From NCBI RefSeq assembly GCF_009600605.1, contig NZ_VWNA01000003.1, forward strand, positions 1 to 64,000: 64,000 nucleotides of DNA, read 5' to 3'. This document shows, piece after piece, positions 1 to 64,000 of the stretch. How positions within the stretch are numbered: the first letter of the stretch is position 1; each line of letters opens with the position of its first letter. This stretch comes from Segnochrobactrum spirostomi. GTDB lineage: Bacteria; Pseudomonadota; Alphaproteobacteria; Rhizobiales; Segnochrobactraceae. Made by a program: the position numbers and the translations under genes. The notes beneath the pieces are model-generated. The model was not told where the DNA came from and did not search any database. It worked only from the letters and a program-made list of their open reading frames with translations.

Positions 1-1092
1 ATGACGATCGAGACCCGCGACCGCGGGGGCCGGACGGCCCGCGCGCTGTTCGACGCACGCGCGTTTTTGGCCGCCGGCGCTTTGGCGCTCGGCCTCACCG
101 CGCAAGGCGCGGCCGCCGCCGATCTCACCATCTCGAACTGGGCCGGCTACATGCCGCCCGACATCGCCGACACCTTCAAGGCGGCGACCGGTCTCACCGT
201 CGAGGTCGTCACCCACGCCACCAACGAAGAGATCATGGGCAAGCTCGTCGCCTCGAAGGGCAAGGGCTTCGATCTCGTGTTCGTCTCCTCGCCGTTCGCC
301 GAGGCGCTTCAGAAGATGAAGTTGCTCGCGCCGATCGATCATGCGGCGGTGCCGAACCTCGCCAACCTCTATCCGCAGGCGATCGACCTCGCCTACGATC
401 CCGGTGCGAAGTTCTCGGTGCCCTATACCTGGGGCACGACGGGCCTCTGCTACCGCTCCGACCTCGTCAAAACGCCTGTCGACAGCTGGTTCAACCTGGT
501 GAAGCCCGACGCCGCGCTCAAGGGCAAGATCACCATGCTCTCGACCGATCGCTGGCTGATGGAGGCCGGCCTCATCCCGCTCGGCTATTCGGTCAACGAT
601 CCGAACCCCGAGCACGTCAAGAAGGCGACCGAGCTCCTCATCGAGGCGAAAAAGTCGCTGCTCGCCTACGACGACACGACCTTCTATTCGAAGCTCGTTT
701 CGGGCGAGGCGCATCTCGTCCAGGCCTGGGACGGCTGGTGCAATTACGGCATCGCCGAGAACGCCGCGATCAAGTTCGTGGTGCCGAAGGAAGGTTCGGA
801 TCTCTGGGTCGACACCATGGTCGTGCTCAAGGATTCCGAGCACAAGGACGCGGCGATGAAGTTCATCAACTTCATCCTCGACGCCAAAAACCATGCCTGG
901 GCGGCCGAGAACATCGATTACAAGGTGCCGAACAAGGCGGCGATGGCGCTTCTGAAGCCGGACTTCCTGGAGAAGTTCCCGAACATGAAGATGACGCCGG
1001 AAGAGCTCGTGAAGTTCGAGCTCCTGCGCGATCTCGGCCCCGCCCAGCGCGAATATTCCCGCGCGGTGAGCGAGATCAAAGCCGCGAACTGA
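1..1092 (+). CDS. Spermidine/putrescine-type ABC transporter substrate-binding protein
   Basis: Periplasmic solute-binding protein of the PotD/PotF family, delivering a polyamine-like cation to the membrane complex encoded just downstream. The 363-residue product has a long N-terminal region with a hydrophobic stretch ending in an Ala-rich cleavage site near residue 40 (GAAAADLT). The mature part opens with SNWAGYMPPD, typical of this family, and contains PYTWGTTGLCY, matching the ligand-proximal aromatic segment. The ATG is the first base of the window, so a longer N terminus cannot be excluded, but a complete signal peptide is present. The gene heads an SBP-permease-permease-ATPase set. The family is clear. 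The exact substrate is inferred only, and the neighbouring glycosyltransferase and cupins are not normal partners of polyamine importers. Confidence 0.9.
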   Translation: MTIETRDRGGRTARALFDARAFLAAGALALGLTAQGAAAADLTISNWAGYMPPDIADTFKAATGLTVEVVTHATNEEIMGKLVASKGKGFDLVFVSSPFAEALQKMKLLAPIDHAAVPNLANLYPQAIDLAYDPGAKFSVPYTWGTTGLCYRSDLVKTPVDSWFNLVKPDAALKGKITMLSTDRWLMEAGLIPLGYSVNDPNPEHVKKATELLIEAKKSLLAYDDTTFYSKLVSGEAHLVQAWDGWCNYGIAENAAIKFVVPKEGSDLWVDTMVVLKDSEHKDAAMKFINFILDAKNHAWAAENIDYKVPNKAAMALLKPDFLEKFPNMKMTPEELVKFELLRDLGPAQREYSRAVSEIKAAN

Positions 1093-1184
1093 CGCCGGCC
1101 GCGCCCCACTCCCCTCGCGCCGCCCCGCCGGAATCCGAGAATTCCCGCGGGGCGGCCCGGCAAGTTTCGAACCGAGCGACGCCC

Positions 1185-2045
1185 TTGTCCCCCGTTCTCG
1201 CCCGCCCGACCTGGCTGATGCTGCCGGCGCTCCTCTGGCTCGCGATCTTCATGATCGTGCCGGTCGGGCTCGTGCTCGCCTATTCGGTGTTCACGCGTGG
1301 GGTCTATGGCGGGATCGATTACATCTTTACATGGGATAATTTCGTCCGCGCCGCCGACCCGCTCTATGCCCGCATCTTCCTCACGTCCGCGCGGGTGGCC
1401 GGCCTCGCGACGATCTTCGCCCTCCTCATCGGCTATCCGGCGGCCTACGCGATCGGCCTCGCGCCGAAGCGCCATCAGGCGACGCTCCTGTTCTTCGCCG
1501 TGCTGCCGTTCTGGTCGAACTACCTGATCCGCACCTATGCCTGGATCGTGCTGCTCAACCGCGAAGGGCTCATCAATGCCGGCCTCAAGGCGCTCGGCTA
1601 TCAGGGCGAGCCGCTCTCGATCCTCTATACCGAAGGCGCCGTCATCGCCGGGCTCGTCTACAATTATCTGCCCTTCGTGATCCTCGCGATCTACGCCTCG
1701 CTCTCCCGCCTCGATCCGCAATTGCGCGAGGCCTCGCGCGATCTCGGCGGCGGCGCGGCGACCACGTTCTGGCGGGTGACGCTGCCGCTCACCGTGCCGG
1801 GCGTCGCCGCCGGCGCCGTGTTCGTGTTCGTGCTGTCGATCGGCAATTTCGTGACGCCCGCCCTTCTCGGCGGCGGTCGATTCCAGATGGTCGGCAACCT
1901 CGTCTACGACCAGTTCCTCACCGCCAACGATTGGCCGTTCGGCGCCGCGCTCGGCCTCGCGCTGATCACGGTGATGCTGGTGCTCCTCATCGTCCAGGCG
2001 GCCCTCACCGGCCGCGCCGCGGGCGAAGCGCGGAGGCCGGCATGA
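1185..2045 (+). CDS. ABC transporter permease, PotB-like
   Basis: Inner-membrane permease of the spermidine/putrescine (PotB) type, about 286 residues with six predicted membrane helices. The cytoplasmic EAA loop that docks on the ATPase is visible as EASRDLGGGAATTFWRV followed by TLPLTVPG. The start is uncertain: no ATG lies upstream of the first helix, and I chose TTG at 1185 (LSPVLARPTW). An internal ATG at 1218 would remove 11 residues and begin at the first helix. It lies 92 bases after the binding-protein gene, and its stop overlaps the next permease start as ATGA, so the two permeases are translationally coupled. Confidence 0.82.
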   Translation: MSPVLARPTWLMLPALLWLAIFMIVPVGLVLAYSVFTRGVYGGIDYIFTWDNFVRAADPLYARIFLTSARVAGLATIFALLIGYPAAYAIGLAPKRHQATLLFFAVLPFWSNYLIRTYAWIVLLNREGLINAGLKALGYQGEPLSILYTEGAVIAGLVYNYLPFVILAIYASLSRLDPQLREASRDLGGGAATTFWRVTLPLTVPGVAAGAVFVFVLSIGNFVTPALLGGGRFQMVGNLVYDQFLTANDWPFGAALGLALITVMLVLLIVQAALTGRAAGEARRPA

Positions 2046-2824
2046 AGGGCTCGCAGATCTCGGCGACGCTGATCCTCATCGCGGTGTTCAGCTTCCTCTA
2101 TGTGCCGATCGCGGTGCTCGTCCTGCTCTCGTTCAACGAGGCCGGGCTGCCGACGGTGTGGTCGGGCTTCTCGACGCGCTGGTATGCGAGCCTCGTCCAC
2201 CACGCCGAAATCCTCGGCGCGGCCTGGAACACCCTCGTCGTCGCCGTCGCCGCGACGGCGATCTCGACCGTGCTCGGCACCCTGCTCGCCCTCGGGCTCG
2301 AGACGCGCGCCCGCCGCTCCCGCGGCCTCGAGGCCCTCGTCATGGCGCCGATGATCATCCCCGACATCGTGCTCGCCGTGTCGCTGCTCTCCTTCTTCTC
2401 GTGGGCGGACGTGACGATGGGGCTGCATACCATCATCGCGAGCCATGTCGTTTTCGACCTCGCCTTCGTCTCGGCGGTCGTCCGCGCTCAGCTCAAGAGC
2501 TTCGATTTCTCGATCGTCGAGGCCTCGCGCGATCTCGGCGCCGGCGCCTTCACCACGTTCCGCCGGGTCGTGCTGCCGGTCATCCTGCCCGGCATCGTCG
2601 CCGGCGCGCTGCTCGCTTTCACCCTCTCGGTCGACGAATTCATCATCGCCTTCTTCACCGCGGGCGCCGGGCGGGATTCCATCACGCTGCCCATGCAGAT
2701 CTATTCGATGATCCGCTTCGGGGTGACGCCGGAAATCAACGCGCTCGCGACCCTGGTGATGGCGGTCAGCGCGACCGCGCTCCTCATCTCCCAGCGCCTG
2801 AACCGCGGGGCCATCGCGCCATGA
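2042..2824 (+). CDS. ABC transporter permease, PotC-like
   Basis: Second inner-membrane permease of the polyamine-type importer, 260 residues, PotC family. The EAA loop reads EASRDLGAGAFTTFRRV then VLPVILPG, closely parallel to that of its partner at 1185-2045. The ATG at 2042 overlaps the upstream TGA in the ATGA arrangement, which fixes the start and implies coupled translation and a heterodimeric channel. The ATPase gene follows after 13 bases. Confidence 0.9.
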   Translation: MKGSQISATLILIAVFSFLYVPIAVLVLLSFNEAGLPTVWSGFSTRWYASLVHHAEILGAAWNTLVVAVAATAISTVLGTLLALGLETRARRSRGLEALVMAPMIIPDIVLAVSLLSFFSWADVTMGLHTIIASHVVFDLAFVSAVVRAQLKSFDFSIVEASRDLGAGAFTTFRRVVLPVILPGIVAGALLAFTLSVDEFIIAFFTAGAGRDSITLPMQIYSMIRFGVTPEINALATLVMAVSATALLISQRLNRGAIAP

Positions 2825-2837
2825 AGACGTTTCCCCG

Positions 2838-3947
2838 ATGAGCACGAAGGTTTCCCTCCCCGACATGCCCAAGGATGCCGCCTCCGGCGCCGCGATCGTT
2901 CTCGCCGTCGAGGGCGTCGCGAAGCGCTATGGCGGCGTGTCGGCGATCACCGGGGTCGATCTCGACATCCGCGAGAACGAGTTCTTCGCCCTGCTCGGGC
3001 CGTCCGGCTGCGGCAAGACCACGCTGTTGCGGATGCTCGCCGGCTTCGAGACGCCGACCGAGGGGCGCATCCTGCTCGACGGCGTCGACATCGCGCCGAT
3101 GCCGCCGAACAAGCGGCCGGTCAATCTGATGTTCCAGTCCTATGCGCTGTTCCCGCACATGAGCGTGCGGGCGAACATTGCCTACGGGCTCGAGATGGAG
3201 AAGCGGCCGCGCGACGAAATCCGTACCCGCGTCGACGCGATCCTCGCGACGGCACACCTCACGGACTTCGCAGAACGCCGGCCCGACCAGCTCTCCGGCG
3301 GCCAGAAGCAGCGCGTCGCGCTCGCGCGCGCCCTGGTCAAACGGCCGCGCGTGCTCCTGCTCGACGAGCCGCTCGGCGCCCTCGACAAGAAGCTGCGCGA
3401 GGCGATGCAGCTCGAGCTGAAGCGCCTGCAGCACGAGGTCGGCATCACCTTCGTCATGGTCACCCACGACCAGGAGGAGGCGCTGGTGATGGCGGACCGG
3501 ATCGCGGTGCTGGAACGCGGGCGGCTCGTTCAGGTCGCCGCCCCGCACGAGATCTACGAGCGGCCGGCGACCCGCTTCGTCGCCGACTTCATCGGCGTGA
3601 TGAACTTCATCCCCGGCAGCTTCGGCGAGAGCGGGCTGAAGGCGGCGGACGGGTCCCGATTCCACGCCGACGAGGCCGCGCCTGTCGGCCGCGCCGGCGC
3701 GCTCGCGATCCGGCCGGAGCGCATCGCGCTCGATCCGGGACCGGACCTCGTCAACCGCGCCAGCGGCACCATCGAGGCGATCGCCTATCACGGCCTCGAT
3801 CTGCAACTCCACGTCCGCAGCCCGATCGCGCCGAAGCCGATCCTGGTGCGCCTCTCGGCCGGCGAGGCCGATCGCCGGGCGCTGCGTCCGGGTCTCGACG
3901 TCGCCTTCGGCTGGTCCGCCGCCGACACCCGCCTTTTCCTCGATTGA
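2838..3947 (+). CDS. ABC transporter ATP-binding protein, PotA-like
   Basis: ATPase that powers the adjacent importer; 369 residues, the usual PotA length. Visible motifs: Walker A GPSGCGKTT, Q-loop MFQSYALFP, signature LSGGQKQR, Walker B LLLDEPLGALD and switch histidine VTHDQEEAL. About 120 C-terminal residues form a TOBE-type regulatory domain. The ATG at 2838 starts 13 bases after the permease stop. A glycosyltransferase begins 20 bases downstream on the same strand, so the operon probably continues past the transporter. Confidence 0.92.
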   Translation: MSTKVSLPDMPKDAASGAAIVLAVEGVAKRYGGVSAITGVDLDIRENEFFALLGPSGCGKTTLLRMLAGFETPTEGRILLDGVDIAPMPPNKRPVNLMFQSYALFPHMSVRANIAYGLEMEKRPRDEIRTRVDAILATAHLTDFAERRPDQLSGGQKQRVALARALVKRPRVLLLDEPLGALDKKLREAMQLELKRLQHEVGITFVMVTHDQEEALVMADRIAVLERGRLVQVAAPHEIYERPATRFVADFIGVMNFIPGSFGESGLKAADGSRFHADEAAPVGRAGALAIRPERIALDPGPDLVNRASGTIEAIAYHGLDLQLHVRSPIAPKPILVRLSAGEADRRALRPGLDVAFGWSAADTRLFLD

Positions 3948-3967
3948 TCCCGTCAGGAGCGCCGCCG

Positions 3968-5245
3968 ATGGCCCAGAAGATCGTCGCCTTCTTCCCCGAA
4001 GCCGCCTATGGGCCGGCGCTCAACTCGGTCGGCATCGCCCAGGCCGTGGAGGCGCTCGGCCACAAGGCGGTGTTCCTCTCCGATCCCGGCTTCGTCGAGG
4101 TCTATCAGGGCTACGGCTTCGAGGCGCACCCCGTGAACCTCTCGGAGCCGATGCCGGCCGAGCAGATGGCGAAGTTCTGGGAGGACTTCATCAACGGCCA
4201 CATCCCGAACTTCCGCAAATCGCCTTACGACCAGATCGACAATTACGTGAAGGATTGCTGGACCGCGATCGTCGACAGCGCCAAATGGGCGCAGAAGGAC
4301 CTGCCGGGCGTGCTCGCCAAGATCAAGCCGGACCTGATCTGCGTCGACAACGTGATCCTATTCCCGGCGATCAAGCAATACGGCAAGCCGTGGGTGCGCA
4401 TCATCTCGTGCTCGGAGAACGAGATCGAGGACGAGGCGATCCCGCCCCACCTGTCGGGCTGTGCCGAGACGGATCGCGAGGGCCATGCCCGCTTCCGCGA
4501 GCGTTTCAACACGGTGATCCGGCCGATCCACGACGATTTCAACGCCTTCCTCGCCGACACGGGCGAGGCCGCCTATCCGATCGGGCAGTTCTTCGAGGCG
4601 TCGCCTCACATGAACCTGCTGCTCTATCCGGAGCCGGTGAAGTTCAACCGCGCCCATCCGCTGCCGGCGGAGCGCTTCCAATATCTCGAAGGCTGCGTGC
4701 GCAAGGAGGCGGCCTACGAAGTGCCGACCTTCGCCGCCCACGACGACAAGCCGCTGCTCTACGTCTCGTTCGGCAGCCTCGGCGCCGGCGACACCGAACT
4801 CCTGAAGCGCATCATCGCGGTGATCGGCAAGCTCCCCTACCGGGCACTCGTCAATGTCGGCGGCTACAAGGATCAATATTCCGACGTGCCGCCGAACGTC
4901 ATCATCGACGGCTGGTTTCCGCAGCCCTCGGTGATCCCGCAGGTCGACGCGGTGATCCACCACGGCGGCAACAACTCGTTCACGGAATGCCTCTATTTCG
5001 GCAAGCCCGCGATCATCATGCCCTATGTGTGGGACGGCCACGACAACGCGACGCGCGTCGAGGAAACCGGCCACGGCTTCAAGATGCCGCGCTACGAATG
5101 GACCGACGACGAGCTCGCCGCAAAGATCGAAGCCTGCCTGACCGATGCGGCGATGAAGGCGAAGCTCGCCGCGACCAGCGCCCACATGCAGGCGCAGAGC
5201 GGCCCGGCCAAGGCGGCCAAGATTCTGGAAGGATTGATGTCGTGA
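3968..5245 (+). CDS. UGT/MGT-type glycosyltransferase (GT1-like)
   Basis: Probable nucleotide-sugar-dependent glycosyltransferase of the two-Rossmann GT-B fold, 425 residues. The C-terminal half carries the donor-binding signature of macrolide and UDP-glucuronosyl-type enzymes: VIHHGGNNSFTECLYFGKP, followed by a PYVWDGHDNA segment. The N-terminal half (MAQKIVAFFPEAAYG) is the acceptor domain. The ATG at 3968 has AGGAG about 8 bases upstream and is preferred over an in-frame ATG at 3944, which overlaps the ATPase end. The stop overlaps the GTG of the first cupin gene. Members of this family glycosylate small hydrophobic acceptors. The acceptor here is unknown, and placement inside a polyamine-type transport operon is unusual. 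Confidence 0.85.
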   Translation: MAQKIVAFFPEAAYGPALNSVGIAQAVEALGHKAVFLSDPGFVEVYQGYGFEAHPVNLSEPMPAEQMAKFWEDFINGHIPNFRKSPYDQIDNYVKDCWTAIVDSAKWAQKDLPGVLAKIKPDLICVDNVILFPAIKQYGKPWVRIISCSENEIEDEAIPPHLSGCAETDREGHARFRERFNTVIRPIHDDFNAFLADTGEAAYPIGQFFEASPHMNLLLYPEPVKFNRAHPLPAERFQYLEGCVRKEAAYEVPTFAAHDDKPLLYVSFGSLGAGDTELLKRIIAVIGKLPYRALVNVGGYKDQYSDVPPNVIIDGWFPQPSVIPQVDAVIHHGGNNSFTECLYFGKPAIIMPYVWDGHDNATRVEETGHGFKMPRYEWTDDELAAKIEACLTDAAMKAKLAATSAHMQAQSGPAKAAKILEGLMS

Positions 5246-5601
5246 GCGCTCCCGCCTCGTCCGCGCCGCACTTCGCGGAAGCGACCACCCGCACCGATCT
5301 CGTCGATTGGGGCGTCCAGTCGGACGCCATCGAGGGCGTTTCCCATTCGAGCGGCCGGCTTCTCTACAAGGGGCCGAACAACCAGCCGGAAAGCGGCCTC
5401 TGGGTCTGCACGCCGGGACGCTGGCGGCTGTCGATCCCGCGCGACGAGTTCTGTCACTTCGTGGCCGGCCGGGCGACGTATCGTTCCGACGCGGGCGAGG
5501 TGATCGAGATCGTGCCCGGCACCTGCGTGCTGTTCCCCGCCGGCTGGACCGGCGAATGCACCGTCCACGAGACGATGCGCAATCTCTACATGCTGGCCTG
5601 A
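5242..5601 (+). CDS. DUF861-type cupin protein (first of tandem pair)
   Basis: Small cytoplasmic beta-barrel protein of the Cupin_3/DUF861 type, 119 residues. The GTG start at 5242 overlaps the glycosyltransferase stop (GTGA), so it is translationally coupled. The core is DEFCHFVAGRATY followed by GEVIEIVPGT, FPAGWTGECTVHET and a YM end. My hand alignment gives about 60% identity with the next gene over about 97 residues, so the pair is a tandem duplication. No enzymatic role can be assigned. DUF861 cupins often accompany amine and aldehyde catabolic genes, which fits the aldehyde dehydrogenase downstream. Confidence 0.8.
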   Translation: MSAPASSAPHFAEATTRTDLVDWGVQSDAIEGVSHSSGRLLYKGPNNQPESGLWVCTPGRWRLSIPRDEFCHFVAGRATYRSDAGEVIEIVPGTCVLFPAGWTGECTVHETMRNLYMLA

Positions 5602-5622
5602 TCGGCCTCGAACACGGATTTC

Positions 5623-5970
5623 ATGATGACGACACCGGTGCTCTACAACCCGCTCGACGTGACCGATCTCAAGGATTGGGGCGTCATCCCGACCATGATC
5701 GAGGGCGCGTCGCACACCTCGGGCGTGCTGCTCCACAAGGGTCCCGAAGGCCGCTCCGAATGCGGCATCTGGGTCTGCACGCCGGGCAAATGGGAGTGCC
5801 ACGTCACCCGCGACGAGTTCTGCCACTTCCTCGCCGGGCGGGCGACCTATGTCCACGAGAGCGGCGAGGTGATCGAGATCGTGCCCGACACCGCCGCCTT
5901 CTTCCCGCAGGACTGGAAGGGCGTCTGCACCGTCCACGAGACGGTGCGCAAGGTCTACATGATCCGCTGA
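5623..5970 (+). CDS. DUF861-type cupin protein (second of tandem pair)
   Basis: 115-residue cupin, paralogue of the gene ending at 5601. Shared blocks include DEFCHFLAGRATY, GEVIEIVPDT and CTVHETVRKVYM. Two consecutive ATG codons occur at 5623 and 5626, with 21 bases separating this gene from its twin. One difference of note is FPQDWKG replacing FPAGWTG in the barrel strand near the C terminus. This suggests the copies have diverged in ligand or metal environment rather than being redundant. Function is not known from sequence. Confidence 0.8.
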   Translation: MMTTPVLYNPLDVTDLKDWGVIPTMIEGASHTSGVLLHKGPEGRSECGIWVCTPGKWECHVTRDEFCHFLAGRATYVHESGEVIEIVPDTAAFFPQDWKGVCTVHETVRKVYMIR

Positions 5971-5992
5971 CGGCCGGCGCTCCGACGCGCCC

Positions 5993-6014
5993 AGAGGGGG
6001 CGCCCGCGCCCCTC
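5993..6014 (+). terminator. GC-rich stem-loop after the cupin pair
   Basis: AGAGGGG and CCCCTCT form a 7-bp or longer stem, with a possible bulged extension through GCG/CGC, followed by TTCG. There is no clear T-run. It lies 22 bases after the second cupin stop and before the aldehyde dehydrogenase, so it may partly terminate the first operon. Confidence 0.4.
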
Positions 6015-6119
6015 TTCGAATTCCAGGGGGGCGTCCGCGTCCCCCTCCCTCTTCCGGGCGACCTCTCGAAGGTAGCCCGCGTCGTCCCCGACGACGCCTC
6101 TCACGCTGCGGTGCCTGCC

Positions 6120-7655
6120 ATGTCGCTCTCCGGCTCCGATGCGGCGCGATCCTTCGCCGCCGATCGCCCCTCGTTCTTCCTGAACCCGTTCTGGCACACC
6201 GGCGCCGGCCCCGCCGTCCCGGTGATCGATCCGGCGACGCTCGAGCCCGTCGGCAGCCGGGGCGAGACGACGGCGGACGAGATCGAGACGGTGCTCACCC
6301 GGCTCAACGCGGCCCAGACGGCGTGGAAGACGGTCGACGCAAAGTCCCGCGCCCGCCTCCTCCACAAGGTCGCCTCGACGATCGAGGCCGCGGACCTGCG
6401 CGATTGCGCCGTGCTGATGACGCGGGAGATGGGCAAGCCCTATCCGGAGGCGATCGGCGAGCTCGCCAATTGCGCCCCCGTGTTCCGCTATTTCGCGGAG
6501 ATGGCGCGCGACGACGCCGGCAAGATCGCCGGAACGACGCAGACGGGCTCGTTCCAATATGCGCGCTACGAGCCGCTCGGCGTCTCGGTCCACATCATGC
6601 CGTTCAACTTTCCCGTCCTCCTGATGTGCTGGACGGTCGCGGCTTCGCTCGCCGCCGGCAACGGCTGCATCATTAAGCCGGCGCCGGCGACGACGCTGTC
6701 GACCCTCGAGTTTATGAAGGTGTTCGCCGACCTTCCCGCCGACCTCGTCGCCTGCCTCCCCGGCGGTGCCCCGGTGGCGGAGGCCCTGATCGCTTCGGAG
6801 CGCACCCACGCCGTCGCCTTCACCGGCTCGGTCGCGGCCGGCCGCGCGGTCGCCGCCGCGGCGGCGGGGCGGATGAAGCCGGCAATCATCGAAGCCGGCG
6901 GCTCCGATCCGATGATCGTGACCGCGAACGCGCCGCTCGACGTCGCCGCGGCCGGGGCGGTTACCGCCGCTTTCCACCTCTCCGGCCAAGTCTGCACCTC
7001 GGCGGAGCGCTTTTACGTGGTCGATGCCGTCCACGACGCCTTCGTCGAGCGCTTCGCGGCGATCACCAAGCGGCTCCGTGTCGGCCACGGCCTCGAGCGC
7101 TCGGAGATCGGCCCGCTCGTCAGCGAGGCGGCGCGCGCCAAGGTGATCCGCCTCGTCGACGACGCCCGCGCCAAGGGCGCCACGGTCGTCACCGGCGGCG
7201 GCATCCCGGCCGACCGGCCGGTCGGCTGGTTCTACGCGCCGACCATCCTCACCGGCTGCACCCACGAGATGGCGATCATGCGCGAGGAGGTGTTCGGTCC
7301 GGTCGCGGCGATCTGCCGGGTCAAGGATTTCGAGGAGGCGCTCCGGCTCGCCAACGACACGCCGTTCGGCCTTGGCGCCTCGATCTTCACGACGAGCCTC
7401 GAGGAGGCGATGGAGGCCTCGGAGCGGCTCGAATCCGGCATGGTGTGGGTCAACAATCCGCTGATCGACAACGACGCCCTGCCCTTCGGCGGCTGGAAGG
7501 CGTCGGGGCTCGGCCGCGAACTCTCCCGCCTCGGGCTCGATGCCTTCCGCCGCGCCAAGATGGTCATCATCGACCACAAGCCGGCGGTGCAGGACTGGTG
7601 GTATCCCTATCCAGACGAATGGTTCTACGACATCGGCGGCCGCACCCACGCCTGA
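6120..7655 (+). CDS. NAD(P)-dependent aldehyde dehydrogenase
   Basis: Soluble aldehyde dehydrogenase of 511 residues, oxidising an aldehyde to the acid. Cofactor-binding and catalytic blocks are intact: NFPVLLMCWTVAASLAAGN, VAFTGSVAAGRAV, the general-base glutamate in IIEAGGSDPM and the nucleophile Cys292 in SGQVCTSAERF. The motif set resembles succinate-semialdehyde or aminoaldehyde dehydrogenases (EMGKPYPEAIGE block near residue 105). The ATG at 6120 is about 150 bases after the cupin pair. If the upstream importer carries polyamines, this enzyme could oxidise the aldehyde formed by deamination, but no aminotransferase or amine oxidase is present nearby. Confidence 0.9.
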   Translation: MSLSGSDAARSFAADRPSFFLNPFWHTGAGPAVPVIDPATLEPVGSRGETTADEIETVLTRLNAAQTAWKTVDAKSRARLLHKVASTIEAADLRDCAVLMTREMGKPYPEAIGELANCAPVFRYFAEMARDDAGKIAGTTQTGSFQYARYEPLGVSVHIMPFNFPVLLMCWTVAASLAAGNGCIIKPAPATTLSTLEFMKVFADLPADLVACLPGGAPVAEALIASERTHAVAFTGSVAAGRAVAAAAAGRMKPAIIEAGGSDPMIVTANAPLDVAAAGAVTAAFHLSGQVCTSAERFYVVDAVHDAFVERFAAITKRLRVGHGLERSEIGPLVSEAARAKVIRLVDDARAKGATVVTGGGIPADRPVGWFYAPTILTGCTHEMAIMREEVFGPVAAICRVKDFEEALRLANDTPFGLGASIFTTSLEEAMEASERLESGMVWVNNPLIDNDALPFGGWKASGLGRELSRLGLDAFRRAKMVIIDHKPAVQDWWYPYPDEWFYDIGGRTHA

Positions 7656-7750
7656 GCCGAGCGGCCCGCCGCGGCGCGCGCCGGTCCGCCCCTCTTTCCA
7701 AGTCGTCTTTCAAAGCGTCTTCCAAGCGCGCGCGGCCCGTGAAAAGCTGA

Positions 7751-7770
7751 GACCTCCTTTCGAAGAGGTC
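7751..7770 (+). promoter_or_regulatory. Stem-loop covering the deaminase ribosome binding site
   Basis: GACCTC (7751-7756) pairs with GAGGTC (7765-7770) across an 8-base loop, ending 6 bases before the ATG at 7777. The right arm contains the only plausible Shine-Dalgarno sequence (GAGG), so folding could occlude initiation. Seen in sequence; a regulatory role is inference. Confidence 0.35.
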
Positions 7771-7776
7771 CCCGCG

Positions 7777-8256
7777 ATGCCGACGATTCCCGACCACGAA
7801 ACTCTGCTGCGGAAGGCGTTCGACGTGGCGCGCCGCGCCCGCGATGCGGGGCAGCACCCATTCGGCGCCATCCTCGCCGGGTCGGACGGGCGCGTGCTGC
7901 TCGAACAGGGCAATCACAGCCACCACGAGGGCCGCGATCTCACCGCCCACGCCGAGCGCATCCTCGCCTCGCGGGCCTCGCGGGCGCATCCGCCGTCCTT
8001 CCTCGCCGAATGCACGCTCTACACCTCCGCCGAACCCTGCGCGATGTGCGCCGGGGCGATCTATTGGGCGGGGATCGGCCGCGTCGTCTTCGGCCAGACC
8101 GAACGCGCCCTGAAGGCGCAAACCGGCGCCCACGAGGAGAATCCGACGCTCGATCTGCCGTGCCGGATCGTCTTCGAGGCCGGCCAGCGGCCGACCGAAG
8201 TGATCGGCCCGCTCCTCGAAGAGGAAGCCGCCGCGCTGCAGGAAGGGTTCTGGTGA
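7777..8256 (+). CDS. Nucleoside/nucleobase deaminase (CMP/dCMP deaminase fold)
   Basis: Zinc-dependent deaminase of 159 residues from the cytidine deaminase-like superfamily, a size typical of guanine deaminase- and TadA-like proteins. Zinc ligands and catalytic glutamate are visible as HAERI (His-Ala-Glu) and EPCAMCAGAIYWAGI. The segment ARDAGQHPFGAILA near residue 25 is the usual substrate-loop start of this family. It is separated by 121 bases from the aldehyde dehydrogenase and converges with fhuB (20 bases between stops), so it may be transcribed separately. Substrate (guanine, cytosine or other) cannot be fixed by eye. It is not an obvious tRNA deaminase, because another housekeeping copy would be expected elsewhere. 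Confidence 0.85.
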   Translation: MPTIPDHETLLRKAFDVARRARDAGQHPFGAILAGSDGRVLLEQGNHSHHEGRDLTAHAERILASRASRAHPPSFLAECTLYTSAEPCAMCAGAIYWAGIGRVVFGQTERALKAQTGAHEENPTLDLPCRIVFEAGQRPTEVIGPLLEEEAAALQEGFW

Positions 8257-8275
8257 AGGCCCGGATCGTCTCGCA

Positions 8276-10249
8276 TCACAAGGCCCGGCGGCGCCCGCCG
8301 CCGAGCAGCCAGATCAGATAAGGTCCTCCGATCAGCGCGGCGCAAAGCCCGATCGGGATCTGGTAGGGATAGGCGACGGTGCGGCCGATCCAATCGGCGA
8401 GCACCATCAAGCTCGCCCCGAGCCCGGCGGCAGCGAGGGTCTGGCCGAGGCCCCGGCCGAAGCCGACGAGACGGGCGAGATGGGGGCCGACGAGCCCGAT
8501 CAGGCTCAGCGGCCCGACCAGGAACGCTCCGACGGCGATCATCAGAGCGGCGAGCATCGCGAGGATGAGCCGCGCGCGGGCCACTCCCAAGCCAAGGCCG
8601 CGGCCGACGCTCTCGCCGAGCGGCAAGAGATCGAGCCAACGGGCCACCAACGGCACCGGGGCGAGCAGCAGCAGCGCGAGGGCGAAGCCGGCGACGCTCT
8701 CGACGGTGCCGAGCCGGTCGACCGACCCGCTCATCCACACGAACAGCGGAAAGGCGCGCGGGTCTCCGCTCGCGAGCACGATCGAGAGGACGGCGAGGGC
8801 GGCCGAGCCGAGCGCGAGGCCGCCGAGCAGCATCGGTTCGGGCGCGAGGCGGCGGCGCGCGGCGAGCGCCAGCACGCAGAGGATCGCAGCCGCCGAGCCA
8901 CCCACGCAACCGGCGATCATCGCGCCAGGCCCGGGCGCCGACATCGTCAGCAGCACGGCGGCGAGGCCGACACCGGCGCCCGCGCTGACCCCGAGCACCT
9001 CGGGACCGGCGAGCGGGTTGCCCGTAATGCGCTGCAGAAGCGCCCCGGCCGCCCCGAGCAGCGCCCCGGCGGCGGCGGCGGACAGGATCCGGGGTGCGCG
9101 AAGCGGCAGCAGCGCCCCAAGGTCCGGCCCCCAAGCGAGCGACAAACCCTCCGCATTGCGGCCGACGAGAAGGCTGCCGACGACCAGGATCGCCACCGCA
9201 CCGCACACGACGAAGACGGGATGCCGCAGGCGATGGCGACCATATCCGCGAGGCGCGGCGAGACCGGCGGCGGTGCGCAGGCGCGGCAGCATCCACAGGA
9301 GCAGCGGCCCGCCGAGCAGGCCCGTCACCGCACCCGTCGGAAGGTCAATGCCCGGCATCAGAACCGCGACCATTTGGACGAGCCCGTCCGTCAGCCAGAG
9401 CAGCACGGCCCCGACGAACGGCGCGGCCAGAAGAATCTGGCGGAGCGTCCGGGCACCGGCGATGCGGGCGAAGATCGGCGCGGCGAGCCCTACGAATGCG
9501 ATGAGACCGACCTCGGCGACGACGCAGCCGGCGAGCCAGACGGCCAAAGCGATGGCGAGACCGCGGATTGCCGGGAGGGCGACGCCGAGCGAACGCGCGC
9601 TCGAATCCTCGAGCGAGAGCACCGCCAAGGGACGCGCCAGGAGCGCAGACACCACACCAGCGAGCACGAGCGAGACGGCGACGAGCGCGGCCGGCTGCCA
9701 GCTCTGCTGATGCAGGGACCCGGCACCCCAGATGAAGATCCCGAGAGCATATTCGCCACGTGCGAGAATCACGGCGTTGGCCGCCGCCGCCGCCATCAGC
9801 GAGACGACCATGCCGGACAGCACCACCGTCACCGGATCGAGGCCCCGACGCCAGTTCCAGGCGAGGACGATCGCAGCCGCCACGCCGCCCCCGGCGAAGG
9901 CGATCCCCTCCCGTGCGATCGGCAGCCCGAGCGGCCACACCAGGCCGGCGAGGCTCAAGGCAAGCTGGGCGCCCGATGCGATGCCGAGCGTGGAGGGATC
10001 GGCGATCGGGTTGCGCAGCACGCGCTGGAGCAGCACTCCTGCGAGCCCGAGTGCCGCCCCCGCGAGCGGCGCGATCGCCGCCCGTGGCAGCAGGCTGTGC
10101 CACAGCACGATCGCATCGAGCTCTCCCGGAATGGGGGTGCGGTAGAGGACCACCACGACGCCGAGTCCGAGCGCCGCGGCCGCGAGGGCGACCCAGATCC
10201 AGACGCCCCACCTCACCACGGGGCCTGAGCGGAGGGCAATCTCAGCCAT
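8276..10249 (-). CDS. fhuB: FhuB-like ferric-siderophore ABC permease (duplicated two-domain form)
   Basis: Inner-membrane permease of the FecCD family in which two permease units are fused into one 657-residue chain, as in ferrichrome permease FhuB. Each half carries the GLAGVLLQRVLRNPIADP-like block: residues near 65-85 in the first half, and AAGALLQRITGNPLAGPE in the second. Each half also has a GLVGP/AFVGLAAP segment ahead of the ATPase-docking region. The whole chain is rich in membrane helices. Its ATG at 10249 overlaps the binding-protein stop by 8 bases. No FhuC-type ATPase gene lies next to it, so the complex must borrow an ATPase encoded elsewhere. Confidence 0.9.
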   Translation of the reverse strand: MAEIALRSGPVVRWGVWIWVALAAAALGLGVVVVLYRTPIPGELDAIVLWHSLLPRAAIAPLAGAALGLAGVLLQRVLRNPIADPSTLGIASGAQLALSLAGLVWPLGLPIAREGIAFAGGGVAAAIVLAWNWRRGLDPVTVVLSGMVVSLMAAAAANAVILARGEYALGIFIWGAGSLHQQSWQPAALVAVSLVLAGVVSALLARPLAVLSLEDSSARSLGVALPAIRGLAIALAVWLAGCVVAEVGLIAFVGLAAPIFARIAGARTLRQILLAAPFVGAVLLWLTDGLVQMVAVLMPGIDLPTGAVTGLLGGPLLLWMLPRLRTAAGLAAPRGYGRHRLRHPVFVVCGAVAILVVGSLLVGRNAEGLSLAWGPDLGALLPLRAPRILSAAAAGALLGAAGALLQRITGNPLAGPEVLGVSAGAGVGLAAVLLTMSAPGPGAMIAGCVGGSAAAILCVLALAARRRLAPEPMLLGGLALGSAALAVLSIVLASGDPRAFPLFVWMSGSVDRLGTVESVAGFALALLLLAPVPLVARWLDLLPLGESVGRGLGLGVARARLILAMLAALMIAVGAFLVGPLSLIGLVGPHLARLVGFGRGLGQTLAAAGLGASLMVLADWIGRTVAYPYQIPIGLCAALIGGPYLIWLLGGGRRRAL

Positions 10250-11177
10250 GGGAGGTCATCCCCACGAGGGCATCGCGCAGCAGGGTGCCGAAGCGCACGG
10301 CCGTCGGAAGCGCACCGAACGGATTGACCGGATCAAGCGTCACCACGCGGCCGTTGCGGACCGCCGGAAGCGCCCGCCATAGCCTGCTCTCGGCGAACAT
10401 CCGCACCGCCTCTGGCGGCACCGGAGGCAGAATGACGATCGTGGCGTCCGGAAAGGCCGCCAGCCGTTCGATGCCGATCGGCGCGGACGCAGAATAACGG
10501 GTCGGCCCGTCCCAGGCGTTCGCGAGGCCGATCCGCGCGAGCACCGCGCCGAACAGGCTGTCCATGCCAAACACCCGAAAATGCCGCGCGTCCCCGAGAT
10601 TGATCACGAGCATCGGCCGACCGGCCACTCCGGCAAGATCGCGATGGAAGGCGTCGAGGCTCGCCTCGGTTCGCGCGATCAGAGCCGCGCCGGCAGCCGG
10701 CGTTCCGATCCGGTCGGCGATGGCGCGGGTCGCGGTGCACGACAGCTCGAAGGACGGCGCCCCTAGCCCGTAGAACGTCACCGTCTCGACCGGAGCGATC
10801 CGCTCCAGCGCCGGGGTCGCCCAAAGGTAGAAATTCGTGCTGACGATCAGATTGGGTCGCGCTGCGAGCAACGCCTCATAATTCGGCATGCCCCGCAGGC
10901 CGACATCGACCACGGCCGGTGGAGGCGGCGGAGACACCACTATCTGCCGATAGAGCACCAATTCCGCCGCGGCCACGGGCACATTGCCGATGGCGAGCAG
11001 CGTCTCGAGCACCGCCCAGTCGAGGGTCGCGACCCGCAACGCGGCCGGCGCCAGTATCCCAGCAAACGCGCGGCCGAGCGGCCCGGGCGATGCCCAGCCG
11101 AGCGCAGCGAACGCCCCGCCGAGGACGGCTCGCCTCGTGCTCCCCGTCGGTACGCTCACCGCTCGGCACCCGCGCAT
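10242..11177 (-). CDS. fhuD: FhuD-like periplasmic ferric-siderophore binding protein
   Basis: Class III periplasmic binding protein for hydroxamate-type ferric siderophores, 311 residues from the ATG at 11177. A twin-arginine-type leader is visible (TGSTRRAVLGGAFAALG), consistent with Tat export reported for some FhuD relatives. Mature landmarks include VDVGLRGMPNYEALLAARP, LIVSTNFYLWATP and IERLAAFPDATIVILPP. The frame stays open upstream to 11285 inside the receptor gene. I prefer 11177, which lies just past the receptor stop; a GTG at 11159 is also possible. It sits between the receptor and the permease, in the order outer membrane, periplasm, inner membrane. Confidence 0.87.
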   Translation of the reverse strand: MRGCRAVSVPTGSTRRAVLGGAFAALGWASPGPLGRAFAGILAPAALRVATLDWAVLETLLAIGNVPVAAAELVLYRQIVVSPPPPPAVVDVGLRGMPNYEALLAARPNLIVSTNFYLWATPALERIAPVETVTFYGLGAPSFELSCTATRAIADRIGTPAAGAALIARTEASLDAFHRDLAGVAGRPMLVINLGDARHFRVFGMDSLFGAVLARIGLANAWDGPTRYSASAPIGIERLAAFPDATIVILPPVPPEAVRMFAESRLWRALPAVRNGRVVTLDPVNPFGALPTAVRFGTLLRDALVGMTSHG

Positions 11178-11196
11178 CCGTGCCGATCCGCCGCGA

Positions 11197-13350
11197 TCAC
11201 CATTTGTAGGAGAGCTGCGCAAGAACCGTCCGCCCATCGCCATAGAAGCAGCCGAAAGAGCCGCAGCTCGAGACATATTTCTCATCGGCGATGTTGTTGA
11301 CGTTCAACTGCAGCTTGAACGGCCCCTTTTCATAATGAAGCGCCGCATCGAACAGGGTGTTCGAGTCGAGCAGCAGCGCATTGTCGTCGAGGGCATAACG
11401 CTCCCCGACGAAGCGGACACCGCCGCCGAAGCCGAGCCCCTCCATGACGCCGCCCTTAATCGTATAATCGAGCCAGGCATTCGCCAGATAATCGGGGACG
11501 TTGGCGGGCCGGTTCCCGGAATATTGCCCGGCCGTGATCTCCGGATCCATGTAGGTGTAGTTCGCGATGAGATTGAGACCGTCGGCGAGGCTCGCCGTCG
11601 CGGAGAACTCGATGCCCTGGACGCGAATCTCGCCGGTCTGGACGGTATAGGAGACACCACCGATCTCCTCGAGCGTCGAGACGTTCGATTGCGTGAGATT
11701 ATAGAGCGCGACGGTGAAAATCGCGTTGATGCCGACCGGCTGATATTTGATGCCGGCTTCGTATTGCTTGCCTTCGGAGGGTTTGAACGGCTCTCCGCCG
11801 AGCACCGCCGGCATGTTTCCGATCACCGGTTCGAACGATGTCGAATAGCTCGCATAAGGCGCCACGCCGTTCGCGAAGAGGTAGGTCAATCCCACGCGGC
11901 CGGTGGTGGCGCTGTCGTTCTGATCCTGCACCGTGTCGCCGAAGTTCGAATCGGTCGTGGAATCGACGTTCGCCCAATCCTGCCGGAGACCCAGCGTGAG
12001 CAGCCACGGCCCGAGGCGGACCTGATCCTGACCATAGAGGCCGAGCTGGCTGATGGTGCCGTTCGTGTCCGATTCGTACCAAGGGTCGTTGACGATCGCC
12101 ATATAATAAGATGGCGTGAATACATTCACCGACGGCGCCGTGCCGAAGGTCGTCGACGTATCGACATTGTGGTTTCGGTAGTCGAGACCGACAAGGACCG
12201 TGTGCTCGACCGGCCCTGTCGCGAACGATTTCTCGACTTGATTGTCGATAGTGAAGGTCCCGAGATTTTCAGAATTGGTCGACGTTCCGCGGTTGGCGAT
12301 ATCCGCGTCTGTCGCGCTCAAGCCATTATAATAAAGGCTGTCATAGTCCCAGTTGAGCCACGTATAGCGCGCGTTCTGCCGCACCGCGAAGGTCTCGTCG
12401 AAATTGTGGGAGAATTCGTAGCCGAGGTTGGACAGAGTGCGATTGGAGGATTGGAAGTTCGGGTCGCCAAGATAGGTGTTCGTCGAGAGCGACAACCCCT
12501 TCGGTGCATTCACGGTGTATTCCGGCGGAAGACCAACCGGAGACTGCGGCGTATCGTGCTGGATGCTCGCGAGCAGCGTGAGCGAGGTGTCGTCGCCCGG
12601 CTGCCAGGTCAAGGCGGGCGCGAAGAAGTAGCGGTCTTCGTCGACGAAATCGGTTTGGGTATCGGTGGTCCGCGCGAGACCCGTGAGGCGGTAGGCGAGC
12701 TCGCTGCCCTTCCCGATCGGCCCGCCGACATCGAAACTGCCGGAATAATTATCGAAGCTGCCCGCCTGCGCGTCGACTTCGGCGATGGTGTCCCACACCG
12801 GCCGCTTGCTCACCATGTTGATGAGACCGCCGGGATTTCCCTGACCGTAGAGCACCGACGAGGGCCCGCGCAGAACGTCGATCCGCTCCAAGCCATAAGG
12901 CTCGATCGCGGTCGCGCCCTGGTCGCGCATCAGCTTGAGGCCGTTCAGATATTGGCTGTTCGCCGCGGAGAAGCCGCGAATGATCGGGGCATCGAAGCGC
13001 GGATCGGTGCCGAACGGCTGAGACACCACGCCGGCGGAATAATCGAGCGCCTGACCGACGGTCTGAACATCGCGGGCGTTCATCTGATCGCGCGTCACCG
13101 TCGAGACCGATTGGGGCACCTCGAGGATCGGGGTGTCGGTCTTGGTGCCGGTCACGGTCCGGCGCGCGACGTAGCCGCGCACGGGACTCGTCGCAGTCTC
13201 GCGGGTATCGGCGCCTTGGACTGTGATCTCGTCGAGCTGAATCGCATCGGACGAGGCATCCTGTGCGCGTGCGGACATCGGCGCACCCGAGACCGCCACG
13301 ACCCCGACCGTCAGGAGGAGGCCCCAGCGAGGCCGTTGCGATAGTGTCAT
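11197..13350 (-). CDS. TonB-dependent siderophore receptor
   Basis: Outer-membrane 22-strand barrel receptor with N-terminal plug, 717 residues. The ATG at 13350 is chosen because AGGAT lies about 8 bases upstream and it gives a clean signal peptide ending ARAQDA; the frame is open to 13425. A TonB-box-like segment (LDEITVQG) follows the signal. Plug-domain motifs include ILEVPQSVSTVTRDQM, GLERIDVLRGPSSVLYGQ and GGLINMVSKRP. The chain ends in an aromatic residue (LAQLSYKW), as barrel proteins do. Family features point to a hydroxamate or similar ferric siderophore, matching fhuD/fhuB downstream. The divergent AraC gene is the likely activator. Confidence 0.92.
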   Translation of the reverse strand: MTLSQRPRWGLLLTVGVVAVSGAPMSARAQDASSDAIQLDEITVQGADTRETATSPVRGYVARRTVTGTKTDTPILEVPQSVSTVTRDQMNARDVQTVGQALDYSAGVVSQPFGTDPRFDAPIIRGFSAANSQYLNGLKLMRDQGATAIEPYGLERIDVLRGPSSVLYGQGNPGGLINMVSKRPVWDTIAEVDAQAGSFDNYSGSFDVGGPIGKGSELAYRLTGLARTTDTQTDFVDEDRYFFAPALTWQPGDDTSLTLLASIQHDTPQSPVGLPPEYTVNAPKGLSLSTNTYLGDPNFQSSNRTLSNLGYEFSHNFDETFAVRQNARYTWLNWDYDSLYYNGLSATDADIANRGTSTNSENLGTFTIDNQVEKSFATGPVEHTVLVGLDYRNHNVDTSTTFGTAPSVNVFTPSYYMAIVNDPWYESDTNGTISQLGLYGQDQVRLGPWLLTLGLRQDWANVDSTTDSNFGDTVQDQNDSATTGRVGLTYLFANGVAPYASYSTSFEPVIGNMPAVLGGEPFKPSEGKQYEAGIKYQPVGINAIFTVALYNLTQSNVSTLEEIGGVSYTVQTGEIRVQGIEFSATASLADGLNLIANYTYMDPEITAGQYSGNRPANVPDYLANAWLDYTIKGGVMEGLGFGGGVRFVGERYALDDNALLLDSNTLFDAALHYEKGPFKLQLNVNNIADEKYVSSCGSFGCFYGDGRTVLAQLSYKW

Positions 13351-13583
13351 CTTAGAATCCTGCAAAGATCGCGTGCCGTCCGCCTCAGCGCGAAGCCAAT
13401 CGAAATCACCACGCTCGTTCGTCATCCGTCACAGGCTTCATAGCAATCAAGCCTCGGCGAGGATTGTTCCTTCCTCTTGCGCATGGAACGTTTTTGCTGC
13501 GTTATCCGATCGCCTTACGAGGTTCCAGCGATTATTCTTTATTGGAATTTCTCTATTTCGTATGTGGAGCGAGATTACGAGGG

Positions 13584-14488
13584 ATGGCGATACTTTTGCG
13601 CGAGGACGAGAAAGTATTCCGGCCACGCATGACATCGCAGATCGAAGGCATCACCGTGCTCGATCCGCTGCAATGGCGGGGGTGGACAGGGGTTGTGGCG
13701 GACGTCTGGCACGCCGCGTGTTCGCCCGGCGCCCGCGGCGAATATGTGTCGCGCGACCCGCGCCTCTTCGTCGTGCTGGAGCGTGAAGGCTCGCCGGGCG
13801 CCCTGAAGCTCTCGGCCGGAGGTGGAGCGCTGCCCCCCTGTCATGCGCCGCAATACTTCAATCTCATTCCGGCCGGCGTGCCGCTCTGGTCTGAGGTTTC
13901 ATCCCCCCTTCGTCTGAGGCACCTCGACATTCATTTCGAGGCCGCGACGCTCGCCGCGCGTCTCGGCGACGAGGCGGAGGACGGCCCGCTCGAAACGCTC
14001 CGGCTCGGACTTGTCGATGAAGGCGTCCTCTCCCTCGCCCGCTTGATCGCGGCCGAGTGCGCCACCTCCGGTGTCCACAGCGGTCTCTACGGCGACGGGC
14101 TGACCCTCGCCCTGCTCATCCGACTCTTGCGGCTCGGGGGGATGTGCAGCGGCCAGGACCATCGCTGACAGCCCGCCAACTCAAGCGCGTGACCGATTAT
14201 CTGGAAGAGCACGCTCTCGGCGCGGTCCGCCTTCAGGACCTCGCCGACCTCGTCGGATTGTCGCAATCCCATTTCAGCCGCGCCTTCAAAGCCGCGACCG
14301 GATTGCCCCCGCACCAATGGCACATGCAGGCTCGCATCCGGCGGGTTCAGACGATGCTGAGCGACGGCCTGCCGCTCAATCATATCGCTGCGTCGGCCGG
14401 ATTCGCGGACCAGGCCCATTTCACCCGCGTCTTCCGGCGGGTCGTCGGCGTGACCCCGGCGGTGTGGCGGCGCGAAAGGCTGTCCTAA
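13584..14488 (+). pseudogene. AraC-family transcriptional regulator, frameshifted in this sequence
   Basis: Two overlapping frames together encode a roughly 301-residue AraC-family activator. The N-terminal sensing domain runs in one frame to a stop at 14168. The C-terminal double helix-turn-helix (LQDLADLVGLSQSHFSRAF and IAASAGFADQAHFTRVFRR) runs in another frame to 14488. Adding one G to the G6 run at 14136-14141 fuses them exactly through LGGDVQRPGPSLTARQLKRV, and the total becomes divisible by three. I favour a sequencing undercall, with real inactivation or phase variation as alternatives. It is divergent from the siderophore receptor, so siderophore-dependent activation of that operon is likely. 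The start at 13584 is moderately certain; ATG 13629 is an alternative. Confidence 0.82.
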
Positions 14489-14664
14489 GCGCGATACGGG
14501 AGATGGGGAAACGGGCTGTTGCATACCAGCAACAGGCGGACCGAGTCGCTGGCGGGCGCGGCCGGAAGAAGGAGGTCATTGATTACAATCAAGGGACCGA
14601 GGCGGAGCGAACGCGAAAGTCCGGACGAAGAATCGCCACCAAGAAATTCGTCTGGAGATCTCGC

Positions 14665-15405
14665 ATGTTGAAAGCCACGCCCCGCGGCGCCGAGCCCCGC
14701 AGCACCCCGCCCCGTTCGATCGCCGGCAAACTCCTCGGCGCGCTCGCGCTCGTCGCGGTGACCGCCGCCCCCGCGCTCGCCGCCGATCTGCCCGAGCCGA
14801 CCCCGCCGGCCGAGGCGCCGGCCGTTCAGGCCGCGGTGACGAAGGCCCTGAGCCCCTGGCAGGTGCGTCTGCGCGCCCTCGGCGTCGTCACCGAGAACAG
14901 CGGCTCGGTCAACGGCGTGCCGGGCTCCGACCTGTCCTTCTCTGACACGGTCGTGCCCGAACTCGACATCACCTATTTCTTCACCGACAACATCGCGGCC
15001 GAACTCGTCCTCGGCACCACCTATGCCGACATCAACGGCAAGGGCAGCATCTCGAGCCTCGGCCAGATCGGCAAGGTGTGGCTGCTGCCGCCGACCCTCA
15101 CGCTGCAATATCACTTCACCAATTTCGGCGCTTTCAAGCCGTATATCGGCGCCGGCGTGAACTATACGATCTTCTACAACCAGTCGGCCGACAGCGCCCA
15201 GAGCCTGAAGGTCAAGAACACCTTCGGCGCCGCGGTCCAGGTCGGCTTCGATTACATGCTCAACGAGCACTGGGGCTTCAACGTCGACGTGAAGAAGCTC
15301 TACCTCCAGCCGGACTTCGACGTGAACGTCGGCGGCACGCCGCTCACCGGCACCGCGAAGCTCAATCCGTGGCTGATCGGCACCGGTATCACCTACCGGT
15401 TCTGA
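14665..15405 (+). CDS. ompW: OmpW-family outer membrane protein
   Basis: Eight-stranded outer-membrane barrel of the OmpW family, 246 residues. A long basic leader with a hydrophobic core ends near PALAADLP (around residue 40). The body shows family strands WQVRLRALGVVTENSG, PELDITYFFTDNIAAELV, LPPTLTLQYHF, FKPYIGAGVNYTIFYN and a terminal GTGITYRF ending in Phe. OmpW proteins are thought to let small hydrophobic molecules cross the outer membrane. The ATG at 14665 has GGAG about 8 bases upstream. The gene is flanked by a strong terminator. Confidence 0.92.
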   Translation: MLKATPRGAEPRSTPPRSIAGKLLGALALVAVTAAPALAADLPEPTPPAEAPAVQAAVTKALSPWQVRLRALGVVTENSGSVNGVPGSDLSFSDTVVPELDITYFFTDNIAAELVLGTTYADINGKGSISSLGQIGKVWLLPPTLTLQYHFTNFGAFKPYIGAGVNYTIFYNQSADSAQSLKVKNTFGAAVQVGFDYMLNEHWGFNVDVKKLYLQPDFDVNVGGTPLTGTAKLNPWLIGTGITYRF

Positions 15406-15430
15406 ACCTACCGGCCGAGACCAGGATCCC

Positions 15431-15460
15431 GACGGGCGCCATTGGCGCCCGTCGTCGTTT
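15431..15460 (+). terminator. Intrinsic terminator between ompW and nadC
   Basis: Perfect 10-bp stem GACGGGCGCC / GGCGCCCGTC (15431-15440 with 15444-15453) around an ATT loop, followed by GTCGTTTCG. It lies between convergent ompW and nadC stops and could serve both directions, although the T-tract is short. Confidence 0.7.
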
Positions 15461-15474
15461 CGAGCGGCGCAATC

Positions 15475-16320
15475 TCAGAAATCGAGCCCGATATCGAGGA
15501 TCGGCGCACTGTGGGTCAGCCAGCCGACCGAGATGAGATCGACCCCCGTCGCCGCGATCGCGGGCGCGGTCGTCGGATTGACCCGGCCCGAGGCCTCGGT
15601 GATCGCGCGCCCGCCCACCATGCGCACCGCCTCCGTGAGCGTCGGCACATCCATGTTGTCGAGCAGGACGGCATCGACGCCGATCCCGAGCGCCTCTTCG
15701 AGCTGCGCCAGCGTGTCGACCTCGAGCTCGATCTTCACGAGATGGCCGACGCCGGCCTTCGCCCGCTCCAGCGCGGGGCGCACCCCGCCCGCGATCGCGA
15801 TGTGGTTGTCCTTGATGAGAACGGCGTCGTCGAGGCCGAAGCGGTGGTTGGAGCCGCCGCCGGCGCGCACCGCGTATTTCTCGACGGCGCGCAGACCTGG
15901 CGTCGTCTTTCGGGTGCACACGATGCGCGCCTTGTGCTCGGCGACGGAGGCGACGATGGCGGCGGTCGCGCTCGCGATGCCGCTGAGGCGCGAGAGAAAG
16001 TTGAGCGCGGTGCGCTCCGCGGTCAGGATGCCCCGCGCCGATCCTTCGACGGCGGCGACCACGTCACCGGGCGTGACCGCCGAGCCGTCCGGCCGCGAGA
16101 TCCGCACGTCGATCGTCGGATCGATGAGATGGAAGGCGAGACGGGCGAGATCGAGGCCCGCGACCACGCCCGGCTGGCGGGCGGCGAGCACCGCGTAAGC
16201 CCGCGCCTCGGGCGGCACGATCGCATCCGTCGTGAGGTCGCCGGCGCGGCCGAGATCTTCGAGGAGCGTGGCGCGGACCAGGGGCTCGATCATGACGGTC
16301 GGAAGAGCGTTCAAAGCCAC
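15475..16320 (-). CDS. nadC: Nicotinate-nucleotide pyrophosphorylase (carboxylating)
   Basis: Converts quinolinate plus PRPP to nicotinate mononucleotide, the third step of de novo NAD synthesis. 281 residues, standard length. Family signatures seen: [16 protein letters not shown] at the N terminus, [35 protein letters not shown] and the C-terminal [10 protein letters not shown]. The GTG at 16320 is chosen because GGAG lies 9 bases upstream and it falls 2 bases after the nadB stop. The internal ATG at 16293 lacks a ribosome binding site. It is the last gene of the nadABC operon. Confidence 0.95.
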
Positions 16321-16322
16321 GA

Positions 16323-17882
16323 TCAGGCACTCCGGACGACGGCAGAGGACGGGACGGCGCCGGCCGCGATGTCGCGGGCGGCCGCCAGGGTGTCGGCGAG
16401 GGTGAGGAGCGTGCGGGTCGGCACTGCCATGCGCTCCGGATAGTCGATCCGGCAATGAGCGCCGCGGCTTTCGCGCCGGCGGAAGGCGGCGGTAGCGATC
16501 ATCAGGCCGACCAGGGCGGGGTCCGCCGACGCCTCGCCGCCGCCTGCGAGCGGCAGCAGTTCGGCAACGGCCCGCGCGAGACCATCGGCCTCCCGGGTCA
16601 CGCCCGCCCATCGCGACAGCACCGCCCGGACGCGCGCCGCATCGGCAGCCGGCGGCACTTCCGCCAGGCGCGGCGCAACGGCATGCGCCGACGGGACGCC
16701 GGCGACGCTCCGCGCCACCCGTTCGGCGCAAACCGCCGCCTCGACCAGCGAATTGCTCGCGAGCCGGTTCGCGCCATGGAGCCCGGTGGAGGCGACCTCG
16801 CCGCACGCCCACAGACCCGGCACGGTGCTGCAGCCGTCGGCGTCGACCGCGATGCCGCCCATGTGATAGTGCGCGGCCGGCCGCACGGGGATGAGATCGC
16901 GGGCGGGATCGAGTCCGGCCTCGGCGCAGAGGGCGGAGATCGCGGGAAAGCGGGCCGCGAACCCCGCGCCGGGGCGCTCCCGTGCATCGAGAAAGACGTG
17001 CCGGCCGGCCGCGATCTCCCGCGCGATGGCGCGGGCGACGACGTCGCGGGGCGCGAGTTCCGCGCCCGCAACCTCCGCCATGAAGCGCCGACCGGTCTCG
17101 TCGACGAGGACCGCGCCCTCGCCCCGCACCGCCTCGCTCACGAGCTTCATCGGACGCGCCGACGTCGCGAGCGCGGTCGGATGGAACTGGACGAATTCGG
17201 GATCGGCGATCGCCGCCCCTGCGCGCGCCGCCATCGCGAGGCCCTGGCCGATGCTGCCGAGCGGATTCGTGCTCTCCTCGTAGAGACCGCCGATCCCGCC
17301 CGTCGCCAGCACCACGCGGCCGGTCGGTAGGACTGCCGCTGCGCCCTCGCCCGTCACCAGCACACCGGCGACGGCACCATGAGCGTCGATCAGGAGCCGG
17401 CGGGCCTCGACGTCTTCGAGAAGCGTGATCGACGGGGTCACCCGGACCGCAGCGGCAAGGGCGCGGATGACCTCGCGGCCGGTGCCATCGCCGTCGGCGT
17501 GGACGATGCGGTGGCGGCTGTGCGCGGCCTCGAGGCCGAGGCGAAAGCCCCCCGCACCGTCCCGATCGAACCCGACGCCGAGGCGATCGAGCGCCGCGAT
17601 CGCACCCGGCGCGTCGGCGAGGATGCGCGCGACGGCGTCGGGATCGCACAGGCCGTCACCCGCCGCCAGAGTATCGGCGACGTGGAGACCCGCATCGTCG
17701 TCCGCGCCGACGGCGGCGGCCATGCCGCCCTGGGCCCACGGGCTCGACGCCTCGGTGCCGAGCGGCGCCTTGGCGATGAGCACGACCGGCTCCGGCGCCA
17801 GGAAGAGCGCCGTCGCGAGCCCGGCGAGGCCGCCGCCGACGATCACCGGCCGGCCGGCGAGCGCGGCGAAATCGGCGTTCAT
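16323..17882 (-). CDS. nadB: L-aspartate oxidase
   Basis: FAD enzyme that oxidises L-aspartate to iminoaspartate for quinolinate synthase; 519 residues. It begins with the dinucleotide-binding motif [14 protein letters not shown]. Family marks [31 protein letters not shown] and the C-terminal helical domain ([12 protein letters not shown]) are present. The ATG at 17882 overlaps the nadA stop as ATGA. The frame is open further upstream to 18269, but that part is a shadow of nadA. Confidence 0.95.
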
Positions 17883-18922
17883 ATCGCGAGCATCCGTTCG
17901 ACCGAGCGCCGCGCGCGGGCGGCGATCTCCGGGTCGATCTCGACCGGATGCAGGTTCTCTTCCAACGAACGGCGGATGTTCTTCAGCGTGATGCGCTTCA
18001 TGTGCGGGCAGAGATTGCACGGCCGCACGAACTCGAGGTCCGGATAATGGACCGCGACGTTGTCGCTCATCGAGCATTCGGTGAGGAGCACGACGCGCGG
18101 CGGCCGCTTCTCCCCGACATAGTGGCTCATCGCGGCGGTCGAGCCGGCGAAATCCGCCTCGGCGACGACCTCGGGCGGGCATTCCGGGTGGACGAGCACG
18201 GTGACGCCCGGATGATCCTCGCGAAGCTGCCGCACATCGGCCGCCGTGAACAATTCGTGTACCTCGCACTGGCCGGCCCAGGTGATGATGTCGAGCCCGG
18301 TCTCGGCCGCGATGTTACGAGCGAGATATTGATCGGGAAGCATGATCACGCGCGGCACGCCGAGCGAGCGCACCACGGCGGCGGCGTTGCCGGAGGTGCA
18401 GCAGATGTCGACCTCCGCCTTCACCGCGGCGTTGGTGTTGACATAGGCGACGATCGGCACGCCCGGGTGCGCCTCGCGCATCAGGCGGATATCGGCAGGC
18501 GTGATCGAATCCGCGAGCGAGCAGCCGGCCTCGACGTCCGGGATCAGCACCGTCTTCGACGGGTTCATGATCTTCGCCGTCTCGGCCATGAAGTAGACGC
18601 CGGCGAGCACGATCACGTCGGCATCGACCTTCATCGCCTCGCGGGCGAGCGCCAGACTGTCGCCCACGATGTCGGCAACGCAGTGGAAGATCTCCGGCGT
18701 CTGGTAATTGTGCGCCAGGATGACCGCGTTCCGCGTCCGCTTGAGCTCCAGGATCGCCTCGACGTCCTCGGCGAACAGCGCCCAATCGGCGGGCGGAACC
18801 ACGCGCTTGATGCGCTCATAGAGCGGCGCCGTGCGGGCGAGCAGGTCGGGAAGCGCAGGCGCGGCGAAGGGAGTCGAATTTGGGGCCGTAACCGGGGCCG
18901 CGACCGGGAAAGGTGCGTTCAT
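17879..18922 (-). CDS. nadA: Quinolinate synthase A
   Basis: [4Fe-4S] enzyme condensing iminoaspartate with dihydroxyacetone phosphate to quinolinate, about 347 residues. Cluster-ligand cysteines appear in the DICCTSGNA region, HPECPPEVV and PCNLCPHMKRIT. Other marks are ILAHNYQTPEIF, VYFMAETAKI and VLIPDVEAGCSLADS. Two starts are possible. ATG 18922 is used here. ATG 18943 would add 7 residues, but it lies inside the first of two palindromes (18926-18944). The operator overlapping the start region implies repression at the promoter or leader of nadABC. Confidence 0.94.
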   Translation of the reverse strand: MNAPFPVAAPVTAPNSTPFAAPALPDLLARTAPLYERIKRVVPPADWALFAEDVEAILELKRTRNAVILAHNYQTPEIFHCVADIVGDSLALAREAMKVDADVIVLAGVYFMAETAKIMNPSKTVLIPDVEAGCSLADSITPADIRLMREAHPGVPIVAYVNTNAAVKAEVDICCTSGNAAAVVRSLGVPRVIMLPDQYLARNIAAETGLDIITWAGQCEVHELFTAADVRQLREDHPGVTVLVHPECPPEVVAEADFAGSTAAMSHYVGEKRPPRVVLLTECSMSDNVAVHYPDLEFVRPCNLCPHMKRITLKNIRRSLEENLHPVEIDPEIAARARRSVERMLAI

Positions 18923-18925
18923 CGC

Positions 18926-18944
18926 TATACTCAGTTTGAGCATA
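18926..18944. promoter_or_regulatory. Candidate NadQ operator 1
   Basis: 19-bp near-palindrome TATACTCA-GTT-TGAGCATA with 7 of 8 arm positions symmetric. It lies immediately upstream of (or overlapping) the nadA start and repeats 28 bases further upstream. The position between nadQ and nadABC supports a NAD-biosynthesis operator. Confidence 0.65.
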
Positions 18945-18953
18945 AATCGCGTA

Positions 18954-18972
18954 TATGCTTATCCTGAGCATA
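18954..18972. promoter_or_regulatory. Candidate NadQ operator 2
   Basis: 19-bp near-palindrome TATGCTTA-TCC-TGAGCATA with 7 of 8 arm positions symmetric, the same arms as operator 1. The start-to-start distance of 28 bp is close to but not exactly a whole number of helical turns. It sits in the 57-bp gap between the nadQ stop and the nadA start. Confidence 0.65.
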
Positions 18973-18979
18973 AGTCTTG

Positions 18980-19945
18980 TCAAGAGCGGGCGAGCGGGAG
19001 CTTGGTGCCGGCGATGGCGCGTTCGAGCTCGACCGCCTGCCGGAAGCGGAACAGCTTGGCCGGGCGGCCGAGGGTTTCGGCCGCCGTTCCGCCGGTCTCT
19101 TCGACGAGATCCTGCTGCTCGACGAGGCGGCGGAAATTCTGCTTGTGCACCGTCCGGCCGCCGAGCGCCTCGACGCAGCGCTGCAATTGCAGGAGCGTGA
19201 AGGTCGGCGGCATCAGTTCGAACACGACCGGGCGATATTTGATCTTGGCCCGCAGCCGCGCAATGCCCGTCGCCAGGATGCGGCGGTGGTCGGCCACCAT
19301 CGGCGCGCCCGGACAGAGCGGCCCGTCGACGGGCTCGCCGCTACGCCTTGCCTCGGGCACGAGCCCGGCCTCGTAAAGCAGTTCGTAGCGCTGGAGCGTC
19401 AGCTCTTCGTTCCAGGGGTTGCCGGCGAAGCCGAACGACAGCCAAGCGCGCTGCCGCCGTTCGCGACGGGTCTCGGCATCCTCGGCCGCCTCGGCGAAGG
19501 CCTGAAGGGCCGGCTCGACGACCGTCTCCAGCACGGGCGGAACGCCCGAGCGCCGATCCTCCCACGGGAAATAATCGTACCAGCTCCGCCACCCATCACC
19601 GCCGCCGGGAGCGCGGGCACTGTCCTCGCGGGTGAGGCCGAGATAGCTGATCGAGATCACGCGGCCGGCGTCGTCTCCCGCGGTGCGATCGCGGTCGGCG
19701 AACGTATAAAGCTGCTCGACATAGCCGAGGGGATGATGGGTCTGCTGCTCGACCCAGTCGCGCAGGCCCGATTGCAACGAGCGGTGGCCGAGCTCGAACG
19801 GGCCGGACGGCAGGGCACGCCCGCTGTCGAGCGTCATCACCCGGGGCTCGCCCTTGGTCACCGCGACGAGAACGGCGATGAGATCGACGGCCACGGCGTG
19901 GCCGCCGGCGCCGGGGCCGGAAGGTCTCTCGTGCGTCGCGATCAT
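18980..19945 (-). CDS. nadQ: NAD biosynthesis regulator NadQ-like (Nudix-related fold plus C-terminal winged helix)
   Basis: 321-residue protein of the COG4111 type (NadQ), a Nudix-related transcriptional regulator known mainly by comparative genomics to control nadABC in alphaproteobacteria. The N-terminal part (VDLIAVLVAVTKGEPRVMTL, GYVEQLYTFADRDR, ISISYLGLTRED) looks like a non-catalytic Nudix sensor. The C-terminal part (LMPPTFTLLQLQRCVEALGG, KQNFRRLVEQQDLVEETGG) is the winged-helix region. The ATG at 19945 is preferred; a GTG at 19960 is possible and neither has a strong ribosome site. It is directly upstream of nadA on the same strand, with two palindromes in the gap. I see no similar palindrome upstream of nadQ itself. 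Confidence 0.85.
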   Translation of the reverse strand: MIATHERPSGPGAGGHAVAVDLIAVLVAVTKGEPRVMTLDSGRALPSGPFELGHRSLQSGLRDWVEQQTHHPLGYVEQLYTFADRDRTAGDDAGRVISISYLGLTREDSARAPGGGDGWRSWYDYFPWEDRRSGVPPVLETVVEPALQAFAEAAEDAETRRERRQRAWLSFGFAGNPWNEELTLQRYELLYEAGLVPEARRSGEPVDGPLCPGAPMVADHRRILATGIARLRAKIKYRPVVFELMPPTFTLLQLQRCVEALGGRTVHKQNFRRLVEQQDLVEETGGTAAETLGRPAKLFRFRQAVELERAIAGTKLPLARS

Positions 19946-20499
19946 GTCGGTGTCGGTCACGCCGGTCGGTCGGTCCGCGAGGGAAGTCGTCGCCGTTGAT
20001 TGTCCCGAACGCGGGTGCACACGCAAGTCCCGATCGCAGCCAAGTGCCGGTGCGCCATTGGACAATCGTGTACCGCAGGCGCCATGTGTGGAAGACCGTG
20101 CCGCCACACGGCGAAGGTCGTTCACGAGGCCGTCGTAGGTGGCGTCGCGGGCGCACTTTCCCCGCACACGCAGGATCGCCGAGAGGAGGATCGTCACTAC
20201 GAGCGGCACGGCGGTCGGACGCACGATTTCGGCGCCTCGGCAGCGGGGGGAGGACCACCGCGAGATCGAGCCGCGCAGACGCTGCCGTCACCCTGATCGC
20301 AACCAAGGCGCGCAGGTCGATCGCCGCGTTGTCACGGCGGAGCTCCGCTCTTTAGCGGTCGAGCGCCCAGGCGTCGCGGCGCGGTCCCCGAAGACGCTCC
20401 GGGCTGATCTCGAAGATCGGACGGCGCGTGCAGCCCGCCGCGCTTGCGCGCCTCGCGTTCTGCCACGCCGTCCCGGGAATGTGCCGTTTCTCCCCGCCG
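19946..20499. other. Gene-poor interval between nadQ and the DUF2934 gene
   Basis: About 550 bases without a frame that looks like a protein on either strand; open frames here are arginine-rich shadows of GC-rich DNA. The one structured element is an inverted repeat GATTGTCC (19998-20005) and GGACAATC (20060-20067), which may belong to the nadQ promoter region. I see no tRNA or terminator. Confidence 0.6.
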
Positions 20500-20829
20500 T
20501 CAGCCGTTCCTCGGCTCGGGCGGCTCGCCCCGCAGCGGCACGATCGGGCTTTCATCCCCCTCGTCGCGCAGCCCCGGTAACTCGCCTTCGTTCTCCAGGG
20601 CGAGCGCCGGCTCAACCGGCTCACCGTCTGGCGAATCGGGATCGGGCTCGCGCACCGGCAGCAGCGTCGAGGCGAACGAATCCTCGACCGCGATCACCTC
20701 GCGCGCCATCGCCCAGTGGGCGTCGGCGCGCCCTTCCGGCTGACCTTCGGAGAGCCAGAGTTCGTGCGCCTTCTCACGAACCCGCGCCTCGTCTTCCGGC
20801 GGCGCGTCATCATATCGGGTGTCGGTCAT
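20500..20829 (-). CDS. DUF2934 domain protein
   Basis: Small acidic protein of 109 residues. The N-terminal part contains the DUF2934 core (REKAHELWLSEGQPEGRADA followed by HWAMAREVI), a short helical motif of unknown function common in Rhizobiales. The C-terminal half is low-complexity and rich in Pro, Glu and Asp (REPDPDSPDGEPVEPALALE). The ATG at 20829 has GAGGA 8 bases upstream and is preferred over extension to 20919. No membrane segment. The following 282 bases separate it from the divergent PAP2 gene. Confidence 0.75.
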   Translation of the reverse strand: MTDTRYDDAPPEDEARVREKAHELWLSEGQPEGRADAHWAMAREVIAVEDSFASTLLPVREPDPDSPDGEPVEPALALENEGELPGLRDEGDESPIVPLRGEPPEPRNG

Positions 20830-21111
20830 GGAACGGTCCTCGCAACTGAGATGCGACGGAAACGGGTGCCCGCCGCCCCAGGTTCCGCGTGAAGACGAAC
20901 CGTTGCGGTCGGTCGGCAAAGTTCGCAGGCCCTCTCATCCCTGCTCCGTCTCGCAATCGCGCTGGACAAAGCGGACGCCTCTTGAGCGGAAGATGGCCGG
21001 TCCTGCGCGGGTGATCTTCCGTCCGGGTCGAAGTCGGATCATCCTCGATGAGCGAGCGATGAAGCCGCGGAGATGCGCCGGTGAGACGCCCGCATGCAGC
21101 GAGGACGAGAG

Positions 21112-21789
21112 ATGCCGTCGGAACGTCGTGTGTGGGTCAGCGCCGCCGCGCTCTGCGCCGTCCTCGTGATCATCGCGTTCCTTTTCCTCGACCGGCCGAT
21201 CAGCAGCTTCGTCCACGCCCATATCGGACGGCCGCACCCGATCCTCTTCGCAATGCAGTCGGTTCCGGAATGGCTGGTGCCGATCGCCACCGCTCTCCTG
21301 GTGGTCTTGGGGCTCAAGGCCCTGCTCCACCCTCCTCTTGCCCGGATCGAACGGGCGCTGCTCGCGACCGCGCTGTCGCTGGCGACGGCGCAATTCATCG
21401 GCAATGAACTCAAGATCCTGTTCGGCCGGACGTGGCCGGAGACCTTCGTCGCCAACAATCCGTCCTTCATCGACAACGGCGTCTACGGCTTCTTCTGGCT
21501 TCACGGCGGCGCCGGATGGGCCTCGTTCCCCTCAGGCCATACGACGGCAATCAGTTCCGTCGCGGCCGCGCTCGCGTTCGCTTTCCCGTGGCTTCGCATC
21601 CCCTGCGCGCTCGCCGTCCTGATCGTGGTGATCGGCCTCATCGGGCTCGATTTTCACTTCCTGAGCGACATCATCGCCGGCGGATTTCTCGGCACCGCAG
21701 TCGCGGCGACCGTCACCGGACTGATGGGCGCGCGGGACGCGGCGGTCAGTGCAGGAAGTAAGCGAGCAGCGGCGCGATCAGCACATTGA
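21112..21789 (+). CDS. PAP2-family membrane phosphatase
   Basis: Integral membrane phosphatase of the type 2 phosphatidic acid phosphatase family, 225 residues with about five or six helices. The acid phosphatase motifs are recognisable: KILFGRTWPE (motif 1, with Trp between Arg and Pro), FPSGHTT (motif 2) and GLDFHFLSDIIAG (motif 3 histidine and aspartate). Likely substrates are lipid phosphates or undecaprenyl diphosphate, not resolvable by eye. The ATG at 21112 follows GAGGACGAGAG and is preferred over ATG 21094. Its last 44 bases overlap the convergent lrgB end. Confidence 0.87.
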   Translation: MPSERRVWVSAAALCAVLVIIAFLFLDRPISSFVHAHIGRPHPILFAMQSVPEWLVPIATALLVVLGLKALLHPPLARIERALLATALSLATAQFIGNELKILFGRTWPETFVANNPSFIDNGVYGFFWLHGGAGWASFPSGHTTAISSVAAALAFAFPWLRIPCALAVLIVVIGLIGLDFHFLSDIIAGGFLGTAVAATVTGLMGARDAAVSAGSKRAAARSAH

Positions 21790-22459
21790 CGAGGCCGACA
21801 AGGACCATGACGAGGGCGGCGACGGTGCCCTCCTCCCGGCCGATCTCCTGGGCCTTGGCGACGCCGGCGCCGTGCGCGCCGACGCCGAACAGCGCGCCCC
21901 GGGCGAGGCCCGAGCGCAACGGCATCCAGCGCAGCAGGATTTCGCCCAACGCGGCCCCGAACACGCCGGTGAAGACGACGAAGACCGCGGTGAGGTCGGG
22001 CACCCCGCCGATGTCGCCGGACACCGTCATGGCGAAGGGCGTGCTCGTGGAGCGCGGCAGCAGGCTGAGGCGAAGCGCACCATCGAGACCCAGCAGGGAG
22101 GCGAGCACCCAGGCGGTGCCCATGGCGGTGATCGTGCCGACGACGACGCCGACCGCGAGAACCGGCCATTGCCGCCGAATCAGCGCGCGCTGTTCATAGA
22201 TCGGGACCGCGAAGGCGACCGTCGCAGGGCCGAGCAAGGCGATCAGCCAGTGCGTGCCGCTCAGATAATCCGGGTAGCCGACGTGAAAGGCGGTGATCGC
22301 CGCGATGACCAGGAGCGGTGTGATCGCAAGCGGGGTCGTCCACCAGCGCGGCATGCGCCGGTAGAACGCCTTCGCGACGAGATAGAAGCCGATCGTGACC
22401 GAGGACCACAGAACGAGGTGGATCATCGGCATCGGAACGATGTCAGCGAGCCGGTCCAT
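21746..22459 (-). CDS. lrgB: LrgB/CidB-family membrane protein
   Basis: Polytopic inner-membrane protein of 237 residues, partner of the LrgA/CidA protein encoded just upstream. Family blocks: LLGPATVAFAVPIYEQ, LPRSTSTPFAM, VFVVFTGVFGAALG and AHGAGVAKA. In staphylococci these pairs modulate murein hydrolase export and overflow-metabolite handling; in Gram-negatives the role is less settled. The ATG at 22459 has a strong GGAGGAT site and overlaps the lrgA stop by 17 bases. The alternative open region to 22495 is not needed. Confidence 0.9.
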   Translation of the reverse strand: MDRLADIVPMPMIHLVLWSSVTIGFYLVAKAFYRRMPRWWTTPLAITPLLVIAAITAFHVGYPDYLSGTHWLIALLGPATVAFAVPIYEQRALIRRQWPVLAVGVVVGTITAMGTAWVLASLLGLDGALRLSLLPRSTSTPFAMTVSGDIGGVPDLTAVFVVFTGVFGAALGEILLRWMPLRSGLARGALFGVGAHGAGVAKAQEIGREEGTVAALVMVLVGLVNVLIAPLLAYFLH

Positions 22460-22868
22460 GACCGATCCTCCAACGATAGCAGAGATCGACCGCAAGCGCG
22501 GTCACGCCCATCACCGCGCAGGTGCCGACGAGGATCACCGCGACGATCTTGAGCCCGAGCCAGCCGAACAGTTCCGGGTGATCGAGCACCGCCGGCACCG
22601 CCGGCACGAAGAACAGGAGCATTTCTGCGAGCAGCCACATCGCGCCGCGCCGCAGGCTGATCGCCGAGACGCGGTGGCTCGCAAGCAGCGCGAGCGCGAT
22701 GAAGAGGCCGATGACGCCGCCCGGAATGGGAACGCCCGTTGTCCGCGCCACGATGTCCCCGGCCTGCCAGACGATGATGAGGAGCACCGCCTGGGCGAGC
22801 CGGCTGCGGCGAAGGCCGCGGCGGCCGGTGACGACGAGGGTGCGCAGATCCGGAGGGAGGGTGGTCAT
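22443..22868 (-). CDS. CidA/LrgA-family holin-like protein
   Basis: Small holin-like inner-membrane protein, 141 residues with four predicted helices. Characteristic run: AGDIVARTTGVPIPGGVIGL, then LLAEMLLFFVPAVPAVLDH. The first 20 residues are basic. It is encoded upstream of and overlapping lrgB, and a LysR-type gene diverges 176 bases away, the arrangement known for CidR-controlled cidAB-type operons. No good ribosome site is visible at 22868. Confidence 0.88.
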   Translation of the reverse strand: MTTLPPDLRTLVVTGRRGLRRSRLAQAVLLIIVWQAGDIVARTTGVPIPGGVIGLFIALALLASHRVSAISLRRGAMWLLAEMLLFFVPAVPAVLDHPELFGWLGLKIVAVILVGTCAVMGVTALAVDLCYRWRIGHGPAR

Positions 22869-22931
22869 GACAGGGCCATTCGAGCGATCGGGGGATGAAG
22901 CTCCCGATCAAAAGGTAGGCGCCGGCCCTTC

Positions 22932-22977
22932 ATTCCTAAAATGAATTGTTTGACTTCATTCTATTCCGATATGGAAT
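22932..22977. promoter_or_regulatory. AT-rich dyad cluster between lrgA and lysR
   Basis: Three adjoining dyads occur in 46 bases: ATTC-N7-GAAT (22932-22946, a T-N11-A LysR-type box), ATGAA-N9-TTCAT (22941-22959) and ATTCC-N5-GGAAT (22963-22977). They form an AT-rich island in very GC-rich DNA between divergent genes, as expected for a LysR-regulated promoter. Confidence 0.5.
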
Positions 22978-23044
22978 GCACACGTGTACAGACGGGGTCT
23001 GGAAGACACGCGGCCGGCTTGGCCCCGCCTGGAGGACCGATGCG

Positions 23045-23935
23045 ATGGAATTGCGGACGCTGCGAGCCTTCGTCGAGGTCGTGCGCCAGGGCGGGTTCTC
23101 CCAGGCCGCGCGAACCGTCTTCGCCACCCAATCCACGGTGAGCAAGGCGGTCAAACAGATCGAGGACGAACTCGGCCTGCCGCTCCTCAACCGCCTCGGC
23201 CACAAGACGACGCTGACCGCGGCCGGCGAGATCGTCTATCGCCGGGCGCTGGCGATGCTCGCCGAGCGGGAGAGCCTCGCCGGCGAACTCGCCGATTTGC
23301 GCGGGCTGAAGCGCGGCGTGCTGCGCCTCGGCCTGCCGCCGATCGGCAGCGACACGCTGTTCGCCGGCCTGTTCGCAATCTACCGCAGTTCCTATCCGGG
23401 CATCGACATCCGCCTCGTCGAGCACGGCAGCCGGCGGCTCGAAGAGTTGCTCCAGAGCGGCGAGATCGAGCTCGGTGCCTCGCTCCTGCCGGTCTCCGAC
23501 GCCTTCGATTGGCAGACCGTGCGCTGCGAGCCGATCGAGGCCTTGATCGCCGTGGATCATCCGCTCGCCGCAGCGGGCGAGATCGATCTCGCGGCGCTTC
23601 GGGACCAGCCATTCGTGCTGTTCGGGCCGGGTTTCGCGCTCGATCCGATCATCCTCGACGCCTGCGGCCGGGCGGGCTTCACGCCGACGATCGCGGCGCG
23701 CAGCGGTCAGATCGATTTCGTCGTGGAGCTCGTCGCCGCCCGCCTCGGGGTCGGCTTCTTGCCGCGCATGATCGCGGCGCAGCGAGCCCATGCCGGCGTC
23801 CGGCGTCTCGCTGTCACCGACGGCGGCATGGACTGGAACATGGCGCTGATCTGGCGCCGCGGCGCCTACCTCTCGCACGCCGCCCGCGCCTGGCTCGCCC
23901 TTTCCCGGGGCGAGCGGCCCGACGCGGTGCGGTGA
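23045..23935 (+). CDS. LysR-family transcriptional regulator (CidR-like position)
   Basis: 296-residue LysR-type regulator. The N-terminal winged helix is canonical (MELRTLRAFVEVVRQGGFSQ, then ATQSTVSKAVKQIEDELGLP). The C-terminal effector domain is complete to GVGFLPRMIAAQR. The ATG at 23045 has GGAGG 9 bases upstream and starts exactly at the helix-turn-helix, so upstream extension to 22946 is rejected. Divergence from lrgAB suggests it controls that pair in response to an overflow metabolite such as acetate or pyruvate; this is inferred from CidR systems. It converges with batD (12 bases). Confidence 0.9.
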   Translation: MELRTLRAFVEVVRQGGFSQAARTVFATQSTVSKAVKQIEDELGLPLLNRLGHKTTLTAAGEIVYRRALAMLAERESLAGELADLRGLKRGVLRLGLPPIGSDTLFAGLFAIYRSSYPGIDIRLVEHGSRRLEELLQSGEIELGASLLPVSDAFDWQTVRCEPIEALIAVDHPLAAAGEIDLAALRDQPFVLFGPGFALDPIILDACGRAGFTPTIAARSGQIDFVVELVAARLGVGFLPRMIAAQRAHAGVRRLAVTDGGMDWNMALIWRRGAYLSHAARAWLALSRGERPDAVR

Positions 23936-23947
23936 GACGCCGCCGCC

Positions 23948-25776
23948 TCAGCCGAGCTTCGGGTAGAGCGGCATGAGTCCGCGCGGGGCGGCCGCATCGT
24001 CGGCCTTGCCGCGGGCCTTCTGTTCGGCGCGCCAGGCGGCGAGGAAGCCCGCGCCGTCCCAGGTCCCCGCCTCGGGCGCGTAGAGCCGGCGCTGCAACCC
24101 ATCGGCCGCGGCCTGAAGCTGCGGGGTGCGGAAATCCGACGCGCCGGGCTTGTAGCCGGCATGGCGCGCCCAGGCGAGGAAAGCACGGTGCGCGCGAGGG
24201 GCGTCGTTGGTCCGGCAGGCGGCTTCCAGATCCTGGGCGATGCTGCGCTCGGCGCCCTCCTCGGCAAAGGCCTCGCGGCGCTCCGCCACCGCGGCCGGCA
24301 CGCCACTGCGGCGGCTGAAACGGGCGAGTGCGACGGCGGCCCCGGCGATCACCGCGAGGGCCGCGGCGAGCCCGAGCTGCCAATGCGGCGATTGCTTCCA
24401 ATAGGCGAGGATGCCGCCGTCCGCGTCAGTCGCCACAGGCGGCGGTTCCGCCGCGACGGGGGCCGGCGCGGGCGTTGCCGCCGCCGGCGCCGCAGTGGGA
24501 GCCGGCGCAGCGGAAGCGCCGTTCGCGGCCGGCGCCACGTTCAGCGTGACGGCGGGGAGCGTCGCCGTTTCCGCCTTGCCCGTCTTGGTGTTCCACCAGC
24601 CGACCTCGACCGGCGGCAGGCTCACCGTCCCGGCGGCGGTGGGCACCACGGAGATGGTCTTGTCCAGAACCGCCGTCTGGCCTTGCGAGGACGGCACGCT
24701 GTTGGTCTGGCTCGCCTCCTCATATTGGCGGACGCCGGCGACGTCCGTCATCGTGAGCGGCGGAAGCTGGTTCAGGCCGGCCCCGACCGCCTCAAGGCGG
24801 ATCTTGCGGGTCAGGGTATCGCCGACCCGCGCCTTGGCGAGATCGGGCGACCACGTCTCGGTCAGCTTCACCTGGCGCGCCGGCAGGAACCAGCCCTTGG
24901 CGTCGGCCGGGCGGCTCTGCACGTCGATATCGACCGGGTTGGAGCGCACGGTGACGTTGCGCCCCGGATCGAAGGCGCTGTCGACGAGCGACATGTCGAA
25001 GCCGCTCGAGCCGAGGAGCTGCGCCATGTCGGGCGGCAGGCCGGCGCGGCGGTCGCCGGGCACGTTGGCCTGGAGCGAGATCGCGGGGATCTCGATCTTG
25101 CCGCTGCGCTGCGGCTGCATCAGGTAATCCTGCTCGATCACCCGGTAACGCCGTCCGCCGATGGTCTTGTCATAGGCCCGCTGGTCGCCCTGACGGGTGA
25201 AGGTCGCGCCGTCCGCCGTCGGGTCCTCCAGGGCGCCGCTGCGGACGCCGACGCTGTCATAGATGCGCACCGTCACGGGCACGTCGCTCTGCACGAACGG
25301 CTTCTGGTCCTTGACGTCGAGTTCGACGAACAGCTTGCGGTTTTCCGCCTGGCCCGGGTCGGCGCCTCGACCTTGACGGTGACCGGCTCGGTCTTGAAGC
25401 CGTCGAGCGCGATCGACGGAATGACGAGGTCGCCGGTCTTCTTCGGCGACAGGGTCAACACCCATTCGAGGCGCGAGGTCTGCTCACCGTTGACGACCGA
25501 GGTGCGGCTCTGGCGCCGCGTGTCGACGATGTCGAAGTCCTTCTTGAGCGCCGAGAAATCCGGCGCGCTGCGCGGCGCCGCATCCTTGAGGCTCAACACA
25601 TATTGGAAGGTCTCGCCGGTCTCGATCTCGGTGCGGTCCGGCGTGCCGGTCAGGCTCGCGGCGGCAAAGGCCGGCGCGGCACCGAGGCACGCCAGAAGGG
25701 CGGCCGCGGCGGCGAGACAGCGCAGACGCGCGCGCGCCGGGGCTGGGCGCCGCGCGCAGGCAAGTCGATCGTCCAT
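23948..25776 (-). pseudogene. batD: BatD-like oxygen tolerance protein, frameshifted in this sequence
   Basis: Two frames together give about 609 residues of a BatD protein. An N-terminal signal peptide (CLAAAAALLACLGAAPAFAA) is followed by a domain with TGTPDRTEIETGETFQYVLS and LVIPSIALDGFKTEPVTV. The second frame continues with ENRKLFVELDVKDQKPFV, immunoglobulin-like repeats, an Ala/Pro linker, a single membrane helix (LGLAAALAVIAGAAVALA) and a cytoplasmic tail. The frames join near 25355-25375 if one C (or G) is added in the GCGCCGACC stretch, giving VEAPDPGQAENRKL; total length then divides by three. The start ATG 25776 has GAGGA 5 bases upstream. It is the last gene of the Bat operon. 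Assembly error is favoured over true loss. Confidence 0.83.
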
Positions 25777-25805
25777 CGCGTTCCTCGTCATCCCGAGACC
25801 CCCGT

Positions 25806-28133
25806 TCATCCCGAGAACCCCATGCGCGCATAATGGCTCATGATGCGGGCGCGCAGCAGGCCGGTCGGATCGTCCGGCACCATGCGCAGCATCTGCTCGC
25901 GGTTCTGGTCCTGCTCGGTCATCGGCTGCTGGGTGGCGACCGCCGCCTTGGCGGGCTCGCCGTTCTGCGCCGGCTGACCCTGCTTGGCCCGGTTGGCGAT
26001 CGCTTGGTCCAGCGCCTGCTTCAGCGCCGCCTGGTCGCCCTGCTGCTGCGCCGCCTGGGCGGCCGCGGTCGCGGGGTCGGGCGGCTGCGGCGCCGTGTTG
26101 TCGGAGCCACCACCGGATGCGTTCTGCTGGCCCTGCTGATCCTGCCCGGCCTGCGAACCGCCGCCGGCCTGGCCCTGATCGGGCTTCGCCGGCTGGTTCT
26201 GTTGTCCCTGCGGGTCTTGTTGTCCCTGCTGGTCCTGCCCCGCCTGGGCCTGCTGGCCCTGCTGATCGTTGCCCTGCTGGCCCTGATCCGACTTCGCGGA
26301 GGCGTCGGCCTGATCCTGCGACTTGTCCTGACCGGCCCCGGCCTGCTGATCGCCCTGCTTCTCGGACGCCTGATCCTGCTGATCGGGCTTTTGAGACCCG
26401 TTCTTCTGATCCTGGCCCTGGGATTTCGGAGACTGAGACGCCTGATCCTGCCCGGATTGGCCACCCTGGCCCGACTGGCTCTTGTCCTGGCCCTGGCCCG
26501 AGGCCTCGTTCTGATCCGACGGCTTGTCCTTCTGACCGCCGCCCTTGCCGGATTGCTGCTGCCCCTGGCCGCCGCCCTGCTGGTTCTTCTGATCGTTCTT
26601 CTTCTGGTCGTCGGATTTCGATTGCTGCTTCTGGTCGTCCTGCTGCTGCTTCTGCTGCTCTTCCTGCTTCTTCTGGTCGATCAGCTTCTGCACCAGATCG
26701 CGGTTGAACTTGGCGTCGGCATTGGCCGGGTCGACCTTGAGCGCCGCGTCATAGGCTTTGACCGCGTCTTCGAGCTCGCCCGCCTTGGCGAGCGCGTTGC
26801 CGCGGTTGTAATCGGGGTCCGGACCGGCCTTGAAGGCGGACGCCGCCTTGGCGTAGTCGCCCTTCTTGTAGAGCGCGCTCGCCTGCCACGCCGGATCCTG
26901 GAATTGCTGGGAGGCGACGCCGTACTCGCCCTTCGTGAAGGCGTCGGCGGCCTGCTGGTCGGGCGTCTTCCAGAGGTTCCGCCATGCACTCGCCGCGCTG
27001 CCGGTCGCGGACGCCGGCTCGGCCGACGGCGGCGTCGCCGGGGCGGCCGTGTTCTCCTGCTGGGCATCTTGCGCCCGGGCGGCGGGCGCGATGAGGCCAC
27101 TCGAGAGCGGCACCGCGATCAGGGCGACCGCGATCCATCCGCGCCGGAAGGCGATCGGCGCGAGCGCGAGAAGGACGAGCACGAGCCACGGCCCCATATC
27201 GCGCCAATCGTCCGCCTTGAGGCCGGAATCCTTGAGCGGTCCACCGGCAACCGGGTTGGCCGAGGCGGCGAGCACCGTATCGAGATCGCCGTCGCCGGGG
27301 GTCAGCACCGAAAAGCGGCCGTCGCCCGCCGCGGCGAGGCTCTTCAAGCCGGCCTCGTTGAGCCGCGTCGTCAGCCGCTTGCCGTCGGCGCCTTGGACCG
27401 GGGTACCGTCAAAAGCGAGGTAGGTCGCCCCGGCGTCCGTGCCGACGCCGATGACGTTGACGCTGTAGCCGGCCTTGGCTGCGGCCTTCGCCGCCTCGAG
27501 GGTGAGTTCCGGCTTCTCGCCGGTGCCGTCGGTCAGGAGCACGATGCGGCCGGAAGGAGCCTCGGCATTCTTGAGGAGCTCCGTCGCCCGGGCGATCGCA
27601 AGGTCCGGGCGGTCGTTGAAGACCGGCATCAGGTTGGTGGACAGCTCGGGCATCATCTGGGTGATGACCTTGCCGTCTTCCGTGAGCGGTGCGGCGACGA
27701 ACGGCGCGTCGGCATAGACGACGAGCCCGACCTGTCCCCCGCGCATGCGGGAGAGGATATCCTCGGCCTTGTGGCGCGCCCGGGCGAGGCGGCTCGGCGA
27801 CTGGTCGGTCGCATTCATCGACTGGGCGAGGCTCATCACGATGACGGTCGGGTCGAGCCGGTCGAGCGCCGGGGTCGGCAGCCGCTCCCAGGTCGGACCC
27901 GCCATCGCGAGCGCCGCCAGGATCCAGCCGCCCGCGAGCACTGCGACGGGCCATTTCCGCGCCTTGGAATGGTCGGCGAGGACGAGGTGCTTCAAGAGAT
28001 GCTGATCGACGACGGCGCGCCAGTTGCTTGGTCCCGAACCGATCCGCCGCCACGCGAACACGGCGAGCGCCACGCCGGGAAGGATGGCGAGGAGCCATTC
28101 GGGGCGCAGGAAGTGGAAGTCGGCGAGGTTCAT
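25806..28133 (-). CDS. BatB-BatC fusion: VWA domain with TPR and Gln-rich tail
   Basis: 775-residue inner-membrane protein joining BatB (helices near residues 10-28 and 62-80, von Willebrand A domain about 92-295, helices about 315-350) to a periplasmic BatC-like part (TPR units about 385-480). A long hydrophilic region rich in Gln, Asp, Gly, Ser and Lys (about 485-690) and a short conserved-looking C terminus (EQMLRMVPDDPTGLLRARIM) follow. The metal-binding MIDAS motif DxSxS is replaced by SLAQS at 101-105, although TDGTGE at 201 is kept. ATG 28133 overlaps the batA stop as ATGA and has AAGGAG upstream. Bat proteins are linked to oxidative and envelope stress tolerance. Confidence 0.88.
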   Translation of the reverse strand: MNLADFHFLRPEWLLAILPGVALAVFAWRRIGSGPSNWRAVVDQHLLKHLVLADHSKARKWPVAVLAGGWILAALAMAGPTWERLPTPALDRLDPTVIVMSLAQSMNATDQSPSRLARARHKAEDILSRMRGGQVGLVVYADAPFVAAPLTEDGKVITQMMPELSTNLMPVFNDRPDLAIARATELLKNAEAPSGRIVLLTDGTGEKPELTLEAAKAAAKAGYSVNVIGVGTDAGATYLAFDGTPVQGADGKRLTTRLNEAGLKSLAAAGDGRFSVLTPGDGDLDTVLAASANPVAGGPLKDSGLKADDWRDMGPWLVLVLLALAPIAFRRGWIAVALIAVPLSSGLIAPAARAQDAQQENTAAPATPPSAEPASATGSAASAWRNLWKTPDQQAADAFTKGEYGVASQQFQDPAWQASALYKKGDYAKAASAFKAGPDPDYNRGNALAKAGELEDAVKAYDAALKVDPANADAKFNRDLVQKLIDQKKQEEQQKQQQDDQKQQSKSDDQKKNDQKNQQGGGQGQQQSGKGGGQKDKPSDQNEASGQGQDKSQSGQGGQSGQDQASQSPKSQGQDQKNGSQKPDQQDQASEKQGDQQAGAGQDKSQDQADASAKSDQGQQGNDQQGQQAQAGQDQQGQQDPQGQQNQPAKPDQGQAGGGSQAGQDQQGQQNASGGGSDNTAPQPPDPATAAAQAAQQQGDQAALKQALDQAIANRAKQGQPAQNGEPAKAAVATQQPMTEQDQNREQMLRMVPDDPTGLLRARIMSHYARMGFSG

Positions 28134-29233
28134 GCGACCACTCCTTCGAAGGGATCGCGGGGCTCGTCGCCACCGGTCGCGGATTTCGCGCCAGCGCGCT
28201 TATTGCCCGTGGCGACGGGCTTGCCGCCGCGGGCCGGCAGGCCGAGCGCGGCCGGCCAGAGCAGTGCCGCGCCGAGCGCCATGCTGAGAGCCAAGGCGGC
28301 GCCGAGCGGCCATTGGAACAGGGAGATCGTCGGGTGCAGGTAGAGCGGCTCGCCGGCGACCGGCTCGAGACGATCGATGTCGCTGTAGATCTGGGCGAGG
28401 CCGGCGACGTCGCGGGCGCGGAAATAGCGCCCGCCGGTCATCGCGGCGATCTTGGTCAGCGCTTCCTCGTCGAGATCCTCGGACGGGTTGACGATCTGCT
28501 TCCCGAAGGTGCCGTCCACCTCCATGCTGTCGGCGCCGACACCGATCGTGTAGATCTTGACGTGCTCCTGCCGGGCAAGTTCGGCGGCCTGGAGCGGGTC
28601 CAGCGTGCCGGAATTGCTCGCACCGTCGGTCAGGAGCACCATCACGCGCTCGTCGGCCGGGCGGTCGCGCAGCATCTTCACCGCAAGACCGATGGCGTCG
28701 CCGATCGCGGTCTCCGGGCCGGCGAGCCCGATCGTCGCCTCGTCGAGCAACTGACGCACCACGTGGCGGTCGAAGGTCAGCGGCGTCTGCACGTAGGCGC
28801 GGCTGCCGAACAGGATGAGGCCGATGCGGTCGCCCTTGCGGCGGGAGATGAAGTCGTCGGCGACCGCCTTGATGACCGAGAGGCGGTCCGTCGTCTGGCC
28901 GTCGTGGGAGAAGTCCTGGCGGGCCATCGAGCCGGAGAGGTCGATCGCGAGCGTCAGATCGCGTCCCTCGACGGGGATCGGCACCGGATTGCCGACGAAG
29001 GCCGGCCGCGCGGCGGCCGTGACGAGGAGCGCCCAGATCAGGCTCAGGGTGACGATCTTGAGGAGGCTGCGCCGGCGCAGCGCGCCCGCCGAGGCGACGT
29101 TCGGGCCGAGCTCGGCAAAAAACGGCACCCGCAGTGCACCCGCCCGCGTCTTACGCGCCGGCGGCGCGAGGAAGCGGACGACGAGCGGCAGGGGGAGGAG
29201 CACGAACGCCCATAGCCATTGGAACTCGATCAT
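28130..29233 (-). CDS. batA: BatA: membrane-anchored VWA domain protein
   Basis: 367-residue aerotolerance protein with N-terminal helices (residues 5-22 and 57-75), a von Willebrand A domain and a C-terminal helix pair. Its MIDAS is canonical, D98-L-S100-G-S102, with LLTDGASNSG as the later metal motif, unlike the partner BatB domain. ATG 29233 overlaps the DUF4381 stop and the gene's own stop overlaps the next start, so four genes here are translationally chained. Confidence 0.9.
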   Translation of the reverse strand: MIEFQWLWAFVLLPLPLVVRFLAPPARKTRAGALRVPFFAELGPNVASAGALRRRSLLKIVTLSLIWALLVTAAARPAFVGNPVPIPVEGRDLTLAIDLSGSMARQDFSHDGQTTDRLSVIKAVADDFISRRKGDRIGLILFGSRAYVQTPLTFDRHVVRQLLDEATIGLAGPETAIGDAIGLAVKMLRDRPADERVMVLLTDGASNSGTLDPLQAAELARQEHVKIYTIGVGADSMEVDGTFGKQIVNPSEDLDEEALTKIAAMTGGRYFRARDVAGLAQIYSDIDRLEPVAGEPLYLHPTISLFQWPLGAALALSMALGAALLWPAALGLPARGGKPVATGNKRAGAKSATGGDEPRDPFEGVVA

Positions 29234-29769
29234 GCGTTCCCCCGGATCCAGCCGCGCACGGCCTCGAACACCGTTGCGCGCTCGACCGACACCCCGGCCC
29301 CACCCGGCGGCGCATAGGCCGCCACCGCGACGAGCCGGCTGACCTCCGCCGGCAGACCGTTCTTGCCCTCGCTGAGGAAGGTCTGCCAGCGATCGCCGGT
29401 GAGGCCGGCAAGCCGCTCGCGGCCGAACCGCGTCACCACGATGCGGCGGATCAGCAGGGCGGACGCCGCCGCGGCGGCGTGGGCATCGCGATAATGCTCG
29501 GAATCCTTCTCGATCGCCTCCAGCGCCCGCAAGGCCCGGTAGCCGAGGGTCTGACGCCGGCGCCATTCGTAGATCGCCGCCGCGATGAGGGCGAGCACGA
29601 TCAGGCCGGCGAGAATCCACCAGCCCGGTGCCGGCGGCCAGAACGGCACCGGCTGCGGCAAATGGATATCGTGCAGCCCGGCGAGCGGGTCGGCCCCGGC
29701 GGGCGCGGCCGACGCAGGCACGCCGGTCATCGGCGCGAGTGCGGCCGGGGCGGCGGCGGGCGTCGTCAT
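29230..29769 (-). CDS. DUF4381 domain protein
   Basis: 179-residue single-pass membrane protein. Pro/Ala-rich N terminus, the family segment LHDIHLPQPVPFWPPAPGWW, one helix (ILAGLIVLALIAAAIYEWRR) and a cytoplasmic helical domain with RRIVVTRFGRERLAGLTGD. DUF4381 proteins occur consistently between DUF58 and BatA genes in Bat operons, but no biochemical role is known. Start at 29769 overlaps the DUF58 stop. Confidence 0.85.
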   Translation of the reverse strand: MTTPAAAPAALAPMTGVPASAAPAGADPLAGLHDIHLPQPVPFWPPAPGWWILAGLIVLALIAAAIYEWRRRQTLGYRALRALEAIEKDSEHYRDAHAAAAASALLIRRIVVTRFGRERLAGLTGDRWQTFLSEGKNGLPAEVSRLVAVAAYAPPGGAGVSVERATVFEAVRGWIRGNA

Positions 29770-30728
29770 GCGGCAGCCCTCCGCGCGGCGGCGCCGGCGC
29801 GCTGCAACCGCTCCGGATGCAGCAGATCGCCAGGGTCCTGCCCGGTCTGGATCGGCAGGAAGGTCATGCCCCGCTGGCGGCACACCGTCTCGACGGCGGC
29901 GCGCCGCGTGGCGAAGCGGACCGCGTAAGCATCGCGGACGGCGCGGCTGTCGGCGTTGAGCGCGGCAACGGCACGCCCGTCGCTGACGCGGTACTGGCCG
30001 CGCTGCGGCGCCTCCGCTTCGAGCCCGTCGAAAATGAACACGTTCGTCACCGGCGCATGGAGCGACAGACGGGTCAGCTCGCGCGCGGTGCGCTCGTCGA
30101 AATCGTGGAAATCGCTGACGACGAACACGAGCGTGCCGGAGCGGATCGATCGGCGGATGCGGGCAAGCGCGTCGGTGAGCGACGGCTCGACATTCGGCGG
30201 CTCGCGGCCGAAACCTTCCTGGGTCGCGTCCGCCATCGCCTTGACGAAGCCGAGGGTGCGGGCGCGGCTGCGTTGCGGCGGGCTCATGCGAATGCCCGAC
30301 GGCGCGACGACGAGGCCGCCGACGCGGTCGCCGCCCTCGATGGCGATCCAGGTCAGGATCGCCGCACACTTGGCGGCGAGCACGGACTTGAAGGTGTCGC
30401 GCGTGCCGAACCGCATCGCGGACCGCGCGTCGAGCACGATCAGAACCGGACGCTCGCGCTCCTCGTGGAACAGCTTGGTGTGGACACGGCCGGTGCGCGC
30501 CGTCACCCGCCAATCGATCGAGCGGATATCATCGCCCGGCTGGTAGGCGCGCGCTTCGTCGAACTCCATGCCGCGGCCGCGGAACACCGAGCGATAGGTG
30601 CCGTATTGCTGCGTGCGCACCTTGGTGCCGGCCGCGAAGCCGGACGCGGGGCCGCCGGGACGGGCCGCGATCAGCTCGTCGAGCCGCGCGACGATCCCGT
30701 AGAAATCATCGCCAGAAAAATCCGTCAT
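29766..30728 (-). CDS. DUF58 domain protein
   Basis: 320-residue cytoplasmic protein with the DUF58 signature YQPGDDIRSIDWRVTARTG followed by HTKLFHEERERPVLIVLD, and a VWA-like C-terminal half (GTLVFVVSDFHDFDE). DUF58 proteins accompany MoxR ATPases and probably act with them in assembling or activating the membrane VWA proteins. The ATG at 30728 starts just before the conserved region; frames upstream are shadows of moxR. 83 bases separate it from moxR. Confidence 0.88.
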   Translation of the reverse strand: MTDFSGDDFYGIVARLDELIAARPGGPASGFAAGTKVRTQQYGTYRSVFRGRGMEFDEARAYQPGDDIRSIDWRVTARTGRVHTKLFHEERERPVLIVLDARSAMRFGTRDTFKSVLAAKCAAILTWIAIEGGDRVGGLVVAPSGIRMSPPQRSRARTLGFVKAMADATQEGFGREPPNVEPSLTDALARIRRSIRSGTLVFVVSDFHDFDERTARELTRLSLHAPVTNVFIFDGLEAEAPQRGQYRVSDGRAVAALNADSRAVRDAYAVRFATRRAAVETVCRQRGMTFLPIQTGQDPGDLLHPERLQRAGAAARRAAA

Positions 30729-30811
30729 CGCAAACGTCCCCGAGAGCGCCTGCTGGCCCGAACGTCGGACGTTCCGGCCGCCTCGTTCCTGCTCGAAACT
30801 CGATCCGCCGC

Positions 30812-31861
<1,050 letters not shown>

Positions 31862-32159
31862 AGGAGGCGCTTCCGAGCTGGGTCTGCCGTGGGGCACTCT
31901 ATAACGTCCGCGACTTTACGCTGAACTTTCCCGTACATGATTTTTCCGTAATGTTCCCGAGGCCCTGGGGATTCCCCGGTTAACGGCCCGTAAACCATAA
32001 ATCCCCGTATGCGCTCAAATGATGACCGCCCGCCGCGGCCGTCGTCGCCGTTCCCCCTTGCATGCGAAGCGGAACCCGAGCCCCTCTTTCACGTTGAACC
32101 CAGCATGAACTCCCAGTTCGGAATCGCGAAATCCAGCGATCCGTGCGCCTCATCGCCGG

Positions 32160-35100
32160 ATGATACGTATGGTGTACGACGACCAGCGAAATATCCTCTC
32201 GACTTATACGAGCGGCATCAGCGATATGCCGCGCGGATCGGCCGGATATACACGCTTATATTATGTGACACCGTTCTTTCTTGGTGTCACCGGCGGGCCC
32301 GAGCGTCTGCTCGACCATTGCGCTGCGATGGATTTCGACGCGCTGGTGCTCGCCTCGCCGTTCCGCCCGGGCCCGACGGGCGAACTCTTTCTGATCGGGG
32401 ACGTCGAGCGGGCGCACCCGGCCCTCGGCGACCATTCCTCCGAAGACGTTCTGGGGCGCCTCAGCGCAGCGGCGCACGAGCGCGGCCTCGGTTTACTCCT
32501 CGACATCGCTTTCGACCGAGTCGCAGACGGCCCCTGGGCAGTCCTACTCGGCGCGCAAGCGTCACGACGTGACGGCGATGCGACGGACCCGCGACTGCCG
32601 CCGGAGACCCGCGCCGCCGTGGCGATTGCCTGGGAGCGGCCTGAGACCGCGGCGATCGTCGCCGATTGGGTGGCGGCCCTCGGCCGCACCGGGCTCGTGG
32701 GCCTCGTGCTCCGCGGAACCGGCGCCATGCAGGGCGAGGCGATCGGAACGCTCGCAGCCACGGTCCGCGACTGGGCCGGCCATCCGACCCTGCTCGCCTG
32801 GGAAGGGACGGATGGCGCTCTTCCTCATCGGGGTCTCGTCGATGCCATCCTGCGTCCTGTCGGGCGCGTTGGCGCCGCTCCTCGCCGCAACGATCGCGAT
32901 CCTCGCGTCCTCTATTATCCCGAGGCGCCGTTCGGCCCCCGCGTGGTCCAGGATCTGATGCCGAGCGAGGTGGCGGAACGCAAAGCGCGCCACGCACTGC
33001 GCCTTGCGGCCGCCCTCGGTGACGGTTTGCTCATCCCGGCCGGCTTCGAGTTCGGCGAACGCCGCCCGCTTTCCACCGTGCGGTACAATCCCGTGCGCCG
33101 TTCGGACATCGACCTCACGCGGGACATCGCGGCGATCAACAGGCTCGTCGCGGCGGAGGGTGCTCCCAGCCAGGAGGCGGTGCGTCTCAGCGCCCCCGAC
33201 AGCGCGATCGCGGCGCTGCTGCGGACCGACGATACACAAGCGCGGCTCGTCCTCGCCAACACCGCGCTCGACCGCGCCGCCGAAATCGCCGCGGTGGCGT
33301 TCACCCGCGAGGCCGGCGCCTACGGGCCGTTCCGCGATCTCGAAAGCCCGGAACGGATCATCGCGGCGGAAGACCGCGTGCGCCTCGCGCCCGGCGAGGT
33401 ATTGCTTCTTGAAGGCCGCGCGACGGCCCCGATCACGGCGCCGTCCGGCCCCTCCGCCGACATCGCCGCTCAATCGCCGCGCGTCGCGATCGAGAACGTC
33501 ACCCCCGTCGCGAGCGGACCTTTTCCGGTGCGGCGCGTCGTCGGCGACGTGGTGCGGGTCGAGGCCGACATCGTCGTCGACGGCCACGGTCTCCTGTCGG
33601 CCGCGCTGCTCTGGCGGCCGGCCGACGAGAACCGCTGGCGCGAGGTGCCGATGCGGCTCCAGGCGAACGACCGCTGGAGGGCCGACTTTCCCCTCGAACG
33701 CCTCGGGCGCCACGTCTTCACCATCGAGGCCTGGCCGGACGTCTTCGCGACCTTCCGATCGGAGATCGACAAGAAGCACGCGGCCGGCATGCCGATCCCG
33801 CTCGAGCTCGAGGAAGGCCGGCGCCTGATCGCCGAGCGCGCCGAGGCGGCCGAGCATCTCGACACGCCAGAGCCTCACGAAACCCTGACCACCCTCCTCG
33901 ACCGGTTCGCCGCGGCCGACGAGTCCGGGCGGCTCGCACTTCTCCTCGCGCCGGAAACGGCGCGCGCGATGGCGGAGGCGGATCCGCGCAGTTTCCGCAA
34001 CCGGGTCGATCCGCCCTTCTTCGTCGATGCCGAGCGCCGCACCGCCGCATTCGCGAGCTGGTACGAGCTCTTTCCCCGCTCGGCGAGCGGCGATGCCGAC
34101 CGCCACGGCACCTTCGACGACGTGATCGCCCGCCTTCCGGCGATCCGCGACATGGGCTTCGACGTCCTCTACTTCCCGCCGATCCATCCGATCGGGCGGA
34201 CGAACCGCAAGGGGCGCAACAATGCGCTGAAGGCCGGGCCGAACGATCCCGGTAGCCCGTACGCCATCGGCTCCAACGAGGGCGGTCACGACGCCCTCCA
34301 CCCCGAACTCGGCGGCTTCGACGCCTTCCACCGGCTGATCCAGGCCGCGAAGGGATACGGCATCGAGATCGCGATCGATTTCGCCATCCAATGTTCGCCC
34401 GACCATCCGTGGCTGAAAGAACACCCGGAATGGTTCGATTGGCGGCCGGACGGGACGATCCGCTATGCGGAGAACCCGCCGAAGAAATACGAGGACATCG
34501 TCAACGTCGATTTCTATGCGCCGGGCGCCGTGCCGGGCTTGTGGAACGCGCTGCGCGACATCGTCCTGTTCTGGATCGGCCACGGCATCCGCCTGTTCCG
34601 CGTCGACAACCCGCACACCAAGCCGCTGCCGTTCTGGGCCTGGATGATCGCCGACGTGCGCGGGCGCCATCCCGACGTCGTCTTCCTCGCCGAGGCGTTC
34701 ACCCGGCCAAAGCTGATGTATCGCCTCGCCGAGGTCGGGTTCTCCCAGAGCTACACCTACTTCACGTGGCGCAACACGAAGGCGGAGCTCACCGATTATA
34801 TCGAGGAGCTGACGACGACGGCGCCGAAGGAGTTCTTCCGGCCCCACTTCTTCGTCAACACGCCGGACATCAATCCCGACTTCCTGCAGGACGCGCCGCG
34901 CCCGGCCTTCCTCATCCGCGCAGCCCTCGCGGCGACCCTATCGGGCCTCTGGGGCGTCTATAACGGGTTCGAACTCTGCGAGGGACGGCCGGACCGCACC
35001 CGCAAGGAATATCTCGACAGCGAGAAATACGAGATCCGCGCCTGGGACTGGGACCGGCCCGGCAACATCGTTGCCGAGATCACTCGCCTGAACGCCATCC

Positions 35101-35426
35101 GCGAGGCGAACCCGGCGCTGCATTCCCATCTCGGCACGACGTTCCTGGAGGCCTCCGGCGACAAGATCCTGTGGTTCGAGCGCGCCACGCCGGAGCGCGA
35201 TAACGTCCTCTACGTCGCGATCTGCCTCGACCCGACCGATCCGCAGGAGGCCGACGTCGAGCTGCCGCTCTGGCGCTGGAAGCGGCCGGACCACGGATCG
35301 CTCGCCATCGAAGACGCCATGAGCGGCGCCCGTTTCACGGTGCGCGGCAAGTACCAGCACATCCGTCTCGACCCGACCGCCTATCCCTTCTTCATCTGGC
35401 GCGTCGTCGGACCCAAGGACCTTTGA
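32160..35426 (+). CDS. glgE: Alpha-1,4-glucan:maltose-1-phosphate maltosyltransferase with N-terminal extension
   Basis: GH13_3 enzyme that transfers maltosyl units from maltose-1-phosphate to alpha-1,4-glucan. 1088 residues, against about 700 in actinobacterial GlgE; the extra 430 or so N-terminal residues look like a degenerate amylase-type barrel ([28 protein letters not shown]) without an evident catalytic triad. The classic part has DUF3416-like beta domains, then [18 protein letters not shown], nucleophile Asp816 in [10 protein letters not shown] and acid/base Glu845 in [12 protein letters not shown] 32160 is used; ATG 32226 is also plausible. About 300 bases upstream separate it from divergent moxR. 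treS starts 2 bases after its stop. Confidence 0.93.
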
Positions 35427-35428
35427 GC

Positions 35429-38400
35429 ATGCTTCAGAAGGCCGAAGAGCGCCGCAAGTCGACTGCTCGCAAAGCGAAGCAGACACTGCCCGACGATCCG
35501 TCGTGGTATCGCGACGCCATCATCTACCAGCTTCACATCAAGTCGTTCTACGACGCCAACGGCGACGGCATCGGCGACTTCGCAGGCCTGAACGAAAAAC
35601 TCGATTATATCGCGAGCCTCGGCGTCAATGCGGTGTGGCTGCTGCCGTTCTATCCCTCGCCGCGCAAGGACGACGGCTACGACATCGCCGAATATCGCGA
35701 CGTCCATCCCGATTACGGGACACTCGCCGATCTGCGCCATTTCGTGCGCGCCGCCCACGAGCGCGGCCTGCGCGTCATCACCGAACTCGTCATCAACCAC
35801 ACCTCGGACCAGCATCCCTGGTTCCAGAAGGCGCGGCGCGCCAAGCCCGGCTCCAATGCCCGGGATTTCTATGTCTGGTCCGACACCGACCAGCGCTATC
35901 TCGACACCCGCATCATCTTCGTCGACACCGAGAAATCGAACTGGACCTGGGATCCGGTCGCCAACGCCTACTTCTGGCACCGCTTCTATTCCCACCAGCC
36001 CGACCTCAACTTCGACAATCCACAAGTCCTCAAGGCCGTACTGAGCGTGATGCGGTTCTGGCTCGACATCGGCGTCGACGGGCTGCGACTCGACGCGATC
36101 CCCTATCTCGTCGAGCGCGAGGGCACCAACAACGAGAACCTGCCCGAGACCCACACGGTTCTGAAGAAGATCCGCGCCACCCTCGACGCCGAATACAAAA
36201 ACCGCATGCTGCTGGCCGAGGCCAATCAGTGGCCGGAGGACACGCAGGAATATTTCGGCCAGGGCGACGAATGCCACATGGCCTTCCACTTTCCGCTGAT
36301 GCCACGCATGTACATGGCGATCGCGCGGGAGGACCGATTTCCCGTGACCGACATCATGAAGCAGACGCCGGATATCCCGGACGGCTGTCAGTGGGCGATC
36401 TTTCTGCGCAATCACGACGAGCTCACCCTCGAGATGGTGACCGACGCAGAGCGGGACTATCTCTGGAAATTCTACGCCGCCGACCGCCGCGCCCGGATCA
36501 ATCTCGGCATCCGCCGTCGTCTCGCACCGCTCCTCGAGCGCGACCGTCGCCGCATCGAGCTGATGAACGGGCTGCTGCTCTCGATGCCCGGCACGCCGGT
36601 ACTCTATTACGGCGACGAGATCGGCATGGGTGACAACATCTATCTCGGCGACCGCGACGGGGTGCGCACGCCGATGCAATGGTCGGCCGATCGCAACGGC
36701 GGCTTCTCTCGGGCCGATCCGGTGCGCATGGTGCTGCCGCCGATCATGGGGCCGCTCTATGGCTACGACAGCGTCAACGTCGAGGCGCAGGCGAGCGACC
36801 CGCATTCGCTGCTGAACTGGATGCGGCGGATGCTCTTCCTGCGGCGCAACCATCAGGCTTTCGGCCGCGGCTCCCTGCGCTTCCTTTATCCCACCAATCG
36901 CCGCGTGCTCGCCTATCTGCGCGAATATGAGGACGAGAAGATCCTCTGCGTCGCCAACCTGTCGCGCTCGCCGCAGGCGGTCGAGCTCGACCTCTCCGCC
37001 TTCGACGGCATGGTGCCGGTGGAGATGACCGGACCGTCGGCGTTCCCGCCGATCGGCCGGCTGACCTACCTCCTCACCCTGCCGCCCTACGGTTTCTATT
37101 GGTTCGAGCTGAAGGCCGATACGGACGCGCCGTCCTGGCGGCAGGCGCCGCCGGAGCAGATGCCGGACCTGACCACCCTCGTGCTGCGCCGCGACATCCG
37201 CGAGATCCTGAGTGGGGACATCGCGAAGCTGGTCGCTCGCGACATTCTCCCCGCTTATCTCTCGCGGCGCCGCTGGTTCGCCGCCAAGAACGAGGCGATC
37301 GAGGACACACGGATCGCCTATGCCGAGCCTCTCCCCGGTGCCGCCGATGTGCTGATCGGCGAGACGGAGGTCGGGGTCGGCGGAAGAAAGGAACGCTACC
37401 TGCTGCCGCTCGGCATCGCCTGGGACGAGCAGACCTCCTCGCCGCTGCCGCAACAGCTCGCTCTCGCCCGCGTCCGGCGCGGCCGGCGCGTCGGATTCCT
37501 CACGGACGCCTTCGCGGTGGAGCCGTTCGCACGCGCCGTCCTGGACGGCCTCAAGACCCGGCTGGCGATCGAGACCGCCGACGGCACGGTGCGCTTCGAA
37601 CCGACGCCGGCCTTCGAGACCATCAAGGATTATGCCTCCGCCGGGATCAATTGGCTCTCGGCCGAGCAATCGAACTCCTCGCTGCTCGTCGAGCAGATCG
37701 CCATGGTGAAGCTCGTCCGCCGCGTTTCCGGCGGCATCCATCCCGAAGCCGAGATGACGCGCCACCTGACCGCAATCGGGTACGACCACACTGCATCGCT
37801 CCTGGGTGAGGTGGTGCGCACCGCCGCCGACGGCACGCCGCAGACGCTGATGATCATCCAGAGCGTCATCCGCAACCAGGGCGATGCCTGGACGTGGGTA
37901 CTCGACAATCTGCGGCGCACGCTCGAAGAGGCGGTCCTCGCCGGTGAGGGCGATCATGAACACGACGGCGTGTTCGCGTCCCTCGAGGCGTTCTTTCGCA
38001 AGCTCGGCAAGCGGCTCGGGGAATTGCACGCCGCGCTCGCTCTGCCGAGCGACGACCCCGACTTCGCGCCAGAGGAAGCGGATGCCGGGACCGTGGAGCG
38101 CTGGGGCTCCTCCGTCCGCGCCCAGATGGAGGCGGCGTTCGATGCCCTCGCGGCCAACCGCGACGCCATCGATACGAACTGCCACGGGATGATCGATGCG
38201 CTTCAGGGGAAGCGCCAGGCGCTGTTGTCCCGGATCGGCAAGCTCGCCGAGACGGGTCGCGGGGCGGCGCTCACCCGCGTCCACGGCGATTTCCACCTCG
38301 GCCAGGTGTTGGTGGCGCAGGGCGACGCCTTCATCATCGACTTCGAAGGCGAGCCGGCCCGCCCCGTCGCCGAGCGCCGCCGCAAGGAAACGCCGCTCAA

Positions 38401-38752
38401 AGACGTCGCGGGCCTGCTCCGCTCGATCGATTATGCCGCCGCCTCGTTCACCGGCGCGGCCCCGACGGCCGACAGCAACGAACCGGCGACCCACCTCGGC
38501 CAGGCCGAGCGGCAGAAGGCGTTGCTCGCCCATTTCCGCGACTGCGCGGCAGGCCGCTTCCTGCGCGGCTATGAGGCGGGCGGCGGCGTCCACCCGGCCC
38601 GCAGCCCGCTGCTCGATCTGATGCTTCTCGAAAAGGCCGCCTACGAGATCGCCTACGAAGCGTCCAACCGTCCGAAATGGCTGCCGGTGCCGTTGCGCGG
38701 GCTTGCGACGCTCGTCGAACGGATCACCAGCCCCGAAAGGCAGACCCGCTGA
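35429..38752 (+). CDS. treS: Trehalose synthase-maltokinase fusion (TreS-Pep2)
   Basis: Bifunctional 1107-residue protein. Residues about 25-560 form the GH13 trehalose synthase that interconverts trehalose and maltose ([16 protein letters not shown], nucleophile in [10 protein letters not shown], acid in [23 protein letters not shown]). Residues about 590-1107 form a Pep2-type maltokinase that makes maltose-1-phosphate with ATP ([29 protein letters not shown], kinase loop [13 protein letters not shown] and [11 protein letters not shown]). Together they feed GlgE. ATG 35429 follows AAGGA; an in-frame TTG at 35423 is less likely. The stop overlaps glgB by one base (TGATG). Confidence 0.94.
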
Positions 38753-40945
38753 TGGATGCTCTCGATCCCGCTCTCGGCCTCGATCCGGCCGCCCTCGAAG
38801 CGCTCGCGCAGGGGCGCCACGGCGACCCGTTCGCCGTGCTCGGTCCCCATATGGTGGACGGCACCCGCGTCGTCCGTGCCATCGCGCCCGGCGCGAACGG
38901 CATCGAAATCGTCGCCGCGGAAGACGGTGCGGCGCTCGGACGGCTCGCCCGCGTCCATCCTGCGGGCATTTTCGCCGGCCGGGTCGGGCCAAGCCCTTAC
39001 CGGCTGCGCATCCTCTGGGACGAGACCATCCAGGAGACGGAGGACCCCTACGCCTTCGGCATGCTGCTCGGTCCGCTCGACCTCCATCTGATTTCGCAGG
39101 GAACGCATTACGAACTCGGACAATGTCTCGGCGCCCGGCCCATGAGCATCGACGGTGTCCGGGGCGTCCGCTTCGCCGTGTGGGCCCCAACGCCCGTCGC
39201 GTCTCCGTCGTCGGCGACTTCAATACCTGGGACGGCCGGCGCCATCCGATGCGGCTGCGCCAAGAGGCGGGCGTCTGGGAGCTCTTCGTGCCCCGCCTCG
39301 GCCCCGGCGAGCGGTACAAGTTCGAATTGATCGCGCCCGACGGCGCGCTGCTGCCGCAAAAGGCGGACCCGGTCGCCCGCGCGAGCGAGGCGGCGCCCGC
39401 GACGGCCTCGATCGTCGCACCGGCCGAGCCGTTCCCCTGGACCGACGAAGGCTGGATGACGGACCGTCCACGCCGCCAGGGGCTCGACCAGCCGATGGCG
39501 ATCTACGAGGTCCACGCCGGCTCGTGGTTCCGCGCCGAAGACGGCGGCTTCCTCAACTGGAACGCCCTCGGCGACCGCCTCATCCCTTATGTCCGCGACA
39601 TGGGCTTCACCCATCTCGAGCTGATGCCGATCATGGAGCATCCGTTCGGCGGCTCTTGGGGCTATCAGCCGCTCGGCCTCTTCGCGCCGACCGGCCGCTT
39701 CGGCCCGCCGGACGATTTCGCGGCGTTCGTCGATCGCTGCCACGCCGCCGAGATCGGCGTGATCCTCGATTGGGTGCCGGCGCATTTTCCGACCGACGTC
39801 TTCGGTCTCGCCCGCTTCGACGGCACCGCGCTCTACGAGCACGAAGACCCGCGCGAAGGCTTCCACCAGGACTGGAACACCCTGATCTACAATCTCGGCC
39901 GCAACGAAGTGCGCGGCTTTCTCATCGCGAGCGCCTTCGAATGGCTGGAGCGCTACCATGTCGACGGCATCCGCGTCGACGCGGTCGCCTCGATGCTTTA
40001 CCGCGACTACAGCCGCGCCGCGGACGCTTGGATTCCGAACGTGTACGGCGGGCGGGAGAACCTCGAGGCCATCGAGTTCTTCAAGCACCTGAACTCGATG
40101 ATCCCGGAGCGCTGCCCCGGCGCCCTGACCATCGCCGAGGAATCGACCGCCTGGCCCAAGGTGACGGCGCCGGTGAGCGAAGGCGGGCTCGGCTTCACGC
40201 TCAAATGGAACATGGGCTGGATGCACGACACGCTCGGCTACATGGAGCTCGATCCGATCTTTCGGCGCTGGCACCACCACGCCCTCACCTTCGGCATGAT
40301 CTACGCTTATTCCGAACATTTCGTGCTGCCGCTGTCCCACGACGAAGTCGTCTACGGGAAGGGCTCGCTGATCCGCAAGATGCCGGGGGACGACTGGCAG
40401 AAGTTCGCCAACCTGCGCGCCTATCTGAGCTTCATGTGGAGCTTCCCGGGCCGCAAGCTGATCTTCATGGGCGGCGAGATCGCCCAATGGGCGGAGTGGA
40501 ACCACGACTCGGCGATCCACTGGGATCTCTTGGACAAGCCTGCGCACAAGGGGTTCAGCGCGCGCTGCGCGACCTCAACCGCGTCTATCGGCGGGAGCGT
40601 GCCCTGCACGCGCGCGACGATGCCCCGGACGGCTTCGATTGGGTCGTCGCCGACGATGCCGACGCCTCGGTCTACGCCTTCCTGCGCTCGGCACCTGACG
40701 GCGCACCGGTACTCGTCGTCGCCAACATGACGCCGCTGCCCCGCCAGGGCTACCGGATCGGCGTGCCGCAAGGCGGATGGTGGGAGGAAATCTTCAATTC
40801 CGATGCCGAGATCTATGGCGGCTCGAACCTCGGCAACGGCGGTGGCGCCGAGGCGCGCGAGGCCGAACGTCACGGCCACCCGTTCAGCGTGGACCTGACT
40901 CTGCCACCGCTCGCGACCATCATGCTGCGGCTGAAAGGCGGCTAG
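38752..40945 (+). pseudogene. glgB: 1,4-alpha-glucan branching enzyme, two frameshifts in this sequence
   Basis: Three successive frames encode a complete GlgB that would be about 731 residues, the normal length, once two bases are restored. Frame 1 runs to about 39190 (N-terminal CBM48-like region). Frame 2 runs to about 40546 (GH13 barrel with [46 protein letters not shown] and [11 protein letters not shown]). Frame 3 runs to 40945 (C-terminal beta domain, [20 protein letters not shown]). The breaks are repaired by one C in GGGCCCCAACG near 39185 (restoring [15 protein letters not shown]) and one G in AAGGGGTTCAG near 40550 (restoring [15 protein letters not shown]). Undercalled runs are the favoured cause. 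It branches the glucan made by GlgE. Confidence 0.88.
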
Positions 40946-40964
40946 CGCGAAGACAAAGGGCGAT

Positions 40965-41483
40965 TTACGGGCCCCCGCCCCAGCCACCCGGGCCACCCGG
41001 GCCACCGCCACCGCCACCCCAGCCCCCTGGACCGCCACCGCCCCAACCGCCCGGTCCGGCCGGCCCTCCACCCGGACCGGGGCCGCCTCCATATTGCCAG
41101 AGGTTGCCGAACCAGGGCTGGCCGGCATAGTAGGCGTTCCAATAAGGCCCGATTTCAAACGTCACGATCGGGAGGCCGACGACAGCGGCGAAGCCCGGCA
41201 CCGGAGCCTGCGTGTTCTGATAAGCGAGCCGCAGATAGCGCTGGGCCATCCAACCGCGGCTCGGTCCCCAGGAGACGTCGCACCAGGCGTAGCCGGCGGT
41301 GCATCCGTACATCGTAACTGGGCTGCCCGCCGGCACGAGTGCGACCGGCGGGAATTGTGTCCCCGGCCCCGCCCGAAGGTTCACGTTCGCGACGACGAAG
41401 CCGGGCGCATCGGCCCAGGACGGGAGGGCCGAAGCCGACGTCGCGATGACCAGGATGATCCCGCCGATCCAGTCTTTCCTCAA
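40965..41483 (-). CDS. Secreted SH3-domain protein with Gly/Pro-rich tail
   Basis: 172-residue exported protein. The signal peptide (GGIILVIATSASALPSWADA) precedes a bacterial SH3 type 3 domain, about residues 28-88 (VNLRAGPGTQFPPVALVPAG, MYGCTAGYAWCDVSW, GWMAQRYL). The linker has WNAYYAGQPWFGNLW. The last 40 or so residues are almost pure Gly, Pro and Trp repeats. The start is TTG at 41483, the only credible one, with GGAG 6 bases upstream. SH3b domains bind peptidoglycan or other envelope ligands. Converges with glgB. Confidence 0.82.
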   Translation of the reverse strand: MRKDWIGGIILVIATSASALPSWADAPGFVVANVNLRAGPGTQFPPVALVPAGSPVTMYGCTAGYAWCDVSWGPSRGWMAQRYLRLAYQNTQAPVPGFAAVVGLPIVTFEIGPYWNAYYAGQPWFGNLWQYGGGPGPGGGPAGPGGWGGGGPGGWGGGGGGPGGPGGWGGGP

Positions 41484-41563
41484 CGCCCTCTCCTCGCGGC
41501 ACGCAACACATGCACGCTGAACGCAGAGCGAGGGCGTCTACTACGCCGCGGTGCGAAGAGGCG

Positions 41564-43684
<2,121 letters not shown>

Positions 43685-43790
43685 GGACGATCCTCCCGAG
43701 ACCGTTCTTGTTTTGCCGGAGTGTCGCGCCGAACCGGCCCCTCCGCAAGCCCGCTTCCCTTCACGCCGCCGCGCGAACGGCCCACAGCCT

Positions 43791-43843
43791 GCGCCACAGG
43801 GGGCGCCACAGGTGTGGCGTCTGGCTGCGACACCTGTGGCGCG
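43791..43843. promoter_or_regulatory. Candidate AcoR upstream activating sites
   Basis: Repeated half-site GCGCCACA / TGTGGCGC: one copy at 43791, a perfect 16-bp palindrome CGCCACA-GG-TGTGGCG at 43804-43819, and an imperfect dyad around 43829-43843 ending TGTGGCGC. They lie about 75-130 bases upstream of the sigma54 element, the usual enhancer distance, and just upstream of acoR as well. Confidence 0.65.
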
Positions 43844-43917
43844 ACCGCCGCACCCGGACACGGCCGGCGTCCATAAAATTCTTTTATATCACAATTGCTT
43901 AGTCTCTCGACCACGTT

Positions 43918-43933
43918 TGGCACCCGGCTTGCT
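43918..43933 (+). promoter_or_regulatory. Sigma54 promoter of acoXABC
   Basis: TGGCAC-N5-TTGCT matches the -24/-12 consensus at all key positions, with GG and GC correctly spaced. Transcription should begin about 12 bases after the GC, roughly 43944, giving a leader of about 30 bases before acoX. A pronounced AT-rich stretch (43871-43900) separates it from the activator sites and could be bent by IHF. Confidence 0.85.
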
Positions 43934-43972
43934 GAAAGAGGGGAGCGCTTCACGCAGGACGAAAGGACGCCT

Positions 43973-45010
43973 ATGCCGCCCCGGATCGGACTGGTCGCCA
44001 ACCCGATCTCCGCCCGCGATATCCGGCGGGTCGTCGCGGCGGCGAGCAGCCTTCAGATCACCGACCGCGCCAACATCGTGCTGCGGGCACTCGCCGCCCT
44101 CGCCGCCTGCGGCATCGAGGAAGTCGTGATGATGCCGGAGCGCGGCGGCATCGGCGGCCACGTTATCCGCGGCATGGAGCGGGCCGGCCGGAGCGGCGAC
44201 GGGCGTTTCCCTCGCCTGCGCTTCCTCGACATGCCGGTCGCCGGAACCGCCGACGACAGCCGCCGCGCCGCGCGGATGATGGCGGCCGAGGGCGTCGGGG
44301 CGATCGTCGTGCTCGGCGGTGACGGCACCCATCGCGCCGTCGTCGCCGAATGCGGCGCGGTGCCGATCGCCGGGATCTCCACCGGGACCAACAACGCCTT
44401 TCCGGACCATCGCGAGCCGACCATCACCGGCCTTGCCGCCGGCCTTGCACTGACGGGCGGCGTTCCGGCGGACGTCGCCTTCGCCGACAACAAGATCATC
44501 GAAGTGCGGGTCGACGACGGCGCCCCGGAGATCGCGCTCGTCGATGTGGCGATCGTGACCGACCGCTTCGTGGGCGCCCGCGCGCTGTGGCGCACCGAGA
44601 CCTTCCGCGAGCTCTACGTCACCTTCGCCGACCCGGAGGTGATCGGCATGGCGGCCATCGCCGGCCTCGTCGAACCCGTCGGGCGGCGCGAGAGCGGCGG
44701 CCTGATGCTCGCCCTCGCCCCCGCCGACCTCGCCTCGACGGTGGTGCGGGCGCCGATCGCGCCGGGGCTCGTCGTTCCGGTCGGCGTCGAAACCGCAAAC
44801 CGCATGCCTGCGGGCCGGGTCTTCAGCCCCAAATTGCCGGCCGGGGCGATCGCGCTCGACGGCGAGCGCGAGGTCTTCTTCGACCCTCACCAGTCCGTGT
44901 CGATCACCCTCGTCGACCGGGCGTTCCGCACCATCGACGTCGGCGCGGTGATGCGCTTCGCCGGCGCCCACGGACTCATGCGCGAACGGCCGCTCGTCGC
45001 CATCCCATAA
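43973..45010 (+). CDS. acoX: AcoX-like NAD kinase-fold protein
   Basis: 345-residue protein of the ATP-NAD kinase superfamily found at the head of acetoin operons. The kinase motif is VVLGGDGTHRAV and the second nucleotide motif is GISTGTNNAFPD. The N terminus (RIGLVANPISARDIRR) is typical. AcoX is not required for acetoin cleavage in all hosts and its precise reaction is unknown. ATG 43973 is preferred over upstream in-frame TTG at 43895, which would overlap the promoter. First gene under the sigma54 element. Confidence 0.9.
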   Translation: MPPRIGLVANPISARDIRRVVAAASSLQITDRANIVLRALAALAACGIEEVVMMPERGGIGGHVIRGMERAGRSGDGRFPRLRFLDMPVAGTADDSRRAARMMAAEGVGAIVVLGGDGTHRAVVAECGAVPIAGISTGTNNAFPDHREPTITGLAAGLALTGGVPADVAFADNKIIEVRVDDGAPEIALVDVAIVTDRFVGARALWRTETFRELYVTFADPEVIGMAAIAGLVEPVGRRESGGLMLALAPADLASTVVRAPIAPGLVVPVGVETANRMPAGRVFSPKLPAGAIALDGEREVFFDPHQSVSITLVDRAFRTIDVGAVMRFAGAHGLMRERPLVAIP

Positions 45011-45034
45011 CCAAAAACGGAGGAAACCGAGACC

Positions 45035-46018
45035 ATGACCAACAATCCCTTCCCCCTCAGCAAGGAAGACCTCCTCAAGGCCTATCGTACGATGCGCACC
45101 ATCCGCGATTTCGAGGAGCGGCTGCACATCGAGTTCGCGAAAGGCGACATTCCCGGCTTCGTGCACCTCTATGCCGGCGAGGAAGCCTGCGCGACCGGCA
45201 TCATGATGCACCTCAACGACATCGACCGGATCGCCTCGACCCATCGCGGGCACGGCCACTGCATCGCCAAGGGCGTCTCCGTCCACGAGATGATGGGCGA
45301 GATCTACGGCAAGGCGACCGGCTCCTGCCGCGGCAAGGGCGGCTCCATGCACATCGCCGATCTGTCGAAGGGCATGATGGGCGCGAACGGCATCCTCGGC
45401 GCCGGCGCACCGCTCATTTGCGGCGCCGGGCTCGCGGCCAAGTTCCGCGGCGACGGCGGCGTCGGCATCACCTTCTTCGGCGACGGCGCCTCCAACCAGG
45501 GCACTGTGCTCGAGAGCATGAACCTCGCGGCGATCTGGAACCTGCCGGTCATCTTCGTGGTCGAGAACAACGGCTATGCGGAATCGACCTCCGTGGACTA
45601 CGCGACCGGCGTCGATTCCTACGTCGATCGCGCCTCCGGCTTCGGCCTGCCGGGCGTCACCGTCGACGGCACGGACTTCTTCGCCGTCTACGAGGCCGCG
45701 GGCGAGATCATCCGCCGTGCCCGGGACGGCGGCGGCCCGGCCTTGCTCGAATGCAAGATGATCCGCTTCTTCGGCCACTTCGAGGGCGACGCCCAGACCT
45801 ACAAGGCCAAGGGCGAAAACGACTTCAACCGCGAGAACCGCGACTGCCTGAAGCTCTTCGCCGCCCGCGTCACCGGCGCCGGCGTGGTCAGCGACGCCGA
45901 GATCGCGCTCATCGACCGCGAAGTGGCCACCCTCATCGACGATGCCGTCGCCGGGGCCAAGGCCGCTCCGCTGCCCCAGGCCCGCGATCTGACGACCGAC
46001 GTCTACGTCTCCTATTGA
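45035..46018 (+). CDS. acoA: Acetoin dehydrogenase E1 component, alpha subunit
   Basis: Thiamine diphosphate-dependent E1 alpha subunit, 327 residues. It cleaves acetoin to acetaldehyde and passes an acetyl unit to the lipoyl domain. The diphosphate-binding motif GDGASNQGTVLESMNLAAIW is present, with THRGHGHCIAKG and GKGGSMHI typical of this family. GGAGGA lies 9 bases before ATG 45035, and acoX ends 24 bases upstream. Confidence 0.94.
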   Translation: MTNNPFPLSKEDLLKAYRTMRTIRDFEERLHIEFAKGDIPGFVHLYAGEEACATGIMMHLNDIDRIASTHRGHGHCIAKGVSVHEMMGEIYGKATGSCRGKGGSMHIADLSKGMMGANGILGAGAPLICGAGLAAKFRGDGGVGITFFGDGASNQGTVLESMNLAAIWNLPVIFVVENNGYAESTSVDYATGVDSYVDRASGFGLPGVTVDGTDFFAVYEAAGEIIRRARDGGGPALLECKMIRFFGHFEGDAQTYKAKGENDFNRENRDCLKLFAARVTGAGVVSDAEIALIDREVATLIDDAVAGAKAAPLPQARDLTTDVYVSY

Positions 46019-46084
46019 GCCGCCGGCCGACCGACGACGACAGACCCAACAAAATCAAAACGACAACGACAGCGGAGGACAATC

Positions 46085-47107
46085 ATGGCCCGCAAGATCA
46101 GTTTCAAGCAGGCGATCAACGAGGCGCTCGACCTCGAGATGCGCCGCGACCCGACCGTCATCCTCATCGGTGAGGACATCGTCGGCGGTGCCGGAGCGCC
46201 CGGCGAGGTGGATGCCTGGGGCGGTGTGCTCGGCGTCACCAAGGGGCTCCACGCCAAGCACGGCAACCGTTTGCTCGACACGCCCCTCTCGGAGTCCGCC
46301 TATATCGGCGCAGCGGTCGGCGCCGCCGCCTGCGGCATGCGCCCGGTCGCGGAATTGATGTTCCTCGATTTCATGGGCGTCTGCTTCGACCAGATCCTCA
46401 ACCAAGCCGCCAAGTTCAAATATATGTTCGGCGGCAAGGCGAAGACGCCGGTCGTCATCCGCGCCATGGTCGGCGCCGGCTTCCGCGCCGCCGCCCAGCA
46501 TTCGCAGATGCTGACACCGCTCTTCACCCATATTCCGGGCCTCAAGGTGGTCTGTCCCTCGAACGCCTATGACGCCAAGGGCCTCCTCATCCAGGCGATC
46601 CGCGACGACGATCCGGTGATCTTCTGCGAACACAAAAACCTCTACGGCACCGAGGCCGACGTGCCGGAGGAATCCTACGCCATCCCGTTCGGCGAGGCGA
46701 ACGTGGCGCGGGACGGCAAGGACGTGACGATCGTCAGCTACGGCCTGACGCTGAACCGAGCCCTCGCCGCCGCCGAAGACCTCGCCCGCAAGGACCGCAT
46801 CGAAGCCGACGTGATCGATCTGCGCACCCTCTCCCCGATCGATTGGGACACGGTGATCGAGAGCGTCGAGGCGACCGGCCGGCTCGTCGTCGTCGACGAG
46901 GCCAACCCGCGCTGCTCGATCGCCAGCGACGTCGCGGCCTATGTCGCGCAGCACGCCTTCGGCGCCCTCAAGGCCGCGCCGCAGATGGTCACTGCGCCCC
47001 ATACGCCGGTGCCGTTCTCGCCGGTGCTCGAAGACCTCTACATCCCCTCGGTCGACGCCATCAAAGCCGCCGTCGGCAAGACCACCGCCCGCGCGCTCGC
47101 GGCCTGA
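46085..47107 (+). CDS. acoB: Acetoin dehydrogenase E1 component, beta subunit
   Basis: 340-residue transketolase-like E1 beta subunit forming the alpha2beta2 E1 with AcoA. Marks: ILIGEDIVGGAGAPGEVDAW, LDTPLSESAYIGAAVGAA, ELMFLDFMGVCFDQILNQ and VIDLRTLSPIDWDTV. It lies 66 bases after acoA and 11 bases before acoC, in the expected E1-alpha, E1-beta, E2 order. Confidence 0.94.
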   Translation: MARKISFKQAINEALDLEMRRDPTVILIGEDIVGGAGAPGEVDAWGGVLGVTKGLHAKHGNRLLDTPLSESAYIGAAVGAAACGMRPVAELMFLDFMGVCFDQILNQAAKFKYMFGGKAKTPVVIRAMVGAGFRAAAQHSQMLTPLFTHIPGLKVVCPSNAYDAKGLLIQAIRDDDPVIFCEHKNLYGTEADVPEESYAIPFGEANVARDGKDVTIVSYGLTLNRALAAAEDLARKDRIEADVIDLRTLSPIDWDTVIESVEATGRLVVVDEANPRCSIASDVAAYVAQHAFGALKAAPQMVTAPHTPVPFSPVLEDLYIPSVDAIKAAVGKTTARALAA

Positions 47108-47118
47108 AGGAGACCCGA

Positions 47119-48234
47119 ATGAACGCGCACATCAAACCGATCGTCATGCCCAAGTGGGGTCTGTCGATGTCGGAGGGCAAGGTCACCGGCTGGCTCAAGC
47201 CAGCCGGTGCGGCAATCGCGATCGGCGACGAGATCGTCGAAGTCGAGACCGACAAGATCGCCGGCGTGGTCGAAGCCGGCGACGCCGGAACGCTGCGCCG
47301 GATTCTCGGCACGCCCGGCACGGTTTATCCGGTGAAGGCCCTGATCGGCGTGATCGCCGACGAGACCGTCCCGGACACCGAGATCGACGCCTTCGTCGCC
47401 GGCTACGCCACCCCGGAGGAGGACGGCGAAGCGGACGAGGAGGCCGCGCCGCGTACAGAGTTCATCGAAACCAAGGCGGGACGGCTGCGCTTTGCCAAGC
47501 GCGGCAACGGCGAGCGCACCATCGTGCTCGTCCACGGCTTCGGCGGCGATCTCGACAATTGGCTGTTCAACATCGACGCGCTCGCCGCCCACGGCACCGT
47601 CTACGCGCTCGATCTGCCCGGTCACGGCCAATCGGAGAAGCGGATCGCCGAGCCCGGTCTCGCCTTCCTGTCCGACGCGCTCATCGGTTTCCTCGATGCC
47701 GTCGGCGTCGCCAAGGCCGACCTCGTCGGCCATTCGATGGGCGGCGCGATCGCCATCCGCACCGCGCTCGACCATCCCGAGCGCGTCGGCTCGCTCACAC
47801 TGATCGCCTCGGCCGGCCTCGGGCCCGAGATCGACGGGGACTATATCGGCGGCTTCGTGTCGGGGAGTTCGCGGCGCGATCTCAAACCCGTGCTGGAGCG
47901 GCTGTTCCACGATCCGGCGACCGTCACCCGTCAACTCGTCGACGACATGCTGAAATATAAGCGGATCGACGGGGTCGAGGAGGCGCTCAAAGGTCTCGCC
48001 GACGCGCTCTTTCCGGACGGCCGGCAGGCCGCCGTCCTCGCCCGGGATCTCGCGGCGACCCGAGTGCCCGTGCTCGCGATCTGGGGCGAGGGCGATCAGA
48101 TCGTCCCGGCCGCCCACGCCAGCGCCCTCAACGGCCGCGCCCGCGCGGAGATCCTGCCCGCCGCGGGGCACATGGTCCAGATGGAAAAGGCCAACCGGGT
48201 CAACGAGCTGATCGCCGCCCATCTCGCCGGCTGA
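47119..48234 (+). CDS. acoC: AcoC: lipoyl E2 fused to alpha/beta-hydrolase domain
   Basis: 371-residue acetoin dehydrogenase E2. The N-terminal lipoyl domain (residues 1-80) carries the lipoylated lysine in VETDKIAGVVEA. Instead of the usual CoA-acyltransferase domain, the rest is an alpha/beta hydrolase fold with nucleophile elbow GHSMGG, acid WGEGDQIVP and histidine GHMVQMEK, the form known for AcoC in some acetoin systems. AAGGAG lies 6 bases before ATG 47119. No dihydrolipoamide dehydrogenase (E3) gene follows, so E3 is probably shared with another 2-oxoacid complex. Confidence 0.92.
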   Translation: MNAHIKPIVMPKWGLSMSEGKVTGWLKPAGAAIAIGDEIVEVETDKIAGVVEAGDAGTLRRILGTPGTVYPVKALIGVIADETVPDTEIDAFVAGYATPEEDGEADEEAAPRTEFIETKAGRLRFAKRGNGERTIVLVHGFGGDLDNWLFNIDALAAHGTVYALDLPGHGQSEKRIAEPGLAFLSDALIGFLDAVGVAKADLVGHSMGGAIAIRTALDHPERVGSLTLIASAGLGPEIDGDYIGGFVSGSSRRDLKPVLERLFHDPATVTRQLVDDMLKYKRIDGVEEALKGLADALFPDGRQAAVLARDLAATRVPVLAIWGEGDQIVPAAHASALNGRARAEILPAAGHMVQMEKANRVNELIAAHLAG

Positions 48235-48306
48235 CGCGCGTCTTCAGTCTTAGAATCCCACCATGACGACCGGTGCGCCCTCGGGGCCACCGGCGAAGGA
48301 GACCTC

Positions 48307-49092
48307 ATGCCCGATCTGCGCAACAAGACCATCGTCATCACCGGCGCGGCCGGCGGCATCGGCGCGGCCATCGCCCGTGCCCTCGGCGCCGACGGCGCCC
48401 ATATCGTCGCCGCGGACATCTCGCTCGACGCCGCGAGCAAGGTCGCCGACGAGATCAAGGCCGCCGGAGGCTCGGCCGCCGCGGTCGCGGTCGACGTCCG
48501 CGACCGCGCCTCGATCCGGGCGATGCTGGAGCACGCCGTCGCCACCTTCGGCCGCCTCGACGTGCTGTTCAACAATGCCGGCATCGCCCAGACCCGCCCG
48601 TTCCTGGAGATCACGGAGGAAGACTGGCACCGCGTCACCGACGTCAACGCCCTCGGCGTGCTGATCGGGATGCAGGAGGCGATCAAGATCTTCCGCCGCC
48701 AGGGCGGCGGCGGCAAGCTCATCAACACCGCCTCGATCGCCGGCAAGCAGGGCTACGAGCCGCTCGCCCATTATTGCGCGAGCAAGTTCGCCGTGGTGGC
48801 GATGACCCAGGCGGCGGCACGGGCCTTCGGCAAGGAGGGCATCACCGCGAACGCCTTCTGCCCGGGCGTGGTGGCGACCGGCATGTGGAAGACGATCGAC
48901 CAGGGCTTCCGCGATAGCGGGCTGACGAACCGCGAGAACGAGGCGTTCGACACCTTCGCCGCCGGCGCGGTGCTCGGCCGCCCGTCGCGGCCCGACGACC
49001 TCGTCGGCGTCGCCCGCTTCCTCGCCTCGGCCGATTCCGACTTCATGACCGGCCAGTCGCTGCTCGTCGACGGCGGCATGGTCTTCGTCTGA
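48307..49092 (+). CDS. Short-chain dehydrogenase, acetoin/diacetyl reductase-like
   Basis: 261-residue classical SDR. Cofactor motif TGAAGGIG, NNAG, catalytic YCASK and the late SDR segment FCPGVVATGMW are intact; Asp after beta-2 (AADIS) suggests NAD preference. In this operon it most likely interconverts diacetyl, acetoin and a 2,3-butanediol stereoisomer. AAGGAG precedes ATG 48307. The family assignment is firm; the substrate is inferred from context. Confidence 0.88.
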   Translation: MPDLRNKTIVITGAAGGIGAAIARALGADGAHIVAADISLDAASKVADEIKAAGGSAAAVAVDVRDRASIRAMLEHAVATFGRLDVLFNNAGIAQTRPFLEITEEDWHRVTDVNALGVLIGMQEAIKIFRRQGGGGKLINTASIAGKQGYEPLAHYCASKFAVVAMTQAAARAFGKEGITANAFCPGVVATGMWKTIDQGFRDSGLTNRENEAFDTFAAGAVLGRPSRPDDLVGVARFLASADSDFMTGQSLLVDGGMVFV

Positions 49093-49172
49093 CCCCGCGA
49101 GGCGGGGACAGATGTTCCCCGCCGCTCCCCTCCCCGTCTCCCTCACCTGTTCCAGTCCGAGGAGTTCTCCCC

Positions 49173-50246
49173 ATGAAGGCGGCCCGTTTCCACGGCAAAC
49201 GCGATGTCCGCGTCGAGGATATCGCCGCACCGGATCCGACCCGGCTCGGCCCCCGCGATGTGCTCGTGAAGAACCGCTTCTGCGGCATCTGCGGCACCGA
49301 CCTCCACGAATATGCCGCGGGCCCGATCTTCATCCCGACCACGCCGCACCCCTATACCGGCGCGCACCTGCCCCAGATCCTCGGCCACGAATATGGCGGG
49401 ACGGTCGTGGCGGTCGGCGGCGAGGTCCGCGACGTCGCGCCCGGCGACAAGGTCTCGATCCAGCCGCTGGTGTCGCCGCGTGACGATCATTTCGGCCGCC
49501 GCGGCCTCTATCAGCTGAGCGACAAGCTCGGCATCATCGGGCTGATGTGGCCCTGGGGCGGCATGGCCGAATATTCGATCGTCAACGATTACAACGTCTT
49601 CAGGATGCCGGAGACGGTCAGCGACGAGCAGGCCGCCCTGATCGAGCCGACCGCGGTCGTGGTCTATGCGGCCGAGCGCGGCGGCGTGCGGCCCGGCTCC
49701 TCGGTGCTGGTGACGGGCGCCGGCCCGATCGGCCAATTGCAGATCCTGGCGGCGCGCGCCGCCGGCGCGAGCACGATCTTCCTCTCCGACACCAACGACA
49801 ACCGTCTGGCGCTCGCCCGCAAGGTGCTGCCGGACGTCATTCCGCTCAATCCGAAGCGGGACAATGTCGTCGAGGCGATCCGCGACCAGACCGAAGGCCA
49901 CGCCGGCGCCGATGTCGCCCTCGAATGCGTCGGAGCCGAAGCGGCGCTTGCGACCTGCATCGACGCCGTGCGGCGGCAGGGCGTCGTGGTCCAGGTGGGG
50001 CTCCACGTCGGCAAGCCGGCGCTCGACGCCTTCGCCGTGACCTTCAAGGACATCGATGTGCGCGGCTCGTGGTGCTATTCGACCCAGATGTGGCCCCGCG
50101 TCGCCTCGATGATCGGCGGTGGCATCCTGCCCGCCGAGAAGGTCGTGACGCGCCGCATCAAGCTCGCCGATGTCGTTTCAGAAGGTTTCGAGCGGCTCCT
50201 CAGTCCGGCCGGCGAAGACCTGAAGATCCTCATCGACCTCGCCTGA
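49173..50246 (+). CDS. 2,3-butanediol dehydrogenase-like medium-chain zinc dehydrogenase
   Basis: 357-residue MDR-family alcohol dehydrogenase. Catalytic-zinc ligands in FCGICGTDLHEY and LGHEYGGTVVAVGGEV, nucleotide-binding VLVTGAGPIGQLQILAA and terminal EDLKILIDL. This subfamily oxidises (R,R)-2,3-butanediol or related diols to acetoin. GAGGAG precedes ATG 49173. It is the last gene of the aco operon, which then could use butanediol as well as acetoin. A terminator follows. Confidence 0.9.
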   Translation: MKAARFHGKRDVRVEDIAAPDPTRLGPRDVLVKNRFCGICGTDLHEYAAGPIFIPTTPHPYTGAHLPQILGHEYGGTVVAVGGEVRDVAPGDKVSIQPLVSPRDDHFGRRGLYQLSDKLGIIGLMWPWGGMAEYSIVNDYNVFRMPETVSDEQAALIEPTAVVVYAAERGGVRPGSSVLVTGAGPIGQLQILAARAAGASTIFLSDTNDNRLALARKVLPDVIPLNPKRDNVVEAIRDQTEGHAGADVALECVGAEAALATCIDAVRRQGVVVQVGLHVGKPALDAFAVTFKDIDVRGSWCYSTQMWPRVASMIGGGILPAEKVVTRRIKLADVVSEGFERLLSPAGEDLKILIDLA

Positions 50247-50263
50247 CCGGCACAGCAAGGACG

Positions 50264-50288
50264 AGGCCCGGCGCGCCCAGCCGGGCCT
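50264..50288. terminator. Bidirectional hairpin between convergent operons
   Basis: Perfect 9-bp stem AGGCCCGGC / GCCGGGCCT with a 7-base loop, located between the butanediol dehydrogenase stop (50246) and the phosphoribosyltransferase stop (50301). GC-rich with weak T content, so efficiency is uncertain. Confidence 0.6.
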
Positions 50289-50300
50289 TCGAGACCGGCG

Positions 50301-50948
50301 TCAGAGGAACGTCTCCGGAATCGGCGACCACCGGCCGTGGTCGTCGGGGGCGAATTGCGGGATGTGGGCGAGGCTCACGAGCTTCGTCTGGTCCTCGCCG
50401 AGCACCACCTGCCAATCGCGGGCCTCGGTGAGGATGACGCCCGAGCCGACGACGTCGGCACCGGCCGCCCGCACGAGATCGAGCGCGCCCTTGAGGCTCG
50501 AGCCGGACGCGACGACGTCGTCGACCACCACGACGCGCTTGCCGGCGAGGAGCGGCACGGCGCGGCGGTCGAGCAGGAGACGCTGCTCGCCTTTCGACGT
50601 GATGGACGAAATCGTCTGAACCAGGGCATCGCCGAGGTGGATCTTCGGCGATTTCTGCAGGATCACATAGTGATCGAGCCCAAGCGCCCGCGTGACCTCG
50701 ATCGCCACCGGGATGCCGAGGGTCGCGGTGCCCACAACGATGTCGGGTTTCAGCGGTGCAAGCTTCTCGGCAAGCTTGCGCCCGACATGCTCACCGAAGC
50801 GGACGCCGAGATCGATCACCATCATCAGCGAGATGGCGAAATCGGGTTTGATCGCGACGATCGGCAGGTCCACCGGGAAGCCTGCGACGTCGACGTGCCA
50901 CGAGGCACCGGTGAAGATGTCGTGCGGTGCAGGGGCGGCAGTCGTCAT
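50301..50948 (-). CDS. Phosphoribosyltransferase family protein (purine-type)
   Basis: 215-residue type I phosphoribosyltransferase. The PRPP-binding motif is VVVVDDVVASGSSLKGAL, and PDIVVGTATLGIPVAIEVTR is the PP-loop region. It resembles adenine or xanthine phosphoribosyltransferases. ATG 50948 has AAGGAG 8 bases upstream. It follows an ECF importer on the same strand after 151 bases. If the importer carries a nucleobase, this enzyme would trap it as the nucleotide inside the cell; that link is inference. Specificity cannot be read from the sequence. Confidence 0.86.
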   Translation of the reverse strand: MTTAAPAPHDIFTGASWHVDVAGFPVDLPIVAIKPDFAISLMMVIDLGVRFGEHVGRKLAEKLAPLKPDIVVGTATLGIPVAIEVTRALGLDHYVILQKSPKIHLGDALVQTISSITSKGEQRLLLDRRAVPLLAGKRVVVVDDVVASGSSLKGALDLVRAAGADVVGSGVILTEARDWQVVLGEDQTKLVSLAHIPQFAPDDHGRWSPIPETFL

Positions 50949-51099
50949 CGAGAACTCTCCTTTGCGGTGCGATCAATCCGGCGGATCGACCTACAATGTC
51001 TGGTGCTTCATTCAGAGCCTCGAGCAAAATGTTCGTGCCCAAGGCCTCTCGTGCGTCCTGCTTCGGCGTCTCCACCGCCGGCGGGACGAAAGCGGCTCG

Positions 51100-51768
51100 C
51101 TACGAGCCCGGCCGGCGCATCCGTGGCTCGACCATCAAGCCGACCTCCCGCCACGTGGTCCGTTTGCGCCCCGTATCGAACCCGTAGATCGCCAAGGCGA
51201 TCGAGATCGCGTGCGCCATCCGCACGGCCTGCACGAGGAGCGGCACGCCCCGCGCCAGCGCGAAACGCAACTTGGTGACGAACCCGACGTCGTCGACCTC
51301 CATGCCCCGGGCGCGCTGCGCGTCGGCGATCCGCTCGAAATCGTCGCGCAGCATCGGGATGATGCCGAACGTCAAGGCGAGCACCAGCGTCGCGACAGGA
51401 GGGAGCCGCGCCGCACTTGCCGCCGCCAGGATGGAACCGGGCGAACTCGTTTCCATGACGAAGAAGAAGGCTGCCGTGGTGGTCACCAACCGAGCCGCCA
51501 TGGCAACCGCAACCGGTACCGCCGCAAAGAACGAATGTCCCTGCAGCACGAGGTTGACGAGCCAGCTCGCCACGACGAGGCAGACGAGCAAACCGGCGCC
51601 CTTGAGATATCCCGCCAGGTTCGGCACCCGGATGAGCGCCATGACGCCGAGGACGGCGACCGCCAGAGGGACGCCATAGCGCCAATCCGGGGCGATCCAG
51701 GCAAACACCATCACGAGTGTCGCCAAAGCGAGCTTCAGGAAGAAGTTGATTTCGCTGATCCGGGTCAT
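51100..51768 (-). CDS. ECF transporter transmembrane subunit (EcfT)
   Basis: 222-residue membrane scaffold subunit of an energy-coupling factor importer. Several N-terminal helices (FFLKLALATLVMVFAWIAP) are followed by the cytoplasmic coupling region with DDFERIADAQRARGMEVDD, matching the conserved Ala-Arg-Gly motif that contacts the ATPases. ATG 51768 overlaps the ATPase stop (TGATG). It lies between the fused ATPase gene and the phosphoribosyltransferase. Confidence 0.87.
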   Translation of the reverse strand: MTRISEINFFLKLALATLVMVFAWIAPDWRYGVPLAVAVLGVMALIRVPNLAGYLKGAGLLVCLVVASWLVNLVLQGHSFFAAVPVAVAMAARLVTTTAAFFFVMETSSPGSILAAASAARLPPVATLVLALTFGIIPMLRDDFERIADAQRARGMEVDDVGFVTKLRFALARGVPLLVQAVRMAHAISIALAIYGFDTGRKRTTWREVGLMVEPRMRRPGS

Positions 51769-53327
51769 CACGCCCCTTCCCGCTCGGCTGCGCCGAGGCC
51801 CGGCCCGCCATCCGCGTACGATCCTTCGACCGCCGGGGCCGGCCAGCCGAGCGCGCGGAAGGCCGGGCTCGACCACCCCGCCTCGACGGCCCCGTCGAAC
51901 GCGATCCGGCCCTCCGCGAGCACGAGGATGCGCGAGGCGACGTCGTCGACGAGATCGAGATCGTGGGAGATCAGCATGACGCCGCGGCCGGCGCGCGCCA
52001 TGGTTTCGAGGAACAGGTCGAGCATTCGCCGCCCTTCGAGATCGCGCGCGAGCAAGGGCTCGTCGAGGATCGCGACGTCGGCGCCCGCCGCGTCGGCGCA
52101 GGCGAGCCCAAGCAGCGCCTGCTGGCGCGCGGACAGCGCAAATGGGTTCGTCTCCGCCAGGGGGCCGAGACCATATTTCTCCAGCATCGCCAGCGCACGG
52201 GCGAGGATGTCCGGGTCGCGGCTCGCAGCGGTCGAGGCAGTCAGGGCGAACACGACCTCCTCCCGCGCGCTCATGTTGAAGAGGACGCGGCGCATGTTCT
52301 GCGGCAGATAGGCGACCTTGCGCGCCCGACGCGCCGCGGTCCAATCGCCGGCGGCCTGTCCGTCGATGGCGATCGTGCCTGCGGAAATCGGCGACAGCCC
52401 CAGGATCGACTGAAACAGGGTGGTTTTGCCTGCCCCGTTACGCCCGATCAGAGCGACGACCTCGCCGGCGCGGACCTCAAAGCCCACATCGTCGAGCACC
52501 GGGCGCCCATCGGCCCGCTTCAGCCGGGTGCGCAACCCGGAGACTGCGAGCAACGACCGACCGATTGTGGCCGCGAAGCGCTTGCGCAGACCACGACGTG
52601 GCGGGACGATACCAGCCTCCAGCCAACAGATATCGTCGGCCAGGGCGGCGCTGGTCGGCTCGGCGGGCGTGAGCCGCCCCGCCCGCAGCAGGGCGACCCG
52701 ATCGATCACGGCGCTGAGCGACACGGCATCTTGCTCGGCGACGAGCATGGCGCCGATCTCGCGACCGCGCCGCCCGAGCGCACCGGCGAGGCGGCTGCGG
52801 GCGGACGGATCGAGCCCGGTCGTGGGCTCGTCGAGCACGAGAAGCGAAGGATGGGGAGCGAGCGCAGCGGCAATCGCCACCATGCGCCGCTCGCCGCCCG
52901 AGAGCGTGAGCACCCGGCGGCCGGCCAATGGCCAGAGTTCCATCTCATCGAGAAGGCTGGTCAGCCGCGCGCGGATCTCCGCCTTCGCAACGCCGCGGTT
53001 CTCCAGCGGAAAGGCGATGAGATCCTCGACCTCAAGGTCCCAGAGCTGGTCTTCGACATTCTGGGCGACGATGCCGATCCTGGTGAACAGCGCATCCTTG
53101 CTCAAAGTCGCGATCGGCACGCCATCGAGCGACACCGTGCCGGCGAAATGGGGAACGGCGATCAGACGCGGGATGAGCCCGCACGCCGCCTGCATCAAGG
53201 TCGTCTTGCCGCTAGACGCGGCGCCGCACAGAAGCAGGCGCTCACCCGCCTCGACCTCGAAGTAAATGTCGGAGACCACCGGATTCGGGCCGCCGAATCC
53301 GATGGTCACGTCCTCTAGCCTCAGCAC
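51768..53327 (-). CDS. ECF transporter fused dual ATPase (EcfA-EcfA')
   Basis: 519-residue protein with two ABC ATPase domains in one chain. Domain 1: Walker A GAASSGKTT, signature LSGGERR, Walker B LLVLDEPTTGLD. Domain 2 (from about residue 265): Walker A GRNGAGKTT, Walker B VAILDEPLLARD and switch histidine LISHDLDLVDD, but the signature reads LSARQQA instead of LSGGQ. One composite site may therefore be weak or inactive. It pairs with EcfT below and the S component 15 bases upstream. Confidence 0.9.
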   Translation of the reverse strand: MLRLEDVTIGFGGPNPVVSDIYFEVEAGERLLLCGAASSGKTTLMQAACGLIPRLIAVPHFAGTVSLDGVPIATLSKDALFTRIGIVAQNVEDQLWDLEVEDLIAFPLENRGVAKAEIRARLTSLLDEMELWPLAGRRVLTLSGGERRMVAIAAALAPHPSLLVLDEPTTGLDPSARSRLAGALGRRGREIGAMLVAEQDAVSLSAVIDRVALLRAGRLTPAEPTSAALADDICWLEAGIVPPRRGLRKRFAATIGRSLLAVSGLRTRLKRADGRPVLDDVGFEVRAGEVVALIGRNGAGKTTLFQSILGLSPISAGTIAIDGQAAGDWTAARRARKVAYLPQNMRRVLFNMSAREEVVFALTASTAASRDPDILARALAMLEKYGLGPLAETNPFALSARQQALLGLACADAAGADVAILDEPLLARDLEGRRMLDLFLETMARAGRGVMLISHDLDLVDDVASRILVLAEGRIAFDGAVEAGWSSPAFRALGWPAPAVEGSYADGGPGLGAAEREGA

Positions 53328-53342
53328 GGGGTCCGCCGGTCC

Positions 53343-53915
53343 TCAGAAGCGTTCGAAGCCGGCAGGATGCGCGCTCTTCAAAATCTTCAGCGCGGGAATG
53401 ACGAGGAGCGGCGTGCCGACGATCATCGGAACGATATCCGACAGGCCGAGATAAAGCACCGCCCACCAATAGGGAAAGATGCCGAGGAAGGCGAGGCTCG
53501 CCGACACGCACGCCACCATCACCAGGCCAACGACGAGGCAGATCGCTGCAATCTTGATCAGCGCGGTCCGGTCGAGAGGGGATTTGGTGGGATTGACGAG
53601 CAGGCCCGGCACGAGCCCGGTCAGGCCGACCATGATGCCGTCCACGATGAGGGAGTGGGCCGGGATGAAGGTTCCGGCGAGCAGCGACCACACGATCGTG
53701 CCGAGATAGCCGCAGATGAAGCCGCTGCGCCAGCCGAGCAGAATGCCGATCAGCGGCGGCAGAAAGGCGAAGATGCGCCACTGGATGACGCCGGGGACGA
53801 GCTGGATCGGGTTCGCATAAGCCCACAGAACGCCCGTGGCGGCTCCGGCCACGATGGAGAGAACGATCGGGAAGAGCGAATTGCCTTCGCTGCGCGAAAG
53901 ACTGGCCGGCGGCAT
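53343..53915 (-). CDS. ECF transporter substrate-binding S component
   Basis: 190-residue membrane protein with about six helices, the size and topology of ECF S components. Segments IVLSIVAGAATGVLWAYANP, FLPPLIGILLGWRSGFICGY and GLVPGLLVNPTKSP are seen. It begins the ECF operon, 15 bases before the fused ATPase. I cannot assign it to a named S family by eye (not obviously biotin, thiamine or riboflavin type). The phosphoribosyltransferase at the operon end hints at a purine or pyrimidine ligand. Confidence 0.78.
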   Translation of the reverse strand: MPPASLSRSEGNSLFPIVLSIVAGAATGVLWAYANPIQLVPGVIQWRIFAFLPPLIGILLGWRSGFICGYLGTIVWSLLAGTFIPAHSLIVDGIMVGLTGLVPGLLVNPTKSPLDRTALIKIAAICLVVGLVMVACVSASLAFLGIFPYWWAVLYLGLSDIVPMIVGTPLLVIPALKILKSAHPAGFERF

Positions 53916-53990
53916 GGAAGCATCCCCTTTGGTGTTTGATGGCAGTCCATACGCAAAAGTCGTGCCGCTTTAGGATCACGAAGCGCTCGC

Positions 53991-54006
53991 CCGATCGCAC
54001 GATCGG
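53991..54006. promoter_or_regulatory. 16-bp perfect palindrome upstream of the ECF operon
   Basis: CCGATCG-CA-CGATCGG, about 75 bases upstream of the S-component start in the 350-base divergent gap that separates it from the regulator fusion at 54266. The rest of the gap holds no gene. Operator function is inferred. Confidence 0.4.
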
Positions 54007-54210
54007 CCGCGGCCCAAGTGGAACGCGACCATTTCTCGCGAATAAGTAGCGACGCGCTATTTCCGCGAGCGTATCCCGCCCTGGCGACAGCGAAATTACC
54101 GCCGTCGGTCTTCCGCGCCGAACCGCTGACCTCGCGACGTCGTGGTCGCGTCCCACGCAGCGGGCGCGGTGCATTTGCTACCTGCGCGCGATTGACTCGT
54201 TCAATAAATC

Positions 54211-54229
54211 TACATACGGTCTGCATGTA
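54211..54229. promoter_or_regulatory. TACAT-N9-ATGTA dyad upstream of the regulator-racemase fusion
   Basis: 5-9-5 dyad ending 36 bases before the GTG start at 54266, inside an AT-rich patch with TTGACT at 54192-54197. The 19-bp dimension suits a MerR-type operator lying in a promoter spacer, so autoregulation is plausible. Confidence 0.45.
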
Positions 54230-54265
54230 CAAAAAAACGATATCCGTTCTAGAGGTTCTTCCCCC

Positions 54266-56167
54266 GTGGAGCAGGACGAGCGCCGCAAGCCCTACTCGAT
54301 CGGCCACGTGACCAAGGTCACGGGGGTGAACGCCTCGACGCTTCGCTCGTGGGAGCAGCAGGGACTCATCGACCCGTCCAAGGCGGAAAGCGGACGACGG
54401 ACCTTCGGCGACGACGACATCCGCAAGATCCAGGAGATAGACCGCCTGCGCCGGATGTACGGCTACAGCCTCGCCGGCATCAAACGGGCCCTCGCGGAAC
54501 AGAACACTACGGCCGCCGCCGAAGGCGCGGACGCCGCGCTTCCCAATGCGGACGAGCCGCGGATGGAGCAGATCGGCGCTCGGGTCCGGTCGCTGCGGCT
54601 CGCCGCCGGACTCAGCCTGCGTCAGGTCGCCGAAAAGACGGGCCTCGCCGCCTCGCATCTCAGCATGTTCGAGCGGGGCGTCGCCTTTCCCTCCCCGTCT
54701 CGCCTGAACGCGATCGCGCAGCTCTTCAATCAGACCCTCGCCGATCTCCTCGGCGGCACCAGCACCTCCGGTCAGGCCATCATCCGCAAGGGCCGCGGCC
54801 GCATCGTCGGATCGTTCGGGCCGGGCGTCACCGTCGAACAGCTCACGGTGAGCGAGGAGCTGATGGACTGCGAGGTATGGACGCTCGCGCAGGGCGCCGA
54901 GAGCGAAGGCTTCTATGCCCACGAAGGCCAGGAGCTCATCTACGTCCTCGAAGGGGCGTTCGAGCTCGCCCTCGACGGTGGTGACGTCGAGGTGCTGGGG
55001 GCCGGCGACAGCGCCTACTTCAACAGCACGCGGCAGCATCGCTGGCGCAACGCGGCCGCCGGGCCGACGACCCTGTTGTGGATCAACACCGACGTAAAGC
55101 GCCTCGCCTCCCTCGAAGGGGCCGGATTTGCACGCGCCTTGAAGCTCGGCGGCCCCGTCGGCAGCGGTCTCGGCGAGGCCGCCTTCGCCCTCGAACTGCC
55201 CGAGGGCAGCCGCACCTATCGCGTGGTCGACCTCCACACCGCCGGACACCCGACCCGGGTGATGCTCGAACCGCTCGACGGCCTCGACGGGGAGAGCGTG
55301 GCGGAGAAGCGCGAGAGCTTCCGCGCGAAGCACGATCACCTGCGCACACTGCTGCTCCATGAACCGCGCGGCCACGCCGCCACCTTCGGCCTCATCCCCG
55401 TGACGTCCGCGCGGGCCGATTTCGGCGCGATCTTCGTATCATCCTATAAATATCTCGATATGTGCGCCCATGGCACGATCGGCTACGCGCGCGCCCTCGA
55501 TGCGCTCGGCCGGCTCGGCGGACGCTCGTCGTTCAGCCTCGAGGTGCCGGCCGGCATCGTCGACGTTCACCTCGGCCGCCATGGCTCGGCGCGCAATGTC
55601 AGTATCGACAACGTCGCCTCCTATGTCGCGATCGCGGAGCTGCCGCTCGACGAGATCCGACCCGGATATAAGGCTGCGATCGCCTATGGCGGCGGCTGGT
55701 ACGCGAACGTCGATGCCGGCGCGCTCGGGATCCCGATCCAGGACGACGACGTGGCCGAACTCATGGAGCTGGGGGCCCGCATCAAGGCGCAGATCAACGC
55801 GGCTTTGAAGGCGCGCGGCGGACCGGTCGCGGAGATCGACAGCACGCTGTTCTACGAGGAGCGCGACGGGCGCAGCCGCCAGCTCGTCGTGCTTGAACGC
55901 AACAAATACGACCGTTCGCCGTGCGGCACCGGCATGAGCGCCCGCATGGCCGAACTCGCCCTGAAAGGACGCCTCAAGCCGGGCCAGCTCCACGTCGTGG
56001 AGAACGTCCTCGGCGTGCCGTTCCTCGGCGAGGTCCTGAAGGAGACGACGGTCGCCGGACAGCCGGCGATCCTGCCGCAAATCACCGGCAGCGCGAGCCT
56101 GAGCGCGTTCTCGACCTTGATCGTCGAAGCCGACGATCCGCTGCCGAACGGCTTTCTCTGCCGCTGA
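54266..56167 (+). CDS. MerR-XRE-cupin-proline racemase fusion protein
   Basis: 633-residue four-module protein. Residues 9-76: MerR-type winged helix (SIGHVTKVTGVNASTLRSWE). Residues 102-163: XRE/Cro helix-turn-helix (VRSLRLAAGLSLRQVAEKTG). Residues 200-275: cupin barrel (HEGQELIYVLEGAFEL, GDSAYF). Residues 318-625: proline racemase superfamily domain with DLHTAGHPTRV, first catalytic cysteine Cys400 in DMCAHGTIG (Gly replaced by Ala in the usual MCGH) and second Cys553 in DRSPCGTG. Both cysteines kept implies epimerase-type chemistry rather than dehydratase. The GTG start has AGAGG 10 bases upstream. It is read in the same direction as an amino-acid importer 74 bases downstream. Probably a substrate-sensing regulator of this cluster that may still be enzymatically active. 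Confidence 0.88.
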   Translation: MEQDERRKPYSIGHVTKVTGVNASTLRSWEQQGLIDPSKAESGRRTFGDDDIRKIQEIDRLRRMYGYSLAGIKRALAEQNTTAAAEGADAALPNADEPRMEQIGARVRSLRLAAGLSLRQVAEKTGLAASHLSMFERGVAFPSPSRLNAIAQLFNQTLADLLGGTSTSGQAIIRKGRGRIVGSFGPGVTVEQLTVSEELMDCEVWTLAQGAESEGFYAHEGQELIYVLEGAFELALDGGDVEVLGAGDSAYFNSTRQHRWRNAAAGPTTLLWINTDVKRLASLEGAGFARALKLGGPVGSGLGEAAFALELPEGSRTYRVVDLHTAGHPTRVMLEPLDGLDGESVAEKRESFRAKHDHLRTLLLHEPRGHAATFGLIPVTSARADFGAIFVSSYKYLDMCAHGTIGYARALDALGRLGGRSSFSLEVPAGIVDVHLGRHGSARNVSIDNVASYVAIAELPLDEIRPGYKAAIAYGGGWYANVDAGALGIPIQDDDVAELMELGARIKAQINAALKARGGPVAEIDSTLFYEERDGRSRQLVVLERNKYDRSPCGTGMSARMAELALKGRLKPGQLHVVENVLGVPFLGEVLKETTVAGQPAILPQITGSASLSAFSTLIVEADDPLPNGFLCR

Positions 56168-56241
56168 CGCCCGGTCCGACGGACCCGGCGCCTCGGCCCA
56201 TTCTTCCAAGCGCATAAGCGCAAACAGAGGGGACTACCGCG

Positions 56242-57087
56242 ATGAGTGCATTCTCGAAGGCGCTGCGGACGCTGTCCGCGATGGCGATCGCCCTGGCGAT
56301 CGGGGTCGCCGCTTCGTTCACCCCGGCCCATGCCGATCCGAACGCCACGCTCGACCGCATCAAGTCGAGCGGCGTTCTGAAAGTTCCGGTGATGGTCGGC
56401 GAGGAGCCGGGCTACGTGAAGGATCCCGCCACCGGCAACTGGAGCGGGTTCTACATGGATTGGGCGAACGACATCGCCGGCTTTCTCGGCGTGAAGGTTC
56501 AGCCGGTCGAGACGACCTGGGGCAACCTCGCCGCCGACTTCCAGGCCAACAAGATCGATATCGCCTTCGGCCTCAACCCGAATCCGAAGCGTGGCCTCGT
56601 CGTCGACTATCTGAGCGTCCCGCTCTTCACCGACGCCTGGGCGATCGTGACCAAGAAGGGCTACGAGAAGAAGACCTGGGCCGAACTCAACGATCCGTCG
56701 GTCCGCATCGTCGTCCAGAAGGGCGGCACCATGCAGGTCGTCGCCGAGGCGATGACGCCGAAGGCCCAGATCATCCCGGTCGAGGACCGTCCGCTCGGCG
56801 TGATGGAACTCCAGGCGAACCGCGCCGACGTCATGATCCTGGCGATCTTCGACGCCGTCCAGGTCAGCAAGCAGATCGACGGCCAGATCATCCTGCCGAA
56901 GCCGATGCTCATCAATCCGGCCACCATCGGCGTGAAGCGCGAGGACGGCAACGAGGGCTACGAGAACTGGCTGACCAACTGGATCAACTACCAGCGCTCG
57001 CTCGGCCTCGCCCAGGGCAAGCTGCACCAGACCTTCGAGAAGGCCGGCATCGACCTCTCGATGCTGCCGCCCGAGTTCAGCTTCTGA
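56242..57087 (+). CDS. Amino-acid-type ABC transporter substrate-binding protein (family 3)
   Basis: 281-residue periplasmic binding protein. Signal peptide ends TPAHADPN; the mature start TLDRIKSSGVLKVPVMVGEE is typical of family 3 amino-acid binders. Ligand-site segments include GFYMDWANDIAGFLGVKV, TTWGNLAADFQANKIDIAF and VVQKGGTMQ. AGAGGGG precedes ATG 56242. With the permease and ATPase downstream it should import an amino acid or imino acid used by the cluster, possibly proline- or hydroxyproline-like (inference). Confidence 0.9.
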   Translation: MSAFSKALRTLSAMAIALAIGVAASFTPAHADPNATLDRIKSSGVLKVPVMVGEEPGYVKDPATGNWSGFYMDWANDIAGFLGVKVQPVETTWGNLAADFQANKIDIAFGLNPNPKRGLVVDYLSVPLFTDAWAIVTKKGYEKKTWAELNDPSVRIVVQKGGTMQVVAEAMTPKAQIIPVEDRPLGVMELQANRADVMILAIFDAVQVSKQIDGQIILPKPMLINPATIGVKREDGNEGYENWLTNWINYQRSLGLAQGKLHQTFEKAGIDLSMLPPEFSF

Positions 57088-57111
57088 TCGCGCCGGACCT
57101 TTCCTAGCGCT

Positions 57112-57135
57112 CCGGCCCGCCTTCGGGCGGGCCGG
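57112..57135 (+). other. Intercistronic stem-loop after the binding-protein gene
   Basis: 10-bp perfect stem CCGGCCCGCC / GGCGGGCCGG closed by a TTCG tetraloop, 25 bases after the stop and without a T-run. Such hairpins often raise binding-protein expression over the permease by protecting the upstream mRNA or by partial termination. Confidence 0.55.
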
Positions 57136-57227
57136 CCTCTCCGCCCGCACTGCCGAGCCATCCGGCTGACGCTGTGCGGCCCGCGCGGCGCCCGCCCCGC
57201 CGCCCTCGATCCCTCTCGGAACGCGCC

Positions 57228-57878
57228 ATGTTCGACTGGAGCATCCTCGTCGCCAATCAGAACCTGCTTTGGGCGGGTCTCCTGACGACGCTGAAATACA
57301 CAATCGTGACGTCGATCGTCGGTCTTGCGATCGGGCTCGTCGTCGCCCTCGCCCAGTTGAGCCGTCTGCGCGTGCTGCGCTACGCCGGCCGGATCTTCGT
57401 CGAATTCTTCCGCAACATCCCGCTGCTGGTGTGGCTCCTGTGGAGCTACTACGCGCTGCCGATCTTCGCCGGCATCGACATTTCCAAGCAGGCCGCAGGC
57501 ACCACGGCGCTCAGCCTCTACGTCGCGTCCTATTATGCCGAGATCCTGCGGGCCGGCATCCTTTCGATCGACCGCGGCCAGAGCGACGCGGCGCGTGCGC
57601 TCGGAATGTCCGGCGCCCAGGCGATGCGGCGCATCATTCTGCCTCAGGCCCTGCGCCGGATGATCCCGCCGCTCTCCGGTCAGACCATCATCCAGATGAA
57701 GAACACCACCCTTCTCTCGGTGATCACCATTCCCGATCTCCTCTATCAGGCGAGCTACATCTCGTCGTTCACCTATCGCCCGATGGAGGTCTACACCGCG
57801 ATCGGCTGCATCTTCCTCTTGATCCTCATTCCGCTGAACTACGTGGCCCGCCGTCTCGAAGCGAAGGAGATGCACTGA
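57228..57878 (+). CDS. Amino-acid ABC transporter permease (HisM/GlnP family)
   Basis: 216-residue permease of the polar amino-acid family with five or so helices. Helix 1 region GLLTTLKYTIVTSIVGLAIG; conserved EFFRNIPLLVWLL; EAA-type loop QSDAARALGMSGAQAMRRII. It is the only permease gene here, so a homodimeric channel is likely. ATG 57228 starts just before the first conserved block; upstream frame is a GC-rich shadow. Stop overlaps the ATPase start (TGATG). Confidence 0.91.
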   Translation: MFDWSILVANQNLLWAGLLTTLKYTIVTSIVGLAIGLVVALAQLSRLRVLRYAGRIFVEFFRNIPLLVWLLWSYYALPIFAGIDISKQAAGTTALSLYVASYYAEILRAGILSIDRGQSDAARALGMSGAQAMRRIILPQALRRMIPPLSGQTIIQMKNTTLLSVITIPDLLYQASYISSFTYRPMEVYTAIGCIFLLILIPLNYVARRLEAKEMH

Positions 57879-58693
57879 TGCGCACGGATCCTTCCGCCGG
57901 CGAACCGCTTCTCGAAGTCAAAGGCCTGCGCAAGCGCTTCGGCAGCCTCGAAATCCTGAAAGGCATCGATCTGACCGTCCGCCGCGGCGAGGTCGTCGCG
58001 CTGGTCGGCTCGTCGGGCTCGGGCAAGACGACGCTGCTGCGCTGCCTGAACCTCCTCGAGGTCCCCTCCTCGGGCAAGATCGCCCTCCAGGGCAAGACGA
58101 TGTTCCATGCCGAGGACGGGCGCGATCTCGCCCGCCTGCGTGCCGCCGAGATCAACCGGATGCGCGCCCGGGTCGGCATGGTCTTCCAGCATTTCAATCT
58201 CTTCCCGCACATGTCGGTGCTCGCCAACACCATGGAGGGGCCGCGCACCGTGCTGAAGGAGGCGCCGGCGACCAATCGCGCGCGCGCCCTCGATCTCCTC
58301 GGCAAGGTCGGCATGGCGGACTTCGCCGATCGCATGACGGACCGCCTGTCGGGTGGCCAGAAACAACGTGTCTCGATCGCCCGCGCCCTCAACATGCAGC
58401 CGGTGCTGATGCTGTTCGACGAGCCGACCTCCGCGCTCGATCCGGAACTCGTCGGCGAGGTGCTCAAGACCATGATCGCGCTCGCCCGGGAGGGCATGAC
58501 GATGGTGGTCGTCACCCATGAGCTGGGCTTCGCCCTGGAGGTGGCCGACCGCGTCGTCTTCCTCGAGTCCGGCACCGTGGCGGCCGACGGCCCGCCCGCC
58601 GACGTGCTGATCCGCGCGCCCAACGAACGCATCCGCGCCTTCGTCAACCGCTTCCACGAAACCGCAGAGCTGATGAAGCCCCTGATGGGCTGA
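57878..58693 (+). CDS. Amino-acid ABC transporter ATP-binding protein
   Basis: 271-residue ATPase of the GlnQ/HisP type. Walker A GSSGSGKTT, Q-loop MVFQHFNLFPHMSVL, signature LSGGQKQR, Walker B LMLFDEPTSALDPE, switch VTHELGFALEVADRV. Overlaps the permease stop by one base. Last transporter gene; the DapA-family gene begins 24 bases later. Confidence 0.93.
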   Translation: MRTDPSAGEPLLEVKGLRKRFGSLEILKGIDLTVRRGEVVALVGSSGSGKTTLLRCLNLLEVPSSGKIALQGKTMFHAEDGRDLARLRAAEINRMRARVGMVFQHFNLFPHMSVLANTMEGPRTVLKEAPATNRARALDLLGKVGMADFADRMTDRLSGGQKQRVSIARALNMQPVLMLFDEPTSALDPELVGEVLKTMIALAREGMTMVVVTHELGFALEVADRVVFLESGTVAADGPPADVLIRAPNERIRAFVNRFHETAELMKPLMG

Positions 58694-58717
58694 CCACCGC
58701 CAACCTGAGAGACCAAG

Positions 58718-59626
58718 ATGGCTACACCCCGCTGGCAGGGCATTCACAGTGTCCTCGTCACTCCCTTCGACGCGTCCGGAGCGATCGATTTCGGCGCCTA
58801 CGAAGCCCTGATCGAACGCAACATCGCGAACGGCGCCGACGGCCTCATCGTCTGCGGCTCGACCGGCGAGTTCTACACGATGACGGTCGAGGAGCGCGTC
58901 GCGCTGTTCGAGGCGACGGTGAAGGCCGCGGCCGGTCGCGTGCCCGTGCTCGCCGGCGTCTCCGATCTGCGCACCGACATCGTGACCGCCCTCTGCCGCA
59001 AAGCGGAAGACGCCGGCTGCGACGGCATTCTGGCGCTTCCTCCCATCTATGCCGTTCCCGACGAGCGGGAGGTCGACCACTTCTACGGTCAGGTCGCGGG
59101 TGCGTCGGGTCTGCCCGTCATGCTCTACAACAGCCCGCGACGGATCGGCCTGAACCTGACGCCGGACCAGGTGGAGCGGCTCGCCGCGCTGCCGACCGTC
59201 GCCTCGATCAAGGATTCCTCCGGCGACATCGTCCAGGTCACGGAACTCTGCCGCCGCGTCGGCGGACGCCTCTCGGTCTTCGTCGGCTACGAGACGATGA
59301 TCCGCGCCGCCCTCCCCGTCGGCGTCGTGGGCGTGGTGGCGATGGCGCACCAGCTCTCGGGACGTCTCGTTCGGTCCTATTTCGACGCCTGCGCGGCAGC
59401 CGACTACGCCACAGCCGACCGCCTGGAGCCGGCGCTCTTCGCGATCTACCGCTGCTTCCGCACCGGCTCCTACTATGCCGGCATCAAGGCGACCATGAAC
59501 GCGCTCGGCCAGCCCGTCGGGTCGCCGCGCGAGCCGCTGCTTCCTTTCACCGACGCCCAACAAGCTAAAGTCGCCGCCATCCTCGCCGACGCGAAGGTGG
59601 CCGACCTCATCGCCTCTCTCCGCTAA
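58718..59626 (+). CDS. DapA-family lyase/deaminase
   Basis: 302-residue class I aldolase-fold enzyme (dihydrodipicolinate synthase/N-acetylneuraminate lyase family). Schiff-base Lys165 in ASIKDSSGD, Tyr137 in VMLYNSPRR and the GSTGEFYTMTVEE loop are present. In hydroxyproline degradation a DapA relative deaminates pyrroline-4-hydroxy-2-carboxylate to 2-oxoglutarate semialdehyde; beside racemase-family genes and an aldehyde dehydrogenase that is the best guess here. True diaminopimelate synthesis is unlikely in this context. GAGAG precedes ATG 58718. Confidence 0.87.
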   Translation: MATPRWQGIHSVLVTPFDASGAIDFGAYEALIERNIANGADGLIVCGSTGEFYTMTVEERVALFEATVKAAAGRVPVLAGVSDLRTDIVTALCRKAEDAGCDGILALPPIYAVPDEREVDHFYGQVAGASGLPVMLYNSPRRIGLNLTPDQVERLAALPTVASIKDSSGDIVQVTELCRRVGGRLSVFVGYETMIRAALPVGVVGVVAMAHQLSGRLVRSYFDACAAADYATADRLEPALFAIYRCFRTGSYYAGIKATMNALGQPVGSPREPLLPFTDAQQAKVAAILADAKVADLIASLR

Positions 59627-59634
59627 GGCTTGTC

Positions 59635-60642
59635 ATGCGCTCCACCCGTATCATCCAGGGCATCGATTCCCACACCGCCGGCTGCCCGCTGCGCCTCATC
59701 ACCTCGGGCTTCGGCCCGATCCGCGGCAAGACCATGGTCGAGAAGCGCGCGGATCTAATGACCCGCGACGAGCTGCGTCAGCTCGTGCTGTTCGAACCGC
59801 GCGGCTCGTTCAACATGCCGGCGGCGGTGCTCACCGAGGCGTGCTCGCCCGACGCCGACATCGGCATGATCATTCTCGAGCCCGACACCTATCCGCCGAT
59901 GTGCGGCCACTGCGCGATGGCGGTGGCGACCATCGCCGTCGAGGCCGGCTACGTGAAGGCCGTCGAGGGCGAGACGCTGGTCCGGCTCGACACCCCGGCC
60001 GGTGTGGTGCCTGCGCGCGTTACGGTGGAGAACGGACGCGCCGTCTCGGTGACGCTCGAGATGCCGTCGTCGTTCCTCTATCGCCGCGACGTCGTGCTCG
60101 ACACCCCGTCGTTCGGCAAGGTGCGCGGCGACATCGCCTTCGGCGGCGATTTCTACCTGCTCGTCGAAGCGGCCGATCTCGGGCTCTCCCTCGTTCCGGA
60201 GCAGGCTTGGCAGCTCGTGAGCGCGGCGGCCGAGTTGCGGACCGCGCTGGCGAGCGTCTCCGTCCAGCATCCGACGCTGCCGCACGTCAACGAGATCTAC
60301 CAGATCGAGCTCATCGGTCCGGGGGACGGCGTGCGCACCGATGCGCGCAACGTCGTGGTCTGCCCGCCGACCGTGATCGACCGCTCGCCCTGCGGCACCG
60401 GCACCGCCTCACGGATGGCGCTCCTGCACGGCCGGGGCGACATGAAGGCCGGCGACAGCCTGCGCCACGGCGGCATTCTCGACACGGTGTTCACCGGGCG
60501 CATCACCGGCGAGACGCAGGTCGGCGACCTGCCGGCCATCACCTGCACGGTGACCGGCAGCGCCTACCTCACCGGCACCTTCAACTTCTTCCTCGATCCC
60601 AACGATCCGTTCCAGGCGGGCTTCCGTCTGACCGGCGTTTGA
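59635..60642 (+). CDS. Proline racemase-superfamily enzyme (hydroxyproline 2-epimerase-like)
   Basis: 335-residue standard-length member. Catalytic pair Cys90 (PPMCGHCAMA) and Cys253 (DRSPCGTGTAS) are both present, as in proline racemases and 4-hydroxyproline 2-epimerases; 3-hydroxyproline dehydratases carry Thr in place of the first Cys. N terminus GIDSHTAGCPLRLITSGFGP. It follows the DapA-family gene by 8 bases. Substrate may be trans-4-hydroxy-L-proline or an analogue; not decided by sequence. Confidence 0.9.
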   Translation: MRSTRIIQGIDSHTAGCPLRLITSGFGPIRGKTMVEKRADLMTRDELRQLVLFEPRGSFNMPAAVLTEACSPDADIGMIILEPDTYPPMCGHCAMAVATIAVEAGYVKAVEGETLVRLDTPAGVVPARVTVENGRAVSVTLEMPSSFLYRRDVVLDTPSFGKVRGDIAFGGDFYLLVEAADLGLSLVPEQAWQLVSAAAELRTALASVSVQHPTLPHVNEIYQIELIGPGDGVRTDARNVVVCPPTVIDRSPCGTGTASRMALLHGRGDMKAGDSLRHGGILDTVFTGRITGETQVGDLPAITCTVTGSAYLTGTFNFFLDPNDPFQAGFRLTGV

Positions 60643-60673
60643 CCCGGCCGCCGGCATCGCCAGGAGGCGCATG

Positions 60674-62161
60674 ATGACAGACCCCGTGATCAGCTTCGAT
60701 CCGAATACGCTCTCGCCACGAGCGGACCATTTCATCAAGGGCCGACGGCGCGAGGGCGGAGAGGGCGCGGTGCCGGTGCACCGGCCCTCCGACGGGGTCG
60801 AAATCGGCCGCCTTCACGATGCCGGCGAGACCATAGTCGACGAAGCCGTGGGCGCGGCACGCGATGCGTTCCGCACCTCCGGCTGGGCGAGCGCGCACCC
60901 GCTCGATCGCGCGGCGGTGCTGCACCGCTGGGCGGCCCTCGTCGAGGCCCGGACCGAGGAGATCGCCCGCCTCGAATCCGCGACGTCGACGCGACCCATC
61001 GCCGACACGCTCGGCCGCGATGTCGGCCGGGCTGCGGGGGCGATCCGTTTCTTCGCCGAATCCGTCGACAAGATCGAAGGGTCGGTGATCGCCACCGCGG
61101 CGGCGGCGAACTGCATGGTGGTGCCGGAGCCCTACGGCGTCGTCGCCTCCATCACCGCCTGGAACTTCCCGCTCATCAACGCGGTGTGGAAGTCGGCGCC
61201 CGCGCTCGCCGCCGGCAACGCGGTGGTGCTGAAGCCGTCCGAGCTGACGCCCTACACCGCGATCCGGATCGCCGAGCTCGCCGTCGAAGCCGGCCTGCCC
61301 GCTGGCCTCTTCAACGTCGTCCAAGGTCTCGGCGCGACGACCGGATCGGCCCTGGTGCGCCACCCGGACGTCCGCAAGATCAGCTTCACCGGCTCCACGG
61401 GAACTGGCGCTCGCATCATGGCCGACGCTGCGGCCACGGGCACCAAGCCGCTGACGCTCGAGCTCGGCGGCAAGTCCCCCCAGCTCGTCTTGAAGGATGT
61501 GCGCGATCTCTCGCCCGTCGCCCTCAACGTCGCCAACGGCTTCCTCGCCAACGCGGGACAGGTCTGCACCGCGGGGTCGCGGCTGATCGTTCACCGCTCG
61601 ATGGCGGACGAACTCGTCTCCCGCGTCCAGGCCCTCGCCGCGGCGCGAACCGCCGGGCCGACGTGGCAGGTGGAAACGACGCTCTCGCCGCTCGTCAGCG
61701 AGCGTCAGGCGGAACGGATCGAGCGGATGATCGCGGCGACCGTCGCCGACGGCGCCAGCATCGTGAGCGGCGGCACGCGCGTGTCGGGCCGCAATGCCGG
61801 GGCCTATTTCGAGCCCACCATCCTCGCGAACGTCGCCGAGACCTCCGTCGGCTTCCGCGAGGAGTTCTTCGGCCCCGTCCTCTCCGTCTACACCTACGAG
61901 GACGAGGATGAGGCGATCGCGATGGCCAATCATCCTCTCTACGCCCTCGCCGCCAGCCTCTACACCGACGATGCCCGCAAGGCGCTTGCAATCCCGAAGC
62001 GGCTCGAGGCCGGTACGGTCTGGGTCAACGCCCACGGCCGCCAACCCGGCTACGCCCACCCGCAGGGCGGCTTCAACCATTCCGGCTTCGGCCGCGAGAT
62101 GGGCCGCGCCGGCCTCGAAGGCTTCCTGCGCCACAAGACCGTCTGGCTCTCCCACGGATAG
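60674..62161 (+). CDS. NAD(P)-dependent aldehyde dehydrogenase
   Basis: 495-residue aldehyde dehydrogenase. Motifs: SITAWNFPLINAVWKSAPAL, ISFTGSTGTGARIM, LELGGKSPQLVL with the general-base Glu, and nucleophile Cys298 in NAGQVCTAGSRL. In context it could oxidise 2-oxoglutarate semialdehyde (the product of hydroxyproline-type degradation) or an aldehyde made by the GMC enzyme. Two adjacent ATGs occur at 60671 and 60674; the second is preferred because AGGAGG is then 6 bases away. GMC gene follows after 3 bases. Confidence 0.91.
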   Translation: MTDPVISFDPNTLSPRADHFIKGRRREGGEGAVPVHRPSDGVEIGRLHDAGETIVDEAVGAARDAFRTSGWASAHPLDRAAVLHRWAALVEARTEEIARLESATSTRPIADTLGRDVGRAAGAIRFFAESVDKIEGSVIATAAAANCMVVPEPYGVVASITAWNFPLINAVWKSAPALAAGNAVVLKPSELTPYTAIRIAELAVEAGLPAGLFNVVQGLGATTGSALVRHPDVRKISFTGSTGTGARIMADAAATGTKPLTLELGGKSPQLVLKDVRDLSPVALNVANGFLANAGQVCTAGSRLIVHRSMADELVSRVQALAAARTAGPTWQVETTLSPLVSERQAERIERMIAATVADGASIVSGGTRVSGRNAGAYFEPTILANVAETSVGFREEFFGPVLSVYTYEDEDEAIAMANHPLYALAASLYTDDARKALAIPKRLEAGTVWVNAHGRQPGYAHPQGGFNHSGFGREMGRAGLEGFLRHKTVWLSHG

Positions 62162-62164
62162 ATC

Positions 62165-63865
62165 ATGTCTGCTGACCAATTCGATTATGTCATCGTCGGC
62201 GGCGGCGCGGCCGGCGCCGTGCTGGCGAGCCGGCTCTCGGAGAACTCCCGCTTTTCGGTCGCGCTCGTCGAGGCGGGACCGGATACGCCGCCCGGCCGCG
62301 AGCCGGCCGATATTCTCGATTCCTATCCGATCGTCGCCTATTTCAACCGCGCCTATCACTGGCAGAACATCCAGGTTCACCTGAACGATCCGAAAGGACG
62401 TTCGGCCGCCCCTCGCCGTTACGAGCAGGCGAAAGTGATGGGCGGAGGCACCTCGATCAACGGCATGTTCGCCTTCCGCGGCCTGCCGTGGGATTTCGAG
62501 GATTGGAAGGCGAACGGGGCCGACGGATGGGGCTGGGACGACGTCCTTCCCTTCTACCGCAAGCTCGAGCGCGATCTCGATTACGGCGCCGAGCCGGTGC
62601 ACGGCGACAGCGGTCCGCTGCCGATCCGGCGGATTCCGCGCGCTTCGTGGCCGCCGTTCACCGAAGCGGTGGCGCGCGCCCTCGAGGGGCAGGGCTTTAG
62701 CGACATCCGCGACCACAACGGGGCGACCGGCGATGGCTTCTTCCCGATGTCGATCAACAATGTCGAGGGCGAGCGCGTCTCGACGGCCCGGGCCTACCTC
62801 ACCCGCGAGGTACGGGCGCGGAAGAACCTGAGCATTCTGCCCGAGACCGAGGTCCGCGCGATCCGCTTCGACGGTCTGAAGGCGACCGGCGTCGTTGTCC
62901 GCACCGCCGCGGGCGAACGGACGATCGGCGCAGGCGAGGTGATCGTGAGCGCCGGCGCGATGCAGACGCCGGGCATACTGATGCGGGCCGGTATAGGCCC
63001 CGCGGACCACCTCAAGCAGTTCGGCATCGCCGTGAAGGCGGACCGGCCCGGCGTCGGCGCGAACCTCCAGGACCATCCGATGGTCGCGCTCGCCGCCTAT
63101 CTGCAACCCGGCAAGCGCCTGCCGCCCACCCTGCGGCGCCATATCCAGATGGGGTTCCGCTACTCGTCCGGCGTCGAAGGCTGCACCCCGGGCGACATGT
63201 TCATCCTGCCCTCGAGCCGCGCCGCCTGGCATCCGCTGGGCCGGATGCTCGGCTCCGTCCTCGTCTGCGTGAACCGGCCCTACTCGACCGGCGAGGTCCG
63301 TCTCACCGGTGCCAGCCCGGACGACGCTCCCTTCATCAACTTCAGGCAGCTCTCCGATGAGCGCGACCTCATCCGCCTGGAAGAGGGCATGCATCGGCTC
63401 CAGACGATCATCGACGCGCCCTCCTTGCGCGGCGTGATCGGCGAGGTCTTTCCAGCCACGTTCTCCGAGCGCGTGCGCAAGCTCGGGGCGGTGAACCGAA
63501 AGAACTACTACCTGACCATGCTGGCGGCGGGCGTCATGAGCCTGGGGCCCCTCGCCCGCCGCACCATGATCGACAAGGTGATCAGCCCCGACGCCGACGT
63601 GGCGCGGCTGATGCGCGAACCCGCGGCTCTGCGGAGCTGGGTCGTCGAGAACACCTGCGGCAGTTGGCACGCGAGCGGCACCTGCCGGCTCGGTCGCGCC
63701 GACCAGACGCACGCCGTCGTCGATCGAAACGCCAAGGTGATCGGCGTCGAACGGCTTCGGGTCGTCGATGCGTCGATCATGCCGAGCGTGATCAGCGGCA
63801 ACACCATGCTCACCACGATCATGGCCGGTGAAAAGATCGCCGACGCCATCAAGTCCGGCTCGTGA
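62165..63865 (+). CDS. GMC-family FAD oxidoreductase (choline dehydrogenase-like)
   Basis: 566-residue glucose-methanol-choline oxidoreductase. FAD-binding DYVIVGGGAAGAVLASRLSE, the second GMC signature GAMQTPGILMRAGIGP, active-site histidine in SWHASGTCRLG and asparagine in SGNTMLTTIMAGEKIAD. Such enzymes oxidise alcohols to aldehydes, so it may work with the adjoining aldehyde dehydrogenase. It occupies the place where hydroxyproline clusters usually carry an FAD amine oxidase, which it is not. A third racemase-family gene begins 13 bases later. Confidence 0.91.
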   Translation: MSADQFDYVIVGGGAAGAVLASRLSENSRFSVALVEAGPDTPPGREPADILDSYPIVAYFNRAYHWQNIQVHLNDPKGRSAAPRRYEQAKVMGGGTSINGMFAFRGLPWDFEDWKANGADGWGWDDVLPFYRKLERDLDYGAEPVHGDSGPLPIRRIPRASWPPFTEAVARALEGQGFSDIRDHNGATGDGFFPMSINNVEGERVSTARAYLTREVRARKNLSILPETEVRAIRFDGLKATGVVVRTAAGERTIGAGEVIVSAGAMQTPGILMRAGIGPADHLKQFGIAVKADRPGVGANLQDHPMVALAAYLQPGKRLPPTLRRHIQMGFRYSSGVEGCTPGDMFILPSSRAAWHPLGRMLGSVLVCVNRPYSTGEVRLTGASPDDAPFINFRQLSDERDLIRLEEGMHRLQTIIDAPSLRGVIGEVFPATFSERVRKLGAVNRKNYYLTMLAAGVMSLGPLARRTMIDKVISPDADVARLMREPAALRSWVVENTCGSWHASGTCRLGRADQTHAVVDRNAKVIGVERLRVVDASIMPSVISGNTMLTTIMAGEKIADAIKSGS

Positions 63866-63878
63866 GACGGAGGCGGCG

Positions 63879-64000
63879 ATGCGCACACAACGCTTCATCG
63901 CGACCGTCGACAGCCACACGGCGGGCCATCCGACCCGCGTCGTCACCGGCGGCCTCGCGCCCCTCGTCGGCGAGAGCGTGGCGGCGCGGAGAGACGATTT
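63879..64000 (+). CDS. Proline racemase-superfamily protein, truncated by window end
   Basis: First 40 codons only. VDSHTAGHPTRVVTGGLAP and GESVAARRDDF match the N terminus of proline racemase-family enzymes and are closer to the racemase domain of the fusion at 54266 (DLHTAGHPTRV, GESVAEKRESF) than to the gene at 59635. GGAGG lies 6 bases before ATG 63879. The catalytic cysteines lie outside the window. Confidence 0.85.
   Translation, partial: MRTQRFIATVDSHTAGHPTRVVTGGLAPLVGESVAARRDD

Follow-up and report, generated by a model that had tools for sequence, protein, structure and literature searches.

MocR/GabR-type regulators join a GntR-type winged helix-turn-helix (wHTH) to a PLP fold-type-I aminotransferase domain that serves as the sensor, and autoregulation and direct-repeat operators are common among them (PMC5320631). 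XRE-cupin regulators, such as PuuR, PauR, ErfA and PsdR, consist of an XRE-type helix-turn-helix (HTH) domain followed by a cupin, and inhibit neighbouring metabolic genes, a local form of control (PMC7901475). Hydroxyproline catabolism, which involves a racemase-family epimerase, a DHDPS-family deaminase and an aldehyde dehydrogenase (PMC4113996), is repressed by the GntR protein HypR, with 4-hydroxy-L-proline as the inducer (PMC5343134). Enzymes of the proline racemase superfamily (ProR, 4HypE, t3HypD) carry MC(G/A)H and DRSP motifs on a full-length domain. Characterised members racemise with two bases, of which the first Cys can be substituted by Ser; trans-3-hydroxyproline dehydratases are one-base enzymes in which Thr replaces the second Cys (PMC4113996). 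In a related histidine racemase, Cys-to-Ser changes cut turnover greatly (PMC11602996).

The window, a stretch of 64,000 nucleotides of Segnochrobactrum spirostomi (contig NZ_VWNA01000003.1, positions 1 to 64,000), contains a single unbroken open reading frame with a GTG start that encodes elements of these systems in one polypeptide (Table 1). The Pfam matches show an N-terminal MerR HTH as in the MerR family, an XRE HTH followed by a cupin as in XRE-cupin regulators, and a full-length Pro_racemase domain with solved relatives among the proline racemases (6j7c, 7pb3, 6r76). The frame and the Pfam matches agree with the first-pass annotation, which had described a four-part protein of 633 residues with two HTH domains, a cupin and a racemase domain containing Cys400 and Cys553. 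The protein falls short of the NCBIfam equivalog cut-offs for proline racemase and 4-hydroxyproline epimerase, and it has no Pfam match to the GntR wHTH or the PLP aminotransferase-like domain of MocR/GabR. A structure prediction from the window sequences alone reached a pLDDT of 40 and was left out of the evidence.

Like MocR/GabR, the fusion couples DNA-binding domains to a whole metabolic-enzyme fold, and by analogy it would work like these regulators. It is, however, not a member of their family: its parts are MerR, XRE, cupin and a cofactor-free racemase fold, and no homology is claimed. Compared with XRE-cupin regulators, it adds the N-terminal MerR and the C-terminal racemase domain, and it differs from ProR, 4HypE and t3HypD in being fused to a regulator. 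HypR resembles it in role, as the regulator of a racemase-family catabolic operon, but belongs to an unrelated regulator family. A search of the open-access PMC literature found no described counterpart of a racemase-fused MerR/cupin or HTH regulator; the first-pass annotation had likewise known of no four-part version. A racemase fold acting as the sensor of a transcription factor appears to be undescribed in the literature searched.

Table 1. Features of the fusion gene, its promoter and the downstream operon.
Feature	Position	Strand	Evidence or remark
Conserved promoter block	54192..54223	+	-35-like TTGACT 54192-54197, 17-bp spacer, -10-like TACGGT 54215-54220; nine upstream regions aligned
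Putative operator repeat 1, TTCAATAAATCTACATACGGTCTG	54200..54223	+	upstream alignment; near-unique in genome
Putative operator repeat 2, TACAAAAAAACGATATCCGTTCTA	54228..54251	+	direct orientation, offset 28; leave-one-out matrix
MerR-XRE-cupin-racemase fusion gene	54266..56167	+	633 aa, first in operon; eight full-length homologues
MerR-type HTH domain (aa 10-78)	54293..54499	+	Pfam MerR_1 PF13411, 9.3e-19
XRE-type HTH domain (aa 102-161)	54569..54748	+	Pfam HTH_31 PF13560 4e-12 / HTH_3 PF01381 4e-11
Cupin domain (aa 204-273)	54875..55084	+	Pfam Cupin_2 PF07883, 7.7e-17
Cupin-racemase linker (aa 278-315)	55097..55210	+	invariant L294 G295 G299 G301 G303 E304 L311 in fusion alignment
Proline-racemase-superfamily domain (aa 320-630)	55223..56155	+	Pfam Pro_racemase PF05544, 1.6e-74, profile 1-324 of 325; solved relatives
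First catalytic Cys, C400 (MCAH)	55463..55465	+	invariant, nine fusions
Ala471, aligned with near-invariant Asp of stand-alone enzymes	55676..55678	+	replaced in all nine fusions
Second catalytic Cys, C553 (DRSPCGTG)	55922..55924	+	kept in window copy and G087; Gly in other seven
Amino-acid ABC transporter substrate-binding protein (SBP_bac_3)	56242..57087	+	Pfam; synteny
Amino-acid ABC transporter permease	57219..57878	+	synteny; start approximate
Amino-acid ABC transporter ATPase	57878..58693	+	synteny
DapA/DHDPS-family enzyme	58718..59626	+	profile matches
Racemase 1, stand-alone, both Cys	59635..60642	+	79-97% identical among nine operons
Aldehyde dehydrogenase 1	60671..62161	+	synteny
GMC oxidoreductase (choline-dehydrogenase-like)	62165..63865	+	
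Racemase 2 (start), both Cys	63879..64000	+	whole gene contig C3 63879-64877, beyond window; 49% identical to fusion's domain
Aldehyde dehydrogenase 2	64935-66377 (outside window)		after racemase 2

A search covering 3 genomes of the window's family, together with overlapping samples of 397 genomes from its order, 385 from its class and 398 from its phylum, revealed eight further full-length fusions (G087, G059, G002, G078, G340, G115, G081 and G436). In alignment A1 the G087 protein is 71% identical to the window fusion and the other seven are 43–49% identical. The nine genomes carry seven family codes, and G436 belongs to a different order of the same class as the window genome. That two separate genes were wrongly joined during assembly or annotation, an artefact which the first-pass annotation had considered, is practically ruled out, as the same four parts recur in the eight homologues from other genomes, at 43–71% identity. 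The plasmid collection yields no full fusion and gives partial matches in 62 records; on the named plasmids, the best stand-alone relatives come mostly from Hyphomicrobiales. GTDB contigs, scanned with a single fusion sequence, yielded an XRE-cupin protein only and no further full fusion, and no relatives were found in viral contigs. Ten stand-alone racemase matches lie in long open frames that, by inspection only, show no recognisable fused domain: the upstream frame looks non-coding in nine, and L076 has no extension.

In all nine genomes the operon begins with the fusion, after which come, in order, genes for the substrate-binding protein, the permease, the ATPase, the DapA-like enzyme, racemase 1, an aldehyde dehydrogenase, the GMC oxidoreductase, racemase 2 and another aldehyde dehydrogenase. 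The interpretation of the protein as a conserved regulator-enzyme fusion at the head of an amino-acid operon is supported. Order, strand and spacing indicate that the genes would share one transcript. Racemase 2 is missing from the G087 operon only, and in that genome the closest homologue of the window's racemase 2 is the fusion itself. One dehydrogenase of the operon is of the alpha-ketoglutarate-semialdehyde kind, with a score below the curated cut-off. Together with the DapA-like enzyme, this semialdehyde-type dehydrogenase recalls hydroxyproline catabolism; a D-amino-acid oxidase would, however, be expected where the operon has a GMC oxidoreductase.

The window fusion is closer to that of G087, which has another family code, than to that of G002 from its own family (71% against 49% identity), and racemase 1 likewise groups with G087 rather than G002. 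Hence, the operon has probably either been transferred horizontally or exists as two ancient versions. On the minus strand next to the operon (50301-53915) lie genes for a phosphoribosyltransferase (50301-50948), a double ABC ATPase (51768-53327), a small membrane protein (53343-53915) and, within 51100-52344, a CbiQ-type protein; as a group they resemble an ECF-type importer, whose substrate may be a nucleobase. On the rhizobial plasmids L071, L072 and L073, a related stand-alone racemase lies within SBP-racemase-permease-ATPase-DapA clusters, and a semialdehyde dehydrogenase and an aminotransferase come next in two of the three.

Phylogenetic trees were calculated for both halves of the protein. 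The racemase tree, built from 41 domains, places those of the nine fusions in one clade (100/99) that groups with stand-alone racemases from rhizobial plasmids and from G001, G246 and G731 (95/74, not starred); racemases 1 and 2 form separate clades. The MerR-XRE-cupin halves are also a single clade (100/100) when compared with 11 racemase-less proteins, and the inner branching order of the two trees matches. Because both halves are monophyletic with matching branching, the simplest reading of the trees is one fusion event between a MerR-XRE-cupin regulator and an operonic racemase. In G001 and G246, a GntR-FCD gene is immediately followed by the related stand-alone racemase and then by the same transporter genes; a regulator-racemase gene pair thus fills the place of the fusion in these relatives.

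Racemase-less MerR-XRE-cupin proteins from the window's taxonomic order and from S. meliloti pSmeMABNR56a share the three N-terminal domains with the fusion (36–42% identity over approximately residues 9-277) but stop at the cupin, lie among other neighbours and, at the three loci scanned (L068, L069, L070), lack the promoter element described below. Several genomes of the order encode such proteins (L032-L039, L045, L049 and L070, 7995-8816), with neighbours that vary where inspected, and no paper describing them as a group was found in the literature searched.

The nine aligned regions upstream of the fusion genes share TTGAC, followed by TTCAAWAWATC and TAYNNTC, with -35-like and -10-like hexamers separated by 17 bp. 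Allowing up to 3 mismatches, the promoter block is the sole match within the window; a generic sigma-70 promoter scan did not call it. A second copy of the repeat lies 28–30 bp downstream; in 9/9 cases it comes first among the remaining positions of the locus with a matrix built from the other eight first copies, a ranking that does not amount to nine independent tests as the loci are related. The motif is absent from all six other loci scanned, namely the GntR-type clusters L060 and L061, L067, and the aforementioned L068, L069 and L070. With up to 1 mismatch, a single additional, weaker match occurs in the window's genome, and all matches in the other fusion genomes fall at the fusion promoter except two in G115; the site of G059 itself is too divergent for the pattern. 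The near confinement of the motif to the fusion promoter points to one local target.

The tandem direct repeat (54192-54251) is likely the operator; some of the conserved promoter bases could reflect contacts with RNA polymerase instead. The first-pass annotation had placed the operator at a dyad (54211-54229). This proposal is rejected, since the upstream regions of the other fusions do not share the dyad but do share the direct repeat that spans this stretch. The arrangement also differs from the motifs described for XRE-cupin regulators, which are palindromes. Classical MerR activators use an operator dyad within an over-long promoter spacer of 19–20 bp; no such dyad in a long spacer is present at the fusion promoter, which has a 17-bp spacer and a direct repeat.

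The racemase domains of the nine fusions retain C400, H402 and D549 as well as the RSP and EPRG motifs. The second catalytic Cys is kept in the window copy and G087 and is replaced by Gly in the other seven, which form one clade (100/99) and have Val for the adjacent Gly. All fusions have lost two residues that are near-invariant in 32 stand-alone enzymes, the Asp aligned with Ala471 and the Gly aligned with Pro336 of the window protein. The domain lacking the second Cys is under purifying selection, with dN/dS values (Nei-Gojobori, two pairs only) of 0.031/0.518 for G115/G081 and 0.096/0.514 for G002/G078, corresponding to ratios of 0.06 and 0.19. Given the need for two bases in characterised members, the seven Gly553 proteins should not racemise. 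Both Cys are present in all racemase 1 (n = 9) and racemase 2 (n = 8) proteins, so that racemisation in the operons of these seven members need not come from the fusion. Two-base racemisation therefore cannot be the general reason for keeping the fusion, and the loss of a catalytic residue in 7/9 proteins suggests an enzyme turned into a sensor. That the single-Cys domain is another enzyme, e.g. a one-base dehydratase, is very improbable: trans-3-hydroxyproline dehydratases do work with one base, but they have Thr for the second Cys (PMC4113996), not Gly followed by Val, and the two columns are near-invariant C and G in the 32 stand-alone enzymes.

The 'apparently active' racemase of the first-pass annotation may apply to the window copy and G087, which keep both Cys; it would not extend to the seven Gly553 proteins, and the replaced Asp and the MCAH motif weigh against it in the window copy itself. 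The change from MCGH to MCAH, read as a hint of altered catalysis, is indeed present but private to the window copy, since the other eight fusions read CGH. A bifunctional trigger enzyme, in which the proteins of the window and G087 epimerise and regulate, control follows flux and the Cys-less relatives lost the enzyme half later, is possible but rather unlikely. In its favour, both Cys are present in the two members placed outside the Cys-less clade, and the nearest outside relatives are ordinary stand-alone two-Cys racemases. Among 34 columns near-invariant in the 32 stand-alone enzymes, the window copy keeps 31 and G087 keeps 32; likewise, of the residues that do not vary among 14 related enzymes, 94% are retained, compared with 69–81% in the Cys-less fusions. 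The G087 operon, moreover, has no racemase 2, with no closer homologue of it in the genome than the fusion. However, the proposal is based on two sequences, it has to accommodate the Asp and Gly lost in all nine fusions and the window's MCAH, and racemase 2 is already present in the window operon.

Sensing may instead fall to the cupin alone, as it does in ordinary XRE-cupin regulators, with the racemase domain as a passenger or a dimerisation scaffold. The existence of MerR-XRE-cupin proteins that lack the racemase fits this alternative, as does the better conservation of the cupin half (median identity 0.63, against 0.47 for the racemase half). We consider it unlikely, because the Cys-less domain is under purifying selection and its invariant C400, H402, D549, RSP and EPRG (n = 9) would be needless in a scaffold.

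On balance, the fusion is probably a local autoregulator that senses the amino acid of the operon through its racemase-derived domain. The MerR and XRE domains would bind the tandem direct repeat over the protein's own promoter. Most likely, the regulator would act as a repressor, since the repeats cover the spacer, the -10 element and the start region, and the promoter has an ordinary 17-bp spacing; MerR-family factors are often activators, which counts against this reading. The C-terminal domain, derived from an operonic enzyme of the proline racemase family, would bind the amino acid that is imported and degraded by the operon. Closure of the two-lobed racemase fold on the ligand would then release the DNA and turn on the transporter and enzyme genes. 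In most members, this domain would be a pseudo-racemase sensor that has lost the second base while keeping the His, the Asp and one Cys; some turnover may persist in the two-Cys window and G087 proteins. Sensing of the cluster substrate by the racemase domain, an idea already put forward in the first-pass annotation, would fit these data well.

Two features are new here: the replacement of the second Cys by Gly in one seven-member clade of fusions under purifying selection, and a conserved tandem-repeat promoter at every fusion gene that occurs in none of the six other scanned loci. We tentatively propose, at close to even chances, a transcription-factor family with a proline-racemase-fold sensor in two stages, comprising two-base proteins that are maybe enzyme-regulators, one of them without a paralogue, and base-less pure sensors. 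Enzyme folds are known as sensors of transcription factors, e.g. the PLP aminotransferases in MocR. Since intact and base-less versions occur alongside the paralogous enzymes within a single operon, the conversion of a catalyst into a sensor becomes traceable and testable, and the racemase fold suggests biosensors for proline-like amino acids.
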